This document shows, piece by piece, positions 1-64,000 of a DNA stretch of 64,000 nt (the first letter of the stretch is position 1; the number at the start of each line of letters is the position of its first letter). This DNA comes from Lachnospiraceae bacterium. Its GTDB lineage: Bacteria > Bacillota > Clostridia > Lachnospirales > Lachnospiraceae. The DNA lies in assembly GCA_022794265.1 (NCBI GenBank), contig JAAWEK010000008.1, forward strand, positions 1-64,000, read 5' to 3'. The position numbers and the translations under genes are program-made. The notes beneath the pieces were generated by a model. The model did not search any database and was not told where the DNA came from. It saw only the letters and a program-made list of their open reading frames with translations.

Positions 1-2
1 AA

Positions 3-749
3 TCCGCATATGCCAATCTTAGGGGAATCTATTATATCGAACACATGGAATTTGCTGACGGAACCGTATGGAATGCGGATGATATCAAAGAAAAAAGCCG
101 TTACATAGAAGGAACTGAAGGAGCGGATACGCTGACAGGACAAAGCGGCTATAATTACAATAAGGATGAAATCTTCTCAGCCGGAGGCGGGGATGATACC
201 GTGAGGGCTGGAGACGGAAATGACATTCTGTACGGAGGAAGCGGAAACGATAAGCTGTATGGAGATGCCGGGGATGATGTTCTGGATGGAGGAATCGGGG
301 ACGACTTCCTGGAAGGAGGAGCAGGAAATGATACCTATTTGTTTGGCAGAGGGTACGGAACCGACCGCATTGCGGATAACCTTGGATCCAACCGGGTATC
401 CTTTGGGGAGGGCATCAACGTGGAGGATTTGGAACTGCTGAGAAATGACCGGAATCTGGAACTTTCAATTGCAGGAACGGAAGACCATCTGATACTTTCC
501 AATTATTTCTACAATTCTTCCTGGCAGAATTTTGAGTATACTTTTGCTGACGGGACAGTACTGGAGAAAGAGGATGTGTCTGCCATACTGGAGGGTTCTT
601 ATGTGTATGAAACAACTCTGAAGCAGGCCGGGGTGGCAGTAGAACTTATGGCATCCATGAATACGGATACTGGCATCGCATCGACGGAACAGTCAGACGG
701 CAACCGGCCGGACACCTCCGGACAGGAACAGCTTTGGGTGACGGAATAG
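3..749 (+). CDS. RTX calcium-binding repeat protein, C-terminal part (5' end outside window)
   Basis: The frame is open to the left window edge, so this is the C-terminal end of a longer protein. It has about six glycine/aspartate nonapeptide repeats of the GGxGxDxL type (for example GGSGNDKLYG) at about nt 183-345, which in RTX proteins fold into a calcium-binding parallel beta roll. The repeats are flanked by two copies of an FADGTV-type motif typical of the haemolysin-type calcium-binding related domain. The last 60 residues are polar, as expected for a C-terminal uncleaved type I secretion signal. HlyB- and HlyD-like genes follow directly, so this is the likely secreted substrate. Whether the missing N-terminal part is a toxin, enzyme or adhesin cannot be seen. 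Confidence 0.9.
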   Translation, partial: SAYANLRGIYYIEHMEFADGTVWNADDIKEKSRYIEGTEGADTLTGQSGYNYNKDEIFSAGGGDDTVRAGDGNDILYGGSGNDKLYGDAGDDVLDGGIGDDFLEGGAGNDTYLFGRGYGTDRIADNLGSNRVSFGEGINVEDLELLRNDRNLELSIAGTEDHLILSNYFYNSSWQNFEYTFADGTVLEKEDVSAILEGSYVYETTLKQAGVAVELMASMNTDTGIASTEQSDGNRPDTSGQEQLWVTE

Positions 750-783
750 TTACGGACAAAAGGGAAAGGAAACGGAGAGAATA

Positions 784-2919
784 TTGGAACAAAAGATAGA
801 TAACGGATTATCCAGCTTTTTAATACTGGTACGTATTATGAACATTCGGGTGACTGCAGAACAGCTCCGGCATATTCTGACATTGGAAGGGAAGGCTATG
901 TCGGAAGCAGATATGCTGACTGCGGCTAAGAAATTAAAATTGAAAGGAAAGATACGAACCCTTAATTTTCAACAGTTATCAGAGATTCATGCTCCGGTTA
1001 TAGGAAAGAACAAAGACGGTGAATTTTTTGTCATTGGAAAAACAGAACGGGAAAAGGTCATGGTAATACTGCCAGATAGCGGAACTAAACTGATGACAAG
1101 AGAGGAATTTGAAAAACAATGGTCGGGAATGACTGTAATGTTTAACCGGAAAGGGATTATTGATAAAGAAGCAGTCTTTGGATTTCAATGGTTTATTCCT
1201 GTCATATTAAAGTTTAAGCGGGAACTGGTACAGGTATTGGTGGCATCTTTTGCCATACAGATTATAGGAATCTTTACGCCGTTGATGACGCAGGTAGTGG
1301 TGGATAAAGTATTGGTACATAAAAGTTTATCCACCCTGCATGTACTGGCAGTCGGTTTGTTTTTAAGCTATGTATTTGAATTAATATTAAGCATGGCAAA
1401 AAATTATGTTTTTACACATACGACAAACCGGATAGATGTCATGTTAAGCCATAAGCTTTTTCGGCATTTATTTTCCCTGCCACTGAGGTATTTTGAGTCC
1501 CGGAAAGTGGGGGAGACTGTGGCAAGGGTAAGAGAACTGGACAGCATACGGACATTTCTGACGGGAATTCCCTTATCCTCCATGCTGGATTTATTTTTTA
1601 TTCTTGTTTATATCGCAGTATTGTTTCTATATAGTGTTCCGCTTACAATGGTAGTCATTGCATCGATTCCGGTGTTTGCGGTTTTATCGGCGGCGGTAAC
1701 GCCGCTGTTTAAGAAAAGACTGGAAGAAAAGTTCAGGACGGGAGCAGAGACCCAGTCTTATCTGGTGGAGAGCATTACCGGAATCCAGACAATAAAGTCA
1801 TTTGCACTGGAACCACGGCTGGAAAAAAAGTGGGGAGAGCTGCAGTCAGACTATGTCAGGGCAGGGTATAAGACCTCCATGGTTGCTGCAACTTCCAATA
1901 CTCTTGGAAGTTTTATACAGAAATCCTTTGATTTGCTGATATTATTTTTGGGAGCCAAAGCAGTTATGAATGGAACCTTTACAGTAGGGCAGCTTGTGGC
2001 GTTTCGTATGCTGGCGGGAAGGGTCAGTGGCCCGGTGCTTCGTTTTGTACAGCTCTGGCAGGAATATCAGCAGGCTGCCCTTTCCGTAAAACGAATTGGC
2101 GATATTTTCAACAGTACACCGGAACCAGTAACGGATATTAATAAAATGTCCCTGCCGGATATGACCGGAAACATTGTGTTTGAGAGAGTCAGTTTTCGGT
2201 ATCGGATAGATGCAGCGGAAGCCATTCGGGATATGAGTTTTAAAATTCCGGCAGGAATGATTGTAGGAGTCGTTGGAAAAAGTGGTTCCGGAAAAAGTAC
2301 CATTTCAAAACTGATTCAGCGGTTGTATATACCGGAAGCCGGCAAGATAATGATTGATGGAATGGATATTTCCCTTGCAGACCCGGCCTGGCTGAGAAAA
2401 CAGATTGGCGTAGTGCTTCAGGAGAATTTTATGTTTAACGGAACTGTCAGCGAAAATATATCCATTCACTGTCCGGGTGCGGGAATGGAACGAATTGTTG
2501 CGGCAGCTAAGATAGCAGGAGCCCATGAATTTATTCTGGAGATGCAGGATGGGTATGACACTGTAATCGGAGAAAAGGGAGTGGGTCTTTCCGGAGGGCA
2601 GAAGCAGAGAATTGCCATAGCCAGAGCCATTATCAATAATCCGAAAATCCTGATTTTTGATGAGGCGACTTCAGCATTGGATTATGAGTCGGAAAGTATT
2701 ATTCAAAATAATCTGAAAGAAATCTGTAAGGGAAGAACCGTTATTATCATTGCACACCGATTGTCTACATTAAAAGATGCGGACAGAATTATGGTTATCG
2801 AACGGGGAAGTCTTGCGGAATATGATACAAAAGAACGCCTAATGGAAAAACGGGGATTGTACTATTATCTGCAAAGCAGGCAGGAACAGGGAAAGCGGGT
2901 AGAGATAAATGAAAAATAA
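784..2919 (+). CDS. HlyB-like type I secretion ABC transporter (C39-like domain, membrane domain, ATPase)
   Basis: This 711-residue protein follows E. coli HlyB nearly from end to end and has almost the same length. Residues about 5-130 are a C39-like domain lacking the catalytic cysteine; HlyB uses such a domain to hold the unfolded RTX substrate rather than to cleave it. A six-helix transporter domain spans about 150-430. The ATPase domain has Walker A GKSGSGKST (about 498), signature LSGGQKQR (about 603), Walker B FDEATSALD and H-loop AHRLST. The chosen start is TTG at 784, preceded by GGAGAG; the next ATG (838) would cut into the C39-like domain. It should energise one-step export of the upstream RTX protein. 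The close match to a proteobacterial family suggests horizontal transfer. Confidence 0.93.
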   Translation: MEQKIDNGLSSFLILVRIMNIRVTAEQLRHILTLEGKAMSEADMLTAAKKLKLKGKIRTLNFQQLSEIHAPVIGKNKDGEFFVIGKTEREKVMVILPDSGTKLMTREEFEKQWSGMTVMFNRKGIIDKEAVFGFQWFIPVILKFKRELVQVLVASFAIQIIGIFTPLMTQVVVDKVLVHKSLSTLHVLAVGLFLSYVFELILSMAKNYVFTHTTNRIDVMLSHKLFRHLFSLPLRYFESRKVGETVARVRELDSIRTFLTGIPLSSMLDLFFILVYIAVLFLYSVPLTMVVIASIPVFAVLSAAVTPLFKKRLEEKFRTGAETQSYLVESITGIQTIKSFALEPRLEKKWGELQSDYVRAGYKTSMVAATSNTLGSFIQKSFDLLILFLGAKAVMNGTFTVGQLVAFRMLAGRVSGPVLRFVQLWQEYQQAALSVKRIGDIFNSTPEPVTDINKMSLPDMTGNIVFERVSFRYRIDAAEAIRDMSFKIPAGMIVGVVGKSGSGKSTISKLIQRLYIPEAGKIMIDGMDISLADPAWLRKQIGVVLQENFMFNGTVSENISIHCPGAGMERIVAAAKIAGAHEFILEMQDGYDTVIGEKGVGLSGGQKQRIAIARAIINNPKILIFDEATSALDYESESIIQNNLKEICKGRTVIIIAHRLSTLKDADRIMVIERGSLAEYDTKERLMEKRGLYYYLQSRQEQGKRVEINEK

Positions 2920-4012
2920 CATTTCGGAATATATATTAAAACATAACAGGAAAAAAGATGAAAATCTGAAATATGATTTTATGCCGGATATTCTGGAAAT
3001 TATAGAAAAACCGGCAAATGTTGCCGGTAAGGTTATTATCTGGTCAATCGTAATCTTTTTATTTCTGGCAGTATTGTGGGCGGGATTGTCAAAATCAGAT
3101 ATTGTAGTGACTGCGGAAGGATTTGTAGAGCCTGCGGGAACCGTTATTGCCGTTCAGGCAAAAGTGGGAGGAAGTATTACAGAGGTATATAAATGTAACG
3201 GCTCATATGTAAAGAAAGGGGAACTTATAGCTAAAGAAGATACAGCGATGGTTGACATTGACATTGCAGGAACGAAACAGGAGATTCATCGTCGGGAAGC
3301 AGAAAACGAAATATACAGAAAAGTTCTGGCAGGAGAAGATTTAACCGGAATATCACCGGAATCCTATGAAGAATCACTGACAGATAATATAAAATATTTG
3401 CTGATGCAGGAAAATTATTTTCGGGAATCATTATCGGAGAATGAAGAAGATTATGTAAAACGGTTAAAGGAACAGCATAATATTGCGGTAATGGAAAAAA
3501 TCATTGGTAACAAAGAGCGGATAGAAGAATTGAAATCCAATCTTGGAAAAGCCGGGGAAAATCAGAAAAACCGGATGATTTTTGCAGAAGAAAGCGGTTA
3601 TATTACAAACATGCAGGATGGTTTAACGGGAAAAGTGGTGGAAGAAGGAGAAAAATTATTCGATATTATACCCGAAAAAACCGAAATGAGAGTTCAATGT
3701 TATATAGGGAATGCTGATATCGGAAGGCTGAAGACGAATCAGCCGGTGGAAATTAAACTGGATTCATATCCTTATTCTGATTATGGTACATTGAAAGGCG
3801 CTATAATGTATATTTCACAAAATACGATATCTGTTCCTGAGAGACAGGATGTATATCAGGTTACCGTTACATTAGACCGGACGCCGGAAAACATTCGGCT
3901 GATGGCAGGAATGAACTGTCAGGTTGAAGTAAAGACCGGAACCAGATCCCTGTTAAAGTATTTTCTGGATCCGGTTACCGGTGCAATTGGCAGCGCGATG
4001 AAGGAGCGGTAA
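2909..4012 (+). CDS. HlyD-like membrane fusion (adaptor) protein, short form
   Basis: This 367-residue protein starts inside the end of the transporter gene (11-base overlap), so the two are probably translationally coupled. It has a cytoplasmic N-terminus, one membrane helix at about residues 43-65, a lipoyl/barrel half (VVTAEGFVEPAG), a charged helical segment at about 110-215, the second lipoyl half (ESGYITNM) and a beta-barrel region with the HlyD-family sequence QPVEIKLDSYPYSDYG. E. coli HlyD has 478 residues, and the part missing here is mostly the long helical hairpin that reaches TolC. That fits a cell without an outer membrane. It probably forms the extracellular end of the RTX exporter. 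Confidence 0.88.
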   Translation: MKNNISEYILKHNRKKDENLKYDFMPDILEIIEKPANVAGKVIIWSIVIFLFLAVLWAGLSKSDIVVTAEGFVEPAGTVIAVQAKVGGSITEVYKCNGSYVKKGELIAKEDTAMVDIDIAGTKQEIHRREAENEIYRKVLAGEDLTGISPESYEESLTDNIKYLLMQENYFRESLSENEEDYVKRLKEQHNIAVMEKIIGNKERIEELKSNLGKAGENQKNRMIFAEESGYITNMQDGLTGKVVEEGEKLFDIIPEKTEMRVQCYIGNADIGRLKTNQPVEIKLDSYPYSDYGTLKGAIMYISQNTISVPERQDVYQVTVTLDRTPENIRLMAGMNCQVEVKTGTRSLLKYFLDPVTGAIGSAMKER

Positions 4013-4021
4013 GCCGGGATG

Positions 4022-5356
4022 TTACGGCTTGAATTTTTTCATCCAGACTCCGCTGAAATAACAAATAACCGAAATTATCATAGCAATTGTCCAGCCCACC
4101 GGCCAGGAACTCCATATACCAGAAGAACCGAACCGGTAATACAGGATATATGATAAAGCCACACGGATGATTAAATCCGAGAAGGTGGACAGCATAAACC
4201 AGAACATGGCACCGGCGCCGCGAAGCACACCGTCTGCCATAAGCTTAACGGATATGACCAGATAAAACGGCGATACGATTTTTAAGAAGGTGAAACCGGT
4301 CTGAATGGCGGTTTCACTTTCGTTATTCATAAAGAGTTTTAATATCAGGGAACCGCCGAAGAAAAAGAGCAGTGTACATGGAATAACAATGCAAAGCAAC
4401 ATGGAGAAGCCGGACCGGAATCCTTCCCTGACACGCCTTTGTTTTCCGGCGCCCAGATTCTGGGCGGTAAAACTGGATAAGGCATTTCCCAGAGTGGTAA
4501 AAGAAGTGATACAGAATGTATTCAGTTTTACTGCGGCAGAATAGCCTGCCACTGCGGAAGAACCGCATTTATTTACCAGGTTCTGAATGAACAGGTTTCC
4601 TACAGATACAAAGCTTTGCTGCAGAATACTGGGAACGGCTACCAGACTGATTTGCTTCAGCATTGGCAGGGAAAAAACAGGAGCTTTTTCACTGGTAGCG
4701 AATTTTTTGAGATGTTTCATCAGGGCAATAAACGCCAGTACACAGGAAATTCCCTGGGCAAGAAAGGTGGCCCACGCTACCCCTGCAATCTTCATATGGA
4801 ACGTTATTACAAAAAGCAGGTCCAATAAAATATTTCCTACAGAGGAAAATATCAGAAAATACAGTGGGGTTTTGGAATCCCCTAAGGCTGTAAAAATTCC
4901 TGTACAGATATTGTACATGAATAAAAAGAACAGCCCGGCAATATATATATTGAGATAAAGTATGGAATCTTTCATTATATTAGACGGAGTATCCAGCAGA
5001 AGCAGCATTTTTTTGCAAAAGACAAATCCGGATACTGTCAGAAGGAGACAGAGAGCAGAAGCAGATAGAAAGGTAGTCGTAACAGCTGTTTTCATATCCC
5101 TGTATTTTTTTGCGCCGAACAATTGGGAAACAATAACAGAGCATCCCACGTTACTGCCGATGGCAATGGCCATAAAAATCATGGTAATGGGATAAGAAGC
5201 TCCTACGGCGGCCAAAGCGTTTTCATTTATAAATTTACCGGCAATCACGCTGTCGGCTATGTTGTAAAGCTGTTGGAACATAACACTGATCAGCATTGGG
5301 ACGGTAAATACAAGTAATACTTTTTTTGGATTTCCTACGGTTAAATCAGTTGTCAT
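4022..5356 (-). CDS. MATE family multidrug/cation antiporter
   Basis: The 444-residue protein has about twelve hydrophobic segments in two similar halves and begins MTTDLTVGNP, a common N-terminus for clostridial MATE proteins. Motifs include FQQLYNIADSVIAG in helix 1 and QNLGAGK in the second half. Such proteins export drugs or metabolites using a sodium or proton gradient; the substrate cannot be read from the sequence. The gene converges on the HlyD-like gene with nine bases between stops. The start at 5356 is supported by AGGAGG about 7 bases upstream. Confidence 0.92.
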   Translation of the reverse strand: MTTDLTVGNPKKVLLVFTVPMLISVMFQQLYNIADSVIAGKFINENALAAVGASYPITMIFMAIAIGSNVGCSVIVSQLFGAKKYRDMKTAVTTTFLSASALCLLLTVSGFVFCKKMLLLLDTPSNIMKDSILYLNIYIAGLFFLFMYNICTGIFTALGDSKTPLYFLIFSSVGNILLDLLFVITFHMKIAGVAWATFLAQGISCVLAFIALMKHLKKFATSEKAPVFSLPMLKQISLVAVPSILQQSFVSVGNLFIQNLVNKCGSSAVAGYSAAVKLNTFCITSFTTLGNALSSFTAQNLGAGKQRRVREGFRSGFSMLLCIVIPCTLLFFFGGSLILKLFMNNESETAIQTGFTFLKIVSPFYLVISVKLMADGVLRGAGAMFWFMLSTFSDLIIRVALSYILYYRFGSSGIWSSWPVGWTIAMIISVICYFSGVWMKKFKP

Positions 5357-5520
5357 ATGTAAGCCTCCTTTTTATCAGACCAATCTTACACCTATTTTTT
5401 TTTGATTTCAAGATAATTCCGGATAAAAACGTTATTTTGTCAGTTTTTTAAAATGTGCCGGGTGTTCCAATAAATTCTTATAGCAATATGCATAAAAATA
5501 TGTTAAAATTGAATTGTAAT

Positions 5521-5539
5521 TTGTGCGAAATTTTAACAA
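5521..5539. promoter_or_regulatory. Possible Rex (NADH-sensing repressor) operator before hydC
   Basis: TTGTGCGAAATTTTAACAA is an imperfect inverted repeat with TTGT and ACAA ends, close to the clostridial Rex pattern TTGT-TAANNNNTTA-ACAA but one base longer. It lies 60 bases before hydC. Rex represses many fermentative and hydrogenase genes when NADH is low, which suits this operon. The match is not perfect, so this is a candidate only. Confidence 0.4.
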
Positions 5540-5598
5540 TAGCATTTTAAAGTGATGAAATGTTTTGGGAAAGAAAAGAACAGGGAAGGAGAAATAAA

Positions 5599-6090
5599 AT
5601 GCTGAAACAAAGCGAAATAGAAACGATTGATGCAGTGCTGGATGCCCATGAATATCAGGCCTCCCAGGTGATTGCCATCATGCAGGAGGTACAGAAGATA
5701 TACCATTATCTTCCGGAAGAAGTCCTTTGCCATATAGCGAAAGAGTTAAAGATTAGTGAAGCCAAAATCTATGGCGTGGCAACGTTTTATGAGAATTTTT
5801 CACTGGAACCCAAGGGAAAATATGTGATTAAGGTTTGCGACGGAACGGCATGTCATGTCAGAAAATCCATACCGATTCTGGAAGAATTCAGAAAAACGCT
5901 GGGTGTTACGGAAGCGAAACCCACTACACCGGATATGATGTTTACCGTAGAAACGGTATCTTGTCTGGGTGCCTGCGGACTGGCTCCGGTCTGTACGGTT
6001 AATGATGTGGTTCATCCGGCAATGACACCGGAAAAGGCAAGAGAACTGATAGAGGAACTCAGAAAGGAGGTATCATCGGATGAGAATTAA
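5599..6090 (+). CDS. hydC: NuoE-like [2Fe-2S] subunit of NAD(P)-linked [FeFe] hydrogenase
   Basis: A 163-residue thioredoxin-like ferredoxin of the NuoE/HndA/HydC family. Four cysteines in the arrangement CDGTACH ... SCLGACGLAPVC bind one [2Fe-2S] cluster, preceded by a helical N-terminal part containing the family sequence YHYLPEEVL. It works with the next two subunits to pass electrons between NAD(H), ferredoxin and protons. The ATG at 5599 follows AAGGAG; an upstream in-frame ATG (5560) lacks a good ribosome site. The gene overlaps hydB by 11 bases, which suggests coupled translation. Family placement is secure; electron bifurcation is inferred from the three-subunit layout. Confidence 0.93.
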   Translation: MLKQSEIETIDAVLDAHEYQASQVIAIMQEVQKIYHYLPEEVLCHIAKELKISEAKIYGVATFYENFSLEPKGKYVIKVCDGTACHVRKSIPILEEFRKTLGVTEAKPTTPDMMFTVETVSCLGACGLAPVCTVNDVVHPAMTPEKARELIEELRKEVSSDEN

Positions 6091-7969
6091 CACCCGGGAA
6101 GAATTAAGCCAGAGAAGAAAGGAATATAAGCAGTCTCTGGACAGCCAGAAAAAACAAATATTGATTTGTGCGGGAACCGGCTGTGTGGCAGGAGGTTCAT
6201 TAAAAATATATGATAGAATGAAAGAACTGATGGAGGAAAAAGGGCTGAAATGTTCAGTGGTTCTGGAAAAAGAACCCCATGACGAAAGCATAGGCATTAA
6301 AAAAAGCGGATGCCACGGTTTCTGTGAAATGGGACCATTGCTGAAGATTGACCCTGTGGGCTGGCTCTATACCAAAGTCAGGATTGAGGATTGCGAGGAT
6401 ATCATAGAGAAATCTATCATAGGTGACGAAGTGGTAGAACGGTTGGTTTATAAGGATAAAGATGGAAATCCTTATGTAAAACAGAAGGAAATCCCATTCT
6501 ATAAACAGCAGACCAGAATTGCACTGGAACACTGTGGCCAGATTAATGCAGAATCTATTAAAGAATACATAGCACTTGGAGGTTATGAAGCGGTTGCCAA
6601 AGCGTTGTTTGAAATGACGCCGGAGGAAATTGTAGATGAGATTTCCGAAAGTTCTCTCAGAGGAAGAGGCGGCGGCGGATTCCCAACCGGAAGAAAGTGG
6701 GGACAGGTACTTCGTCAGGCAGAGCCTGAAAAATATGTGGTCTGCAACGGAGATGAAGGTGACCCGGGAGCATTTATGGACCGTTCCATGATGGAGGGAG
6801 AGCCTCATCGTGTAATTGAAGGAATGTTGATTGCAGGTATTGCCACTCAGGCACATACAGGTTATATATATGTAAGAGCAGAATATCCACTGGCAGTGGA
6901 ACGGTTGTCCAAAGCTATCAGCAAGGCAAAGGAAAAGGGACTGCTTGGAAAAAATATTTTAAATTCCGGTTTTGATTTTGAATTACATATCAGTCAGGGA
7001 GCAGGCGCCTTTGTCTGCGGAGAAGGAAGTGCTTTGACTGCTTCCATAGAAGGAAACAGAGGAATGCCGAGGGTAAAACCGCCGAGAACCGTAGAACATG
7101 GTCTGTTTGATAAGCCTACGGTGCTGAATAATGTTGAAACGTTCTGCAATGTTCCGCCGATTATTCTCAATGGGGCAGAATGGTATAAGCAGTTCGGACC
7201 GGAAAATAACCACGGAACCAAGGCATTTGCCCTGACCGGAAATGTAAATAATACGGGACTGATTGAAGTACCGATGGGAACCACATTACGTCAGGTTATC
7301 TTTGATATTGGCGGCGGTGTAAAAGGCGGCGCATTTAAAGCGGTTCAGATTGGCGGACCGTCCGGCGGCTGTCTCTGCATCAGCGCTACCGAGGATCATC
7401 TGGATATGAAATTAGACTTTGATTCTCTGAAAAAAGTAGGCGCCATGATTGGTTCCGGCGGACTGGTTGTTATGAATGACAAGAGCTGTATGGTGGAAGT
7501 TGCCAGATTCTTTATGAACTTTACCCAGAAAGAATCCTGCGGCAAATGCGTTCCGTGCCGGGAAGGTACCAAGCGTATGCTGGAGCTTCTGACAGATATT
7601 ACAGAGGGAAGAGGTACCATGGAGCATATTGAAATGCTGGAGGAGCTGTCGGATACCATTTCCGCAACGGCGCTCTGCGGTCTGGGAAAGACTGCTGCAT
7701 CTCCGGTAGTCAGCACGCTAAAATATTTCAGGGATGAATATATCGCTCATGTGGTGGATAAAAAATGTCCGGCAGGGCAGTGTAAAGCGTTGGTTTCTCT
7801 TAAGATAGATGCGGACAAGTGTAAAGGCTGTACCCTGTGTGCAAGAAACTGTCCGGTTGGTGCGATAACAGGAACGGTAAAAGAGCCTCATGTCATTGAT
7901 ACGTCAAAATGTATTAAGTGCGGTGTCTGCCAGAGCAATTGTAAGTTTGATGCTATCGCATACGAATAG
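6080..7969 (+). CDS. hydB: NuoF-like flavin/NAD(P)H-binding subunit of [FeFe] hydrogenase
   Basis: This 629-residue protein has the full HydB/HndC order: a thioredoxin-like [2Fe-2S] domain (about 25-115), the 51-kDa flavoprotein domain with FMN/NAD motifs GRGGGGFPTG (about 195) and GDEGDPGAF (about 224), an SLBB domain, the [4Fe-4S] motif ESCGKCVPCREG (about 484), and a C-terminal two-cluster ferredoxin (CKGCTLCARNCP and CIKCGVCQSNC). The extra N- and C-terminal domains separate it from respiratory NuoF. It should oxidise or reduce NAD(P)H in the soluble trimeric hydrogenase. GGAGG precedes the ATG, inside the end of hydC. Confidence 0.95.
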   Translation: MRINTREELSQRRKEYKQSLDSQKKQILICAGTGCVAGGSLKIYDRMKELMEEKGLKCSVVLEKEPHDESIGIKKSGCHGFCEMGPLLKIDPVGWLYTKVRIEDCEDIIEKSIIGDEVVERLVYKDKDGNPYVKQKEIPFYKQQTRIALEHCGQINAESIKEYIALGGYEAVAKALFEMTPEEIVDEISESSLRGRGGGGFPTGRKWGQVLRQAEPEKYVVCNGDEGDPGAFMDRSMMEGEPHRVIEGMLIAGIATQAHTGYIYVRAEYPLAVERLSKAISKAKEKGLLGKNILNSGFDFELHISQGAGAFVCGEGSALTASIEGNRGMPRVKPPRTVEHGLFDKPTVLNNVETFCNVPPIILNGAEWYKQFGPENNHGTKAFALTGNVNNTGLIEVPMGTTLRQVIFDIGGGVKGGAFKAVQIGGPSGGCLCISATEDHLDMKLDFDSLKKVGAMIGSGGLVVMNDKSCMVEVARFFMNFTQKESCGKCVPCREGTKRMLELLTDITEGRGTMEHIEMLEELSDTISATALCGLGKTAASPVVSTLKYFRDEYIAHVVDKKCPAGQCKALVSLKIDADKCKGCTLCARNCPVGAITGTVKEPHVIDTSKCIKCGVCQSNCKFDAIAYE

Positions 7970-7988
7970 AAGAGGAGGAACATAACGT

Positions 7989-9692
7989 ATGTCAAAATAT
8001 ATGATTATAGATGGAATACGTGCGGAGTTTGAGAATGAAAAAAATATTCTGCAGGTCATTCAGAAAATAGGAATACATGTACCTACATTTTGTTATTATT
8101 CGGATTTATCTATTTACGGAGCATGCAGAATGTGCGTGGTGGAAGACGAGCGGGGAGGAATTCTTGCATCCTGTTCCACACCACCAAAAGACAAAATGGT
8201 AATTAAGACCAATACCCCGAAACTTCACCAGCATAGAAAGATGATATTGGAACTGTTGCTGGCAGCACACTGCCGGGACTGTACCGTTTGTGAGAAAAAC
8301 GGAAAATGCCGTCTGCAATTGCTGGCAGGAAGATTTGGATTGACGGAAATTCGTTTTCCAAATACAAAGACGGAAATTCCGATTGACGATTCCTCCCTGT
8401 CCGTTGTCCGGGACCCTTCCAAGTGTATTTTATGTGGAGACTGTGTCAGAATGTGTAATGAGGTACAGAGGGTTGGAGCTATTGACTTTGCCCACAGAGG
8501 AGCCGATATGGTAGTTAGTCCTGCCTTTGACCGGAAGCTGGCGGAAACGGACTGTGTCAACTGCGGACAGTGTGCTGCTGTCTGTCCGACCGGAGCCATA
8601 ACCGTTAAGAGCAATAAAAAAGAAGTCTGGAAAGCTATTTATGACCCGAAGAAACGTGTTGTGGTACAGGTTGCCCCGGCTGTCCGCGTGGCATTGGGCG
8701 AGGAATTCGGTCTGGAACCGGGAGCGAATTCGATTGGAAAAATATTTACGGCAATTCGTATGTTAGGTGTGGACAATGTATACGATACCTGTGTGGGGGC
8801 GGATTTAACTATTATGGAAGAAACCGCCGAATTGGAAGATAAATTAAGCAAAGGAGAAAGTAAATATCCGCTGTTTACTTCCTGCTGTCCGGCATGGATT
8901 CGTTTTGCGGAAACAAAACATCCGGAATTACTGCCATATATTTCTACATCAAAGTCTCCTATGCAGATGTTCGGAGCTGTATTAAAGGAATATTATAAGC
9001 CGGCGGATAAAGAAGCAGACGTGGAGACTTATTCGGTGGCTATTATGCCTTGTACAGCAAAGAAATATGAGGCAGCAAGAGATGAGTTTGTGCGCAATGG
9101 TGTAAAGGATGTGGATGCAGTAATTACTACCAAAGAGGTGGCCCATATGATTAAGGAACTGGGAATCCAGTTTAATGAAATCGAGCCAAGTGCACCGGAT
9201 ATGCCGTTCTCCATTTCGTCGGGAGCAGGCGCTATATTTGGAGTTACCGGAGGCGTAACGGAAGCGGCGCTTAGGAAGCTGGCCACCAAAAAGACCAATG
9301 CAGAGTTAAAGGACATCGAGTATTCCGGTATCCGGGGACTGGACGGAATCAAAGTTGCAGAAATCCCTTTGGGTGACACCACGGCCAGAATTGCAGTAGT
9401 CAGCGGTCTTGGAAATGTAGAAAAATTGTTGGAAAAGATAGAAAGCGGAGAAGAACATTTTGATTTTGTAGAAGTTATGGCATGTCCCAACGGATGTATT
9501 GCCGGAGCAGGCCAGCCGTTCAGCCATAAAGCGGACAAGGCGAACCGGGCAAAGGGGATGTACAATGTGGATAAAGAAGCAAGCATTAAACGGTGTGAAG
9601 AGAATCCGGTGGTTGCTAATCTGTATCAGGGTATGTTGAAAGACAGGAGTCATGAACTGCTGCATGTAGACTATACCCATGGTAGCAAATAA
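7989..9692 (+). CDS. hydA: [FeFe] hydrogenase catalytic subunit
   Basis: A 567-residue catalytic subunit. In order: a plant-type [2Fe-2S] domain (cysteines at about 34-60), the His-Cys cluster motif HCRDCTVCEKNGKC (about 94), two [4Fe-4S] motifs (CILCGDCVRMC, CVNCGQCAAVC), and the H-cluster domain with TSCCPAW (about 297), MPCTAKKYE (about 353) and EVMACPNGCIAGAGQP (about 496). The last motif differs from the textbook EVMACPGGC form at the glycines but keeps the ligand cysteines. It makes or uses H2, coupled to NAD(P)H and ferredoxin through HydB and HydC. AGGAGG precedes the start, 19 bases after hydB. Maturation genes hydE/F/G are not in the window. Confidence 0.95.
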   Translation: MSKYMIIDGIRAEFENEKNILQVIQKIGIHVPTFCYYSDLSIYGACRMCVVEDERGGILASCSTPPKDKMVIKTNTPKLHQHRKMILELLLAAHCRDCTVCEKNGKCRLQLLAGRFGLTEIRFPNTKTEIPIDDSSLSVVRDPSKCILCGDCVRMCNEVQRVGAIDFAHRGADMVVSPAFDRKLAETDCVNCGQCAAVCPTGAITVKSNKKEVWKAIYDPKKRVVVQVAPAVRVALGEEFGLEPGANSIGKIFTAIRMLGVDNVYDTCVGADLTIMEETAELEDKLSKGESKYPLFTSCCPAWIRFAETKHPELLPYISTSKSPMQMFGAVLKEYYKPADKEADVETYSVAIMPCTAKKYEAARDEFVRNGVKDVDAVITTKEVAHMIKELGIQFNEIEPSAPDMPFSISSGAGAIFGVTGGVTEAALRKLATKKTNAELKDIEYSGIRGLDGIKVAEIPLGDTTARIAVVSGLGNVEKLLEKIESGEEHFDFVEVMACPNGCIAGAGQPFSHKADKANRAKGMYNVDKEASIKRCEENPVVANLYQGMLKDRSHELLHVDYTHGSK

Positions 9693-9717
9693 GATGAATA
9701 TTTAAGCTACATAAAAT

Positions 9718-9757
9718 AAAATCTGCCGGGAACAGGAGATTTCCGGCAGATTTTATG
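9718..9757 (+). terminator. Rho-independent terminator after hydA
   Basis: A 12-base-pair stem (AAAATCTGCCGG with CCGGCAGATTTT) closes a 13-base loop, with the T-rich end forming part of the stem. It ends the hydrogenase operon 25 bases after hydA. Confidence 0.8.
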
Positions 9758-9813
9758 ATGAAAGGGACATATGAAATACAAGCATAATTTTAATTGTGAA
9801 AGGAAAATCTCAT

Positions 9814-10713
9814 ATGAAGAATAAAAAAACAGCAAAGCCGGGATGGATATTATTTTTAAATGTTTTGCTTGCGGTTCTGTTTACTTTTTTCTTTGAATCC
9901 ATGCTGGAAGCGGCTTCTGGCGGAAAAAAGTGGTACTTTATTTCTCTGCCACTGGGAATAGGTTTATTTGTGCTCCGACACAGGACCACAGGAAAAAGTA
10001 TGGTCAGCCGGATGGGAATGATTCGGGAGAGGATGCGTACCGAAGGAAAAACGGAAGAAGTTACCCGGGAACTGGAAAATCTTCTGCTCTATCAGTACAA
10101 CAATAAACATTCTATCGGCAGAACGGACAGAAGTATTCTGGAAAGTCATAAGCTGGAAATATTTTCTGAAGACTGGGAAGGCCTTGAACTGCTGGCAGAA
10201 GTATATGCGGAAACAGGGAAAACGGACAGAGCCGTTCATATAGTGGAACAGATACATAACAGCACGGAATTTCATACAAGTCTGGAAATACTTCCAGTGA
10301 AATATAAGAAAACTGTATTTTATCTTACTGCACTGAAAATTTTTATGGAAGCCGGAGATATGAAAAAAACGGAAGAATATCTCTTTGAGGCGAGACCTTA
10401 TATGGAAACATTTAAGAATAGGAAGGACGATATGGGTGCTTTCATTTGCCTGACCCATGTGAAATATCAGTATCTGAAGGGAAATTATATCCAGGCGCTG
10501 CAATGGCTGGATTACTATATATTTCCTGAGAATACGGAAATACAGCTTATGAGACGGGAACTTGCATCCTGGCTGCACAATGCATTGGGAGACGCGGAAC
10601 AGTCTGAGTACTGGCTGAAACAGGCGGAGGAAGTCTGTGACAGTCAGTGGAGAAAGGATAAACTTTATGCAGACTATGATGAAATGCTGAAGCGCAAGGC
10701 TATTCCATTATAA
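9814..10713 (+). CDS. Membrane protein with two N-terminal helices and TPR-like helical domain, unknown function
   Basis: I do not recognise this 299-residue protein. It starts with a basic stretch followed by two membrane helices (about 10-30 and 37-55). The rest is cytoplasmic and helical with paired helices that look like degenerate TPR units, for example LLAEVYAETGKTDRAVHIVEQ. The ATG at 9814 follows AAAGGA; a GTG 18 bases upstream is also in frame but has no ribosome site. It is alone between the hydrogenase terminator and a convergent phosphatase gene, whose end overlaps it by 14 bases. A scaffold role is possible but unsupported. Confidence 0.75.
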   Translation: MKNKKTAKPGWILFLNVLLAVLFTFFFESMLEAASGGKKWYFISLPLGIGLFVLRHRTTGKSMVSRMGMIRERMRTEGKTEEVTRELENLLLYQYNNKHSIGRTDRSILESHKLEIFSEDWEGLELLAEVYAETGKTDRAVHIVEQIHNSTEFHTSLEILPVKYKKTVFYLTALKIFMEAGDMKKTEEYLFEARPYMETFKNRKDDMGAFICLTHVKYQYLKGNYIQALQWLDYYIFPENTEIQLMRRELASWLHNALGDAEQSEYWLKQAEEVCDSQWRKDKLYADYDEMLKRKAIPL

Positions 10714-11509
10714 ATTTCTGAATTACATGTAAGATTCCATCCTCATCATTGGAGCGGGTAATATAGTCTGCGGCGGCTTTGACAGCTTCCTGGGCATTTT
10801 CCATAGCAACGCCAAGTCCGGCAATTTCTATCATGGAAATATCATTAAATCCGTCCCCACAGCATATCATTTCCTCGCTGGTCAGTCCGATGGTATTTAA
10901 CAGAGTAAGCAGGGACTGGGCTTTATCTACATTCTGCGGCATGATTTCCAGAAAATAGGGTTCCGAAAAATATATGCTTAACAAAGATTTAAATTTTTTC
11001 TTTAATCGTTTTTCAACTTCCTGTAAAACCGAATGTTCACCGGTCATCAAACATTTGTTTGTAGAAAAATTCATATATTCCGGGAAATTCTCTACATATT
11101 TAATATCCAGTTTATTGATTCTGGATTCTATCATCATGTAATCATCAATGGGGGTACCGGCAACCACATTGTCATTCTCATAAGAAATAATACCTGCTCC
11201 GCCTTCCACTGCATATTTGTATAAATCAGGAATCACGCTAATCGGTAGCGTTTTCTGGAATACAACTTCTTTGGAACGCCAGTCGGTGATTTTTGCACCG
11301 TTATAGGAAAGAACATAGCTTCCATACTTATCCAGACATAAATCATCTGCCAGACCGGCCATACCAGGTGTGGGCCTTCCAGAAGCCAGAACCACCTTAA
11401 AGCCCTGTTTCTGGATATCCAGAAGAGCCTCTTTGGTTGGCTGTGTAATAATCTTTTGAGAGTTGGTGAGAGTACCGTCTATATCTAAAGCGATTAATTT
11501 GTATGACAT
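10700..11509 (-). CDS. HAD superfamily Cof-type sugar/flavin phosphatase
   Basis: The 269-residue protein has the HAD motifs of the Cof/YidA subfamily: motif I LDIDGTLTNS near the N-terminus with nucleophile and acid/base aspartates, motif II LASGRP, and motif IV CCGDGFNDISMIE near the C-terminus. A type IIB cap domain lies between about 85 and 190. Members dephosphorylate sugar phosphates, nucleotides, FMN or pyridoxal phosphate, and the substrate cannot be assigned here. It seems to be a single-gene unit; a moderate ribosome site (AAGGAA) lies upstream of the start. Confidence 0.9.
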   Translation of the reverse strand: MSYKLIALDIDGTLTNSQKIITQPTKEALLDIQKQGFKVVLASGRPTPGMAGLADDLCLDKYGSYVLSYNGAKITDWRSKEVVFQKTLPISVIPDLYKYAVEGGAGIISYENDNVVAGTPIDDYMMIESRINKLDIKYVENFPEYMNFSTNKCLMTGEHSVLQEVEKRLKKKFKSLLSIYFSEPYFLEIMPQNVDKAQSLLTLLNTIGLTSEEMICCGDGFNDISMIEIAGLGVAMENAQEAVKAAADYITRSNDEDGILHVIQKFIME

Positions 11510-11642
11510 GGTTTTATTCCTTTTTGATTTATTAATATTTGCGCAATCGCTTATTATTAAGAATTTTAATATGGATTGTACAGGATAAATGGAGATATGT
11601 CAATGCGAATATTTTTAGCAAAGTGGAAGCGGGAGTTCCTTC

Positions 11643-12716
11643 TCACCCCAAAAAATACGTCGGTAAAAATCCCCACTTTAAATAGTTAAACTCTGGCAGC
11701 ACTACACTAAAATCTATCAATATCGGGCAGAATATAATACTTCCCATAATTAATATCGGCATTACCGCCGAAAATATCCGGATGTTCGGCAATAATTTAT
11801 ACAGCAGATAGCAGTATACTGTGCATATTATTGTATAAAGCAGCAGATGTATCAGTGTGACCGGAAGAGTTTCCACGCCGTTACAGATGGTTATGGTAAC
11901 CAATGCACTTAATGCCGTGAGAAAAGTGCCAGAGAATATATCTGCAAGTTTACAGAGTGTTCTTGTTCTGGCGGGAAATGCATGGAAGATTCCTTTCCGG
12001 CTGTCCCTGTATAAATGCAGAGTTCCTGCAAAAGCGCCCAGCATGATAAAGAGCGCAGCAATTCCGGAAGCTGAACCCAGAATATAATCCGGCAGCATTA
12101 CAGAAGTATCTTTGACAGATCCGGCCGGGGTTTTATATTCAAAAGAAAAGGTTTCATCACTGTTTAAGTATTCAGTATAAGCCGGCTGAAGTCTGTCCCG
12201 GAGAGAGGAAAGCTCCTTGGGAGAAAATGAAAGATAGGTTCTGGTACCGATAAAATCCATAAATTCTTCAAAAGCATACAACGTAAATATTTCGGAATAT
12301 ACATATTCTGCGGCAATGGATCCGGCAGCAGTTCCCGGTGAAACATACAGTCCTACGGTTTCTGCTGTATCACCTTCTGAAAGACGGAGGGAAAAGTCTT
12401 CGGAAAATACGAAACCGCATTCATATGTTCTGGTCCGAACGGAATCCAGCATTTCATCTTTTGAACTAAATTCCCGAAATGTGATTCCTTCCGAATTTTT
12501 GCTGAGTTGTTGGATGATATATTCCGCAAAGGGGCCGGTATCTTCGCTGTATAATCCTGCACGGATGGTAATGGCGGCATCCTTTAACAGATATTTTAAT
12601 CCTAAGGAAAGAACCGGCAACAGGCACAGAATGAGAATAAAAGAAATTTTATTCAGCAGACGCTTGATGAAAAGACGGAGACAGATAGAAAACCGGTTAT
12701 AAGTATTTTTATTCAT
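11643..12716 (-). CDS. ABC-2 type export permease, second subunit
   Basis: The 357-residue protein has the ABC-2 permease layout: an N-terminal membrane helix (about 18-38), a large extracytoplasmic domain (about 40-210), then five or so membrane helices. The start chosen at 12716 follows GGAAAGGAG and overlaps the stop of the preceding permease by four bases (ATGA arrangement). It should pair with that permease to form the membrane channel driven by the ATPase at 16464-15805. The direction is inferred to be export from the ABC-2 family; the substrate is unknown. It is the last gene of the operon and I see no clear terminator after it. Confidence 0.82.
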   Translation of the reverse strand: MNKNTYNRFSICLRLFIKRLLNKISFILILCLLPVLSLGLKYLLKDAAITIRAGLYSEDTGPFAEYIIQQLSKNSEGITFREFSSKDEMLDSVRTRTYECGFVFSEDFSLRLSEGDTAETVGLYVSPGTAAGSIAAEYVYSEIFTLYAFEEFMDFIGTRTYLSFSPKELSSLRDRLQPAYTEYLNSDETFSFEYKTPAGSVKDTSVMLPDYILGSASGIAALFIMLGAFAGTLHLYRDSRKGIFHAFPARTRTLCKLADIFSGTFLTALSALVTITICNGVETLPVTLIHLLLYTIICTVYCYLLYKLLPNIRIFSAVMPILIMGSIIFCPILIDFSVVLPEFNYLKWGFLPTYFLG

Positions 12717-13933
12717 ATAAGTTTCGCTCCTTTCCGAATATAAAGATTCAGTGTTGTACAAAGATATAAGAATAATCCGGAACAAAGAGCTGTGAGCAGA
12801 TGAGATAACGAAATCCGATTTTGTATCATATCTGTCATTAACCGCAGCATATGGGTGGAAGGCAGATAGTTTGATATTTCCTTTAAAGCATCCGGCAGAA
12901 ACAGTTCCGGTACAAAACAGCCGGATATAAAACACATTACCGTTGAAGCTATAAATAATAATAAGATTCCGCCGGATCTGCCGGAAGTCAGGGAGATAAT
13001 AAATACAATTACTCCGGCGGCGCAGAGGCAGACGGCGGCAGTATTAAATAATGCAGCGGGCAGACGAAACCTTACGGAAAGGATATTCATGGCATTTAAA
13101 AGAACGAATACCAGAACAGCGCTGAATAGTAAAATAAAAAGTGTCAGGGCAACGGACAGGATTTTACCTAATGCTATGTGCTGGCTTCCGATACCGGCCT
13201 GATAAAGTTTCAGATTCATGATTCTGCTGTTAGACTGAAGGGTATGTATAAATGTGGTTCCCATCATCATCAACAGCAGTACAACACCGGCGCAGATATA
13301 GTATTCTTTAATTGGAACAGATCCGGTGGCTGAAACTGTATGGGTCTGAAATGTGGAGGAGCGGTCCAGGGCCTTTGTCAGATAAATACTGTTTAAAGCC
13401 AGATTGGCCTCTTTTTCATGTTCTAAAATGTCCTGTTCTTTATAAAAATCGTACAAGGTATAGACTCCTGCCTGGGCAGAATCCAGAATGTTTTCCACTG
13501 CTTTGGTAAGTTCCACCAGTATTATGGAGTATATTGAAAGCTTAACCGGAAGACTGATTTGAATGGAATAATTTTTACCGGACATCAGACTGTTCATAAA
13601 ACCTGCCGGAATAGTGATGGCAGCCATTATCTGATTATTTGCCAGCATTTCAGTGCTTTCTTCTTCAGAGGTCTGAATAAAATTACAGACGGAGGAAATA
13701 CTGTCAGATCCGGTGAGCATCCCGACAATCATTTTGGTCATCCGGTTTTCGTCTTCCAGAGAATAAGCAATACTAATATCCGCATCATTTTTATTGATAT
13801 AAATCATTTTTCCGGCGCAAAAAGCAATTGCACCTGCCACAAGGGATAGTGCAATTGCTCCGGCTAAAATATGGGGGATTGATTTTAAGATTCGTTTGCA
13901 TTCAAGTTTATAAAAAAGGATTAGTTGTTTCAT
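12713..13933 (-). CDS. ABC-2 type export permease, first subunit
   Basis: A 406-residue ABC-2 permease with one N-terminal membrane helix (about 20-42), an extracytoplasmic domain (about 45-215) and five or six C-terminal helices including the family-like segment GGILLLFIASTVMCFISGCF. The size and layout match the YhgE/YhaP-like half of two-subunit exporters. It overlaps the following permease by four bases and is 23 bases after the membrane-anchored protein gene upstream, so these are co-transcribed. The substrate is unknown; drugs, antimicrobial peptides or cell-envelope lipids are typical of the class. Confidence 0.83.
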   Translation of the reverse strand: MKQLILFYKLECKRILKSIPHILAGAIALSLVAGAIAFCAGKMIYINKNDADISIAYSLEDENRMTKMIVGMLTGSDSISSVCNFIQTSEEESTEMLANNQIMAAITIPAGFMNSLMSGKNYSIQISLPVKLSIYSIILVELTKAVENILDSAQAGVYTLYDFYKEQDILEHEKEANLALNSIYLTKALDRSSTFQTHTVSATGSVPIKEYYICAGVVLLLMMMGTTFIHTLQSNSRIMNLKLYQAGIGSQHIALGKILSVALTLFILLFSAVLVFVLLNAMNILSVRFRLPAALFNTAAVCLCAAGVIVFIISLTSGRSGGILLLFIASTVMCFISGCFVPELFLPDALKEISNYLPSTHMLRLMTDMIQNRISLSHLLTALCSGLFLYLCTTLNLYIRKGAKLI

Positions 13934-13956
13934 TGCTAATTATTCTTTCCAATTTT

Positions 13957-15708
13957 TTATTCGCCAAAACCATAACCGGCCAATGATTTTTCAAATGAGT
14001 CAATACTATCGGAAATGCTTTCCATAATGGAGAATAAATCTTCTGTCGGCATTTCAAAAATTCTGTATTCCGTTCCGGACGGTCTGGCTATTTCTTCCTC
14101 CAGTTTTGAAATATTGATTTGACCTGAAGCGGAAAACAGAGTTTCATTTTCGGATATGATATCCAGACGGTCAAGGGAGAAGGAATAATCCCCATTTTTT
14201 TCCGCCTTGTTTAAAGTTCCGTTTAGTTTTAATATAACCGGGCCTTCGGATATTTTAATAATGCCTTCATATTTTCCGGTTGCGGTATTATAGGTTCTGT
14301 TATGGTTCAGCACAAAGGATTCATCATCAAAAGACACAATCAGGGAACGGTTGTGTTTTATTGTTTCGGAATTTTGACTGCAGGAATTTACCAGTTCCAG
14401 ATTCAGAGTCTGGCCGCCGGCAGAACACTCCAGGCGGAAATGCATGGAATCCGCAGGATTTACGGTTGAACCGCTGGTAATATACAGATTGATATCCAGA
14501 GTTTCACCGTCTATTTCAACAGTATTTTCAGAGGTAAGGCTGACAAGCTGTCCTTTTGTATTTTTATATACAGTAAAACTGATATCCTGATTAAAATATT
14601 CTGCAAAAGCATTTCCAGCCGAGGTTAAACCAATGCGGAGCTGGGAAAATATCTGCTCTGTAAAATCGTCAAATGACATACCTTCTATCCGCTTGATGGT
14701 GAAGGCGGAATAATAAGTCTGGAAATAACCTTTTAAGAAGTTCTGACAGTCTTTATCGTCCAAAGCCAGCGTCAGTATATCTTTTATAAGCAATTCAATG
14801 CTTTCTTCCGAAATAGTTACTATTGTACCCTTATTTCTGTTGGCATCTGCGTCTATGTCTTTATAAGTGATACCAGTTTTGATTTTTTTAAAATCTTCTG
14901 GATAAACGGAAGCCAGTTTGTTCAACACCACTGGTAACAGACTGCCATTGCCGTCCATATCTGTCCGTTCAAACAGCGAATCGAAATTAAAGGAATCCAG
15001 CATATCGAAATAAGGTTTCAGATATTCCATGGTTTCATCATCTTCTGAGTCCTTCATGGATTCGATAAATAAAGGCGATTTCTTAATCTGTTCTCCGATA
15101 TCAGAAGAGCCGATGGTGAATACACCAGAGGACAAAGTCGGAATTTTCAGACAGATATCGTTTTCATCTGCGTAAAGATAGGCCGAAAGGACTGCAGCAT
15201 TTCTGTAGGACAATGAAACATCAGCAGAAGTCTTTTTCTTATCCATATCCCTCAGCAGCATATAACGGACACCTATTCCCGAGGCATCGGGAATATCTGC
15301 TATGGAAGATATCGTAACGGAGGCTTCCATTTTTGCAGACTGGGTGGAAAGTAATTCGGATATTTCTTTTAATCCCATGGCTTCGTTGATGGGACTGGAA
15401 AAATCAAACAATGCTTCCAGAGATTCCGTATTGACCGAGGCGGTATTTGAATTCTTTCCGCGGCTCAGGACATACCAGACGCCGGCAACGGTTACTGTCA
15501 ATAGAATAATGATTGCTGCAACCGGTACTAATCTGGAACGTTTTTTTCTAATTTTAGCAGTTTCATATTGATGTTCCACAGGGGTTTCACGGGTTTCTGG
15601 CGCCGGAGATTCCGATGGAGACAGGTGTTCGGCAGTATCTTTTTGAGTATCTGGTTCTGGTATGGTCCGGAAAAATAAATCGCTGTTTTCGTTATCATTT
15701 TGTGACAT
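13957..15708 (-). CDS. Membrane-anchored extracellular protein of ABC-2 export operon, unknown function
   Basis: This 583-residue protein has a proline/acid-rich cytoplasmic tail of about 50 residues, one membrane helix (about 58-80, preceded by RKKRSR) and a long extracellular part with repeated beta-rich segments such as LYITSGSTVNPADSMHFRLE. I do not recognise a characterised domain; it resembles clostridial proteins annotated only as DUF families next to ABC-2 transporters (possibly DUF6583, from memory). Sitting between ATPase and permease genes in one operon, it is likely an accessory or sensor part of the exporter. The ATG at 15708 has AAAGGA upstream; an earlier in-frame ATG lacks support. 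Confidence 0.72.
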   Translation of the reverse strand: MSQNDNENSDLFFRTIPEPDTQKDTAEHLSPSESPAPETRETPVEHQYETAKIRKKRSRLVPVAAIIILLTVTVAGVWYVLSRGKNSNTASVNTESLEALFDFSSPINEAMGLKEISELLSTQSAKMEASVTISSIADIPDASGIGVRYMLLRDMDKKKTSADVSLSYRNAAVLSAYLYADENDICLKIPTLSSGVFTIGSSDIGEQIKKSPLFIESMKDSEDDETMEYLKPYFDMLDSFNFDSLFERTDMDGNGSLLPVVLNKLASVYPEDFKKIKTGITYKDIDADANRNKGTIVTISEESIELLIKDILTLALDDKDCQNFLKGYFQTYYSAFTIKRIEGMSFDDFTEQIFSQLRIGLTSAGNAFAEYFNQDISFTVYKNTKGQLVSLTSENTVEIDGETLDINLYITSGSTVNPADSMHFRLECSAGGQTLNLELVNSCSQNSETIKHNRSLIVSFDDESFVLNHNRTYNTATGKYEGIIKISEGPVILKLNGTLNKAEKNGDYSFSLDRLDIISENETLFSASGQINISKLEEEIARPSGTEYRIFEMPTEDLFSIMESISDSIDSFEKSLAGYGFGE

Positions 15709-15804
15709 AGAATCAATCCTTTCTTTTTTATAAATGGTAGACAATTGTGAAACACATGGTTACAGGTCAAAAGTTTCAGCGAATTACGCTTTTGGGTGGA
15801 GAAT

Positions 15805-16464
15805 TTAGAAATATTTGTCCGCTGAAATTTTTGAGGTTTCTGTTAGTAAAGAATCTTTTAGTAAAAATAATTTATCACATATGGAAAGTTCCGGTTCATC
15901 ATGGGAAACCAAAAGAACAGAACCGCCGTTTTGGGTAAAATTTTTAATATAATCCCGGATTTGTTTTTTACATTGCAAATCCAGTGCGGCGCTGGGTTCA
16001 TCCATAATCAGCAGGGAGGGATTATCCGCCAGGGCAATTCCGATACTGAGACGTTTTTTCATGCCGCCGGACAGACGGGAGACCCGTTTGTTCAGAAAAT
16101 CACTGATACCCAGCATTTTCAGGAGCCCGTGGTCAAGTTCATCCTCCAGATTTAAAGAAGCTCCGGTATACCATAATCTCAGATTATCCAGGGCAGACAA
16201 CTCTTCCATCAGCGGATTTTCCTGGGGAACATAACTGATATATCCCCGGAGAATATCGGAAGAAAAGGAAAGCTTTTTATCGTCTATGAAAATACTTCCT
16301 TTTTCAGGTTTCAGAAATCCGGCAATTATAGAAAGCAGGGTTGTTTTTCCGCTCCCGTTAGCGCCAATGATACCGACGCATTCTCCAGAATGAATGTTTA
16401 TACTGATATTGTCTAATATGGTATGTTTTCCATATTTTTTACAGACAGATGAGATTTTTATCAT
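15805..16464 (-). CDS. ABC transporter ATP-binding protein of ABC-2 exporter
   Basis: A 219-residue ATPase with Walker A GANGSGKTT (about 36), Q-loop VPQEN, signature LSGGMKKRL, Walker B LLIMDEPSAALD and H-loop VSHDE. The LSGGMKKRL form is typical of ATPases that pair with ABC-2 exporters. It is the first gene of a minus-strand operon with a membrane-anchored protein and two permeases, all co-oriented. A promoter with TTGAAA and TATGAT is readable upstream. It energises export of an unknown substrate. Confidence 0.92.
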   Translation of the reverse strand: MIKISSVCKKYGKHTILDNISINIHSGECVGIIGANGSGKTTLLSIIAGFLKPEKGSIFIDDKKLSFSSDILRGYISYVPQENPLMEELSALDNLRLWYTGASLNLEDELDHGLLKMLGISDFLNKRVSRLSGGMKKRLSIGIALADNPSLLIMDEPSAALDLQCKKQIRDYIKNFTQNGGSVLLVSHDEPELSICDKLFLLKDSLLTETSKISADKYF

Positions 16465-16519
16465 ACCAGCCTCATTTCCATACTATACGCATATTAAGTA
16501 TTTGCTAAACTTATTTATA

Positions 16520-16556
16520 TTATGGTAATCATAACATATTATAATTGTATTTTCAA
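16520..16556 (-). promoter_or_regulatory. Promoter of ABC-2 export operon with overlapping inverted repeat
   Basis: On the minus strand TTGAAA (16556-16551) and TATGAT (16533-16528) are 17 bases apart. The short inverted repeat TTATG-gtaat-CATAA at 16520-16534 covers the -10 element and could be an operator. No regulator gene is in the operon. Confidence 0.55.
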
Positions 16557-16589
16557 TTCATTTGAAATTTTAATAATTAAAAAAAAGCC

Positions 16590-16617
16590 TTGACATCCCA
16601 AAAAAAAGGTTTATAAT
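16590..16617 (+). promoter_or_regulatory. Sigma-A promoter of amt-PII gene
   Basis: TTGACA (16590-16595) and TATAAT (16612-16617) with a 16-base spacer containing an A-run. It predicts transcription from about 16624, just before the leader terminator. Confidence 0.75.
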
Positions 16618-16636
16618 ACACAGCATAAACGGCGAA

Positions 16637-16669
16637 GGCGTCTGGGTGAATTCCCAGGCGCCTTTTTTT
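16637..16669 (+). terminator. Leader terminator (attenuator) before amt-PII
   Basis: A ten-pair stem GGCGTCTGGG / CCCAGGCGCC with a six-base loop, followed by seven T. It sits between the promoter and the gene, about 14 bases after the expected transcription start, so most transcripts should stop here unless an antiterminator acts. A similar element precedes the glutamine synthetase gene. Confidence 0.8.
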
Positions 16670-16730
16670 AGTTTCGCGAACTGGCTGTGATAGGAAATTA
16701 AAAAGAATGTTTAAAATGGAGGTATGTGTT

Positions 16731-18500
16731 ATGAGTGAATTTAGTTCAGTTAGCACAATGTGGGTACTTCTGGGTGCCGCCCTGGTATTTTTTATGCAGG
16801 CAGGTTTTGCAATGGTAGAAACCGGTTTTACCAGAGCGAAGAATGCCGGCAATATAATAATGAAAAACCTGATGGATTTCTGTATTGGAACACCGGTATT
16901 CTGGTTAATCGGCTTCGGATTGATGTTCGGCGACGGCAACGGTTTTATTGGTACGATTAAAGGTATTGCAACGGAAGCCAATTATGGTTCCGGTATGTTG
17001 CCGGAGGGCGTACCGTTCTTTGCCTTTCTGATATTTCAGACCGTGTTTTGTGCAACGGCGGCAACTATTGTGTCCGGATCCATGGCGGAGAGAACAAAGT
17101 TTATATCTTATTGTATTTATAGTTTTATTATCAGTTTGGTTGTTTACCCTATTGAAGCCCACTGGATCTGGGGCGGAGGATGGTTATCTGAAATAGGATT
17201 CCATGACTTTGCAGGTTCCACGGCGGTACATATGTGCGGCGGTGCGGCTGCGCTGGTGGGAGCGGCTATATTGGGACCGCGTATTGGTAAATACGGAAAA
17301 GACGGTAAGCCAAAGGCTATCCCAGGACACAGTTTAACTCTGGGCGCTCTGGGGGTATTTATTCTCTGGTTCTGCTGGTTTGGATTTAACGGTGCTTCCA
17401 CGGTATCCATGGAAGGAGAAGCAGTGGTGACGGCGGGTAAAATTTTTATCACCACCAATCTGGCAGCGGCTGTTGCCACAGTAACGGTTATGGTCATTAC
17501 ATGGATTCGTTATAAAAAACCAGATGTCTCCATGACGTTAAACGGTTCTCTGGCTGGTCTTGTTGCCATTACGGCAGGTTGTGATACCGTATCTCCGGCA
17601 AGCGCAGCAGTCATCGGTATTATTGCAGGATTTGCAGTAGTATTCGGAATTGAATTTGTTGATAAAGTGCTGAAGGTAGATGATCCGGTAGGTGCAGTTG
17701 GCGTTCATTTTTTAAACGGACTGCTGGGTACAATCTGTGTCGGTCTGTTTTCCGACGGTACAGGAACTGCAATTGACGGTGTGGCGGTAAAAGGGCTGTT
17801 TACAGGTGGTGGAGTAAAGCTGCTGGGTGTTGAAGCTCTTGGCGTAGTGTCTGTGTGTGCATGGGTGTTTGTTACTATGACGCTGGTATTTCTTGTAATT
17901 AAGCATACTATTGGTCTAAGGGCTTCCAGAGAGGAAGAAATTCTCGGTCTGGACGTTACGGAGCATAATCTGGAATCTTCTTATGCAGACTTTATGCCGT
18001 CTGCGGTTCCGATGGTTCTGGGCGGAGCAGCCGCAGGTCAGGAGAAAATGGAGACAAAGGAGAAAAAAGTACCGGTTTCTCAGGCTGTTCCGGTGGAACT
18101 TGTTTCGGAGAGCGGTTCTGTTGCCAGTGATGTTAAACTTTCCAAAGTGGATATTATTTGTAAGCAGAGCAAGTTTGAAGAGTTAAAAGAAGCATTAAAC
18201 CGTATCGGAGTTATGGGTATTACGGTTACGCAGGTTCTTGGATGCGGCGCTCAGAAAGGCAACGCAAAATATTATCGTGGTGTGGCATTGGATATGGTGC
18301 TTCTTCCAAAGGTTAAGATTGAAGTAGTAGTCAGCAAAGTACCGGTGATGGAAGTGGTAAAAGCGGCTAAAGAGGCCCTTTATACCGGAAATATCGGCGA
18401 TGGTAAGATTTTTGTATATGATGTGGAAAATGTAATTAAAGTAAGAACCGGAGAAGAAGGGGTGGAAGCGCTTCAGGGAGATGATGATTTATTGGGATAA
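16731..18500 (+). CDS. amt: Ammonium transporter fused to a C-terminal PII signalling domain
   Basis: The 589-residue protein is an Amt/MEP/Rh channel over about residues 1-400 (eleven helices; motifs VETGFTRAKN, TVHMCGGAAAL-like segment and the conserved DPVGAVGVHFLNG), joined by a linker to a PII/GlnK domain at about 466-580. The PII part keeps QKG, LPKVKIEVVV and the B-loop sequence TGNIGDGKIFVYDVE. In GlnK, Tyr51 in the T-loop is uridylylated; here the matching stretch reads YRGVALDM, with no tyrosine at that place. PII normally blocks Amt in nitrogen excess, so fusion makes the regulator part of the channel. GGAGG precedes the ATG at 16731; an upstream in-frame ATG is not favoured. Confidence 0.93.
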   Translation: MSEFSSVSTMWVLLGAALVFFMQAGFAMVETGFTRAKNAGNIIMKNLMDFCIGTPVFWLIGFGLMFGDGNGFIGTIKGIATEANYGSGMLPEGVPFFAFLIFQTVFCATAATIVSGSMAERTKFISYCIYSFIISLVVYPIEAHWIWGGGWLSEIGFHDFAGSTAVHMCGGAAALVGAAILGPRIGKYGKDGKPKAIPGHSLTLGALGVFILWFCWFGFNGASTVSMEGEAVVTAGKIFITTNLAAAVATVTVMVITWIRYKKPDVSMTLNGSLAGLVAITAGCDTVSPASAAVIGIIAGFAVVFGIEFVDKVLKVDDPVGAVGVHFLNGLLGTICVGLFSDGTGTAIDGVAVKGLFTGGGVKLLGVEALGVVSVCAWVFVTMTLVFLVIKHTIGLRASREEEILGLDVTEHNLESSYADFMPSAVPMVLGGAAAGQEKMETKEKKVPVSQAVPVELVSESGSVASDVKLSKVDIICKQSKFEELKEALNRIGVMGITVTQVLGCGAQKGNAKYYRGVALDMVLLPKVKIEVVVSKVPVMEVVKAAKEALYTGNIGDGKIFVYDVENVIKVRTGEEGVEALQGDDDLLG

Positions 18501-18511
18501 TTTAAATACAT

Positions 18512-18554
18512 AAAAATAACAGGACGCTGTTAAAACGGCGTCCTGTTATTTTTT
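18512..18554. terminator. Bidirectional terminator between amt-PII and niaR
   Basis: A 16-pair stem AAAAATAACAGGACGC / GCGTCCTGTTATTTTT with a ten-base loop. The A/T ends give a U-tract in both directions, so it can serve both convergent units; it overlaps the end of niaR. Confidence 0.88.
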
Positions 18555-19058
18555 CCTGATGATATAACCCTTTTTGTCCAGTTCCTGAAAAATAAGATTC
18601 AGTGTTTCCTGGGAAGCAGCGGTTATCGTATGATAATGATAGCCGGAGGTAATATTTTTTAACGGCATGGATTTGCCGTTTTTAATGTCTTCCAGAAAAT
18701 CAGCTATATTTTTTCTGGAGCGGATATTCAAGTCGGCACGAAGTATTCCGTATATCTTGTGATTTACAAATACATCCCTGACAGTACCGCCCAGGTCCAC
18801 GATTGTATTAAGTTCATCTTCGGTTTCACTGTCACTGTGCCGGACTTTGATTTCCATCATTTGTTCCCGGGCTGAATTCATAATATATCCCCGGTTTGTG
18901 GAAATAATGTCGTAACCGGAGGCGCGTAGCAGTGCAATATCCGATACAATTATCTGCCGGCTCACATGAAAACGGGAAGCAAAAGCAGTTCCCGACACCG
19001 GGGTGCTGCCGTTTTCCAGTGTTTCCAGTATGAGAGAACGACGTTGGTTTCCATTCAT
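18546..19058 (-). CDS. niaR: NiaR-type nicotinate-responsive transcription repressor
   Basis: The 170-residue protein has an N-terminal winged helix (HTH_11 type, about 5-60, FHVSRQIIVSDIALLR) and a C-terminal 3H domain (about 70-168) named for three conserved histidines; histidines are visible in KVRHS, VNHKIYG and GYHYHT. NiaR/YrxA senses nicotinate and represses de novo NAD synthesis and niacin uptake in Firmicutes. Its position as last gene of the nadA-nadB-nadC operon supports the call and implies autoregulation. The stop codon lies within the shared terminator stem. Confidence 0.9.
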   Translation of the reverse strand: MNGNQRRSLILETLENGSTPVSGTAFASRFHVSRQIIVSDIALLRASGYDIISTNRGYIMNSAREQMMEIKVRHSDSETEDELNTIVDLGGTVRDVFVNHKIYGILRADLNIRSRKNIADFLEDIKNGKSMPLKNITSGYHYHTITAASQETLNLIFQELDKKGYIIRKK

Positions 19059-19077
19059 AGAAGCAGTCCTCCAGCCC

Positions 19078-19932
19078 TTATGTAACAGGATGAAGGTTTT
19101 TCAGTGAAATATCCAGAATCGGGGCGGAATGTGTCAATGCCCCGCTTGAAATGTAGTCCACCCCGGTATCGATGAGTTTGGAGATATTTTCTTTTGTCAC
19201 ATTTCCGGAACACTCGGTTTCCGCTCTGCCATCAATAAAAGCCACGGCTTTTTTCATATCATCATGGGACATATTATCCAGCATAATAATATCAGCACCG
19301 GCCTCCACCGCCTCCCTGACCATCTCCAGATTCTCCACCTCAATCTCAATTTTCCTGACGAATGAAGCATAATTCTTTGCCATTGAAACGGCTTTAGTAA
19401 TACTGCCTGCTGCTCCGATATGATTATCCTTTAACAGAATACCGTCGGAAAGATTATAACGGTGGTTGTTTCCGCCTCCGACTTTAACCGCGTATTTTTC
19501 AAAAATTCTCATATTCGGAGTGGTCTTTCTGGTATCCAGAAGTTTTATTCCGGAACCCGCAAGCAGAGAAACAATGGAATTGGTGTAGGTAGCAATCCCG
19601 CTCATACGCTGCAGATAATTCAGGGCCGTGCGCTCCCCTGACAGCAGCACACGAATATCTCCCATAACCTTACCCATCAGTTCTCCTGATGTAACCGAAT
19701 CCCCATCCTTACAGAAAAAATCCACCGTAACCTTTGGATCCAGCAGTTCAAACACCCGTTTAAAAACCGGAAGCCCTGCAATAATCCCATCCTGCTTACA
19801 GATCAGATCCACGCTTCCAGGACAAAACTCCGGCATAACGGCATTCGTGGAAATATCCTCACTGGTAATATCCTCCTTTAAAGCAAGTAATATAAGGTTA
19901 TCAGCATTTAAATGCATAGTTATATTGTTCAT
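19078..19932 (-). CDS. nadC: Quinolinate phosphoribosyltransferase (nicotinate-nucleotide pyrophosphorylase)
   Basis: A 284-residue enzyme converting quinolinate and PRPP to nicotinate mononucleotide, the last step of the de novo branch. Family motifs are GERTALNYLQRMSGIAT, LLDTRKTTPNMR, KYAVKVGGGNNHRYNLSD and LKDNHIG, followed by EIEVENLE and the C-terminal DNMSHDD and SSGALTHS segments that close the phosphate-binding barrel. The start at 19932 (second of two close ATGs) has AAAGGA seven bases upstream; the first ATG is too close to it. It follows nadB in the operon with a gap of 52 bases. Confidence 0.95.
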   Translation of the reverse strand: MNNITMHLNADNLILLALKEDITSEDISTNAVMPEFCPGSVDLICKQDGIIAGLPVFKRVFELLDPKVTVDFFCKDGDSVTSGELMGKVMGDIRVLLSGERTALNYLQRMSGIATYTNSIVSLLAGSGIKLLDTRKTTPNMRIFEKYAVKVGGGNNHRYNLSDGILLKDNHIGAAGSITKAVSMAKNYASFVRKIEIEVENLEMVREAVEAGADIIMLDNMSHDDMKKAVAFIDGRAETECSGNVTKENISKLIDTGVDYISSGALTHSAPILDISLKNLHPVT

Positions 19933-19984
19933 ATTCATATCCTTTCTTATACAATTATAATTAGGCCATTGCAAAAATCCCTTG

Positions 19985-21154
19985 TCAAAGTTTCTGCGCT
20001 ATCCTCTCAGCCGCCCGTTTTGCAAACACAAGACTTTCCAGCAATGAATTACTGGCCAGCCTGTTTGCGCCATGTACTCCGTTGCAGGCGGTTTCACCTA
20101 CCGCATACAGATGATTCATGGAAGTATGGCTGCTTTTATCAACTTTGATACCACCCATGAAATAGTGCTGTGCCGGAACTACCGGAATACATTCTCTGGT
20201 CACATCGTAGCCTTCCTCCAGGCAGTGGGCGTATATATTTGGAAAATGGTTCATTATGGTTTCTTTTGGAATCGGAGCCATGGAGAGCCATACATATGGC
20301 ATATTATCGGCTTTCATCTGTTCCCGGATTTTTTCTGTCAGCATATCCCGGGGCAGCAATTCATCGACAAACCGTTCCATATTTTTATTATATAAAACGG
20401 CGCCTTCGCCCCGTACGGATTCAGATATCAGAAATCTTCTTCCCGGCTTTGTGGAATACAGGGTAGTAGGGTGAATCTGGATATAATCCAGATTCCGGGT
20501 TTCAATCCCATATTTTTCCGCAAGAGTTATGGCATCCCCGGTCAGATGCGGGTAATTTGTGGAATGCAGAAAACGTCCGCCAATCCCGCCGGAAGCAAGT
20601 ATGGTAATATCGGCAGTTATCCGGTATGGTTCGGAAGAATCAGAGGATTCAGCCAAGATTCCCAGACAGTCGTTTCCGTTGGTAATGAGGTCGGTCATAG
20701 TCATGTATTCATACATGGTAACATTTGGCAGATTGCGGACAGCCCGGAGCAGATGTCTGGTGATTTCTTTTCCGGTAATGTCTTTGTGAAATAAAATACG
20801 GGGTCTGGAATGTGCACCCTCCCGTGTATAACTAAAAGTTTCTCCCTGTTTATGAAAACGAACTCCGTAATTGGTTAAATCCCTGATGGTCTCCTGGGAG
20901 GAACGAATCATAATATCCACAATTTCTGCATCATTTTCATAATGGCCGGCTTTCATGGTATCTTCAAAATAACTGTCATAATCGGCTTCGTCCCGCAGGA
21001 CACAGATTCCGCCCTGGGCCAGAAATGAGTCGCTATGTTCGAATTTATCTTTGGATATTATAGTAATATTTAGATGTTCCGGGAGGTTTAAGGCAGAATA
21101 AAGTCCTGATACCCCGCAGCCCACTATAACTACATCGGTATTTATTGTATTCAT
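19985..21154 (-). CDS. nadB: L-aspartate oxidase, short form without C-terminal helical domain
   Basis: The 389-residue flavoprotein has the FAD-binding N-terminus VVIVGCGVSGLYSAL, SFLAQGGI, the catalytic-region motif SVRGEGAVLYN, the capping-domain histidines (HPTTLYS), and the closing FAD motif ETACNGVHGANRLASNSLLE. It oxidises aspartate to iminoaspartate for NadA. E. coli NadB has about 540 residues; this protein ends just after the second FAD motif and lacks the C-terminal three-helix domain. The stop is followed directly by nadC, so this is the natural gene end and not a window effect. The start has AAAGGA upstream. Confidence 0.93.
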   Translation of the reverse strand: MNTINTDVVIVGCGVSGLYSALNLPEHLNITIISKDKFEHSDSFLAQGGICVLRDEADYDSYFEDTMKAGHYENDAEIVDIMIRSSQETIRDLTNYGVRFHKQGETFSYTREGAHSRPRILFHKDITGKEITRHLLRAVRNLPNVTMYEYMTMTDLITNGNDCLGILAESSDSSEPYRITADITILASGGIGGRFLHSTNYPHLTGDAITLAEKYGIETRNLDYIQIHPTTLYSTKPGRRFLISESVRGEGAVLYNKNMERFVDELLPRDMLTEKIREQMKADNMPYVWLSMAPIPKETIMNHFPNIYAHCLEEGYDVTRECIPVVPAQHYFMGGIKVDKSSHTSMNHLYAVGETACNGVHGANRLASNSLLESLVFAKRAAERIAQKL

Positions 21155-21186
21155 TATGTTTTATCCTTTCCGCTGGGGAATTTTGT

Positions 21187-22101
21187 TCAGGCATTGGCAA
21201 GCGTTAACATACGGTTTAACGGGACGTTTGCTTCCGACTGAATATCTGGGGCCAGTTCCACCTGATTGTGCTGGTGCTCCAGAACATCGGCAATTTTTTC
21301 AAGAGTGACCAGCTTCATATCCTGGCAAATCTGGTCTGAACAGGCAGGATAAAAATGCTTGTCCGGATTTTCTTTTTTTAGCTGATGAATGACGCCGGTT
21401 TCCGTAGCAATAATAAACGAATCAGACGGACAGTTGTTTACATATTGGATTATGCCGCTGGTACTGCCGATATAATCTGCCAGTTTCAGTACGTCAGGGG
21501 TACATTCCGGATGGGCCAGAACCAGAGCCGCCGGATGCTGCTGTTTCGATTTTAAAATATGCCCGCTCTGAATATTCTTATGAATCGGGCAAAATCCGTC
21601 ATTGAAAATAAAATGTTTTTCAGGAACTTTTTCAGCAACAAATCTGCCCAGATTTTCATCAGGTATAAAAAAGATGTTTTTATTCGGCAGTTCCCGTACA
21701 ATCTTAAGGGCATTTGCGGATGTAACGCATACATCTGAGTAACGTTTTAATTCGGCGGTAGAGTTGATATAACAAACAACTGCTAGGTCTTCATACTGTT
21801 CTTTCAGAAATTTTATCTTATCAACGTCGCACATATGCGCCATTGCACAGTCCGCTGACATATCAGGCATTAACACGGTTTTTCCGGGGTTCAGTAATTT
21901 GGCGCTTTCACCCATAAAACTGACGCCACAAAATACGATTACATCGGCCTCAGTAGTGGTAGCGACTTTGCTCAGATAAAAGGAATCGCCTATGTAATCG
22001 GCAATATCCTGAATTTCATCATTTACATAATAATGTGCCAGAATAATGGCATTCCGTTGTGCTTTCAGGGTGTTGATTTTATCAATGATGGATGGCTGCA
22101 T
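21187..22101 (-). CDS. nadA: Quinolinate synthase
   Basis: A 304-residue [4Fe-4S] enzyme that condenses iminoaspartate with dihydroxyacetone phosphate to quinolinate. Three cluster cysteines can be placed in DCAMAHMC (about 86), HPECTPDV (about 197) and YPACSDQICQD (about 252), spacing typical of the family. Other motifs are ILAHYYVNDEIQDIADYIGDS at the N-terminus and STSGI. AGGAGG precedes the ATG. It is the first gene of the NAD operon, as in many Firmicutes, and its promoter is overlapped by an operator-like sequence. Confidence 0.95.
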   Translation of the reverse strand: MQPSIIDKINTLKAQRNAIILAHYYVNDEIQDIADYIGDSFYLSKVATTTEADVIVFCGVSFMGESAKLLNPGKTVLMPDMSADCAMAHMCDVDKIKFLKEQYEDLAVVCYINSTAELKRYSDVCVTSANALKIVRELPNKNIFFIPDENLGRFVAEKVPEKHFIFNDGFCPIHKNIQSGHILKSKQQHPAALVLAHPECTPDVLKLADYIGSTSGIIQYVNNCPSDSFIIATETGVIHQLKKENPDKHFYPACSDQICQDMKLVTLEKIADVLEHQHNQVELAPDIQSEANVPLNRMLTLANA

Positions 22102-22160
22102 ATTTTCCTCCTGTAGAAAGTTAAAAAAATGTAAATAACAATCGATTACTTTAGTTGACT

Positions 22161-22200
22161 ATATTAACATAAAAATTGACAGGTGACAAGACACAAGACA
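22161..22200 (-). promoter_or_regulatory. NAD operon promoter with probable NiaR operator
   Basis: On the minus strand TTGTCA (22189-22184) and TAATAT (22166-22161) are 17 bases apart. The -35 region lies in repeated TGTC/TTGTC elements (GTGTCTTGTCACCTGTC), which resemble remembered NiaR sites built on TGTCTTG and ACCTGT half-sites. Binding here would block RNA polymerase. The exact operator consensus was not checked. Confidence 0.6.
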
Positions 22201-22285
22201 AAAATATGTTATATATTGATAAGACCTAAATTATCCCTTGTTACATATTTAGTTAAAAAAAGAAGCTTTCAAGTGAAGAATTACG

Positions 22286-22314
22286 TTGCCCAATGAAGCA
22301 AAATAAGGTATTAT
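22286..22314 (+). promoter_or_regulatory. Putative promoter of the GGDEF gene
   Basis: TTGCCC (22286-22291) and TATTAT (22309-22314) with a 17-base spacer. The rest of the nadA-GGDEF intergenic region (22102-22419) shows no other clear element. Confidence 0.45.
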
Positions 22315-22419
22315 TAAAGAAAGAATTATGTCAGATACCGGCAATTCGTTCATCCGGCCAATTTGTTCATAAAAAGCTTTTTCACAGATAAATAATATAA
22401 AATAACGGGAGGTAAAACA

Positions 22420-25400
22420 ATGACAGCAGAAGGAAAAAAATATTTAAACGACTTTATAGAGGATATGTATATTACCGGAAATGCCCGAGGGGATTCTATT
22501 CGAATCATAAGACAGAACAATATTCTGAATATGACAGAGAAGGATTTTGAAAGGCTGACGTTTCGGCCTGAATTAAACCGATATTATCATGAATACAATC
22601 ATGGGGATATGATGGAGCCATATGAACCATTTTTGGGAATTATTAAAGATATTGTAGAGAAAAATAATCTGGATATGGACTATGTTTTTGACAAAGCAGG
22701 GGTATACAGCCTTCACAGGGAAATATTTAAAAGTTATTTTATGAATCAGCTTTGCGAACGAAGGGATGAACTGATACTGGCGGAACTGGATTTTGAGTAT
22801 GAAAGGATGATTGACGGCATTGTGGGAATGCTGCATTATTTATCGAAGAAATATCCTATATTTATTATGCTGAATAAGGTAAATCTGATAACAACGTCAT
22901 CGGTTACCATATTGCGACGGCTGTTTGAATTGGAACTGACGAAATTGAAAATTATAGGCATTATAAATCAGCTCAGAAGCGTAAGTACCTATGTAAACAA
23001 TCCATATACGGAATTTATCGGAGAATGCGAAGAGAAAAACTGTATCAGTGACTGGACCGTAGAAGAGACGGAAGAAGTGAGCATGGACGGTTCCTTTTCA
23101 TTGAAACTGAACAACACAGCCGACTATTTTCGGAAAATCAACAATATGTTTCACTTATTTGCATATGACCAGGCTTATAATTATCTGAATTTTATGTATC
23201 AGCGAATAGAACTGGATAAGCTCAGGGTTTCCGTGGACATAAGAGTGCATATGCTGGAACTGTATATCATGGCATGCATATATAAGAAAAATTACTCATT
23301 TGCCCGGCTGTTAAGCGATAGTCTGAGGCAGCTGGAAGCCGGAGAACTGGAGCGGGAAAAGAATTATATGTACTATTATCTGATTGCAACAGTTAATATG
23401 TGTAGTGGCAACCAGCAGTCAGCCAAAAAATATGCGGAACAGTGCAGAGCGTTTGTGTCTGATGAAAAGACGGAATTTAAAGTGGAATTACTGTTCAATA
23501 TGATTCAGCTGGGCGGCTGGAATGAGATATGGATTGTTGAAAAAGATATTGAAGTCAATCAGAAGCTGCTGGACTGGTGTGAAAAATACGGCTATGAAAA
23601 TCATCTGGCACATATCTACGTATATTGCTATGACAATGACAGTAAATGTTTCGCAGTACCAAATGGAATCGAGGAGCGGCTGCCTCATGTGATGAAAGGA
23701 ATCCGTATTGCCGAGAGACTGGGAAATAACCGATTTCTGATAGAGGCCTACCGGAAGAATGTAATGCTGGCATCCTGCAACGGATATAACAATACTTCCA
23801 ATTATTTTTATGATAAGATTATTTCTATTGCCCACAAAGCCAATGACTGTATGGTAGAGGCCCATGTTTGTAACGGACTGGGATATAACTGCAGTGCGGT
23901 AGATAATTTTGTGGCGGCTCATGATTATTACAACAAAGCGCTGGAACTATATTTTGAGTTGAAGTCCAGTGATTACATAATGGAGACGTTGTACAATATG
24001 GGAATGAATTCCATATTATCCGGAGATTATGGAAGCGCCATGGATTATTTGATGACAATACAGAATGTTATGAAGATATTGAGGAAAACAGGTCTCCGGG
24101 TATGTAATGTTTCCAAGTTATACGGGTTAATTGCCCTGGCGGCATATAAAATGGAAAAATACCATACGGCTCATTTTTATCTGAACAAAACAAAACAGTT
24201 TCTGGAAAATATTCTGGATTTTAAGCAGGCAGAGGTATATAGTTATCTGTGGGATGATGATTTATTCCTTCTTTATTACCTGACAGCGTTGTTGAAACAG
24301 CATGAAGAAGAGTATGAGGCGGCATTGGATAACTATGAAAAAGCCAGTGTATTTATGAAGCGTTCCGCAGGCAGTATGTACTTTAATTATTCGTTGTATG
24401 TCTGGGATAAGAGCAGTCTGTATAAAGTCATGGGAAAGAAAGAGGAACGGGAGCGGCTGTTAAAGGAGGCCAGAAAGTATTTTGGCAGAAAGGGCAATTT
24501 TTACCGGATTCAGATGATTGACGAACTGCTCTACAATGGAGAATGGAAGTTTTATGTCATGGAAATGCCTCTTCGGAATGTAAATCTGAAAGATATAATA
24601 AAGCTGGTAAAACTGGAACGTGTTGCCAATGAAGCCAGGGAAAAGAAGATAGATATCCGGTTCTTTACGGCATTTCAGGAATTAATCAGTCATTCCTATG
24701 AAAATGTAAAGGCTCAGACCGATACCCTTATTTTTAATTTTAAGAATAACTTCAATATAGATAATGTGCTTTATATTTCCTGTGAAGAAGACAGGGATAT
24801 TTTACAGTATTCTACCCTGCCTTTTGAACTTTCAGAAGCGGAAATCAAACAGCTGACTGATTATTTCAGAGTAAATACCGATGGTTTTGCAATCTCTAAG
24901 TTCAGCAATAATTATTATGAATATGAGCAGATTCTGAAGATTTTCCGCAAAAGCAAGCTGTTCTCTGTAATTGCAGTTCCGCTTTACAATAATGAGACGC
25001 TGACAAGCGTGTTTATTGTATTTGACTGTGTCTGCAATAACTGGAATACTGTGGTAAGAAGAAAGGTTATGGATGAAAGTGATTTGGAGATTTACCGTTT
25101 TATCTTCCGCCAAATTGTGGATGCCCGTGAAAAATATAAGTTAAATGACAGACTGAAGAAACAGGCAGTTACTGATGAATTAACCGGTTTATATAATCGG
25201 AAGGGATACTATGAAAAAATAGATTCCCTGATGGAAAAGAGTTATGATTCACCGGGACAAACGGATGCGGCGCTGCTTTATGCAGATTTGGATCATTTTA
25301 AATATTATAATGACACTTTCGGGCATCATGTGGGGGATGCGCTTTTGGTGGAATTTTCAAAAATATTTGCAATGGCCTGTGGCGAACGGGGAATTGCATT

Positions 25401-25710
25401 CCGCTTTGGCGGTGATGAATTTGTAATGATTCTGGAAACTGCAGACAGGAATGAAATACAAAAGGTAGTGGATGAGCTTTATTTTTTCATTCGGGAAGAA
25501 GACGGTTTTAAGAGAACCGTGGCGGAGTATGTAGAGGGAGAACCGGATATACCGGAAGAATGTAAAGTGACCTGCTCCATCGGTATTGCATATCAGAAAG
25601 ATATACGGAGTTTTGAGGAATATTCGGAACTTCGCAAGCTGGCGGATGATGCGATGTACAAGGTTAAAAATACCGGCAGGGGATTTGCGGAATGGATTAT
25701 TGTTCCGTAG
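22420..25710 (+). CDS. Large TPR/GAF-like diguanylate cyclase (GGDEF protein)
   Basis: A 1096-residue protein without membrane helices. The N-terminal 250 residues look like a degenerate STAND-type ATPase remnant (YPIFIMLNKVN resembles a Walker B), with no Walker A seen. Residues about 270-700 are TPR-like helical repeats (for example ALDNYEKASVFMKR), 740-920 a GAF-like sensor region, and the C-terminus a GGDEF domain with TDELTGLYNRKG, ADLDHFKYYNDTFGHHVGD and an intact FGGDEF motif at about 997. The RxxD inhibitory site expected just upstream of GGDEF is not present. It should make cyclic di-GMP from GTP in response to an unknown partner. The start has GGGAGG upstream. Confidence 0.9.
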   Translation: MTAEGKKYLNDFIEDMYITGNARGDSIRIIRQNNILNMTEKDFERLTFRPELNRYYHEYNHGDMMEPYEPFLGIIKDIVEKNNLDMDYVFDKAGVYSLHREIFKSYFMNQLCERRDELILAELDFEYERMIDGIVGMLHYLSKKYPIFIMLNKVNLITTSSVTILRRLFELELTKLKIIGIINQLRSVSTYVNNPYTEFIGECEEKNCISDWTVEETEEVSMDGSFSLKLNNTADYFRKINNMFHLFAYDQAYNYLNFMYQRIELDKLRVSVDIRVHMLELYIMACIYKKNYSFARLLSDSLRQLEAGELEREKNYMYYYLIATVNMCSGNQQSAKKYAEQCRAFVSDEKTEFKVELLFNMIQLGGWNEIWIVEKDIEVNQKLLDWCEKYGYENHLAHIYVYCYDNDSKCFAVPNGIEERLPHVMKGIRIAERLGNNRFLIEAYRKNVMLASCNGYNNTSNYFYDKIISIAHKANDCMVEAHVCNGLGYNCSAVDNFVAAHDYYNKALELYFELKSSDYIMETLYNMGMNSILSGDYGSAMDYLMTIQNVMKILRKTGLRVCNVSKLYGLIALAAYKMEKYHTAHFYLNKTKQFLENILDFKQAEVYSYLWDDDLFLLYYLTALLKQHEEEYEAALDNYEKASVFMKRSAGSMYFNYSLYVWDKSSLYKVMGKKEERERLLKEARKYFGRKGNFYRIQMIDELLYNGEWKFYVMEMPLRNVNLKDIIKLVKLERVANEAREKKIDIRFFTAFQELISHSYENVKAQTDTLIFNFKNNFNIDNVLYISCEEDRDILQYSTLPFELSEAEIKQLTDYFRVNTDGFAISKFSNNYYEYEQILKIFRKSKLFSVIAVPLYNNETLTSVFIVFDCVCNNWNTVVRRKVMDESDLEIYRFIFRQIVDAREKYKLNDRLKKQAVTDELTGLYNRKGYYEKIDSLMEKSYDSPGQTDAALLYADLDHFKYYNDTFGHHVGDALLVEFSKIFAMACGERGIAFRFGGDEFVMILETADRNEIQKVVDELYFFIREEDGFKRTVAEYVEGEPDIPEECKVTCSIGIAYQKDIRSFEEYSELRKLADDAMYKVKNTGRGFAEWIIVP

Positions 25711-25751
25711 AAAATCCGGAATAGAAATTATGGAAAGGCTTGACATAGATT

Positions 25752-26684
25752 ATGACTGGATATGAAGCAGTACGAAGAGTGGTAGAAGAGGTAAAAAAGG
25801 CAGTTGTGGGAAAGGATGAAATCATTATGCAGGTCATGGCGGCAATTATAGCTGACGGACATGTTCTGATTGATGATATACCGGGAGTGGGAAAGACGAC
25901 GATGGCCCTGGCCTTTGCAAAATCCATGTCCTTAAATTATAACAGGGTACAGTTTACACCGGATGTTCTGCCATCAGATGTAACCGGATTTACCATGCTG
26001 AATAAACAGACCAATGAATTCGAATATAAACAGGGGGCAGTGATGTGCAATCTGTTTCTGGCGGATGAAATCAACAGAACTTCTTCCAAGACGCAGTCGG
26101 CACTGCTGGAAGCAATGGAAGAGAAAACGGTTACGGTGGACTCCGTTACCCATCCGCTGCCGACGCCGTTTAACGTAATTGCCACCCAGAATCCTGTGGG
26201 TTCCGTAGGGACCCATATGTTGCCGGATTCCCAGCTGGACCGTTTTATGTTCTGTGTCTCCATGGGGTATCCGGATACAGAGAATGAAGTTATGATGTTA
26301 AAGGGTAAATACAGAAATAATCCTTTGGATAATGTTCATCCGGTGATAGACGGAATGGGTCTGGAGATCATTAAACAGGAAGTGGCAAAGGTGTATCTCA
26401 GTGATGAAATATATGAGTATATTGCCGGTATTGCTGCCCTTTCCAGAAATATGCCGGAAATTTCACTGGGTATCAGCCCGAGAGGAAGTGTGGCAATGGT
26501 GAAAGCCGCCCAGGCTTCCGCCTATATTGAAGAGCGAAATTACGTCGTACCGGATGATATTAAAAAGATAATCTATCCCTGCGTCCGGCATCGGATATTT
26601 CTCAGCGCCAGAGCCAGGGCGGCTAAAACATCGATGGAATATGTAGTGGAGAAGATGATAAATGAGCAGAATACAAACTTTTAA
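25752..26684 (+). CDS. MoxR family AAA+ ATPase
   Basis: A 310-residue MoxR ATPase with Walker A PGVGKTT (about 42), Walker B LADEINR, sensor 1 IATQNPVG and the C-terminal lid domain with SPRGSVAMVKAAQA. MoxR proteins act as chaperone-like ATPases for membrane or metal-cofactor proteins. It overlaps the DUF58 gene by 23 bases and precedes a transglutaminase gene, a conserved three-gene arrangement whose role is still poorly defined, often linked to envelope or secreted protein maturation. Confidence 0.92.
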   Translation: MTGYEAVRRVVEEVKKAVVGKDEIIMQVMAAIIADGHVLIDDIPGVGKTTMALAFAKSMSLNYNRVQFTPDVLPSDVTGFTMLNKQTNEFEYKQGAVMCNLFLADEINRTSSKTQSALLEAMEEKTVTVDSVTHPLPTPFNVIATQNPVGSVGTHMLPDSQLDRFMFCVSMGYPDTENEVMMLKGKYRNNPLDNVHPVIDGMGLEIIKQEVAKVYLSDEIYEYIAGIAALSRNMPEISLGISPRGSVAMVKAAQASAYIEERNYVVPDDIKKIIYPCVRHRIFLSARARAAKTSMEYVVEKMINEQNTNF

Positions 26685-27684
26685 AAAGCTTCTAATGCTT
26701 ATCCTGTGTTTTTCACTGCTGGCATGGATTATGATTATGTATAATGATTACAGCGCCATGCTGCCGCTGTTCATGTTTACGGCTCTGCTGTTCATGGAAG
26801 GAATTCCGTTTTTTGCAGCGGTTTCAAAAGTTAATGTTTCAATTCGTGTGGAACAGGATATCCGGCAATCTAACGATAAATTCCAGTTTGATGTGTGCGT
26901 ATCGGATAGAACATTTTATCCTTTTAAGATGACACGACTGGATATTGAAATTAAAAGAAAGTATGGGGATGAAATTATCCGCCGGAAGATTGAGATACCG
27001 ATGAATGGAAAAGGAAAATACCGTATGGGTATATCAGAAGAGCTGCAGGGCTGCGGATATGTGACCATTGAAGCGAAGACAGTCCGGTTTTATGATGTAT
27101 TAGGTATTTTCAGCAGGAAATACAAAGAGAAGAAATCACCAGTGGAAGTGGTTGTTTTACCGGCTGTCCGTGAAATTTTTATAGATTTGGAGTCTGTACC
27201 GTATATTGAAGTGGATGAATCCGAGATATTTTCAAAAGACAGAGCTGGAAATGATGTGTCTGAGCTGTTTGGAATCCGACCGTTTGTGGACGGAGACAGT
27301 CTGAATAAAGTACACTGGAATCTTACCGCCCGTACCAATGAAACAATGGTGCGGGAGTTTTCCATGCCTGTGGAATCCAATATCTATGTATATATAGATT
27401 TGTATAAAAACGGGGATGTGGAGAAAGCCCTTCAGGATGGCATATCAGCGGCTTATGAATTGATGGCGGCAGAGAGTCCTTTTTTTATGTGTTGGTTTGA
27501 CGAGGCAGAACTGTGTATGCGCAGGCAGCAGCCAAAGAGTTTTGAAGAGATAGATGAAATAATGTGCAAAATTCTGCGGCTGAATTTGTTTGAACGAAAT
27601 CCCCTGATCGATGAGATTCTGAATCAGTTTTCCAACGAATCTCATATAGTTTTTCCGGTTTTCCGATTACCGGAATCCTATTAA
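26662..27684 (+). CDS. DUF58 family membrane-associated protein
   Basis: A 340-residue protein with two N-terminal membrane helices (about 10-27 and 31-52), a beta-rich middle and the DUF58 signature at about 215-235: FVDGDSLNKVHWNLTARTNE followed by REFSMP. The following C-terminal part has the vWA-like fold typical of partners of MoxR ATPases. The gene starts within the end of the MoxR gene, consistent with coupled expression. No enzyme function is known for the family. Confidence 0.88.
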   Translation: MSRIQTFKKLLMLILCFSLLAWIMIMYNDYSAMLPLFMFTALLFMEGIPFFAAVSKVNVSIRVEQDIRQSNDKFQFDVCVSDRTFYPFKMTRLDIEIKRKYGDEIIRRKIEIPMNGKGKYRMGISEELQGCGYVTIEAKTVRFYDVLGIFSRKYKEKKSPVEVVVLPAVREIFIDLESVPYIEVDESEIFSKDRAGNDVSELFGIRPFVDGDSLNKVHWNLTARTNETMVREFSMPVESNIYVYIDLYKNGDVEKALQDGISAAYELMAAESPFFMCWFDEAELCMRRQQPKSFEEIDEIMCKILRLNLFERNPLIDEILNQFSNESHIVFPVFRLPESY

Positions 27685-27706
27685 AATAAAGTAAGGAGCA
27701 GCAGTT

Positions 27707-30172
27707 ATGAGAAAACCGGCATCTGATGCCATTGCCAGGATAAGCCTTATGCTTTTGGGGATAATGGCAATGGTACTTTCGTTTATAGAATGCTTTGAGA
27801 TAGAATGCAGTAAGGGAATGATATTTTTATTTACAATAACAGTTTTAATCATTCTGGCCGGAGTCATGGAGTTAAAGAGACAGAATCTTATTCTTATAAT
27901 TCTGGCGGTACTGGTGCTGACAGGCGCCATACTGTTGCGGACATATCTGAAAACAGGGATATTAAGTCTGGCAAATGCCATTCTGTTTCAGTATCAGAAG
28001 TATTATGACCAGGTGCATGCATATTCTTTTCGTATTGATATGGAAGAACTTCGATGGAACAGCTTATACTGGTATAATACCATTGTTATCTGTGCTATTA
28101 TTATAGAATATGCTTATATATTGATGACTGCTACCTGGAATAAAATCTATGCGGCGGTCCATTATGTGTTTACGGTAGCAATACTGGCAATTCCAATGGC
28201 TTTCGGCCTTTTTCCGCCGCCTTATGTGGTGGTTCTGATCATGGTTTACTGTATCATGTGTCTGGCATTTCAGCACAGCGAAAGAATATCTTTGAAAAAA
28301 TCCGGATTCCTTCTGGTAGTGACCCTGTTTTCTGCTGGTATGCTGTTTGTCTGTGTGAATCCTGACACTTATGTAGAAGCCAGCCGGTTTTCCGCAATTA
28401 AAAGTGGGTTTAATTCAGTGGTGGAGAAACTGGATATAGATGAATTGTTTACAAATGGAATATTCGGCGGACGTAGCAGTAAAGTGATAGCAGCAGGAGG
28501 ATTGGGGAAGGGTGAACTCGGAAAGGCAGATAAGATTTCTTTCAGCGGAAAGGTGATGTTGAATGCTACGATGCCGTTGCCAAAGCAGGATGTCTATCTG
28601 AAAGGATATGCTGCCAGTTATTATGATGGAGACCGTTGGTCTTATTCTTATTATAATAATGAGTATAATCATTTTCTGACAAGCTATTTTAATTATTATA
28701 TGTCGAATAATGAATTTTTGAATATTGGCGAGGCTGCAGAAGATATTATGAGCCGTCCATATAAAGCAGTTCAGGAATTAGACAGTAATTTGTATACGAT
28801 TCGTATAAAGAACCTGAGTGGTGATAATAATTGTTATATTCCATATAATGCGTTGATTACCCAACGACAGACTATAGAGGATTTAATGGTATCAGGTCAC
28901 AGATTTACATATAACGTGGATGTACTGTTATATGAATTTTATAATTTTACCCTTCAGGACTATGCAGATTTATATGAAGAAAAGATTCGGGAATGGAGAG
29001 GTTACCTGTGGACTCCGTTTATCCCCACGGATGAAGCTGATGAACTTTATAAGGATTATGCGGAGGAAACCTGTCTTGCGGTACCAGATGATTTAATCCG
29101 GCTGTTTGATGAGCTTCTGCCGGATGCACCCAGTTACGATGGAGAAAGTCCTGAAGAACTGCTGGACTGTATTGAATATGTTCGCTCTTATCTGCAGAAA
29201 CATACGGAATACACCCTGAATCCGGGCAGAATGGAAGGAAAGGATTTTGTAAAGGATTTTCTTGTGAATAAGAAGAAGGGATATTGTACATCCTATGCTT
29301 CAGCCACGGTTTTGATGTTGAGATATATGGGGGTTCCGGCCAGATATGCCGAAGGGTACCGGATAGGTTTCCGGGAAATCGCAGTCGGCAGTTATGACAG
29401 AGGGACTGGGGAATATACATTTGATGTTAAAGATTCTTCTGCTCATGCATGGGCAGAAGTCTATGTACATGGTATAGGATTTCTTCCTGCAGATACAACA
29501 CCGGCAGTTGATTCTGATGTACCGGCGGGGGTTCCGCTTTCTTCAGATAATGACACTTCTTCTGCTCCGGAAGAGCTGACAACGGTCCCTTTTGAGAGTA
29601 GTATGAATAATGAAACAACAACCGCCATGGAAGGAGATACCCGGCCGGAGACTCCAGCCGGGGGAGAGAATTCCGGATTGGAAACCGGAACCGGGGAATC
29701 CGGCCATGAAGATTTAAATTCCGTTGCAATTGTGGTAATTCTTCTGCTGACTGTGATGATTTGCACAATATCCGCTTTCATATACAAATATTATAATAAA
29801 AAGAAATCCCGGAAAAAAGAGCTGGGTGCTGCTCTTCGGAAACTGTCTCCGGAGCGGCAGAGAATGATTCTTCTGGCAGAGGAATTGTTTGAGCTGCTTG
29901 GGACATATGGTGTATGCTATGACTGGGGGAAATATACGGAAGAATTTGCGGCTGAAATGGAAGAATTATTGAGAAAAGCGGAATCTTTGAAACAAGAGAG
30001 GAAGCCGGAGGGCAATATACCAGGGGAAGGCATAGAGGCGCAGGAGTTTCTGAAACAATACCAGAAAGCCAAATTCAGTGAGATAAATCAGGAAATTCCC
30101 AAAGAAGATTATAAAAAATTTATCAACTATATAGATAAATGTAAAAACAGTTTGCAATACTTAAAAAAATAG
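27707..30172 (+). CDS. TgpA-like membrane transglutaminase/protease-fold protein
   Basis: An 821-residue protein with about seven N-terminal membrane helices (15-235), a long extracellular domain, a transglutaminase-like core at about 520-610 and a further membrane helix near 690 followed by a charged cytoplasmic tail. The catalytic triad is visible as Cys in KGYCTSYAS, His in SSAHAWAEV and Asp in LPADTTP. A Ser/Thr/Glu-rich linker separates core and helix. With MoxR and DUF58 genes directly upstream it completes the usual three-gene set. Substrates are unknown; the fold can act as a transglutaminase or a cysteine peptidase. Confidence 0.9.
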   Translation: MRKPASDAIARISLMLLGIMAMVLSFIECFEIECSKGMIFLFTITVLIILAGVMELKRQNLILIILAVLVLTGAILLRTYLKTGILSLANAILFQYQKYYDQVHAYSFRIDMEELRWNSLYWYNTIVICAIIIEYAYILMTATWNKIYAAVHYVFTVAILAIPMAFGLFPPPYVVVLIMVYCIMCLAFQHSERISLKKSGFLLVVTLFSAGMLFVCVNPDTYVEASRFSAIKSGFNSVVEKLDIDELFTNGIFGGRSSKVIAAGGLGKGELGKADKISFSGKVMLNATMPLPKQDVYLKGYAASYYDGDRWSYSYYNNEYNHFLTSYFNYYMSNNEFLNIGEAAEDIMSRPYKAVQELDSNLYTIRIKNLSGDNNCYIPYNALITQRQTIEDLMVSGHRFTYNVDVLLYEFYNFTLQDYADLYEEKIREWRGYLWTPFIPTDEADELYKDYAEETCLAVPDDLIRLFDELLPDAPSYDGESPEELLDCIEYVRSYLQKHTEYTLNPGRMEGKDFVKDFLVNKKKGYCTSYASATVLMLRYMGVPARYAEGYRIGFREIAVGSYDRGTGEYTFDVKDSSAHAWAEVYVHGIGFLPADTTPAVDSDVPAGVPLSSDNDTSSAPEELTTVPFESSMNNETTTAMEGDTRPETPAGGENSGLETGTGESGHEDLNSVAIVVILLLTVMICTISAFIYKYYNKKKSRKKELGAALRKLSPERQRMILLAEELFELLGTYGVCYDWGKYTEEFAAEMEELLRKAESLKQERKPEGNIPGEGIEAQEFLKQYQKAKFSEINQEIPKEDYKKFINYIDKCKNSLQYLKK

Positions 30173-30249
30173 AGTATATTTATTGCAGAACTATGGAATG
30201 GTATCATTCTTAAGTTATAAAATTATTTAAGTTTACGGAGGTAATTAAC

Positions 30250-31113
30250 ATGTTAGTATCAGCAAAAGAGATGCTTCAGAAAGCAAAAGCAGGACATTAT
30301 GCTGTGGGTCAGTTCAACATTAACAACCTTGAATGGACAAAGGCTATTTTATTAACAGCTCAGGAATTAAATTCACCGGTTATTCTGGGTGTATCAGAAG
30401 GCGCCGGAAAATATATGACAGGATATAAGACTGTTGTAGGTATGGTAAACGGAATGATGGAAGAATTGAACATCACTGTTCCGGTTGCATTGCATTTAGA
30501 CCACGGCAGTTTCGAAGGATGTATGAAGTGTATCGAAGCAGGATTTTCTTCTATTATGTTTGACGGTTCTCACTATCCGATTGATGAAAATGTTGCAAAG
30601 ACAACAGAACTGGTTAAGATTGTAAACGAAAAGGGTATGTCTCTGGAAGCAGAAGTCGGCTCCATCGGTGGTGAAGAAGACGGCGTAATCGGCAAGGGTG
30701 AATGTGCGGACCCGCAGGAATGTAAGGCAATTGCAGACCTGGGTGTAACCATGCTTGCAGCAGGTATCGGAAATATTCATGGTAAGTATCCGGATAATTG
30801 GGAAGGTTTAAGTTTTGAGACTCTGGATGCCGTTCAGCAGTTAACAGGAGATATGCCATTGGTTCTTCACGGTGGAACAGGTATTCCGGAAGATATGATT
30901 AAGAAAGCTATCTCATTGGGCGTTGCTAAAATTAATGTTAATACAGAGTGTCAGCTTGCATTTGCAGAAGCTACACGTAAGTATATTGAAGAAGGAAAAG
31001 ACCAGCAGGGCAAGGGATTTGACCCTCGTAAATTACTGGCTCCGGGATTTGAAGCAATCAAGGCTACAGTAAAGGAAAAGATGGAATTATTCGGATCTGT
31101 AGGCAAAGCATAA
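30250..31113 (+). CDS. fba: Class II fructose-1,6-bisphosphate aldolase
   Basis: A 287-residue zinc-dependent aldolase cleaving fructose-1,6-bisphosphate into the two triose phosphates. Zinc and catalytic motifs are present: HLDHGS (Asp-His pair), EAEVGSIGGEEDG, GIGNIHGKYP, VLHGGTGIP and KINVNTE. The codon use is strongly biased toward a limited set, as in highly expressed genes. ACGGAGGT precedes the ATG. It stands alone, ended by its own terminator. Tagatose-bisphosphate aldolases share the fold, but the sequence and solitary context favour glycolysis. Confidence 0.94.
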   Translation: MLVSAKEMLQKAKAGHYAVGQFNINNLEWTKAILLTAQELNSPVILGVSEGAGKYMTGYKTVVGMVNGMMEELNITVPVALHLDHGSFEGCMKCIEAGFSSIMFDGSHYPIDENVAKTTELVKIVNEKGMSLEAEVGSIGGEEDGVIGKGECADPQECKAIADLGVTMLAAGIGNIHGKYPDNWEGLSFETLDAVQQLTGDMPLVLHGGTGIPEDMIKKAISLGVAKINVNTECQLAFAEATRKYIEEGKDQQGKGFDPRKLLAPGFEAIKATVKEKMELFGSVGKA

Positions 31114-31147
31114 GAAAGATTAAAAGTTACAGAGATTATAGAAAGAC

Positions 31148-31183
31148 AAGCCATATCCGGCGGAGTGCCGGGTATGGTTTTTA
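31148..31183 (+). terminator. Terminator after fba
   Basis: Stem CCATATCCGGC / GCCGGGTATGG around a five-base loop, followed by TTTTTAT. Confidence 0.85.
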
Positions 31184-31242
31184 TATATGCAGTTTAACTT
31201 GATTTACCAGCAGAAGTTTACAAAATTTTAACACAAGTTTCA

Positions 31243-31271
31243 TTGATTAATCCCCAATATTTTAATATAAT
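31243..31271 (+). promoter_or_regulatory. Sigma-A promoter of sortase gene
   Basis: TTGATT (31243-31248) and TATAAT (31266-31271), spacer 17. It places the transcript start near 31278, after any earlier in-frame start codon, and so supports the ATG at 31315. Confidence 0.7.
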
Positions 31272-31314
31272 AACTTACAGAAGCAAAAATGTTTTGCAGT
31301 TATGGAGGATTATA

Positions 31315-32283
31315 ATGGAGAATCAGAATTCCGAAAAAGATAAGAATATCACTGTTGAAACTACAGAGAACACAGAACAGAAAAATATAGAAACAAATAA
31401 TAATATGACCGCTAATGAAGAGAATAAAGAAACTAAAACGGAATTGCCAAAGAAGTCTGCTAAGAAGAAAAAGACAACGAGATATTATATCTTTGAAAGT
31501 ATCCGCATGGTGGTTATGATTGCGGCATTATGCGTTTTTACATACTCATCCTATGAACTTACCAATATCTATCTGGATTATCAGGAGGGAGATGATGCAT
31601 ATGCCAACATGGAAGACCAGTTTCTGGTTCCCAATATAGAGGTCAGTGATGCCGATGAGCCGGAGACGGATATGTATGGCAATAAGATTAGTGCAGGTAC
31701 GGCAGTGGCAGAGTTTTCCTTTGACTTTGATGCGTTGCTGCAGGTCAACAGTTCAGCCGTGGGCTGGATAAAGCAGGAGAATATAATCAGTTATCCGATT
31801 ATACAGGGAATGGACAATACCTATTACTTATCCCATAATGCAGCCCATCAGAGCAATAAGAGTGGTGCTATTTTTGTAGACTACCGGGTAGAGGGCGGCC
31901 TGGAGGCCAAAAACTGTATTATATACGGGCATGATATGCTGAATAATTCCATGTTTGGTTCCCTGATTAAATACGGTAGTGAATCCTATTATCAGTCCCA
32001 TAAGACCTTTGACATCTATGTGGGACATGATTTATACCGATACTATGTATTTGCAGCGTATGAGACAGACGAAGTGGGATATACCTATACTTATAACTTT
32101 AATTCAGACGAAGAATTTCAGGCATATATTGATGACTGTATGGGCAGAAGATTATACGGAACGGATATAGGAACCAACGTATCGGTAAATGACAAAATTA
32201 TTACTCTATCCACATGCACCCGACACGATGATACCAAGCGTTTCATTGTACAGCTGGTTCGTGGGGAAAAGGTAGAGCAGTAA
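31315..32283 (+). CDS. srtB: Class B sortase
   Basis: A 322-residue membrane-anchored transpeptidase. The N-terminal 60 residues are cytoplasmic and very polar (Lys/Glu/Asn/Thr-rich), followed by one membrane helix (about 63-83) and the sortase domain. Catalytic residues are in YGHDM (His, about 205), TLSTC (Cys, about 300) and KRFIVQ (Arg, about 308); the TLSTCTRHDD form and insertions before it fit class B. Sortases attach proteins with an NPxTN- or LPxTG-like signal to peptidoglycan. No obvious sorting-signal substrate is in the window. GGAGG precedes the ATG. Confidence 0.9.
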   Translation: MENQNSEKDKNITVETTENTEQKNIETNNNMTANEENKETKTELPKKSAKKKKTTRYYIFESIRMVVMIAALCVFTYSSYELTNIYLDYQEGDDAYANMEDQFLVPNIEVSDADEPETDMYGNKISAGTAVAEFSFDFDALLQVNSSAVGWIKQENIISYPIIQGMDNTYYLSHNAAHQSNKSGAIFVDYRVEGGLEAKNCIIYGHDMLNNSMFGSLIKYGSESYYQSHKTFDIYVGHDLYRYYVFAAYETDEVGYTYTYNFNSDEEFQAYIDDCMGRRLYGTDIGTNVSVNDKIITLSTCTRHDDTKRFIVQLVRGEKVEQ

Positions 32284-32374
32284 CAGACATATTATTATAT
32301 GAATAAAATTTATTATGAATTTATCAAAAAGTGCTTGCATTTTTTTTAGAATTGTTGTATTTTATACTCAGATA

Positions 32375-32392
32375 GAAACCTTACCGGGTTTC
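32375..32392 (+). promoter_or_regulatory. Small hairpin in glutamine synthetase leader
   Basis: Perfect six-pair stem GAAACC / GGTTTC with a six-base loop TTACCG, 26 bases before the leader terminator. Two consecutive hexaloop hairpins are the layout read by ANTAR antiterminators, but the loop bases do not match the remembered A1/G4 pattern. Confidence 0.5.
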
Positions 32393-32417
32393 ACACATAT
32401 GGATTTATGAGGACAAA

Positions 32418-32448
32418 GGCGTTCCTAAGCAGGGACGCCCTTTTTTTT
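32418..32448 (+). terminator. Leader terminator (attenuator) before glutamine synthetase gene
   Basis: Stem GGCGTTCC / GGGACGCC with hexaloop TAAGCA, then C and eight T. It lies 120 bases before the start codon, so expression probably depends on antitermination. The element matches the amt leader in position, stem start (AAGGCG) and loop size. Confidence 0.8.
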
Positions 32449-32567
32449 AGGAACCTATGTTGTGTTATGTTTTTATAGCCTTATGTGATTAACTCATCAA
32501 AGAATAATTTAGTACATAGACTATGATGAGAAATACTATAACTATCAAATGAAAGGGATGTATTATC

Positions 32568-34685
32568 ATGAGTGAAGTATTTAGCGTATCAAAGATTTTT
32601 GGCGAAGATGTATTTAATGATACAGTGATGAAAGAGCGTCTGCCGAAAAAAGTTTATGAAGAACTGAGAAAAGTTATCGATGAGGGTGCCGAATTAAGTG
32701 TTGGACTTGCCGACGTAGTGGCAAACGCTATGAAGGACTGGGCGATTGAAAAAGGGGCGACACATTACACACACTGGTTCCAGCCGCTTACAGGTGTAAC
32801 AGCCGAAAAACATGACTCATTTATTTCGGCTCCAAAGTCTGACGGTAAAATATTAATGGAATTTTCTGGCAAAGAGCTGATTAAGGGAGAACCGGATGCC
32901 TCTTCATTCCCTTCCGGCGGATTGAGGGCTACTTTCGAAGCCAGAGGATATACCGCATGGGATTGTACATCGCCTGCATTTGTGAAAAGAGATGCCACAG
33001 GAGCTATTCTCTGTATTCCAACGGCATTCTGTTCCTATACAGGAGAAGCACTGGATAAGAAGACGCCATTGCTTCGTTCCATGGAGGCTATTAATATTCA
33101 GGCTCTCCGTATTCTGAGATTATTTGGAAATACTACATCCAAAAGAGTAATTCCTTCTGTTGGACCGGAACAGGAATATTTTCTGGTAGACAGAGAAAAA
33201 TATTTAAAGAGAAAAGACCTTATCTTTACCGGGCGTACCTTATTCGGCGCCATGCCTCCAAAAGGACAGGAGTTGGAAGACCATTATTTTGGAAGTATCC
33301 GGGAACGTATCGGCGCTTATATGAAGGATTTAAATGAAGAGTTATGGAGACTTGGTGTGTCTGCCAAGACACAGCATAACGAAGTAGCTCCGGCACAGCA
33401 TGAGCTGGCTCCAATCTATGCACAGGCCAACATAGCGGTAGACCATAACCAGATTACCATGGAGACCATGAAGAAAGTGGCAGGCCGTCACGGTATGGTA
33501 TGTCTGTTGCATGAAAAACCATTTGCTGGAGTAAACGGTTCAGGTAAGCACAATAACTGGTCCATAACCACGGATGACGGTATTAATTTACTGGATCCGG
33601 GTAAGACGCCTCATGAAAATAAACAGTTCCTGTTAGTACTGACAGCCATTATGAAAGCGGTTGATGTACATGCGGATTTACTTCGGGAAGCAGCAGCAAA
33701 TCCGGGTAATGACCACAGATTAGGAGCAAACGAGGCACCTCCGGCTATTATTTCCATGTTCCTTGGGGCGCAGCTTCAGGATGTACTGGGACAGTTAATC
33801 AATACCGGAGATGCTACCAGCAGTATAAAGGCAGGAAAATTAAAGACCGGTGTCAGCACCCTTCCGGATTTCAGAAAGGATGCCACGGACAGAAACAGAA
33901 CTTCACCGTTTGCATTTACCGGTAATAAATTTGAATTCCGTATGGTAGGTTCTTCCGATTCTGTTGCCAGTCCGAATGTTGTTCTGAATACTATTGTGGC
34001 GGAAGCGTTTTGTGATATTGCAGACGAGTTGGAAAAAGCAGAGGATCTGGATATTGCAGTTCATGATCTCATTAAGAAACTGGCCACTGAGCATCAGCGT
34101 ATCGTATTTAACGGAAACGGTTATGCGGACGAATGGGTAGAGGAAGCAGAACTTAGGGGATTGCCGAATATTAAAACTATGGTGGATGCGATTCCGGCCC
34201 TGACAACCAAAAAAGCTGTGAATCTATTTGAAAAATTTGGTGTATTCACTGAAGCGGAATTGCAGTCCAGGGCGGAAGTTCAGTATGAGGCATATGCGAA
34301 AGCCATAAATATTGAAGCCAGAGCCATGACGGATATCGCAGGAAAGCAGATTATTCCTGCCGTAATTAAGGCAACGACACAGCTTGCAGAATCCATTAAT
34401 GCTGTTACGGCTGCCTGCGGGGATGCAGATGTGAGTGTACAGCAGGAATTACTGGCTGAAACCTCCGTATTGTTATCAGAGACAAAAGTTGCTCTTGCAA
34501 AGCTTCAGGATGTAACTGCTGAAGCCGCAAAGAAGGAAGAAGGAAAAGAGCGGGCAGTATACTTTAAAGATGTTGTGAAGCCGGCAATGGAAGAACTGAG
34601 AAGTCCGGTAGATAAGCTGGAAATGCTTGTAGATAAGGACTTATGGCCAATGCCGTCTTATGGAGATTTAATCTTTGAAGTATAA
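32568..34685 (+). CDS. glnN: Type III glutamine synthetase
   Basis: A 705-residue GSIII, far longer than GSI (about 445-475). Family motifs: THWFQPLTG and the GSIII pattern [20 protein letters not shown] near the N-terminus, [23 protein letters not shown], the ATP-binding region [10 protein letters not shown] and [15 protein letters not shown]. It makes glutamine from glutamate, ammonia and ATP and is the main ammonia-assimilating form in many Clostridia and Bacteroidetes. AAAGGGATG lies before the ATG. Regulation by leader attenuation together with amt is likely. Confidence 0.95.
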
Positions 34686-34747
34686 TCTGGTTTTATTATT
34701 TGCACACAATAGGAAGCGAATATGAGATTCCGGTCAGAGTTATATAC

Positions 34748-34793
34748 AGGTAACTGTTGCATTAGGAGTAATGTAGCAGTTACCTTATTTCTA
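34748..34793 (+). terminator. Terminator after glutamine synthetase gene
   Basis: Stem AGGTAACTG-TTGCATT with AATGTAGCAGTTACCT around a short loop, followed by a T-rich stretch. Confidence 0.7.
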
Positions 34794-34889
34794 TTTTATT
34801 TAATAAAAAAATCTATCGTATATTAATGCAAAATATAACAGAAGATTGATTGTATCGGTATAATACCGGGTACAGAAATGGAGGTAAAT

Positions 34890-35720
34890 ATGTTACAAAT
34901 AGGATGTCATTTATCAGCGAGCAAAGGTTTTTTGCATATGGGAAAAGAGATTTTATCCATTGGAGGGAACACATTTCAGTTTTTTACCAGGAATCCCAGA
35001 GGAGGGAAAGCAAAAGATGTGGATGAAAAGGACGTTCAGGCTTTTTTGGAATTCAGACAGGAAAACGGAATCGGAACCATACTGGCTCATGCGCCTTATA
35101 CCCTGAATGCCTGTTCGGCAGATGAAAGGGTAAGAGAATTTGCATTTGAAGTGATGAGTGACGATTTAAGACGGATGGAATATATTCCCGGGAACCTTTA
35201 TAACTTCCATCCGGGAAGCCATGTTTCCCAGGGAGCGGAAAAAGGTATTGAAATGATAGCCGGACTGCTGAACCGGGTGCTGAAAGAAGAACAGACAACC
35301 ACGGTCTTACTGGAAACCATGGCGGGAAAGGGGAGTGAAGTAGGAAGGAGTTTTGAGGAATTACGGGCGATTATTGATAAGGTTGATTTAAACAGTCATC
35401 TGGGAGTATGTCTGGATACCTGTCATGTATATGATGCCGGTTACGATATCGTCAGTCATTTGGAGGAAGTGCTGGAGGAATTTGACCAGGTCATTGGATT
35501 CGGCCGATTAAAAGCCCTTCATGTTAATGACAGCAAAAATCCGTTTGGCAGTCATAAGGACAGACATGAGAAGATTGGGGAAGGCACTCTGGGAATTCAG
35601 ACCTTTGAAGCCATCGTCAGACATCCGGTGCTGAGAGAATTACCTATGTATCTGGAAACTCCCAATGAACTGGAAGGATATCGGAAAGAGATAGAGTTAT
35701 TTAAAAAAATGTATGAATAG
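34890..35720 (+). CDS. nfo: Endonuclease IV (AP endonuclease)
   Basis: A 276-residue zinc enzyme of base-excision repair that cuts 5' of abasic sites. The TIM-barrel signature stretches are visible: [64 protein letters not shown] and [13 protein letters not shown], which include the metal-binding His, Glu and Asp residues. The ATG at 34890 has GGAGG upstream; the in-frame ATG 12 bases before it overlaps that site. It is a single-gene unit. Confidence 0.95.
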
Positions 35721-35830
35721 TGATGTTGTATAATAGTTCATTATCTACCGTTATCGGTAGGATAATATATCAGAAAGAACGATAAAGGTGATGTTAATAT
35801 TGCAAAATCTGAAGAAAATGGATTATGCAT

Positions 35831-35859
35831 TTGACCGGAAATATTGTGTTTGATATAAT
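35831..35859 (+). promoter_or_regulatory. Sigma-A promoter of zinc-ribbon/TPM operon
   Basis: TTGACC (35831-35836) and TATAAT (35854-35859), spacer 17, followed 43 bases later by the start codon. Confidence 0.7.
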
Positions 35860-35901
35860 TATAATATTGCATGAGTAAAAGGATTAAGGAAGGAAAAGAA
35901 A

Positions 35902-36987
35902 ATGGATACACGCTCTTATGCCTGCCCCAACTGCGGGGCTTCGATGGAGTTTGACAGTGGACTGCAGAAAATGCATTGTTCCCATTGTGAAAACACCATG
36001 ACAGTTGATGAGATTGAGAATTATTATCGTGAACTGGACAGACAATATGATTATGAAAGCACACCAACAGAAGAAGATGATGTAGACGGTGCCTTTGAGG
36101 AAACTACAGAAACCGGAGACTTTAAGGTATACCGGTGCCAGGGATGTGGCGCAGAAATACTTACAGATGAACATACGGCAGCTACTTTTTGCAGCTTCTG
36201 CGGAAGACCGTCTATGATGGAAGACCGACTGACCGAACAGATGACACCTTCGGTTCTGATTCCGTTTAAGATAAAAAAAGAAGGAGCCACGGAGATGTAT
36301 ACGGCATGGTCAAAAAAAGGACTGCTGACGCCATCTGCATTAAAATCCCAGGCAACTATTGAAAAAATTACAGGTATCTATGTTCCGTTCTGGCTGTACG
36401 ATTACAATGCAGAGATTCAGGTATCTGCCAAGTGTACCAGAACCAGAAGCGAGACACGGGGAGAGTACCGGTATGTACATACGGATCACTTTATGGTGGA
36501 ACGCCATATTGAAACGGAGTATCTCAAGATTCCGGTAGATGCTTCTGAGAAAATGCCGGATGATGTTATGGATAAGCTGGAACCGTTTTCTTATAGTGAC
36601 CTGACCGGATTTGAAATGGCGTTTTTATCGGGTTATTATGCGGAAAAGTATAATTATGACAGAAATCAGATGGCACCCCGGGCGGAAAACCGGGTGAGAC
36701 AATATGTCTATCAGGCAGCCATGAATACTATAAGTGGTTATGGCAGCGTTACCGTGGTAAACCGCCATACAAAACTGGGACGGAGGCATGTAAAATATGC
36801 ATTGCTTCCGGTATGGATATTAAATTATAAATATAAAAATAAGGACTATATGTTTGCAATGAACGGACAGACCGGAAAAATCGTGGCGGACAGACCGATT
36901 TCAACCGGAAAAATGGCGGGCTGGTTCAGTGGAATTTTACTGGGTATATTTACGGTATTGCAATTGATAGGGAGGTTTCTGGTATGA
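35902..36987 (+). CDS. Double zinc-ribbon protein with C-terminal membrane helix
   Basis: A 361-residue protein with two zinc ribbons: CPNCGASMEFDSG ... CSHC at the N-terminus and CQGCG ... CSFCGRP at about 77-112. A long mixed alpha/beta middle follows (about 125-335) with repeated tyrosines and aromatic residues, then a C-terminal membrane helix (GWFSGILLGIFTVLQLIG). Related clostridial proteins are annotated only as TFIIB-type zinc-finger proteins. It overlaps the downstream TPM-domain gene by four bases, so the two probably act together at the membrane. The biochemical function is unknown. Confidence 0.82.
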   Translation: MDTRSYACPNCGASMEFDSGLQKMHCSHCENTMTVDEIENYYRELDRQYDYESTPTEEDDVDGAFEETTETGDFKVYRCQGCGAEILTDEHTAATFCSFCGRPSMMEDRLTEQMTPSVLIPFKIKKEGATEMYTAWSKKGLLTPSALKSQATIEKITGIYVPFWLYDYNAEIQVSAKCTRTRSETRGEYRYVHTDHFMVERHIETEYLKIPVDASEKMPDDVMDKLEPFSYSDLTGFEMAFLSGYYAEKYNYDRNQMAPRAENRVRQYVYQAAMNTISGYGSVTVVNRHTKLGRRHVKYALLPVWILNYKYKNKDYMFAMNGQTGKIVADRPISTGKMAGWFSGILLGIFTVLQLIGRFLV

Positions 36988-37835
36988 TGGAAAAAATGAA
37001 GAAATCCCTGTTGCTGGTGATTTTGGGAATCTGTTTCTGTACAATGTGCGGATTTGATGATAATGAGAAAAAAGTATACGATAATGCGGATTTATTAGAG
37101 GAATATCAGGAACAGGAATTAGAGCAGGATTGTATTCGTCTGGGAGAAAAATACAAAACAGAAATAATTATTTTGACAATAGATGATGCAGGATACAGAA
37201 CCAGTGAACAGTATGCGGAAAGTTTTGTGATACAGAATGATATTGGGTATGAAGAAAACCGCAGGGATAAGTCCTGTATTTTGTATCTTATTGATATGGA
37301 TAACCGGGAGGTTTATATGTATCTGGGAGGCGTGACCCAGTTTTATTTAGACAGTAAATGGGATGGCATTACCGATACTTCCGTATCTTATCTGAGCGAA
37401 GGTGATTATTATGAGGCATGTACCAGGTTTCTTTCAGATACGGATTACTATATAGGTAAAAAGTATGAACAGTTTGAAAAAAAATACCGCAGCAAATGGG
37501 ATGATTTTTATGGGAATTATGATGAGTTCGAAAAGGAATATATACAGGAGCCTTTTTGGGCGTTTCTGAAAAATCCATTGTGGTGTCTGCTGATTGGGGC
37601 AGGAATATCTGCGATTTCCGTTTCCATAATGACATATTCCAATAAATCAAAGATGACGGCAAACGGAAATACTTATATGGATAAAAATACATTTCGGTTT
37701 CACCGGAAGTCTGATCACTTTATAAGAACCACAACAACGAGACACAAAATTTCGTCAAATAGTTCCAGCGGCCGTTCTGGCAGTCGTTCCGGCGGAGGCG
37801 GTCGGAGCCATGGAGGCGGAGGAAAAAAATTTTAA
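36984..37835 (+). CDS. TPM-domain membrane protein with glycine/serine-rich tail
   Basis: A 283-residue protein with an N-terminal signal-like segment (about 5-24, ending near CTMCG, a possible lipobox-like site), a TPM domain (about 30-160, VYDNADLLEEYQEQELEQ and the YLIDMDNREVYMYLGG strand region), a membrane helix (about 198-218) and a basic tail ending in GRSGSRSGGGGRSHGGGG. The Gly-rich end is typical of TPM proteins such as YgcG. TPM domains have been linked to photosystem repair and phosphatase activity; no role can be assigned here. A GGGAGG site precedes the start inside the upstream gene. Confidence 0.83.
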   Translation: MMEKMKKSLLLVILGICFCTMCGFDDNEKKVYDNADLLEEYQEQELEQDCIRLGEKYKTEIIILTIDDAGYRTSEQYAESFVIQNDIGYEENRRDKSCILYLIDMDNREVYMYLGGVTQFYLDSKWDGITDTSVSYLSEGDYYEACTRFLSDTDYYIGKKYEQFEKKYRSKWDDFYGNYDEFEKEYIQEPFWAFLKNPLWCLLIGAGISAISVSIMTYSNKSKMTANGNTYMDKNTFRFHRKSDHFIRTTTTRHKISSNSSSGRSGSRSGGGGRSHGGGGKKF

Positions 37836-37848
37836 ATATAAGAACAAC

Positions 37849-37881
37849 AAAAAAAGAAGTATTGCGGATACTTCTTTTTTT
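37849..37881. terminator. Terminator after TPM gene
   Basis: Stem AAAAAAAGAAGTAT / ATACTTCTTTTTTT with a five-base loop, able to act in both directions. The remaining bases to 38103 are AT-rich and show nothing else I can name. Confidence 0.85.
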
Positions 37882-38103
37882 GCAATTCGGAATATATAAA
37901 ACAAAAAGGGGAGTATGAAAAAATGTAAAAAGAAAATTGTATTTGTCATCTACATATGTTATTATAGAGTAAAATCATTAATAAATAATATTCAGAATGT
38001 AAAAGTAAAATTAATATATTGTGAATAATATATGAATGGAACGGCTACAAATGGATGATTTTTTATTGACTAAACAAGAGAAAAATAACAGGGAGGTATT
38101 TTA

Positions 38104-38700
38104 ATGAAAAAATTAAAAAAGGCTTTAGATAATGCTATCTTAGATATGTTTATAATTTGTATAACGGTATTTGTTTTTTATGCTATAATATGTACGATAG
38201 AAAGAGGAAGACACTATAGGTGGCATGAATACGATGACATCAGACTTTACAAAATATATTTGCAAAATGTACTGGATACTTATGTGGCGGATGAGAGATA
38301 TTCGGCAATAGCGGATACTGATGAAAAAATGAAAGCATATAAAAGCATTGATGAGATTATAGCAACAGAACTTGCTTTTTATAATGAGACAGAAGGTTTA
38401 ATGGATAAAGAACCATATAATTATTGTTTGGAAAAAATTTTTGAAGGCCGTAAAGAATATGGGAAAAATCCCTATGAACGACTTCCAAGTGAACAACGAT
38501 TTTGCTTTGAAGAAGAGGTGGTAAGAATATTCGAGGGTTATATTGAGCCAAAGGGAAACGGAAGGTACTTATCAGAGTCAAGAAGTAAGGAATTTAAAGG
38601 ATGCCCCATTTGGATTTGGATACAGGGTAGTTATGAAGAGGGATATACGGTGATGGTATTACCGTATAAGACAGACCCGTTTTCGGAAGTCCGGCAGTAG
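38104..38700 (+). CDS. Small membrane-anchored protein of unknown function
   Basis: A 198-residue protein I do not recognise. A basic N-terminus (MKKLKKALDNA) leads into one membrane helix (about 15-36) and a charged, tyrosine-rich domain of about 160 residues with the sequence CPIWIWIQGSYEEGYTVMVL near its end. The gene is more AT-rich than its neighbours and stands alone. GGGAGG lies before the ATG, which supports it as a real gene. The domain beyond the helix probably faces outward given the positive charges before the helix. Confidence 0.7.
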   Translation: MKKLKKALDNAILDMFIICITVFVFYAIICTIERGRHYRWHEYDDIRLYKIYLQNVLDTYVADERYSAIADTDEKMKAYKSIDEIIATELAFYNETEGLMDKEPYNYCLEKIFEGRKEYGKNPYERLPSEQRFCFEEEVVRIFEGYIEPKGNGRYLSESRSKEFKGCPIWIWIQGSYEEGYTVMVLPYKTDPFSEVRQ

Positions 38701-38764
38701 TATATAATTTGAATAAAAAAGAAAGGTAAATGTGTTGATTTACACAAAAAATGGTGAAAGAAGA

Positions 38765-39289
38765 ATGGAATCAAAGAATCCAATTGTAACATTTGAATTA
38801 GAAAACGGAAAAGTAATGAAAGCTGAACTGTATCCGGAGATTGCACCCAATACAGTCAGAAATTTTATCAGTCTTGTCAGTAAGGGATTTTATGACGGAC
38901 TGATATTTCACCGGGTAATCCGGGGATTTATGATTCAGGGCGGCTGTCCGGAGGGAACCGGAACGGGAGGTCCGGGATATGGAATAAAAGGAGAATTTAC
39001 CCGGAACGGTTTTGAAAATCAGTTGAAACATACGCCGGGAGTGTTATCCATGGCACGGGCACAGAATCCTGATTCTGCGGGTTCCCAGTTTTTTATCATG
39101 CATGAAACATCTCCGCATTTGGACGGTGAATATGCTGCGTTTGGAAAGCTGACGGAAGGAATGGATGTAGTGGATGAGATTGCGAATCTGCCAACCGATT
39201 ATATGGACCGGCCTTTTGAAGAGGTTGTTATGAAAAAAGTAACCGTAGAAACATTTGGTGTCGCATATGAGGGGCCGGAAACATGCTAA
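38765..39289 (+). CDS. Cyclophilin-type peptidyl-prolyl cis-trans isomerase
   Basis: A 174-residue cytoplasmic cyclophilin that speeds proline isomerisation. Typical motifs: LYPEIAPNTVRNFI, GLIFHRVIRGFMIQGG (catalytic Arg in FHRV), GGPGY, LSMARAQNPDSAGSQFFI and AAFGKLTEGMDVVD. The ATG at 38765 fits the start of the domain, but its ribosome site is weak; a GTG at 38732 follows AAAGG and would add 11 residues, so the start is uncertain. The gene overlaps the next phosphatase gene by seven bases. Confidence 0.92.
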   Translation: MESKNPIVTFELENGKVMKAELYPEIAPNTVRNFISLVSKGFYDGLIFHRVIRGFMIQGGCPEGTGTGGPGYGIKGEFTRNGFENQLKHTPGVLSMARAQNPDSAGSQFFIMHETSPHLDGEYAAFGKLTEGMDVVDEIANLPTDYMDRPFEEVVMKKVTVETFGVAYEGPETC

Positions 39290-39963
39290 AGGCAGTAATA
39301 TTTGATATGGACGGCGTGCTGATTGATAGTGAACCGGTGCATATGGAAGCAGACCGAAAATTGATGAAAGAACTGGGACTATCTTTTGATAAAAACTATT
39401 ATGCCCAGTTTGTAGGTTCAACGGCAGATTATATGTGGGATAAGATGATAAAGGATTTTTCTTTGTCACAGACACCAGCCCAGCTTATGGCTATGTCAGA
39501 TAAATATATCAAAGAGATAAACGGAGCCGGCGGCTATCCGCCGGTGCCGGGAGCGGCAGAACTGGTAAAACGGTTGTCCGGCGAGGGTATTCTTCTTGCA
39601 GTGGCTTCGTCTTCCAGTATGAGCCGGATCCGGTCGGTATTGGATAATATGGAAATTCAATCCAGATTTGACGGAATCGTCAGCGGCACAGAGGTGAAAC
39701 ATCCGAAGCCGGCGCCCGATACATTTTTAAAGGCAGCGGAACTGCTTCAGGTGTCTCCTTCAGAATGTCTGGTTATAGAAGATTCCTGGAACGGTATGAA
39801 AGCCGCAAAAGCGGCGGGAATGGTATGTCTGGGTTATGAAAATCCAGATTTAGGTATAAACAGACAAAATATGGAGTATGCGGATTACATTGTGCAGGGA
39901 TTTGAGGATGTGGATTTAAAGTTTCTGGAAATGGTGTATTCCCATGCCATGGGCGAACCATGA
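39283..39963 (+). CDS. HAD hydrolase of the beta-phosphoglucomutase type
   Basis: A 226-residue HAD protein with motif I FDMDGVLIDSEP, motif II VASSSS, the lysine motif HPKPAPDTFL and motif IV VIEDSWNGMKAAKAAGM. The cap domain between about 15 and 90 places it in subfamily I, where beta-phosphoglucomutases and several sugar-phosphate phosphatases belong. It overlaps the cyclophilin gene and is followed within six bases by an acetyltransferase gene, so the three are probably one transcript. The exact substrate is not readable. Confidence 0.9.
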   Translation: MLKAVIFDMDGVLIDSEPVHMEADRKLMKELGLSFDKNYYAQFVGSTADYMWDKMIKDFSLSQTPAQLMAMSDKYIKEINGAGGYPPVPGAAELVKRLSGEGILLAVASSSSMSRIRSVLDNMEIQSRFDGIVSGTEVKHPKPAPDTFLKAAELLQVSPSECLVIEDSWNGMKAAKAAGMVCLGYENPDLGINRQNMEYADYIVQGFEDVDLKFLEMVYSHAMGEP

Positions 39964-39969
39964 AGAGTA

Positions 39970-40458
39970 TTGGATACGGAACGTCTCTATGCCAGGGAAA
40001 TAACAACGGAAGATTTAGACGCTCTGTATGAGATTTATTCTTATCCGGAAATTACCAGATATATGGAAAATCTGTATGAAGACAGAGAAAAAGAAGAAGA
40101 ATTTACCAGAAATTATATCAAATGTATGTATCAGTTTTACGGATACGGAATCTGGGTAGTCTGTTTAAAAGAAAATGACAGGATTATTGGGCGGGCAGGA
40201 ATATCAAACAGGACCATAGACGGTGAATTGTCTTTGGAAATTGGATATCTGATTGATGTCAGATATCAGAACCAGGGATATGCTTCGGAAATCGTTGATG
40301 AAATCCTGCGCTTTGCCAAAGAAAGGCTGTATATTGATGAAATACGCTGCGCAGTTACTCATGAGAATTGGGTGTCGGTTCATCTGGCAGAAAAATTCGG
40401 GTTTGAGTATGAATTTGAAACCGGGGAATTCATATTTTACAAAAAGAAATTAGGATAA
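39970..40458 (+). CDS. GNAT family N-acetyltransferase (RimJ/RimL-like)
   Basis: A 162-residue acetyltransferase of the ribosomal-protein type. Visible features are the N-terminal LYAREITTEDLDALYEIYS, IIGRAGIS, the beta4 strand LEIGYLIDVRYQNQGYASE with the acetyl-CoA loop, and C-terminal NWVSVHLAEKFGF. The start is TTG at 39970, six bases after the previous stop; no in-frame ATG fits the domain. Targets could be a protein N-terminus, an antibiotic or a small amine. Confidence 0.88.
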   Translation: MDTERLYAREITTEDLDALYEIYSYPEITRYMENLYEDREKEEEFTRNYIKCMYQFYGYGIWVVCLKENDRIIGRAGISNRTIDGELSLEIGYLIDVRYQNQGYASEIVDEILRFAKERLYIDEIRCAVTHENWVSVHLAEKFGFEYEFETGEFIFYKKKLG

Positions 40459-40461
40459 AAA

Positions 40462-40498
40462 GAAAGCTCAAACCTTCAAAGTTAGAGCTTCCTTTTTT
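40462..40498 (+). terminator. Terminator after acetyltransferase gene
   Basis: Stem GAAAGCTCAAAC / GTTAGAGCTTC with a short loop, followed by six T. Confidence 0.75.
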
Positions 40499-40517
40499 AT
40501 ATGTATAATGTGAGGGA

Positions 40518-40558
40518 AAGTAAAAAACGAGGAGATTCCATCAGGAACATCCTCGTTT
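40518..40558 (-). terminator. Terminator of the AI-2E-type permease gene
   Basis: Stem AAACGAGGA / TCCTCGTTT with a 16-base loop. Read on the minus strand it is followed by TTTTTTAC, as expected for a transcript coming from 40591. Confidence 0.75.
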
Positions 40559-40590
40559 CTATTTATATTATACTTTGAAATTACAATTTG

Positions 40591-41916
40591 TCAATCTTTT
40601 TTTCGTGGTTTCATCCGGTTGATAAGTTTAAACAAAAAATGATTATTTCGGGCTTCCTTTTTTTGCCGGCGCTGTTCTTCCAATGCAATACGCTTTTCAT
40701 GCATGTGCATTTCATTTTCTTCCATAATGGCGGCATAATAAACATCAAAGTCGGTGTAGTGTTTGTCAAACCAGAATCCGATAATGGTTTTCAGAGATGC
40801 GGCAATTGGAACGGCAATCAGCATTCCCAACAGTCCGGCATAATCCCCGCCAATCAGTATGGCAATGATTACAAATGCGGAAGGCAGTCCTACGATATTT
40901 CCCACGATTCGGGGGCATATTACATTGGCATCTAACTGCTGAACCACCTGCATACCGATAACAGCCCAGATACAGGTGAAAATATCGCCTCCAAGAAGAG
41001 CTACAATACCGGCAAGGATAGTACCCACCAACGGACCGATGTAAGGAACCAGATTACAGATACCTGTTATAATACCGATGACAATGGCATAATCCACATC
41101 AATCAGAAAGAGAACGATGGTGGATAATACGGCTACGATAAACGCTTCAATCAACTGACCACGGATATATGCGGAAAATGTTTCGTTTATAATCTGAAGG
41201 GCTTTTCGGAGAGCCTTTCCGGGTCTGGATTTTCGAAAGATAACATAATATATTTTATTTAAGAATTTTAAGAAATATTCATAACTGAAAATAAAATAAA
41301 TGCTCAATATAATTGAAATAACAATATTGAACAGGTCTCCGCCTAAAGAAATCACAGAACCGAATAAAAAGGAAACGATATTGGAAATCAGGTCTGACAA
41401 TACTGCGGCTATTTCTCCCAGTTTCGGACTTATGATATCCGCAAAAGGCAGGTTAAGTTTTGTAAGCTGATGCTGCAGAGATTCAGCGGAAATGGTTTCA
41501 TCCTTAAAATAGGTGGAAATCGTATTATATATATTATTAATGGTAGTATTTTTTGAAAGCTGGCCGCCAATCATATAATAGATTCCGATTAATGTTGCAA
41601 TAATAATAGTGAATACGGTGATATATGAAATAATCAATCCGATGGCGCGGCAGATACTCCGGTTTTTAATGGTAAAATACTTTCTGCTGAGAAGAAAATT
41701 CTCAATGGCACGGGTGGGAATCAATAGCAGATAAGTGATTACAAAAGCAATAATCACTGGTGACAGAATCTCCAGCACCATATACAGGAAATCTATAACT
41801 ATCAGTATAAAGCCGGGAATCCGCCCCACCAGATTACAGGCAATGAATAGGGCAAAAATCGTACAAAAGGCAACAATTCCGATTTTTATGTATTTATCAT
41901 CTTTATCAAATTTCAT
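40591..41916 (-). CDS. AI-2E family (YdiK/PerM-like) membrane permease
   Basis: A 441-residue membrane protein with about eight helices of the AI-2E transporter family. Two helices at each end flank a central part, with the conserved stretch GICNLVPYIGPLVGTILAGIVAL and the C-terminal IGGDYAGLLGMLIAVPIAA. The C-terminal tail is basic and cytoplasmic. Family members move small molecules or ions; export of the quorum signal AI-2 was shown for only one member. The ATG at 41916 has GAGG upstream; an in-frame ATG 69 bases earlier has no support. Confidence 0.9.
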   Translation of the reverse strand: MKFDKDDKYIKIGIVAFCTIFALFIACNLVGRIPGFILIVIDFLYMVLEILSPVIIAFVITYLLLIPTRAIENFLLSRKYFTIKNRSICRAIGLIISYITVFTIIIATLIGIYYMIGGQLSKNTTINNIYNTISTYFKDETISAESLQHQLTKLNLPFADIISPKLGEIAAVLSDLISNIVSFLFGSVISLGGDLFNIVISIILSIYFIFSYEYFLKFLNKIYYVIFRKSRPGKALRKALQIINETFSAYIRGQLIEAFIVAVLSTIVLFLIDVDYAIVIGIITGICNLVPYIGPLVGTILAGIVALLGGDIFTCIWAVIGMQVVQQLDANVICPRIVGNIVGLPSAFVIIAILIGGDYAGLLGMLIAVPIAASLKTIIGFWFDKHYTDFDVYYAAIMEENEMHMHEKRIALEEQRRQKKEARNNHFLFKLINRMKPRKKD

Positions 41917-42041
41917 GGAAACCTCGTTTCTTTGCACAGAGAAAAGTGCAGAATAAAAAATAAATGGTATGGAATATTTTATCATAAGTAGAAAAAATTT
42001 AAAAGATGGAAAATTATTTATCCCTGCATTGCAAAAACCCC

Positions 42042-42070
42042 TTGATTTTTACCAAAAGTAAGTATACAAT
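42042..42070 (+). promoter_or_regulatory. Promoter of peptide-type ABC operon
   Basis: TTGATT (42042-42047) and TACAAT (42065-42070), spacer 17. A leader of about 120 bases follows with no hairpin I can name. Confidence 0.6.
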
Positions 42071-42195
42071 GTAACCGTCTTTTTAAAGACCCAATAATTT
42101 TCAATCAAGGAAATATTCACCAGTGAATCATTTATCATTTCAATGGTATTTTGATTTTTTTAAAATGAATATTTCGGAAAGCAGGATTAGATAAT

Positions 42196-43704
42196 ATGAA
42201 AAAGAAGACTTTGCTGGCAGTTTTAATGCTGGCTGTGAGTATCGGGCTGTTTGGATGCGCAGGCGGCAGTAAAGACGGCTCTTCCTCAGAAAAAAACAAT
42301 TCTATCGTTGTGGGAATACAGAATGATTTGGATAGTCTGGATCCCCATCTGGCAGAGACGGCAGGAACCAGAGAAGTTATGTATAATGTATTTGAAGGTC
42401 TGGTCAAGCCGGATAAAGAAGGAAATCTGGTTTCAGCAGTGGCAAGTGATTATAAAGTTTCAGAAGACGGAACAGTATATACGTTTACCATAAGAGAAAA
42501 CGTGAAATTTCATAACGGGGATGTAGTAACTGCGGAAGATGTAAAATATTCCATCGAAAGAAATGCCGGTATGCTGGACCAGCAGTTACTGATCAGCGCA
42601 TTTGCCAAGATAAAGAGTGTAAATATACTTGATGATTCTACTGTTGAAGTAGTGCTGTCGGAAGCGGATACAGAATTTATTGGATATATGACCGTTGCCA
42701 TCATTCCGAAGGATTATAACGGACAGGCCTCGGCTCCGGTGGGGACCGGACCGTTTCGGTTTGTATCCTATACTCCTCAACAAAGTATTAAGATGGAAAA
42801 GTTCGGGGATTACTGGCAGGAAAACGTACCAGTGCTGGATAAAGTGGAGTTTCGGATTGTACAGAATACGGATTCCGTAATTCTGGATATGAAGGCGGGC
42901 TCCATTGACGTATATCCATATCTGACCGACAGTCAGGCGGCGGAACTGGAAGGTACTTTTAATATAGAGGCAGGCAATTCTAATCTGGCGCAGGCACTGT
43001 ATCTGAACAATTCCCATGAAATACTGGGTAATAAACTGGTACGTCAGGCACTCTGCTATGCCATCGACAGAGATGAAATAATGTCTATCGTAGCAGGTGG
43101 GAAGGGAACGAAGTCAGGCAGCGCCTTATATTCGGGATTTGGAAGATATTATAAGGATTTATCAGATAAATATACTTATGATGTGGAAAAAGCGAAGGCT
43201 TTATTAGCAGAGGCCGGCTATGCAGACGGGTTTTCTTTTACCATAAAGATACCATCAAATTATCAGTTTCATGTGAGTACCGGAGAAGTAATTGTTGAGC
43301 AGTTGAAAAAAATAGGGGTAACAGCCGGCATTGAACTGATAGACTGGACTACCTGGCTGGAGGATGTCTATACCAACCGGAAATTTGAAGCTACTGTTAT
43401 CGGTATAGATGCAAAGCTGGCGCCGTCAGATATGATGCTACGCTATCAGTCGGATTTCAGTAAGAATTTTTGCAATTATAACAATAAAGAATATGATGAA
43501 ACTCTGGCGCTGGCCATGGGAACCACCGATGAAAATGAAAAGGCGCAGTATTATCATAAACTTCAGGAACTATTGGCGGAGGATGCGGCAGCGGTTTATA
43601 TTATGGACCCGCCGACACTGGTTGCGGTGAATAAAAAGCTGACGGGATTTACATTCTATCCGATTTTTGTACAGGATATGTCAACCCTTCGTTTTCAGCA
43701 ATAA
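42196..43704 (+). CDS. Peptide/nickel-type ABC transporter substrate-binding lipoprotein
   Basis: A 502-residue SBP family 5 protein with a lipoprotein signal (lipobox LFGC, Cys21). The conserved opening IQNDLDSLDPHLAETAGTREVMYNVFEGL and the motifs YTFTIRENVKFHNGD and GTGPFRF identify the family. It captures peptides, opines, nickel chelates or sugars outside the cell and hands them to the two permeases downstream. The context (permease, permease, fused ATPases) is a complete importer. Substrate cannot be told from the sequence. Confidence 0.92.
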   Translation: MKKKTLLAVLMLAVSIGLFGCAGGSKDGSSSEKNNSIVVGIQNDLDSLDPHLAETAGTREVMYNVFEGLVKPDKEGNLVSAVASDYKVSEDGTVYTFTIRENVKFHNGDVVTAEDVKYSIERNAGMLDQQLLISAFAKIKSVNILDDSTVEVVLSEADTEFIGYMTVAIIPKDYNGQASAPVGTGPFRFVSYTPQQSIKMEKFGDYWQENVPVLDKVEFRIVQNTDSVILDMKAGSIDVYPYLTDSQAAELEGTFNIEAGNSNLAQALYLNNSHEILGNKLVRQALCYAIDRDEIMSIVAGGKGTKSGSALYSGFGRYYKDLSDKYTYDVEKAKALLAEAGYADGFSFTIKIPSNYQFHVSTGEVIVEQLKKIGVTAGIELIDWTTWLEDVYTNRKFEATVIGIDAKLAPSDMMLRYQSDFSKNFCNYNNKEYDETLALAMGTTDENEKAQYYHKLQELLAEDAAAVYIMDPPTLVAVNKKLTGFTFYPIFVQDMSTLRFQQ

Positions 43705-43725
43705 CTTCAGATATCAGGAGGCAGT

Positions 43726-44682
43726 ATGGGCGCAGGAAAGAAATTTTTTCTTAAGAAGGTAATCGCATTGATTGGAACACTTCTTCTTGTGTCCGTCATT
43801 GCCTTCTTTTTATTTCAGATTGTGCCGGGAGACCCGGTTACATCTATGCTGGGAACCGAATATACTCCGGAACGGGCGGAGCAGCTTCGGGAGGAAATGG
43901 GTCTGAAGGACCCGGTAATCCTCCGGTATGTTCACTGGCTGACAGATTTTGTCCAGGGAGATTTCGGAACCTCTTATAAATATAAAATACCAGTTTCAAA
44001 ATTAATTGGGGAAAAACTTCCTGTTACTGTATCACTGGCAGTGATGTCGCTGCTTATGATTGTGGTATCTTCTGTGCCTCTGGCTATATTTATGTCAAGA
44101 TTTGGAAAGCGTAAAATTTCCCGCTTTTTTGATATTCTGAATCAGTCCGTGATGGCGGTTCCATCATTTTTTCTCGGAATCCTGATCATTATTCTGTTCG
44201 GTCTGGTGTTAAAATGGTTTACTCCGGGAGGGTATATCGATTACCGGCAGGATATTACGGGCTTTTTGGGATATCTCTGGCCGGCGGCGCTGGCTGTGGC
44301 CATACCAAAAACGGCTATGCTGGTGAAATTTTTAAAACAATCAATTCTCAGGGAAATGGATTCGGATTATGTCCGGACTGCATACAGCAAAGGTGCAGGG
44401 CAATCAAGAGTCCTGTTCGGTCATGTGCTTCGGAATGCTTTGATGCCTGCCCTTACTCTGCTGGGAATGATAATTGCTGAGATTATGGCAGGCAGTATAG
44501 TTGTGGAGCAGGTATTTAATCTGCCGGGACTGGGAGTGATTCTTGTCAGTTCTGTTGCAAACCGGGATTTTCCGGTGGTGCAGGCAATTGTAATATATAT
44601 TGCACTGATTGTAATTGTAACTAATTGTATTGTAGATATTTTATATCATGTGACAGACCCCCGGGTAAATTACGAAAAATAA
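43726..44682 (+). CDS. DppB-type ABC transporter permease
   Basis: A 318-residue permease with six membrane helices; first helix at about 10-32, then the extracytoplasmic family stretch VPGDPVTSMLG and the binding-protein-dependent EAA-type loop near residues 220-245 (SDYVRTAYSKGAGQSRVLFGH). DppB/OppB members form one half of the channel of peptide-type importers. AGGAGG precedes the ATG 22 bases after the binding-protein gene. The stop overlaps the next start by one base. Confidence 0.93.
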   Translation: MGAGKKFFLKKVIALIGTLLLVSVIAFFLFQIVPGDPVTSMLGTEYTPERAEQLREEMGLKDPVILRYVHWLTDFVQGDFGTSYKYKIPVSKLIGEKLPVTVSLAVMSLLMIVVSSVPLAIFMSRFGKRKISRFFDILNQSVMAVPSFFLGILIIILFGLVLKWFTPGGYIDYRQDITGFLGYLWPAALAVAIPKTAMLVKFLKQSILREMDSDYVRTAYSKGAGQSRVLFGHVLRNALMPALTLLGMIIAEIMAGSIVVEQVFNLPGLGVILVSSVANRDFPVVQAIVIYIALIVIVTNCIVDILYHVTDPRVNYEK

Positions 44683-45536
44683 TGGTGAGTACGGAAATGA
44701 ATCAGAAAAACAATTCAAAACAGAAAGCGTGGGGACACGGTAAAAAACATATGAATTTCAGTCTGAAACTGGGAATCATCATAATGGTAATTCTGGTTTT
44801 TCTTGTGCTGCTCAGTTTTTTCTGGCTGCCTTATGATGCCAACGGCATGAATGGAGCCGAAAAATTTGCGGCGCCGTCATGGAAGCATATAATGGGAACC
44901 GATAATTATGGAAGGGATATTTTCAGCCGGGTATGCGAAGGACTGCGGGTAACTTTTATTGTAGCATTTTCTACGGTTTTAATCGGACTGGCTGCTGGTA
45001 TTATGCTGGGAGCATTTACCGGATTTTTTGGTGGAACAGCCGATGAAATATTGATGCGGCTTAACGATGCACTGGCTTCCTTTCCGAGCATTTTACTTGC
45101 TTTAATTTTTGTCAGCATTGTGGGTTCGGGAAAATATAAGATAATCCTTTCTCTGGGAATCATTTTTATTCCAAGCTTTGCCCGTATTGTCCGAAGTGAA
45201 TTTATCAGACTGAAGCATATGGACTATGTCAAAAGCGCAAGACTTATGGGAGCCGGGACACTGCGGGTTATGTTTATCCATATGCTCCCCAATGCTGTTC
45301 CGACGCTGATAACTTCGGCAGCCATCGGGTTTAACAATGCAGTGCTGGCGGAATCCAGCATGAGTTTTCTGGGAATTGGTGTACAGCCGCCGGATGCCAG
45401 TCTGGGAAGGATGCTATCAGAAGCGAAGGGATATATTTTTTCTTCACCCTGGGGCAGTATTTTTCCGGGAATCATGATTATACTGTTGATACTGGGATTT
45501 GTGCTGATTGGAGAGGGGGTTGGCGAACATGCTTAA
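44682..45536 (+). CDS. DppC-type ABC transporter permease
   Basis: A 284-residue partner permease with the OppC family N-terminal helix, the family sequence HIMGTDNYGRDIFSRV and the EAA loop region LKHMDYVKSARLMGAGTLRV. It pairs with the upstream DppB-type protein. Start choice is uncertain: ATG at 44682 overlaps the previous stop (TAATG), while ATG at 44697 has GGTGAG at a suitable distance. The last eight bases overlap the ATPase gene. Confidence 0.92.
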   Translation: MVSTEMNQKNNSKQKAWGHGKKHMNFSLKLGIIIMVILVFLVLLSFFWLPYDANGMNGAEKFAAPSWKHIMGTDNYGRDIFSRVCEGLRVTFIVAFSTVLIGLAAGIMLGAFTGFFGGTADEILMRLNDALASFPSILLALIFVSIVGSGKYKIILSLGIIFIPSFARIVRSEFIRLKHMDYVKSARLMGAGTLRVMFIHMLPNAVPTLITSAAIGFNNAVLAESSMSFLGIGVQPPDASLGRMLSEAKGYIFSSPWGSIFPGIMIILLILGFVLIGEGVGEHA

Positions 45537-46965
45537 CGTGAAGAATCTGGTTATCCGTTTCAAAGACGATTTAAGCGATGAGGATGCTGTCAAAAATATA
45601 TCCTTTGCGGTTCAAACCGGGGAAATCGTGGCAATCGTAGGAGAATCCGGCTCAGGAAAATCCATGACGGCTTTGAGTATCATTGGCCTGCTGAAAAAAC
45701 ATGCGGAAGTACAAGGAAGTATCTTTCTGGATGATACAAATTTACTGGATCTGAATAGAAAACAGCGTCATGCCTGCATGGGAGATGAAATCGCCATGAT
45801 TTTCCAGGAACCCATGACATCATTAAATCCTGTTATGCGGGTGGGAAAGCAGGTAGATGAAATATTGAGACTTCATCCGGATTGTATGGAAGAAGGAAAA
45901 CGGTCAAAGGCAGACAGGAAAAGAAAAGTTCTGGAAGCGTTTGGAAACGTTGATTTACCTGATCCGGAAACAATATATAATAAATATCCCCATGAATTAT
46001 CCGGGGGGATGCGACAGAGAATTATGATTGCCATGGCAACCGTTTGTCGTCCGAAGTTATTGATTGCTGATGAACCGACGACGGCTCTGGATGTACAGAC
46101 CCAGGAGCAGATTTTAAAGCTGCTGAAAAAGATTCACAAAGAAAGTAATCTTTCTATTCTTTTAATTTCCCATGATTTAAATGTGGTAGCAAATCTGGCA
46201 GAACGGATTATAGTGATGAACAGGGGAGAGATTGTGGAACAGGGAGAAATCGGAAGGGTGTTGCAGTCACCGGAGCATGAGTATACAAAAAAACTGCTGG
46301 CATCTGTGCCACGGGGGAAAAAAGCAGCTTCAGACCATTCGGAAGAAATCGTGATTGAGGCCCGGGATTTAAGTATTTATTATCAGGAGGGCAGAAAGCG
46401 GCAGTTTGTGGTGGAACATCTGAGTTTTGAAATCCGAAAGGGTGAAATTCTGGGACTGGTGGGACGCAGCGGTCTTGGCAAAACCACTATTTCCAAAACA
46501 ATTTTAGGAATTCATCATACTTATACCGGGAGTTATGTAAATCTTGCAAAACACAGTCAGATGATATTTCAGGACCCGTTCAGTTCCCTGAATCCGGCGA
46601 AAACTATTGGCTGGATTCTTGAAGAACCCCTCCGGATACGGACCGGAATGGAACACATGGCCAGGAGGAAAAAAGTAATAGAAATGCTTGGAAAAGTGGG
46701 ATTAACGGAGGAATATTACAGAAGAAAACCTGGTGAATTAAGCGGCGGACAGAGACAAAGGGTAAGTATAGCGTTGGCAATCATCGGCGGTGCGGATTTT
46801 ATTATTGCAGATGAGCCAGTATCGGCGCTGGATGTGACCGTACAGGCGCAGATACTGGAACTGCTGTTACAGCTGCAGAAGGAATTCGGACTGTCGATGC
46901 TGTTTATTTCTCATGATATACATGTGATTGAGAAAATGTGTGACAGGGTATTATATATTGGCTAG
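45529..46965 (+). CDS. Single-chain double ATPase (DppD-DppF-like) of peptide-type ABC importer
   Basis: A 478-residue protein with two complete ABC ATPase domains. First half: Walker A GESGSGKS (about 38), signature LSGGMRQR, Walker B LLIADEPTTALD. Second half: Walker A GRSGLGKTT (about 315), signature LSGGQRQR, Walker B FIIADEPVSALD. Usual importers of this family encode DppD and DppF separately with about 330 residues each; here the halves are shortened, without the typical oligopeptide C-terminal extension, and joined. A strong GGAGAGGGGG site precedes the ATG at 45529. It powers the importer encoded upstream. Confidence 0.92.
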   Translation: MLNVKNLVIRFKDDLSDEDAVKNISFAVQTGEIVAIVGESGSGKSMTALSIIGLLKKHAEVQGSIFLDDTNLLDLNRKQRHACMGDEIAMIFQEPMTSLNPVMRVGKQVDEILRLHPDCMEEGKRSKADRKRKVLEAFGNVDLPDPETIYNKYPHELSGGMRQRIMIAMATVCRPKLLIADEPTTALDVQTQEQILKLLKKIHKESNLSILLISHDLNVVANLAERIIVMNRGEIVEQGEIGRVLQSPEHEYTKKLLASVPRGKKAASDHSEEIVIEARDLSIYYQEGRKRQFVVEHLSFEIRKGEILGLVGRSGLGKTTISKTILGIHHTYTGSYVNLAKHSQMIFQDPFSSLNPAKTIGWILEEPLRIRTGMEHMARRKKVIEMLGKVGLTEEYYRRKPGELSGGQRQRVSIALAIIGGADFIIADEPVSALDVTVQAQILELLLQLQKEFGLSMLFISHDIHVIEKMCDRVLYIG

Positions 46966-46985
46966 AGCGTGTTTGAAAAATTTAT

Positions 46986-47552
46986 TCAGATTGACAGATC
47001 ATTTTTGGTTTTACTTACTTTTTTGCAGTAGAACACAAGTAATTTCCAGGCAGCTCTTCCAATAAGTAGCAGAATAATACCTGTGAAAACAGATAAAAAG
47101 AATGCCGGAACAGGATTTATTTCTTTGGTGCCAAACTGGAAGCCAATATATTCCACAAAAGGCAAATTCCAATGCAGCAGGTAATCCACCAGTTTAATTA
47201 TACCTAAAATCGGAGTGATAATACCGCAAATAATAAATGAAGGCGCTATAATTCCTAAACATGGAATTACAAATAAACCTGAGAATCCTACAAGACTGTA
47301 AAATGCGCAAACAGTCAGAAACCTGTTCCAACTTAGTCCGCTTTTTTTAGATAGTAAATCACCAAGATATGCCCTTGCTAAATCTTTCGGATTACCTAAT
47401 CTGTCTATGATTTGTTCTGTAGTTGCACCATTACTCTGCAGTTCCTGCATTTCACTTTTAATTTCTTTGATAATATCAACCCGTTCGGAAACGGCAATCG
47501 GCTTTAAATGTTTTTCGATTTTTTCAAGATAGTCGTTTAATGCTTTTTCCAT
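46986..47552 (-). CDS. HAAS/DUF1700-type membrane protein paired with PadR regulator
   Basis: A 188-residue protein. The first 65 residues are a HAAS-type helical domain (MEKALNDYLEKIEKHLKP ... LGNPKDLARAYL), followed by three or four membrane helices. Such proteins are nearly always encoded next to a PadR-family regulator and often with envelope-stress DUF4097 genes. It starts four bases after the PadR stop; AAAGGAG lies upstream of the ATG at 47552. It probably relays a membrane signal, but no mechanism is known. Confidence 0.85.
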   Translation of the reverse strand: MEKALNDYLEKIEKHLKPIAVSERVDIIKEIKSEMQELQSNGATTEQIIDRLGNPKDLARAYLGDLLSKKSGLSWNRFLTVCAFYSLVGFSGLFVIPCLGIIAPSFIICGIITPILGIIKLVDYLLHWNLPFVEYIGFQFGTKEINPVPAFFLSVFTGIILLLIGRAAWKLLVFYCKKVSKTKNDLSI

Positions 47553-47556
47553 AATC

Positions 47557-47889
47557 TTATTCTCCTTTAAGTTCATTGATTACATCTAGCAGGTTATCCC
47601 ATTCCACAAACATCATTGACAGATATTCCAGTCCTCTGTCTGTAATGGAATAATATTTTCTGGGCGGTAGTCCCTCTGTACTATCCTGCCAGGAAGATGA
47701 AATAAATTCTTCTTTCAGCAGTCTGCGGAGCAAAGGGTAAATTGTATTCTCTTTGGCCGCCATAATAGGATATTTCTCTAAAGTGCTGATAATTTCATAT
47801 CCATAAGACGGTTTTTGCCTTATCATAAGCAGAATACAAAATTCAAGCGTCCCTCTTTTGATTTGGGATTTCCAATCGTCAATATTCAT
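47557..47889 (-). CDS. PadR family transcription regulator
   Basis: A 110-residue winged-helix protein of the short PadR-s2 type: IKRGTLEFCILLMI, SYGYEIISTL, the wing containing ENTIYPLLRRL and GLPPRKYYSITDRG, and a short dimerisation helix. Such regulators repress their own operon and respond to drugs or phenolics. An AGGAGG site precedes the ATG at 47889, and a promoter with a nearby inverted repeat lies just upstream. The co-transcribed membrane protein gene is its usual partner. Confidence 0.92.
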   Translation of the reverse strand: MNIDDWKSQIKRGTLEFCILLMIRQKPSYGYEIISTLEKYPIMAAKENTIYPLLRRLLKEEFISSSWQDSTEGLPPRKYYSITDRGLEYLSMMFVEWDNLLDVINELKGE

Positions 47890-47912
47890 TTTGTAGTACC
47901 TCCTGCATATAC

Positions 47913-47956
47913 ATCGTACCACACAGTACATCAGATGTCAATAGTATATCAACTAT
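47913..47956 (-). promoter_or_regulatory. PadR operon promoter with candidate operator
   Basis: On the minus strand TTGACA (47941-47936) and TACGAT (47918-47913) are 17 bases apart. Directly upstream, ATAGT-tgatat-ACTAT (47956-47941) is an inverted repeat of the AT-rich type bound by PadR proteins and may be the autoregulatory operator. Confidence 0.6.
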
Positions 47957-48084
47957 ATTTGCTGTGGATTGATAAAATAAAAAGGTTTTGTGTCCAAAGA
48001 CTTTCACACATGCGCCCATTTGGCTAAATACCTGCATTCAGTCAGAATTATTCACAATGGTAAAAAAATTTTTGTAAAAAGTAC

Positions 48085-48113
48085 TTGCATATTCCCTGTC
48101 TTTTGTGTATAAT
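48085..48113 (+). promoter_or_regulatory. Promoter of tRNA-Gln(CTG)
   Basis: TTGCAT (48085-48090) and TATAAT (48108-48113) with a 17-base spacer, ending 19 bases before the tRNA. Confidence 0.7.
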
Positions 48114-48132
48114 ACCATTTGTCGCAAGACAT

Positions 48133-48205
48133 TGGCCCATCGCCAAATGGTAAGGCACTGGACTCTGACTCCAGCATTGTCAAGGTTCGAATCCTTGTGG
48201 GCCAG
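48133..48205 (+). tRNA. tRNA-Gln, anticodon CTG
   Basis: A 73-base cloverleaf with acceptor stem TGGCCCA / TGGGCCA, T-arm GGTTCGAATCC and anticodon loop CTCTGAC on a five-pair stem, giving anticodon CTG. CCA is not encoded. Confidence 0.92.
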
Positions 48206-48208
48206 CTG

Positions 48209-48243
48209 ACTTCACTGCATGTTAATGTAGTGAAGTTTTTTTT
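48209..48243 (+). terminator. Terminator after tRNA-Gln(CTG)
   Basis: Stem ACTTCACTGCAT / ATGTAGTGAAGT with a four-base loop, followed by a T-run. Confidence 0.8.
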
Positions 48244-48280
48244 CACTTGTTGACAGGATAGTGAATTGGAAGGAAAAAAG

Positions 48281-48997
48281 ATGAGTTACTCATTTGAAAA
48301 TAAAATCAGATTTAGTGAAACTGCAGACAGGGAAAAGCTATCTGTTGGAAATATCATAGATTATATGCAGGACTGCACCAACTACCATTCGGAGTCTTTA
48401 GGTTTGGGAATCGGGCATCAGATACGGACAGGGCGGGCATGGATATTGAATTCCTGGCAGATTCGGCTCAATGGCGATATCCGTCTGGGAGATACGGTCA
48501 GAACCACCACATGGCCTTGTGGGTTTGATAAGGTATTTGGGTACCGGAATTTTACCATGGCTAATGTGGAAAAACCGGAGAAATTTCTGGTAGAAGCGGA
48601 AAGTACCTGGATTATTATGGATGTGGAAAAGGGGAGGATTTCCAGGATTGAACAGAGAGATACGGAACGGTATGTATGTGAACCCTCCTTATCCGAAGAT
48701 TTAAAGAAAATAAAAATTTTGCCGGGAACCGGGTATACAGAGCAGACAGCTTATATAGTCAGAAGATATCAGCTGGATATTAACGGGCATATGAATAATT
48801 CATGGTATGTGAAGATTGCAGAGGAATACGTGCCTCAGGACAGAAAGATTAGCTTTGTCAGAGTAGAATATAAAAAATCAGCCAGACTGGGAGATGAAAT
48901 CATACCGTTTGTATATAACGATGCTTTCCGGTGTCTGGTGGAATTACGGGACAGAGGTGCTGGTATTTATGCAGTTGTGGAGTTTTCAGCCGAATAG
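48281..48997 (+). CDS. Acyl-ACP thioesterase
   Basis: A 238-residue double hot-dog enzyme that releases free fatty acids from acyl carrier protein. Features are NKIRFSETADREKLSVGNII, DYMQDCTNYHSESLGLG, the substrate-channel strand RAWILNSWQIRLNGDIRLGD and the second-domain active-site segment YQLDINGHMNNSWYV with catalytic Asp, Asn and His. Gut Clostridia use such enzymes for fatty acid release or lipid turnover. AAGGA lies before the ATG at 48281. It is followed by a CvfB-like gene after a 35-base gap. Confidence 0.9.
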   Translation: MSYSFENKIRFSETADREKLSVGNIIDYMQDCTNYHSESLGLGIGHQIRTGRAWILNSWQIRLNGDIRLGDTVRTTTWPCGFDKVFGYRNFTMANVEKPEKFLVEAESTWIIMDVEKGRISRIEQRDTERYVCEPSLSEDLKKIKILPGTGYTEQTAYIVRRYQLDINGHMNNSWYVKIAEEYVPQDRKISFVRVEYKKSARLGDEIIPFVYNDAFRCLVELRDRGAGIYAVVEFSAE

Positions 48998-49032
48998 CTG
49001 AATTGGCAGACGGGACAGAAAGGAAAGTCGGA

Positions 49033-49860
49033 ATGATAAAATTAGGTGAAAGACAGACATTACAATATGTGAAAAAAACGGATTTTGGAATTTATTTAGG
49101 AGACGGTGGAGAAGACAGGGTTCTGTTGCCGAAGAAACAGGTTCCGGTGGGCATTTCGGATGGAGATGAGCTGGATGTTTTTATTTACAGGGACTCTTCC
49201 GACCGGCTGATTGCCACAGTAAAACAGCCGTATATTAATCTTGGAAATTTAGCCGTACTGACAGTGAAGGAAGTGGGAAAAATCGGCGCGTTTCTGGATT
49301 GGGGGCTGGAAAAGGATTTATTGCTTCCATTTAAAGAACAGACGGAACATGTCAAACCTGGCAATTCCTATCTGGTGGCGCTGTATATTGATAAGAGCAA
49401 CCGTCTGGCAGCAACCATGAAAGTGCATCGGTATCTCCGGAATGGTGTTCAATATGGAAAAGACGATATTGTTCATGGAATCATCTATGAAATCAACAGT
49501 TCTATCGGAGCGTTTGCAGCGGTTGATAATGAATTTTTTGGACTGATACCTGCAAAAGAGATTCATGAGAATCTGTATGTGGGACAAAATATAGAAGCCA
49601 GGGTTTCCGGGGTACGGGAAGATGGAAAACTGAATCTCAGTTTGAAAAAAAAGGCATATCTGCAGATGGATGAAGATGCAGCCATGATTTTAAGGATAAT
49701 CGGAGAATATGACGGAGTGCTTCCGTATAATGATAAAGCGTCTCCAGCTGTAATCGAAAAAGATTTTGGAATTAGCAAAGCAGCATTTAAAAGGGCGGTA
49801 GGACGTCTCTATAAAGAAGGAAAGATTGACATCAGTGAAAAAAGTATTACAATATTATAA
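49033..49860 (+). CDS. CvfB-like S1-domain RNA-binding protein
   Basis: A 275-residue protein with three S1-type beta barrels (about 1-60, 65-130 and 140-210; motifs GIYLGDGGEDRVLLPKK, GAFLDWGLEKDLLLPF and GAFAAVDNEFFGLIP) and a C-terminal winged helix (VIEKDFGISKAAFKRAVGRL). This matches CvfB/YitL, which binds RNA and affects virulence gene expression in Staphylococcus and Streptococcus. The ATG at 49033 has AAAGGAAAG upstream and follows the thioesterase stop by 35 bases. Confidence 0.9.
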   Translation: MIKLGERQTLQYVKKTDFGIYLGDGGEDRVLLPKKQVPVGISDGDELDVFIYRDSSDRLIATVKQPYINLGNLAVLTVKEVGKIGAFLDWGLEKDLLLPFKEQTEHVKPGNSYLVALYIDKSNRLAATMKVHRYLRNGVQYGKDDIVHGIIYEINSSIGAFAAVDNEFFGLIPAKEIHENLYVGQNIEARVSGVREDGKLNLSLKKKAYLQMDEDAAMILRIIGEYDGVLPYNDKASPAVIEKDFGISKAAFKRAVGRLYKEGKIDISEKSITIL

Positions 49861-49912
49861 GAAGATTTGATATACAATTTCTATTATTGTGATGAATGGA
49901 GGATATTTTATT

Positions 49913-50287
49913 ATGAAGAAAATTATCAGCACAGATAAAGCGCCGGCAGCAATCGGACCATATTCGCAGGCCATTGAGGTTAATGGAATGATATATACTT
50001 CCGGTGTGATTCCGGTGAATCCTGCTACAGGAGAAATTCCGGAGGGAATCGAGGCTCAGGCTGACCAGGCCATCGGAAATCTTGTGGCTTTACTGGGCGA
50101 GGCAGGAACTTCAGCTGAAAATGTGATTAAGACCACTGTATTTATTAAAGAAATGGATGATTTTGCAAAAGTGAATGCGGTATATGCAAAATATTTTACA
50201 GAGAATTGTCCGGCCCGCTCCTGCGTAGAGGTTGCCAGACTTCCAAAGGACGTATTAATCGAAATCGAAGCAATAGCGGTAAAATAA
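49913..50287 (+). CDS. ridA: RidA family enamine/imine deaminase
   Basis: A 124-residue RidA (YjgF) protein that hydrolyses reactive 2-aminoacrylate made by PLP enzymes. It carries [42 protein letters not shown] and the catalytic-pocket arginine segment [15 protein letters not shown]. Length and motifs fit the family well. GGAGG precedes the ATG at 49913; an in-frame ATG 24 bases earlier is disfavoured. A strong terminator follows directly. Confidence 0.95.
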
Positions 50288-50289
50288 TT

Positions 50290-50321
50290 AAAAACAGCGG
50301 AGAAAATTTTCCGCTGTTTTT
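50290..50321. terminator. Bidirectional terminator between ridA and yjfB
   Basis: Stem AAAAACAGCGG / CCGCTGTTTTT around a ten-base loop. Both strands end in a U-tract, serving the convergent ridA and yjfB genes. Confidence 0.88.
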
Positions 50322-50323
50322 AA

Positions 50324-50500
50324 TTATATGAGTATATCAATGTTCTGTCCGAGTTCAGGTGTTACGGAAGCTTCCAGTATCTTCTGGATGCCTTCGCTGG
50401 TTACTTCCATGGTATCCATGGCCTTATTTAATACTGCAAAACCAATATCATTCTGCAACTGGGACATACTCATATAAGTTGAGAGTGCGGCAATATCCAT
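50324..50500 (-). CDS. YjfB-family putative motility protein
   Basis: A 58-residue protein beginning MDIAALSTYMSMSQLQNDIG and ending PELGQNIDILI. This matches the YjfB motility family (MDIAALS start, Ser/Met/Gln-rich helix, SVTP.LG.NIDI end), whose members are found in flagellated Firmicutes and are of unknown mechanism. GGAGGG lies eight bases before the ATG, and a sigma-D-type promoter is visible upstream. The stop abuts a bidirectional terminator. No other motility gene is in the window. Confidence 0.85.
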   Translation of the reverse strand: MDIAALSTYMSMSQLQNDIGFAVLNKAMDTMEVTSEGIQKILEASVTPELGQNIDILI

Positions 50501-50533
50501 TGTTAAGCCCTCCTCTTCAATGTTAACATTTGG

Positions 50534-50561
50534 CAGCAGATGAAGAATGCTTCATCTGCTG
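50534..50561. repeat. 12-base inverted repeat in yjfB leader
   Basis: CAGCAGATGAAG and CTTCATCTGCTG form a perfect 12-pair hairpin with a four-base loop in the untranslated leader of yjfB. No U-run follows on either strand, so it is not a terminator; a role in message stability or protein binding is possible. Confidence 0.7.
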
Positions 50562-50567
50562 ATGTAT

Positions 50568-50594
50568 ATATCGGCAAATTGTACAATAAATATA
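50568..50594 (-). promoter_or_regulatory. Sigma-D (sigma-28) type promoter of yjfB
   Basis: On the minus strand GCCGATAT (50575-50568) equals the flagellar sigma -10 consensus and is preceded, 15 bases upstream, by TATA (consensus TAAA). This type of promoter drives late flagellar and chemotaxis genes. The remaining bases to 50825 hold only a weak possible promoter for the next ATPase gene. Confidence 0.7.
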
Positions 50595-50825
50595 ATGATA
50601 TGCGCAAAAACATTTGTGAATATGGGGATTCTACAGGACTGTTTCGTTGAATTTCAGGCAAAATCAGCCTGTATTATGCAAATGTACCAAATTAGTAAAT
50701 CAGTTTTCAGCTAATTGTTCTATGGTTTTTTTTTAGAAATTGAGGTACAATATCAAAGTAATTAATTTGCAATAATAATTTTCAGCAAATATAAACAGCA
50801 ATTAAAAATTAGGAGGAATTACATA

Positions 50826-51938
50826 ATGGCTAGTTTATCATTAAAAAACATCAGTAAAGTTTATCCTAACGGATTCGTTGCGGTAAAAGATTTTAATCTT
50901 GAAATACAGGATAAGGAATTCATTATTTTTGTTGGACCTTCTGGTTGCGGAAAGTCAACAACACTTCGTATGATTGCAGGTCTTGAGGATATTTCAGGTG
51001 GAGAATTATATATTGGAGACAGACTTGTAAACGACGTGGAGCCAAAGGACAGAGATATCGCCATGGTTTTCCAGAACTATGCGTTATATCCGCATATGAC
51101 GGTATACGACAATATGGCGTTCGGTCTTAAGTTGAGAAAGACTCCAAAGGATCAGATAGACAAATTAGTTCATGAAGCTGCCAGAATTCTGGACATTGAA
51201 CACTTACTTGACCGTAAACCGAAGGCTTTATCCGGTGGTCAGAGACAGCGTGTTGCCATGGGACGTGCCATTGTTCGTAATCCTAAGGTTTTCCTTATGG
51301 ATGAGCCTTTATCAAATCTGGATGCCAAGCTGAGAGTACAGATGAGAATTGAAATTTCCAAGTTGCATCAGAGACTGGAAACCACTATCATCTACGTTAC
51401 ACATGACCAGACAGAGGCTATGACTCTTGGTACCAGAATCGTAGTTATGAAGGACGGTATCGTTCAGCAGGTAGATACTCCTAAGGCATTGTATGACTGT
51501 CCGCAGAACCTCTTTGTTGCAGGTTTCATGGGTTCTCCACAGATGAACTTTATCGATGCACAGGTTACACAGTCCGGCTCAGATGTATTACTGGTATTCG
51601 GCGCTCATTCCATCAAAGTTCCTGAGAATAAAGCTAAATTCCTGATTGAAGGCGATTACATTGATAAGACGGTTGTTATGGGTGTTAGACCGGAAGATTT
51701 CCATGATCAGCAGATATTTATTGAATCATCACAGGACAGTGCTATTGAAGTTACAATTCGTTTATATGAAATGCTTGGTGCAGAAGTATTCTTATACTTT
51801 GATATTGAGCAGTTTAGTTGTACCGCAAGAGTGAATCCGCGTACAACAGCAAGACCTGGTGATACCATTAAGATGGCTATCGATACTTCCAAGCTTCATA
51901 TCTTTGACAAGGAGACACAGCAGGTTATTACAAACTAA
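50826..51938 (+). CDS. MsmX/UgpC-type sugar ABC transporter ATPase
   Basis: A 370-residue ATPase of the carbohydrate CUT1 group: Walker A GPSGCGKSTT (about 39), Q-loop VFQNYALYPHMTVYDNM, signature LSGGQRQRVAMGRA, Walker B VFLMDEPLSNLD, H-loop VTHDQ, then a C-terminal OB-type regulatory domain (about 240-370). Such ATPases are often shared among several sugar importers whose operons lack an ATPase, like MsmX in Bacillus. No permease genes are near, which supports this. Codon use suggests high expression, and AGGAGG precedes the ATG. Confidence 0.93.
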   Translation: MASLSLKNISKVYPNGFVAVKDFNLEIQDKEFIIFVGPSGCGKSTTLRMIAGLEDISGGELYIGDRLVNDVEPKDRDIAMVFQNYALYPHMTVYDNMAFGLKLRKTPKDQIDKLVHEAARILDIEHLLDRKPKALSGGQRQRVAMGRAIVRNPKVFLMDEPLSNLDAKLRVQMRIEISKLHQRLETTIIYVTHDQTEAMTLGTRIVVMKDGIVQQVDTPKALYDCPQNLFVAGFMGSPQMNFIDAQVTQSGSDVLLVFGAHSIKVPENKAKFLIEGDYIDKTVVMGVRPEDFHDQQIFIESSQDSAIEVTIRLYEMLGAEVFLYFDIEQFSCTARVNPRTTARPGDTIKMAIDTSKLHIFDKETQQVITN

Positions 51939-51983
51939 TTATTAAATATGACATGAATTTGTCGATTATAGTGTGATTTTTTT

Positions 51984-52022
51984 GAGGAAATGCATAAAAA
52001 ATATGCATTTCCTCTTTTTTTT
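51984..52022 (+). terminator. Terminator after MsmX-type ATPase gene
   Basis: Perfect 13-pair stem GAGGAAATGCATA / TATGCATTTCCTC with a five-base loop, followed by a long T-run. Confidence 0.92.
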
Positions 52023-52080
52023 TTCTGCGAAATAGTTTAATATACTATTAACTGAAAAAATGACAATGGGAGTGAAGCGA

Positions 52081-53169
52081 ATGATATCGAATCAAATACT
52101 TCTTAATACAATAGAAGGACTGAAAAGTATAACCAGAATAGATATGTGTGTAATGGATACAGAGGGGAAAGTACTGGCTACTACATTTACCGGCGCAGAT
52201 GAGTATGAGAGTGCGGTTGTGGCGTTCGTGGAATCTCCGGCGGACAGCCAGCTGGTATCGGAGTTCCAGTTTTTTAAGGTCAGTGAGGATAACCAGCTGG
52301 AATATATATTGCTGGCAAAGGGCGGCAATGATGATGTGTATATGGTGGGAAAGATGGCTGCTTTTCAAATACAGAGCCTTCTGGTAGCCTATAAAGAGCG
52401 GTATGATAAAGATAATTTTATAAAGAATCTTCTGCTGGATAATATGCTTCTGGTGGATATATATTCCAGGGCAAAGAAGCTTCATATAGATACGGATGTC
52501 AGAAGAGTGGTATTTATTATTGAGACGAAGAATGAAAAGGATACCAATGCCCTTGAAACCATCCGGGGACTTTTTTCCACAAAGTCCAAAGACTTTATTA
52601 CGGCGGTAGATGAAAAGAACATTATTCTGGTGAAGGAAGTCGGTGATACCCAGGGATATGATGATATGGACAAGATTGCCAGGACACTGCTGGATATGTC
52701 AAATTCAGAGGCTATGGCAAAAGTAAATGTAGCATATGGAACGATTGTCAGTGATATAAAAGAGGTGTCTAAATCCTTTAAAGAAGCCAAGCTTGCGCTG
52801 GATGTGGGCAAGATATTTTACAGTGATAAGAATGTTGTGGCATATAACAGTCTGGGAATCGGAAGACTGATTTATCAGCTTCCCATGCCTTTATGCAAAA
52901 TGTTTATAAAAGAAATTTTTGATGGCAAATCACCGGATGAATTTGACGAAGAGACATTGTCTACGATTAATAAATTTTTTGAAAACAGTCTGAATGTTTC
53001 GGAAACTTCCAGACAGCTTTATATTCATAGGAATACACTTGTCTACCGGCTGGATAAATTACAGAAGTCTACAAATCTGGATTTAAGAATATTCGATGAT
53101 GCCATTACATTTAAAATAGCGCTGATGGTAGTAAAATATATGAAATATATGGAAAGTATGGATTATTAG
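52081..53169 (+). CDS. CdaR/PucR-type transcription regulator
   Basis: A 362-residue regulator with an N-terminal sensor-like alpha/beta domain (about 1-110, MCVMDTEGKVLATT), a central GGDEF-like fold without catalytic motif, and the C-terminal PucR-type HTH (about 290-355; LNVSETSRQLYIHRNTLVYRL). Such regulators control sugar-diacid or purine use. A gene of this type is often adjacent to the shared MsmX-type ATPase in gut Clostridia, so it may regulate sugar import. GGGAGTG lies before the ATG at 52081. Confidence 0.88.
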   Translation: MISNQILLNTIEGLKSITRIDMCVMDTEGKVLATTFTGADEYESAVVAFVESPADSQLVSEFQFFKVSEDNQLEYILLAKGGNDDVYMVGKMAAFQIQSLLVAYKERYDKDNFIKNLLLDNMLLVDIYSRAKKLHIDTDVRRVVFIIETKNEKDTNALETIRGLFSTKSKDFITAVDEKNIILVKEVGDTQGYDDMDKIARTLLDMSNSEAMAKVNVAYGTIVSDIKEVSKSFKEAKLALDVGKIFYSDKNVVAYNSLGIGRLIYQLPMPLCKMFIKEIFDGKSPDEFDEETLSTINKFFENSLNVSETSRQLYIHRNTLVYRLDKLQKSTNLDLRIFDDAITFKIALMVVKYMKYMESMDY

Positions 53170-53189
53170 GAATAATTCGTGTATGATTA

Positions 53190-53229
53190 TATATGCCATG
53201 GTGAGCTGCCCAAAGAGCCATGGCATATA
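53190..53229. repeat. Inverted repeat between cdaR-type gene and ftsE
   Basis: TATATGCCATGG (53190-53201) and CCATGGCATATA (53218-53229) form a perfect 12-pair hairpin with a 16-base loop. No T-run follows on the plus strand, so it is at best a weak terminator; it could instead be a binding site or processing structure ahead of ftsE. Confidence 0.7.
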
Positions 53230-53257
53230 GAGTCTGAAAAAGAATAAGGAAAGGAAA

Positions 53258-53977
53258 ATGTATGTTAATCCAATATACATGCTATGGAACATGATAGAAT
53301 TAGAAAATGTCAGCAAATCATATTCCACAGGGGCTCCCGCTATCAAGGGTATCAGTCTGAAGATTGAAAACGGCGAGTTTGTATTTATAGTCGGCAACAG
53401 TGGTTCCGGCAAATCAACTTTAATTAAACTCTTAATGAAGGAACTGGAGCCTACCAGTGGAAAGATATATGTAAACGGCAGATTTTTAAATAACATGAGA
53501 AGACGAAAGATTGCCGATCACAGAAGGGATATAGGTGTCGTTTTTCAGGATTTCCGTTTGCTTCGTGACAGAAATGTCTATGAAAATATTGCATTTGCCC
53601 AGCGTGTGGTAGAGACACCCATCCGGGTAATACGGAGGCGGGTGCCGGCCATGCTTGCACTGGTTGGACTGTCGGAAAAGTACCGCTCATATCCGAAAGA
53701 ATTATCCGGTGGAGAGCAGCAGAGGGTTGCACTGGCCAGGGCATTGGTAAATAATCCTTCGATTTTACTGGCGGATGAACCTACTGGTAATCTGGACCCA
53801 AAGAATTCCTGGGAGATTATGAAGCTTCTGGAGGAGATAAATAAACGCGGTACCACGGTTGTGGTAGTCACTCATAACAGGGAAATTGTAGATGCAATGA
53901 ATAAAAGAGTTATAACCATGCATAAGGGCGTTGTCCTGAGTGATGAGAAAAAAGGTGGATATTTGTATGAAGATTAG
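53258..53977 (+). CDS. ftsE: Cell-division ABC ATPase FtsE
   Basis: A 239-residue ATPase with Walker A GNSGSGKST, Q-loop VFQDFRLL, signature LSGGEQQRVALARA, Walker B LLADEPTGNLD and H-loop THNRE. With FtsX it forms a complex that does not transport but activates peptidoglycan hydrolases outside the cell. The start at 53258 follows AAGGAAAGG; an ATG at 53291 (MIELENV) fits the usual family N-terminus but has a weak ribosome site. It overlaps ftsX by 11 bases. Confidence 0.94.
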   Translation: MYVNPIYMLWNMIELENVSKSYSTGAPAIKGISLKIENGEFVFIVGNSGSGKSTLIKLLMKELEPTSGKIYVNGRFLNNMRRRKIADHRRDIGVVFQDFRLLRDRNVYENIAFAQRVVETPIRVIRRRVPAMLALVGLSEKYRSYPKELSGGEQQRVALARALVNNPSILLADEPTGNLDPKNSWEIMKLLEEINKRGTTVVVVTHNREIVDAMNKRVITMHKGVVLSDEKKGGYLYED

Positions 53978-54875
53978 CACGATAGGATACAGTTCCGGTC
54001 AGGGAATTAAGAATATAAAAAGAAATAAGCTGTTTTCTTTGGCATCGGTGGGAACCATAGCGGCATGTATTTTTCTGATGGGACTTTTTTATTCCATTAT
54101 AATAAATGTAAGACATATGATTACAGCAGCCGAAGAATCCGTATGTATCACCGTTTTTTTTGACGAAGGTATTGCCGAAGATAAAATCAGGGAAATCGGA
54201 AATAAGATTAGCAAGCGGATAGAGGTATCACGGCTGGAATTTACTTCAGCAGAGGAGGCGTGGGAGAATTACAAAGTAGATTATTTCGGAGAGAATATTG
54301 AACTGGCGGAAGGTTTTAAAGATGATAACCCGCTGGCAAATTGCGCCTACTATGAAGTATATCTCAACGATTTGTCCATGCAGTCGGCATTAAAGACGAA
54401 TATTGAAGCAATGGAAGGGGTCAGGAGCGTCCGGGCTTCAGATATTACGGCCAATACGCTGTCGGATTTTGCAAAGATAGTGGGATATATTTCTCTGGCT
54501 ATCATTATAATTCTGCTGGCGGTGGGAATTTTCCTGATCAGTAATACTGTTATGATTGGAATTACCGTCCGGAAAGAGGAAATCCGGATTATGAAATTAA
54601 TCGGGGCTACTGATTTCTTTGTACGGTTTCCATTTATTGTGGAAGGTATCATAATAGGGGTTGTTGGGGCGATTATACCAATTGCGGTGCTGATGGTGAT
54701 TTATAATAAGGTCATGTCGTATCTGGTCACACAATTTACATCTTTTACCAGCCGGATATCATTTGTAAGTTCCAGCGATATATTTGCTTTTATGATTCCA
54801 ATGGCACTGATTATTGGGTCAGGCATTGGATTTATCGGCAGTATGATAACGATTCGAAAACATTTGAAAGTGTAG
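53967..54875 (+). CDS. ftsX: Cell-division membrane protein FtsX
   Basis: A 302-residue protein with four membrane helices: one after GIKNIKRNKLFSLASVGTI (about 22-45), then an extracellular domain (about 50-170), then three helices. The stretch IRIMKLIGATDFFVRFPFIVEG between helices 2 and 3 is typical of FtsX. It transmits FtsE ATP hydrolysis to extracellular hydrolases, most likely the M23 protein encoded next. The ATG at 53967 lies inside the ftsE end. Confidence 0.94.
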   Translation: MKISTIGYSSGQGIKNIKRNKLFSLASVGTIAACIFLMGLFYSIIINVRHMITAAEESVCITVFFDEGIAEDKIREIGNKISKRIEVSRLEFTSAEEAWENYKVDYFGENIELAEGFKDDNPLANCAYYEVYLNDLSMQSALKTNIEAMEGVRSVRASDITANTLSDFAKIVGYISLAIIIILLAVGIFLISNTVMIGITVRKEEIRIMKLIGATDFFVRFPFIVEGIIIGVVGAIIPIAVLMVIYNKVMSYLVTQFTSFTSRISFVSSSDIFAFMIPMALIIGSGIGFIGSMITIRKHLKV

Positions 54876-54910
54876 CAGTAAACAAAATAATAAAATGGAG
54901 GATGATTTCT

Positions 54911-56122
54911 TTGAAAAACAAAAAGTATTTTGCGGTATGTTTTTTGATTGCAGCAATAGTGGGAATACTGGCGGCTCAGCCTCTCTGGGCTACCAGTATA
55001 GAGGATGAAAAGAAAAAGCAGAAAGAAATGGAAGAAGATTTAAAGGATTATCAGAGCATGCTGGATAATCTGGAGTCTCTGCGTTCGGATACAAAAGCAT
55101 ATATTCAGGCTTTGGACGAACAGCTTACGGCAGTAACCAATCATCTGAACGAACTGAACGGACAGATGACGGCCAAGCAGGCAGCGATTGATGAAATCAA
55201 TCAGAATCTGTCACAGCAGGAAGCGGATATCAGCCAGCAGTATGAGGCAATGAAAAAAAGAATACAGTTTATGTTTGAGAATGGAAATACATATTATCTT
55301 GACATGTTACTGGGTTCTGACAGTATGGCAGATTTTCTGAACCGGGCGGAATATATGAAGGAAATAACGGATTATGACAGAAATATGCTGAATAAGATGA
55401 AAGAGACAAAGATACAGATTGAAAATACTAAAACCCTGCTTGAGGCAGAAAAACAGAATCTTGCAGAGATGACGGCCCAGGCGGAAAGTGAAAAGAATTC
55501 CGTTGAAGCACTGGTGGCAGACAAGCGGCAGCAGCTGCTTAACACAGAGAATCAGATTGATGCCGCTCAGATGGATATTGAAAACCAGCAGGAGGAAATT
55601 GAGGCTCAGAAACAGCTGGTAGCAGAACTGGAGGAAATCGAGCGGAAACGAAAAGAAGAAGAAGAACGGAGACGCCGGGAAGCAGAATTGAAACAGCAGC
55701 AGGCACAGATACCTAATTATGACGGTGGCACTTTTATGTGGCCTCTGCCTGGAAATTACCGGATAACTTCACAATATGGCTATCGTACGGACCCGATTAC
55801 AGGAGCAGCATCATCTTATCACAACGGTGTGGATATAGGCGCACCGACAGGAACAGAAATTCACGCAGTATACGACGGGGAAGTAGCATGGGCATATTAC
55901 AGTACCACAGCTGGCAACTGGATAGGCATAGATCACGGCGATGGCTTATATACTGTATATATGCATGCTTCTGCATTGCTGGTTTCTGAAGGTGACAAAG
56001 TTTCCAAGGGAGATGTAATTGCCCTTGTAGGATCTACCGGCAGGTCAACCGCACCGCATCTGCATTTAAGTGTGAGAAAGAATGGTTCCTATGTAGATCC
56101 GCATTTGTATTTGAATTATTAG
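54911..56122 (+). CDS. Secreted coiled-coil M23 peptidase (EnvC/PcsB-like hydrolase)
   Basis: A 403-residue exported protein with a signal peptide (about 1-27, ending QPLWA), two long coiled-coil segments (about 28-110 and 150-265, rich in E, K, Q and A) and a C-terminal M23 domain (about 285-400). Zinc ligands are in YHNGVDIGAP and HLHLSV. The coiled coil plus M23 layout and the position after ftsEX point to the hydrolase that FtsEX activates for cell separation. The likely start is TTG at 54911, eight bases after GGAGG; the ATG at 54902 is too close to that site. Confidence 0.92.
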   Translation: MKNKKYFAVCFLIAAIVGILAAQPLWATSIEDEKKKQKEMEEDLKDYQSMLDNLESLRSDTKAYIQALDEQLTAVTNHLNELNGQMTAKQAAIDEINQNLSQQEADISQQYEAMKKRIQFMFENGNTYYLDMLLGSDSMADFLNRAEYMKEITDYDRNMLNKMKETKIQIENTKTLLEAEKQNLAEMTAQAESEKNSVEALVADKRQQLLNTENQIDAAQMDIENQQEEIEAQKQLVAELEEIERKRKEEEERRRREAELKQQQAQIPNYDGGTFMWPLPGNYRITSQYGYRTDPITGAASSYHNGVDIGAPTGTEIHAVYDGEVAWAYYSTTAGNWIGIDHGDGLYTVYMHASALLVSEGDKVSKGDVIALVGSTGRSTAPHLHLSVRKNGSYVDPHLYLNY

Positions 56123-56171
56123 TGTTTTTCTGGCACTGAGCGCCGATTATAGTTGAAAGAAGGACGGATGA

Positions 56172-57410
56172 ATGGAGGAGAAAAAAGAGTATTACCGTGG
56201 ATTACGGACAGGAATTATCAGTACGCTGGTAATCACATTATCAGTATTTCTGTTATTTATTATTTCAAATAAAATTAAAAATCTAGGCTTTGATTTTGGA
56301 AGTACCAGCAGAAATGAATCGCAGATAGATAGTATGTACGGAAAAGGTTCTGCGGATAAATTGAAATTGATTCAGCAATACATCGATGCATATTATATTG
56401 ATGACCCGGATAGAGAAGATGTGCTGGCCGGTATGATGAAAGGCATGATAACTTCATTAGAAGATCCTTATTCGGTTTACTATACGTCGGAAGAATATGC
56501 AGATCTTATGACTTCCACCAGCGGTTCTTATTATGGCATTGGTGTTAGTGTAACTCAAAATCTGGAGACTGGTATTATAACCATAGTAAAAGTATTTAAA
56601 ACATCGCCTGCCAGAGAAGCGGGAATGAAAGACGGTGATATCTTATATGCTGTTGAAGGCAAAGAAGTGACCGGACAGGATTTATCCTCAGTAGTTGCAG
56701 AAATTAAAGGAAGAAAGAATACAAAAGTCAATGTTACAGTTTTGAGAAACGGAGAGAAGATTGATTTATCTATTGAGCGCCGGGAAGTTGAGATGGACAC
56801 GGTCGAATATAAAATGTTAGATAACGGCGTTGGTTATTTATATATCAGTGAGTTTGACGGAGTGACTACGAAACAGGTTGAAAATGCCATTAAAGATTTG
56901 CTTTCACAGGGAATGACTTCTATTGTAGTGGATTTAAGGGATAATCCTGGTGGAAGACTGGATGTGGTAGAGGATATTATGGATATGTTTCTGCCGAAAG
57001 ATAAACTTCTGATGTATATGGAATACAAGAGCGGCGAAAGAAAGGATTCTTACTCCAGAACCAACGGACTGATACCGGATATGCCGATGACCGTGCTGAT
57101 TAATCAAAACAGTGCCAGTGCATCGGAATTGTTTACTGGCGCCATTCAGAGTTATGAGCGGGGTAAGGTTGTAGGTGTTACTTCTTTTGGAAAAGGAATC
57201 GTTCAAAGTATCTTCCAACTGGATGATGGAACAGCACTGAAGCTGACGACTGCCAAGTATTATTTGCCAAATGGCGAGAATATTCATAAAGAAGGAATTA
57301 AACCGGATGTGGTTGTAGAACTGCCGGAAGGTATAAAAAGCTGTTGGGAGCTTTCGGAGGAAGAAGATAATCAGTTGCAGAAAGCCATTTCTCTGCTGGT
57401 TGAATCGTGA
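56172..57410 (+). CDS. S41 carboxyl-terminal processing protease
   Basis: A 412-residue membrane-anchored protease with one N-terminal helix (about 13-35), a PDZ domain (about 100-190, YYGIGVSVTQ and GMKDGDILYAV) and the S41 core with VVDLRDNPGGRLD, catalytic Ser in NSASASELFTG (about 317) and catalytic Lys in SFGKGIVQS (about 341). CtpA/CtpB proteins cut extracytoplasmic proteins at their C-termini. Its place after ftsEX and the M23 protein suggests control of wall hydrolysis. AAGGACGG lies upstream of the ATG. Confidence 0.93.
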   Translation: MEEKKEYYRGLRTGIISTLVITLSVFLLFIISNKIKNLGFDFGSTSRNESQIDSMYGKGSADKLKLIQQYIDAYYIDDPDREDVLAGMMKGMITSLEDPYSVYYTSEEYADLMTSTSGSYYGIGVSVTQNLETGIITIVKVFKTSPAREAGMKDGDILYAVEGKEVTGQDLSSVVAEIKGRKNTKVNVTVLRNGEKIDLSIERREVEMDTVEYKMLDNGVGYLYISEFDGVTTKQVENAIKDLLSQGMTSIVVDLRDNPGGRLDVVEDIMDMFLPKDKLLMYMEYKSGERKDSYSRTNGLIPDMPMTVLINQNSASASELFTGAIQSYERGKVVGVTSFGKGIVQSIFQLDDGTALKLTTAKYYLPNGENIHKEGIKPDVVVELPEGIKSCWELSEEEDNQLQKAISLLVES

Positions 57411-57436
57411 TGTCGATATTTGTCGAAGGCTTTTTG

Positions 57437-57466
57437 TTGACAAATTATTCCATGTTCCTTTATAAT
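57437..57466 (+). promoter_or_regulatory. Sigma-A promoter of c-di-GMP riboswitch operon
   Basis: TTGACA (57437-57442) and TATAAT (57461-57466) with an 18-base spacer. The expected start is near 57473, at the 5' edge of the aptamer. Confidence 0.75.
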
Positions 57467-57467
57467 A

Positions 57468-57570
57468 CAGCTTGTATTGGCAAACTAATAGAAATATTAG
57501 GACGCAAAGCTGGGAGTCTAAGGTAGGAAATGTTGGGTTTAAAATTTGATATACTATGATAGTTCGGCTG
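57468..57570 (+). ncRNA. Cyclic di-GMP-I (GEMM-I) type riboswitch aptamer
   Basis: The conserved core is readable: GGCAAAC at 57479, a six-pair stem CTAATA / TATTAG closed by a GAAA tetraloop (57485-57500), then GGACGCAAAGC, the tetraloop-receptor halves TCTAAG (57517) and CTATGA (57554), and TAG before the P1 strand. A possible P1 is CAGCT (57468) with GGCTG (57566), although its 5' side lies just before the expected transcript start; TGTATT (57473) with AATACA (57576) is an alternative. The base that is normally the conserved C after TAG reads T (57563). Class assignment is confident; ligand preference is not. Confidence 0.85.
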
Positions 57571-57597
57571 CAGGAAATACATTCTTGCAGTCTTTTT
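57566..57597 (+). terminator. Expression-platform terminator of the riboswitch
   Basis: An 11-pair stem (GGCTGCAGGAA with TTCTTGCAGTC, two G-T pairs), loop of five, then five T. Its 5' arm shares bases with either candidate P1 strand, so ligand-stabilised P1 should prevent the terminator, which predicts an ON switch. Confidence 0.78.
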
Positions 57598-57734
57598 ATG
57601 TTTAAGGAGCGGTAATATATACCTTAGAAATAGTATATGGTTATTCAATATGGATAAAATCAACAAATACTGGTTTGGGTGCACACGAATGGCGTAGGAG
57701 TTGTTTTTAATATAATTTTTTAAGGAGGAATCTA

Positions 57735-58238
57735 ATGGTTTTGAAAAGAATTAATACAATCAAAAGAATAGTAGCAATAGTTTTGATATTTTGTATGTTG
57801 ACAGGAAGTGGTGTCTTTACTGAAGCAGCAACAGGATATAAGAGTAAAAATATGAAAGGAAATCGTTCCTATACCCAATTTAATTGTTCGCTGTACAACA
57901 AGTCAAATTTCTGGGATGTTGAGGTTCATGCGGATGGTACTTCACAGACTTTATGGTGTGGTTCGAAGCCTTTTTATGCTGACAGTATTACGCATAATAA
58001 TATCTTGAGTTGTTCTGGTATTGGCTCTATGAGCATTGGTGGAAATAGAAGTGGTGCAAATTTTTCAACTTCTGTAAGTGGTCATACTGCAACATGGACA
58101 TATACAGCTAGAAATGTTTATCATATTACTGTAAATTATAATTATTATACCAAAGGTTTATTGGGTGCATGGAATTTAAAAATGAGAACAGAAGCGACAA
58201 TTCAATTTGGTGCGTATTTTTATACATTTGGAACCTGA
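57735..58238 (+). CDS. Small secreted protein of unknown family under c-di-GMP riboswitch
   Basis: A 167-residue protein with a clear Sec signal: basic start MVLKRINTIKR, hydrophobic core, and likely cleavage near FTEAATG (about 32-34). The mature 130 residues are rich in Ser, Asn, Thr, Tyr and Gly with alternating pattern suggesting beta strands (TATWTYTARNVYHITVNYNY), three cysteines (FNCS, LWCG, LSCS) and a C-terminus YFYTFGT. I do not recognise the family. AAGGAGG lies eight bases before the ATG. It is the first gene after the riboswitch and is followed by its own terminator-like hairpin, suggesting higher expression than the next two genes. A bacteriocin, adhesin or matrix subunit are all possible. 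Confidence 0.78.
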   Translation: MVLKRINTIKRIVAIVLIFCMLTGSGVFTEAATGYKSKNMKGNRSYTQFNCSLYNKSNFWDVEVHADGTSQTLWCGSKPFYADSITHNNILSCSGIGSMSIGGNRSGANFSTSVSGHTATWTYTARNVYHITVNYNYYTKGLLGAWNLKMRTEATIQFGAYFYTFGT

Positions 58239-58279
58239 TAATTTTATTCATATTATTTCATTATAATATGGATATTAAG

Positions 58280-58336
58280 CAGAAGTCTCTGATTTTAATT
58301 TTAATATGGTAAAGATTTATCAGAGGCTTCTGTTTT
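58280..58336 (+). terminator. Intercistronic terminator-like hairpin
   Basis: Arms CAGAAGTCTCTGAT (58280-58293) and ATCAGAGGCTTCTG (58319-58332) pair over 14 bases with one G-T, loop 25, then four T. It lies between the small secreted protein and the next gene of the same orientation, and probably lets only part of the transcripts through. Confidence 0.7.
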
Positions 58337-58362
58337 GGTATAGAGAGGATGGGATTTGCTAA

Positions 58363-60162
58363 ATGAAAAAAATGAAAGCAAAGTTAGCAGCTGCAATTTT
58401 ATTTATAGTAATTATGGGAATGATTCTTTGTTTATATTATTATAATAACAGAAATTTTGTTATGAAAGAAAAATATAGTTTTAGTGAAGGAAACATGATA
58501 GAAGGTTCAGTTACAAAAGAAGAATGTGAAAATATAAATAGCTTATTGGCGGAAAATGTGTATGAAAATGACAAGTATTATGGTTTTAATGATAATAAAG
58601 AAAATGTTGATTTTTATACTGCTAATGCATTTGCAAAAATTGCTGTAACACTTAAAAATGATGATATGGTTAATTTACTTTGTAGCAAACTTCTATTTCT
58701 AAATAATATAAATACAGATTCCATGAATATATTAAATCTAATTTACTATGTTAACATTTGTAAATCCCTTGGTATTTATTATAACCCTGATATAATATTT
58801 AATAGTTTGAAAAAATATTATGACAGTAATGACAAGCTTTTCTATTTAAACAGTGAAAAGGATAGCATTAACATTAAGATTACATTAACTGCATTATGTT
58901 GTAATACAATAAAAGAAAATGAGTTATTTGATATTTTTGATATAAAAGAAGGGGTGGTTGCTGCATACAATGATTATAAGTTTGATACTTCCGGAGTTTC
59001 TTCCCTATATAATTCCGGGGGGGATATTTTGCATTGCCTGAATGTAATTGGTGAGATAGATATGATAGATTTACAAAAGCATAAATCATGGTTTGAAAAT
59101 TGGAAAAATCAATACGAGTCGATGAATATCGAAAGCGTGGAAAGTCTATTACAATATTCAGAGTTTTATAAGATTGCAAAAATATTTGATAAAAATTATT
59201 CGAATGAAAAAATAAAAAGGTTTTATGACAGCATGAATGGTGAGTATCTTGTTGAAGATATGGATTATTTTATGTTGGTTAATTCTATAGAAAATATTGA
59301 TGAATATAATAATTTTGATTTCAATTCTATACTATTGGATAAAATAAAAGGTTGTATCCAGAGGGGAGAATTGTTTGAATCTAAGATTGACGTACAATCT
59401 ACCCTTTATGGCATACTTTTAGCCGACAAATCCGGTTTTCAATATAACAAAGACAAGGTACAGAATTATATCAATCAAAATTATCAACTCATTGAAGAAA
59501 GCAGAGATCCTTTAGAAATAACAAATTATTTGTACTATACTATTATATTGGAACAAATTATAAATAATTTTAATGTAAAATATGATAGTAGCTTTATTCA
59601 AAAAAAAGTGGACTATGTTTTAAAGAATATAAAATATGATTATGAAAATGGAGAAGAAAGCATACAGGAGACAAGAAAAATTCTTGAAATTATTATGGAT
59701 TTGCAAATACATAATGTTGATATACAGATTACGGAAAAACAAAGAAAAAAGATAAAAAAGGGTTTAAAATCCTGTTGGAAACAAGAAGAGCTTACCAACA
59801 GTTTTTTTATTACGGATATGTATATTATTAGTGATATTCTAAAATTGGATATTGTAAATACAGATGATTTTAATCAGATTCACAATCGACTCTTATCCGA
59901 CGGTGGAAATAAAATGTATAATGATAAGACTATGGCAGCAGATATTTTTACTACTTATAAATTTGAAATCTGTCTGGAACGAATGAATAATTATGATTAT
60001 TTGGAAGAAAAAAAGAAATTTGCCGAGTCTTTGAAAATAAAAGAAGGAATTTATTGTCTGTATAATGATTCTGAAAATTTGGTAATAGAATTAGCATCTG
60101 TACTTTATGGAAATATTATTTGCAAACAGGAAATTGGAGGGGATAAGTTTGATATCAATTAA
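58363..60162 (+). CDS. Membrane-anchored helical repeat protein of unknown family
   Basis: A 599-residue protein. Basic N-terminus MKKMKAK, one membrane helix (about 8-26), then about 570 residues rich in Asn, Ile, Lys, Asp and Tyr with regular helix pairs, which could form an alpha/alpha repeat or toroid; this is a guess from the pattern. I see no catalytic motif and do not recognise the family. The gene is strikingly AT-rich in all codon positions compared with the rest of the window. It overlaps the ABC transporter gene by 14 bases and is probably its partner, and may act as immunity, maturation or assembly factor for the small secreted protein. Confidence 0.78.
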   Translation: MKKMKAKLAAAILFIVIMGMILCLYYYNNRNFVMKEKYSFSEGNMIEGSVTKEECENINSLLAENVYENDKYYGFNDNKENVDFYTANAFAKIAVTLKNDDMVNLLCSKLLFLNNINTDSMNILNLIYYVNICKSLGIYYNPDIIFNSLKKYYDSNDKLFYLNSEKDSINIKITLTALCCNTIKENELFDIFDIKEGVVAAYNDYKFDTSGVSSLYNSGGDILHCLNVIGEIDMIDLQKHKSWFENWKNQYESMNIESVESLLQYSEFYKIAKIFDKNYSNEKIKRFYDSMNGEYLVEDMDYFMLVNSIENIDEYNNFDFNSILLDKIKGCIQRGELFESKIDVQSTLYGILLADKSGFQYNKDKVQNYINQNYQLIEESRDPLEITNYLYYTIILEQIINNFNVKYDSSFIQKKVDYVLKNIKYDYENGEESIQETRKILEIIMDLQIHNVDIQITEKQRKKIKKGLKSCWKQEELTNSFFITDMYIISDILKLDIVNTDDFNQIHNRLLSDGGNKMYNDKTMAADIFTTYKFEICLERMNNYDYLEEKKKFAESLKIKEGIYCLYNDSENLVIELASVLYGNIICKQEIGGDKFDIN

Positions 60163-62398
60163 TAATATCAGCAAAAGTTTTGGAAATAAAACAATTATAA
60201 ATAATTTAAGTCTGACAATATATGAAGGAGAAATTACTTTTATAGTTGGCAGTTCCGGGGCGGGAAAGTCAACACTTTTAAATCTGATTGGTGGATTGGA
60301 TACTGTCAGTTCAGGCGAAATATCTTATAATGGAAAGAATATTTCTGATAATTTGAATGAATATCGGGCAGAACATGTGGGATTTGTTTTTCAGGAATAT
60401 AATCTGATTACCGGAATGTCTGTAAAAGATAATATAAAGTTGGGGCTTTATTATTGTGATAAAGAAGAAAGCATTGCAGAAATTGATGAGCAATTAAAAA
60501 ATTTGTGTGTTAAGGATGTCAATCAAACCGTTGAAACCTTATCCGGGGGGGAGAAACAGAGAGCTGCAATTGTTCGTACGGTATGTAAAAATTCGAATAT
60601 TATTTTGGCAGATGAACCCTCAGGAAATTTGGATTCTGAAAATGCTGAAAATGTGTTTGAATTATTATCGGGATTAAAAAATAACAGACATATTATTATT
60701 GTAACACATGATATGGAAAAAGCAAATAAATATGGAGATAGAATTATTACCATAAAAGACGGAAGAATAGAGGAGGATTATAGGAGCAGTGAGAAAACGG
60801 ATTTCGAAAAAGAAGTAAAATCCAGAGGGAAAAAAGGCAGGCAGAACTGGAAATCTGTTGTTATGTTAGGGTGGAACAGCATAAAGTTACGAAAATCCAG
60901 AATACTGTCCATTGCCCTGGTAATTGCTTTGGCAATCAGTTCCATTGCAATGGCCATTCATTTTAGTCAATCCGGGAACAGAGTAAGTCAGAATGTAAAT
61001 GTAAATTATCTGGAATCGGATTTGATTCAGTTGTTCTATCCTCAGACTATGAATCTGGGATATAAAGAAACACCTTTTGAAGAAAAGGAAGTCGCGCATA
61101 TACAGAATACTTATGATTTGAAACGGATTGTTCCGATATATACAGAGGGCAATGGAAGTTGGTTTTTTAATCATGAAAGCGTTATAAAAGATGCAGTAAT
61201 TAAACAGATAATTGTCGATGATTTTTTTGAAGAAAGAGTTATGTCAAATGAGATTGAAGGAGATTTTATTGCTGAAGAAGATGAAATTATATTAGCAGAG
61301 GATATTGCAGAAGCATTATTTGATGGAAATTGTATTGGAAATAAGATTTCATTGAATGACGGAGCAGGAAATAGTATTCAATTTAAGATAGTCGGAATTA
61401 ATCATACCGTAAATGCAGCCGATGAGATTTATTCTTTTGTAAGCTCTAATCAGATTAAAAAGTTATTAGAAAAGCAAATAGATGCTAAAATTGAATCCAA
61501 TATCAGTCTGGAAAAATATTATACAGAAATGGTTGATATGAAAACCGGTTTTATCTATGGCGCATTGAAAGAAACACAGGGAACGGAGAAAATTTTATAT
61601 GGAAAAGAGCCGGAACAGGCTGAGGAACTTGTAGTCAGTTCAGAACTGATTCAATATGTTTTCGAAGGTTTAGGCATTGAAAACAATTATTCGAAAGATG
61701 ATATTTTGAATGGTGCTGTTTCGAAAGATATTATCACGGAAATAGAATCTCAAAAACTGACAATTAATTGTAATGGATTGTTTGAAGTCCATATTTGTGG
61801 AGTGTATCAATCGGATGAAATAGAATTGCGCTGTTCTAAACATCTGCTTAATGATTTGAGAAGTCTGGAACCGACGGTATTGGAAGTATATGCTGCAAAT
61901 ACCGGAAGTGTGACAGATATCATAAAAGACATTGAAAAAAATGAGGAATATACGGCTGCATCCCAATTAGAAAGTTTAAAGAATAATGTAGGTATGCAGA
62001 CCCGGTTTTTTGAAATTTCCATAATACTGCTTGGTACAATCATGGTAATTATATCGATTTCAATGCTGGCATCTTTTTCGAAAATATCAGTGATGGAAAG
62101 GAAAAAGGAAATAGGAATTATAAAAAGTCTTGGGGCAAGTGACAGGAATGTTTTTCTTACGTTATGGTTTGATATTGCAGTTATCTCGGTAGCGGCAATG
62201 GCACTGGCGCTGTGGATTACGAAAATATTTATGATTATTTTGCCGGATATTATGGGTGATATTGCGTTTATTGAGTATACATATCCAATTAAGTATTTAC
62301 TTCTGATTGGAGTTCTGTTTATGGCAGTTATAACCGTATATACAATGGTGGGAATGAAGAAGCTGGTGAAAAAAATGCCCGCATTACTTTTGAAATAG
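60149..62398 (+). CDS. Fused ATPase-permease ABC transporter (MacB/FtsX-like)
   Basis: A 749-residue protein. ATPase domain at about 1-225: Walker A GSSGAGKST, Q-loop VFQEYNLI, signature LSGGEKQR, Walker B ILADEPSGNLD, H-loop VTHD. A membrane helix (about 268-290) is followed by an extracellular domain of about 340 residues and three C-terminal helices with the FtsX-type stretch MERKKEIGIIKSLGASDRNV. This is the MacB layout, used for pushing peptides or lipoproteins out of the membrane. The start is TTG at 60149 after GGAGGGG, inside the end of the upstream gene. The C-terminus is complete. Confidence 0.9.
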   Translation: MISINNISKSFGNKTIINNLSLTIYEGEITFIVGSSGAGKSTLLNLIGGLDTVSSGEISYNGKNISDNLNEYRAEHVGFVFQEYNLITGMSVKDNIKLGLYYCDKEESIAEIDEQLKNLCVKDVNQTVETLSGGEKQRAAIVRTVCKNSNIILADEPSGNLDSENAENVFELLSGLKNNRHIIIVTHDMEKANKYGDRIITIKDGRIEEDYRSSEKTDFEKEVKSRGKKGRQNWKSVVMLGWNSIKLRKSRILSIALVIALAISSIAMAIHFSQSGNRVSQNVNVNYLESDLIQLFYPQTMNLGYKETPFEEKEVAHIQNTYDLKRIVPIYTEGNGSWFFNHESVIKDAVIKQIIVDDFFEERVMSNEIEGDFIAEEDEIILAEDIAEALFDGNCIGNKISLNDGAGNSIQFKIVGINHTVNAADEIYSFVSSNQIKKLLEKQIDAKIESNISLEKYYTEMVDMKTGFIYGALKETQGTEKILYGKEPEQAEELVVSSELIQYVFEGLGIENNYSKDDILNGAVSKDIITEIESQKLTINCNGLFEVHICGVYQSDEIELRCSKHLLNDLRSLEPTVLEVYAANTGSVTDIIKDIEKNEEYTAASQLESLKNNVGMQTRFFEISIILLGTIMVIISISMLASFSKISVMERKKEIGIIKSLGASDRNVFLTLWFDIAVISVAAMALALWITKIFMIILPDIMGDIAFIEYTYPIKYLLLIGVLFMAVITVYTMVGMKKLVKKMPALLLK

Positions 62399-62469
62399 AC
62401 AAGAATATACCGTCAGGTGATGCTCTGGTTAAATTATAAATGTTATACATATATTTTGAAAAAAAGATA

Positions 62470-62498
62470 TTGACAATTATCTACACTTCATTTATAAT
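62470..62498 (+). promoter_or_regulatory. Promoter of tRNA cluster
   Basis: TTGACA (62470-62475) and TATAAT (62493-62498), spacer 17, 41 bases before the first tRNA. Confidence 0.8.
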
Positions 62499-62538
62499 AA
62501 CACTTGCGTTGTTAAGAACGTCTAAATCCATCAGACAA

Positions 62539-62613
62539 CGGGGTGTGGCTCAGCTTGGCTAGAGCGCCTGATTTGGGATCAGGAGGTCGCAGGTTCGAAT
62601 CCTGTCACCCCGA
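62539..62613 (+). tRNA. tRNA-Pro, anticodon TGG
   Basis: Cloverleaf with acceptor CGGGGTG / CACCCCG, anticodon loop TTTGGGA on stem CCTGA / TCAGG, and T-arm AGGTTCGAATCCT. CCA is not encoded. Confidence 0.93.
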
Positions 62614-62619
62614 CTTTAA

Positions 62620-62690
62620 GCGGGTGTAGTTCAATGGTAGAACACTAGCCTTCCAAGCTAGATACGTGGGTTCGATTCCCATCACCCGCT
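62620..62690 (+). tRNA. tRNA-Gly, anticodon TCC
   Basis: Acceptor GCGGGTG / CACCCGC, anticodon loop CTTCCAA on stem CTAGC / GCTAG, T-arm GGGTTCGATTCCC. Six bases follow tRNA-Pro, so they are one transcript. Confidence 0.93.
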
Positions 62691-62747
62691 TTTACATTGA
62701 AAAAATAATATATTTTATCAATTGTAAGTTACTCATTTAGTATTTGC

Positions 62748-62821
<74 letters not shown>

Positions 62822-62850
62822 TTTTTCCGGAACCGGTATCCGGAAGCTAT

Positions 62851-62925
62851 GGTGGGTATAGCGCAGTTGGTTAGCGCGCCAGATTGTGGCTCTGGAGGCC
62901 AAGGGTTCGAATCCCTTTATCCACC
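62851..62925 (+). tRNA. tRNA-His, anticodon GTG
   Basis: Acceptor GTGGGTA / TATCCAC with an extra 5' G facing C73, the histidine identity pair. Anticodon loop TTGTGGC on stem CCAGA / TCTGG. Confidence 0.92.
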
Positions 62926-62929
62926 CTTT

Positions 62930-62972
62930 AGTTAGGAAGTACTATGAGGAATAGTAGTTACTAACTTTTTTT
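62930..62972 (+). terminator. Terminator between tRNA-His and tRNA-Gln
   Basis: Long imperfect stem AGTTAGGAAGTACTAT / ATAGTAGTTACTAACT followed by seven T; it splits the tRNA array into two units. Confidence 0.75.
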
Positions 62973-62997
62973 ATTTCAACAGGAAGATTCCATATAA

Positions 62998-63070
62998 TGG
63001 GCTATCGCCAAGCGGTAAGGCACAGGACTTTGACTCCTGCATTACGTTGGTTCGAATCCAACTAGCCCAG
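62998..63070 (+). tRNA. tRNA-Gln, anticodon TTG
   Basis: Acceptor TGGGCTA / TAGCCCA, anticodon loop CTTTGAC on stem CAGGA / TCCTG, T-arm GGTTCGAATCC. Its body is very similar to the tRNA-Gln(CTG) at 48133. The sequence ATAAT just upstream may be part of its own promoter. Confidence 0.93.
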
Positions 63071-63076
63071 TTTGAA

Positions 63077-63119
63077 AAAACTATCCTCAGAGACCTATGG
63101 CTTGAGGATAGTTTTTTTG
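63077..63119 (+). terminator. Terminator after tRNA-Gln(TTG)
   Basis: Stem AAACTATCCTCA / TGAGGATAGTTT with a loop of about 15 bases, followed by T-run. Confidence 0.85.
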
Positions 63120-63182
63120 TTCTGACAGGTATAAGTTGACGGAAATATCAGAAACTATTTTATATACAACGGAGGTGAAACC

Positions 63183-63737
63183 ATGTTAAAAGTGGTGGAT
63201 TCAGACAGCTTTATGAAAGAAATCAAAGAATTATATGATACGGCATTTCCGAGAGAAGAACGATATCTGGATTTTGAGCCCACCGTAAAGCAGATGGAGG
63301 CTGCAGATTTCGGTAAGAGACGGGGCGAGTTGCTGGCGTTTGGTGAGGATACCGGGGAAACAGCCGGTTTTGTAGGATTTGTAATGGTATTGTTTTGCGG
63401 GGATATAGTGCATTTATATTATTTTGCCATACAAGAGAAGCTGCGGGGACGTAAGTATGGGGAACAGGCTTTGAATTTGATCAGAGAGCGGTACAGGGAC
63501 AGAAATATCTGGCTGAGCGTGGAACTGCCGGATGAAAATGCGGATAACCAACAGCAGCGGCTGCGGCGGAAGCAGTTTTATTACAGAAACGGATTTCGGG
63601 ATACCGATGTGTCGGGAGAAAAAAATGGTTGTATGCTACAGATGATGTCAACGGACGGAACAGTTGATTCGGATATATTGATTCAGCTGGATAAACTGAT
63701 AAATAAAATGATTACGGAAGGCCGCAAACTGCAGTGA
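63183..63737 (+). CDS. GNAT family N-acetyltransferase
   Basis: A 184-residue acetyltransferase. The N-terminal ELYDTAFPREER opening and the beta4 strand with acetyl-CoA loop (VHLYYFAIQEKLRGRKYGEQ) are typical; the C-terminal half has RRKQFYYRNGFRDT. The substrate is unknown. GGAGGTG precedes the ATG. It follows the tRNA array and is probably a single gene or co-transcribed with the Dabb-domain gene after a 90-base gap. Confidence 0.87.
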   Translation: MLKVVDSDSFMKEIKELYDTAFPREERYLDFEPTVKQMEAADFGKRRGELLAFGEDTGETAGFVGFVMVLFCGDIVHLYYFAIQEKLRGRKYGEQALNLIRERYRDRNIWLSVELPDENADNQQQRLRRKQFYYRNGFRDTDVSGEKNGCMLQMMSTDGTVDSDILIQLDKLINKMITEGRKLQ

Positions 63738-63826
63738 TACAATTGGCAGAATAAAAAATTCCGGACAGAGACACTGGGTTCTGTAGTCACCAGGATTGAT
63801 GAAATAAAAGAAAGGATAAATGAAAC

Positions 63827-64000
63827 ATGGTAAAGCATATAATTTTATGGAAGATAGCTGATGGAAAATCAGAAGAAGAGAAGCAGAAGATTAAAGAAGG
63901 TGTAAAGACCGGTTTGGAAGGATTGAAAGGTAAAATACCAGGTCTGCTGGATATCCGGGTACAGATTGATTCGCTGGCTTCATCCAACGCGGATATTATG
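63827..64000 (+). CDS. Dabb-domain (stress-responsive A/B barrel) protein, 3' end outside window
   Basis: The first 58 codons of a small protein starting MVKHIILWKIADG, continuing with a charged helix and IPGLLDIRVQ. This matches the N-terminal half of dimeric alpha/beta-barrel (Dabb) proteins of about 100 residues, a family of mostly unknown function with some enzyme members. AAAGGA lies ten bases upstream of the ATG. The reading frame is still open at the right window edge. Confidence 0.82.
   Translation, partial: MVKHIILWKIADGKSEEEKQKIKEGVKTGLEGLKGKIPGLLDIRVQIDSLASSNADIM

What the first reader, a model, noticed from the sequence alone, without database searches (positions are those of the whole stretch)
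57437..62398. Riboswitch-controlled three-gene secretion cassette with two unrecognised proteins
A GEMM-I-type aptamer with terminator leads into a small Sec-secreted protein (167 aa), a 599-aa membrane-anchored helical protein and a one-chain MacB/FtsX-like ABC transporter. Neither of the first two belongs to a family I recognise. The layout (abundant small secreted product, large partner, ABC pump) resembles bacteriocin-immunity or surface-structure systems, but here under second-messenger control. Seen: gene order, overlaps, signal peptide, ATPase motifs, aptamer core. Inferred: that they act together.
Basis: partly seen in the sequence, partly recalled or inferred. Interest (0 to 1): 0.82.

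Follow-up and report, generated by a model that had tools for sequence, protein, structure and literature searches.

The report
c-di-GMP-switched bacteriocin-like secretion cassette
Three neighbouring genes (a small secreted protein, a membrane-anchored partner and an ABC pump) sit behind an RNA switch for the messenger c-di-GMP and look like a new kind of bacteriocin-type weapon with its own protection, in a bacterium that keeps other likely weapons behind the same switch.

Summary
A 12-of-12 sigma-70-type promoter, a c-di-GMP-I aptamer (64.9 bits) and an overlapping terminator lead into S (167 aa, Sec-type N-terminus, orphan), H (599 aa, one N-terminal TM, all-helical, no family) and T (single-chain ABC + MacB_PCD + FtsX). 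The layout recurs: T homologues behind an unrelated small secreted gene and an anchored gene in two more genomes; a second class of such cassettes in three genomes, two of them behind c-di-GMP-I aptamers; H-T without S in two loci. The other four c-di-GMP-I aptamers found in this genome precede a double-glycine bacteriocin operon (two), a secreted RHS-repeat protein and a TadZ (pilus) gene. Best reading: S is a Sec-secreted antibacterial protein, H and T its cognate protection, switched ON by c-di-GMP. It works like a lactococcin-972 locus but is not a member of that family (PF09683 and DUF1430 absent; TIGR03608 below cut-off). No activity is shown. In passing: an unlisted structured leader RNA (8 loci, 5 genomes), in each case directly before a small secreted or double-glycine gene; six of the eight lie downstream of c-di-GMP-I aptamers. 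It is absent from the window cassette.

The parts
57437..57466 (+). promoter TTGACA-18 nt-TATAAT
   Evidence: 12 of 12 consensus matches; consensus match only
57469..57575 (+). c-di-GMP-I (GEMM-I) riboswitch aptamer
   Evidence: RF01051 64.9 bits, gathering 35
57566..57592 (+). intrinsic terminator whose 5' arm shares bases 57566-57569 with the aptamer's closing helix (predicted ON switch)
57722..57728 (+). Shine-Dalgarno AAGGAGG of S
   Evidence: sequence
57735..58238 (+). S: 167-aa Sec-type secreted orphan protein, proposed antibacterial effector
58277..58335 (+). 17-bp hairpin between S and H, possible attenuator or mRNA-end structure
   Evidence: -25 kcal/mol, z -5.4
58363..60162 (+). H: 599-aa protein, one N-terminal TM, rest all-alpha (placed outside by inference); proposed S-specific immunity/receptor
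60149..62398 (+). T: single-chain ABC transporter (ATPase + MacB_PCD + FtsX), TTG start preferred; ORF open from ATG 60107

Best explanation
The cassette is a c-di-GMP-switched, bacteriocin-type system. Without c-di-GMP the leader folds the 57566-57592 terminator and transcription stops. With c-di-GMP the closed aptamer takes bases 57566-57569, the terminator keeps only 7 of 11 pairs and is pulled away from its U-run, and S-H-T is transcribed (ON; predicted). S is exported by Sec and acts outside the cell on competing bacteria. H, anchored by one TM with its helical part outside, binds or shields against the cognate S. T, a MacB-type mechanotransmission ABC protein, clears S (or S-bound target) from the producer's membrane, or helps release S. 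The H-T gene overlap couples their translation; the S/H hairpin would let S be made in excess. Shown: anatomy, families, recurrence, aptamer. Inferred: ON direction, antibacterial activity, immunity role of H and T.
For: Aptamer and overlapping terminator. T's ATPase scores best against TIGR03608, the lactococcin-972 ABC family (191.8 bits, cut-off 254.85). Small secreted + anchored + T recurs with full-length T homologues in G288 and G355 and as a second class in G017, G212 and G125. S and H differ between cassettes while T is kept; within class B: S 26-44%, H 18-27%, T 28-33% identity. H-T without S in G061 and SIG321, as scbBC without scbA in 157 of 571 pneumococci (PMC11796350, passages). 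The other four c-di-GMP-I aptamers found in this genome precede a double-glycine bacteriocin/C39-ABC operon (2), an RHS-repeat secreted protein (1) and TadZ (1). Of 120 further aptamer loci examined, 3 lead to small secreted + ABC cassettes and 2 to double-glycine peptides (by eye); a shared leader RNA was seen in these 5 and, by a model built from them, in none of the other 115.
Against: No activity data. S of the window matches no family and no homologue at E<=1e-3 in 397 family genomes. S and H of the other cassettes are not homologous to the window's by convincing scores. Of the five T-discovered loci other than the window's (G061, SIG321, G288, G355, G017), four show no aptamer in front (of G017 only 226 bases before S were held, but its two RF01051 matches lie on another contig) and that of G061 is degenerate (26.2 bits, gathering 59). 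The leader RNA of the class B and double-glycine loci is absent from the window cassette. TIGR03608 cut-off not met, and the T of G212 (class B) scores as well against DarD (180.7) as against TIGR03608 (179.2). With the aptamer forced the leader is 12.2 kcal/mol less stable than its free fold, so the ON state needs ligand or co-transcriptional timing. Orphan low-G+C genes could also be surface or island genes.
Confidence: 0.58

Rival explanations
1. Surface/biofilm cassette: S is a matrix, adhesive or pilus-associated protein; H and T are an assembly chaperone and an extrusion or release machine, switched on by c-di-GMP with other sessile-lifestyle genes.
For: c-di-GMP-I targets in C. difficile include the early flagellar operon, an adhesion protein, a metalloprotease and several small hypothetical proteins (PMC11477304, passages); this genome has the aptamer before TadZ; 66 of 107 first ORFs after aptamers in the survey have a hydrophobic N-terminal segment, so secreted or membrane products are common whatever their role.
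Against: No LPxTG-type sorting motif or repeats in the 167 aa of S (by eye); divergence of both S and H with retention of T fits toxin-immunity pairs better; H-T kept without S.
Confidence: 0.2
2. Defence/detoxification module: H and T protect against antimicrobial proteins or peptides of others (BceAB/MacB-like); S is a decoy or sensor ligand and not a weapon.
For: T's ATPase part resembles MacB (5nik, 3.6e-42) and BceA; H-T pairs without S exist.
Against: S precedes H-T directly behind the switch, and a small secreted gene precedes anchored gene + ABC in five other genomes; no regulator or two-component gene among the family-matched ORFs of 54000-64000.
Confidence: 0.14
3. The three genes are not one functional unit: S is a separate riboswitch gene and H-T a resident transporter pair that happen to be adjacent.
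For: A strong hairpin lies between S and H; H-T occurs without S in two loci; S has no homologue.
Against: The degenerate aptamer of G061 stands directly before H-T; unrelated S genes stand in the same place before anchored gene + ABC in five other genomes.
Confidence: 0.08

Closest known systems
Lactococcin 972-type bacteriocin loci (lcn972, scbABC, mediterrocin mdc)
   Same: Three genes: Sec-secreted unmodified small protein, membrane partner thought to give immunity, ABC protein; loci with partner genes only are known (PMC11796350, PMC12345188, passages).
   Different: S matches no PF09683 and is longer (167-aa precursor; mediterrocin 114); H has one TM and no DUF1430; permease fused to the ATPase; control by c-di-GMP riboswitch.
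MacB / type VII ABC family
   Same: ATPase + TM + MacB_PCD + C-terminal FtsX on one chain.
   Different: No MacA-like adaptor gene beside it; paired with S and H instead.
c-di-GMP-I (GEMM-I) riboswitch, RF01051
   Same: Core and score are ordinary.
   Different: No such cassette among the C. difficile targets named in the passages seen of PMC11477304, which lists several targets only as small hypothetical proteins.
Class II double-glycine bacteriocin operons
   Same: In this genome and two others (G182, G131) they sit behind the same aptamer class.
   Different: S carries a Sec-type signal, no double-glycine leader, and no C39 peptidase lies in the cassette.

Membership tests
c-di-GMP-I riboswitch (RF01051) | covariance-model score above gathering | tested here: met
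   64.9 vs 35 bits
c-di-GMP-I riboswitch (RF01051) | expression platform mutually exclusive with aptamer | tested here: met
   4 shared bases; terminator 11 to 7 pairs when the aptamer is forced (prediction on one sequence)
c-di-GMP-I riboswitch (RF01051) | binds c-di-GMP | not testable with these tools
   needs in-line probing
Lactococcin 972-type bacteriocin locus | bacteriocin of Pfam Lactococcin_972 (PF09683) | tested here: not met
   no Pfam row for S at E up to 10; the fold could not be tested (model pLDDT 40)
Lactococcin 972-type bacteriocin locus | seven-TM DUF1430 partner | tested here: not met
   H one TM, no Pfam row; T no DUF1430 row
Lactococcin 972-type bacteriocin locus | ABC protein of TIGR03608 | tested here: not met
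   best family but 191.8 bits, cut-off 254.85
Lactococcin 972-type bacteriocin locus | order secreted protein - membrane partner - ABC | tested here: met
Lactococcin 972-type bacteriocin locus | antibacterial activity, lipid II binding | not testable with these tools
   no assay
MacB-type ABC transporter | ABC_tran + MacB_PCD + FtsX on one chain | tested here: met
   PF00005 116.9 bits; PF12704 30.1 vs 27 and PF02687 51.6 vs 25.5 with the permease part alone; hydropathy: one TM after the ATPase, the others at the C-terminus
MacB-type ABC transporter | MacA-like adaptor gene in the operon | tested here: not met
   none among the ORFs scanned at 53940-63737
Class II double-glycine bacteriocin | double-glycine leader and C39 ABC exporter | tested here: not met
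   Sec-type N-terminus; no Peptidase_C39 row for S, H or T
alpha/alpha-toroid proteins (for H) | closed ring of paired helices | tested here: inconclusive

The most novel reading that the evidence does not exclude
In this Lachnospiraceae lineage c-di-GMP-I riboswitches command an antibacterial regulon: new families of Sec-secreted antibacterial proteins with matched anchored immunity proteins and MacB-like ABC proteins, double-glycine bacteriocins and an RHS toxin, together with Tad pili. A second, unlisted structured leader RNA of about 105 nt marks many of these weapon genes and may be a further riboswitch or translational control element acting in tandem with the c-di-GMP switch.
Probability: 0.45. 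Interest if true: 0.87.

Novelty: new variant of a known kind. Interest (0 to 1): 0.74.

Why it matters
It would tie the sessile-lifestyle messenger c-di-GMP directly, through an RNA switch, to antibacterial weapons in Lachnospiraceae, and give several new secreted protein families with their likely immunity partners. The prediction is directly testable: leader read-through with c-di-GMP, and S against H-T deletion mutants. In the listings of seven full-text searches (titles and abstract starts, mostly capped lists, in a library that lacks most subscription journals) I saw no paper on c-di-GMP riboswitch control of a bacteriocin-type cassette. The nearest was PMC9144310 (listing only), which links a diguanylate cyclase to bacteriocin synthesis in Pectobacterium.
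Full report
Observation. The window lies in a 2.88-Mb draft genome (G000). Named records with related T genes are Lachnospiraceae MAG SIG321, an uncultured Eubacterium sp. MAG and Eubacterium oxidoreducens DSM 3217, so the host is most likely a Lachnospiraceae (inference). At 57437-57466 is a 12-of-12 sigma-70-type promoter, followed by an RF01051 aptamer at 57469-57575 (64.9 bits) and an 11-bp terminator at 57566-57592. Then come S (57735-58238), a 17-bp hairpin (58277-58335), H (58363-60162) and T. The T frame is open from ATG 60107, but TTG 60149 behind GGAGGGG fits its homologues better. Upstream are an FtsX, a PcsB-like M23 peptidase and an S41 protease; downstream is a five-tRNA cluster. 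The cassette is 30.4% G+C against 40.2% for the window, which suggests an accessory insertion beside tRNA genes (inference).

The proteins. S: 167 aa, hydrophobic N-terminus, no Pfam row (E up to 10), no NCBIfam or PADLOC row, only two unnamed PHROG rows, and no hit at E<=1e-3 besides itself in 397 family genomes (26 other genomes gave rows between 0.003 and 0.1, several with internal stops or inside much longer frames, taken as chance). H: one TM at about residues 6-24 and helices throughout. It had 1 significant relative among 397 family genomes (G061, 24% identity); the genome-contig scan with a T profile brought a second (SIG321, 35%), which lacks about 245 residues of the middle. T: ABC_tran, MacB_PCD and FtsX on one chain, closest solved structures MacB; best NCBIfam family TIGR03608 (lactococcin-972 ABC), under its cut-off.

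Recurrence. A profile of the T permease part over 397 family genomes (at most 3 candidates per genome scored, so counts are lower bounds) gave G061 and G103 as clear long matches, a fragment in G212, and a tail of FtsX proteins led by G288 and G355. I opened four loci at first and 18 further stretches. G061: H-T, no S. G103 (= E. oxidoreducens): T followed by a 1061-aa secreted protein, no H. G288: 201-aa secreted protein, 345-aa lipobox protein, T. G355: 180-aa secreted, 331-aa anchored, T. G017: 273-aa secreted, 188-aa anchored, 833-aa ABC. T of G288 and G355 aligns with the window T over 710-787 columns at 25-27% identity; their S and H do not align convincingly (phmmer 3.4e-4 and 0.39 for S; 0.13 and 0.004 for H, in a database of 11 proteins). 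The T scan of genome contigs found 3 loci in all.

Aptamer survey. RF01051 is found in 135 of 397 family genomes. From the roughly 150 rows listed there (best first; further matches were not listed) I fetched 120, leaving out tandem neighbours, rows at contig ends and some of the lowest rows, with up to 5.5 kb downstream (12 of the 120 are shorter than 4 kb). Six of 120 carry an ABC-ATPase-like ORF. L169 (G212): aptamer, 267-aa secreted, 198-aa anchored, 839-aa ABC. L195 (G125): aptamer, 272-aa secreted, 199-aa anchored, 847-aa ABC. L208 (G125): aptamer, 133-aa secreted, two permeases, ATPase. L188 (G131): aptamer, double-glycine-type peptides, an ABC ATPase and a frame that starts like a C39 exporter. 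L154 and L205: other ABC systems. L137 (G182, same genus as the window) has a double-glycine-type peptide and the start of a C39-like exporter at the contig end. The double-glycine peptides of L137 and L188 were recognised by eye. G017, G212 and G125 form a second class of S-H-T: S 26-44%, H 18-27%, T 28-33% identity. Thus the same gene order behind the same riboswitch class was reached twice more, with unrelated S and H.

This genome's other aptamers (four besides the window's). C18 carries two: one before a 202-aa ORF, the next before a 69-aa double-glycine-type peptide (PF10439 at E 0.0059, under its cut-off) and a 67-aa one (no Pfam row), with a C39-peptidase ABC exporter behind (PF03412; TIGR01193 343 bits on a 438-aa half, cut-off 523.85; the gene is split into 438 + 225 aa). 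C28: a secreted RHS-repeat protein (PF05593 1.6e-71, DUF6531), read in two pieces. C9: a TadZ-like protein. So apart from the pilus gene, each aptamer found here precedes a locus of bacteriocin, RHS or S-H-T type.

Switch direction. Forcing the aptamer pairs leaves the terminator with 7 of its 11 pairs and separates it from the U-run; unforced, the leader folds with the full terminator. This predicts ON by c-di-GMP. The forced state is 12.2 kcal/mol less stable than the free fold (-23.5 against -35.7), so ligand binding or folding during transcription must carry it. It is a computation on one sequence and was not tested.

Mechanism. S has a Sec-type signal, so T is not needed for crossing the membrane; a MacB-type ABC with an extracellular domain is suited to push or pull a ligand at the outer face (family knowledge). 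With an anchored H that changes as fast as S, the simplest reading is effector (S), cognate immunity (H) and a shared clearing pump (T). Two loci with H-T but no S fit immunity-only loci as described for scbBC (157 of 571 pneumococci; PMC11796350, passages read). In Mediterraneibacter gnavus a lactococcin-972-family bacteriocin (mediterrocin) has the same logic: Sec signal, DUF1430 membrane partner, ABC protein (PMC12345188, passages read). The window cassette fails the family tests (PF09683, DUF1430, TIGR03608 cut-off), so it works like such a locus but is not filed as one.

Against. The window S is unique in what was searched. Most T-found loci have no aptamer in front: none at L047, L048 and L067; for G017 only 226 bases before S were held, but its two RF01051 matches lie on another contig. 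That of G061 is degenerate (26.2 bits; E 3e-4 in 322 bases). The T of G212 scores as well against DarD as against TIGR03608. A matrix or adhesin role is possible, since secreted or membrane products behind these aptamers are common (66 of 107 first ORFs have a hydrophobic N-terminal segment).

A leader RNA seen on the way. Five of the 120 aptamer loci (L137, L169, L188, L195, L208) share a roughly 105-nt element just upstream of the small secreted or double-glycine gene. A covariance model built from these five (so they match by construction) finds nothing else above 19 bits in the 120 loci except antisense self-matches of 24-34 bits. In 10 chosen genomes it finds 8 confident elements in 5 genomes (and a weak row in G017, 29.5 bits, not near the cassette). 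One of the eight is at this genome's C18 bacteriocin locus (86 bits), and two are in G131 without an aptamer in the flanks held, one of them before a 141-aa secreted gene with two permeases and an ATPase. Of 23 pairs, 7 show changes on both sides and 94.6% of cells pair (0 of 500 shuffles as high; the alignment was fitted to the model). No Rfam match covers it at E<=1. It is not in the window cassette.

Noticed in passing
L230 1501-1638 (-), L231 1501-1642 (-), L232 1501-1637 (-), L233 1501-1640 (-), L236 1501-1639 (-), L237 1501-1639 (-), L239 1501-1640 (+), L234 1501-1635 (-): Unlisted structured leader RNA (model R1): two conserved hairpins, in all 8 loci directly upstream of a small secreted or double-glycine peptide gene; 6 of 8 lie downstream of c-di-GMP-I aptamers; no Rfam match at E<=1.
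   Followed up: partly
L009 5501-9489 (own genome C18): Two c-di-GMP-I aptamers before a double-glycine bacteriocin operon; its C39 ABC exporter is split into two ORFs (438 and 225 aa).
   Followed up: partly
L010 4069-12001 and L241 3-2708 (own genome C28): c-di-GMP-I aptamer before a secreted RHS-repeat protein of roughly 3150 aa (by coordinates); ORFs of 266 and 175 aa follow, possible immunity genes.
   Followed up: partly
L208 and L242: Third layout: leader RNA, small secreted protein (133 or 141 aa), two permeases, ATPase; with an aptamer in G125, none in the flanks held in G131.
   Followed up: partly
L243 2679-4361: Leader RNA element before a 154-aa secreted protein followed by two similar 180-aa anchored proteins (tandem duplicate immunity-like genes).
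   Followed up: no
L067 5116-6183: H of SIG321 lacks about 245 residues of the middle compared with the window H while ends and T are kept.
   Followed up: no
L045 1073-6566 / L069: Eubacterium oxidoreducens: window-type T directly followed by a 1061-aa secreted protein, no H.
   Followed up: no
L046 5498-6457: 319-aa remnant of a window-type T permease in G212, the genome that also has an intact class B cassette on the same contig.
   Followed up: no
window 57735-62398: Cassette is 30.4% G+C against 40.2% for the window and lies between an S41 protease gene and a five-tRNA cluster (62539-63070).
   Followed up: partly
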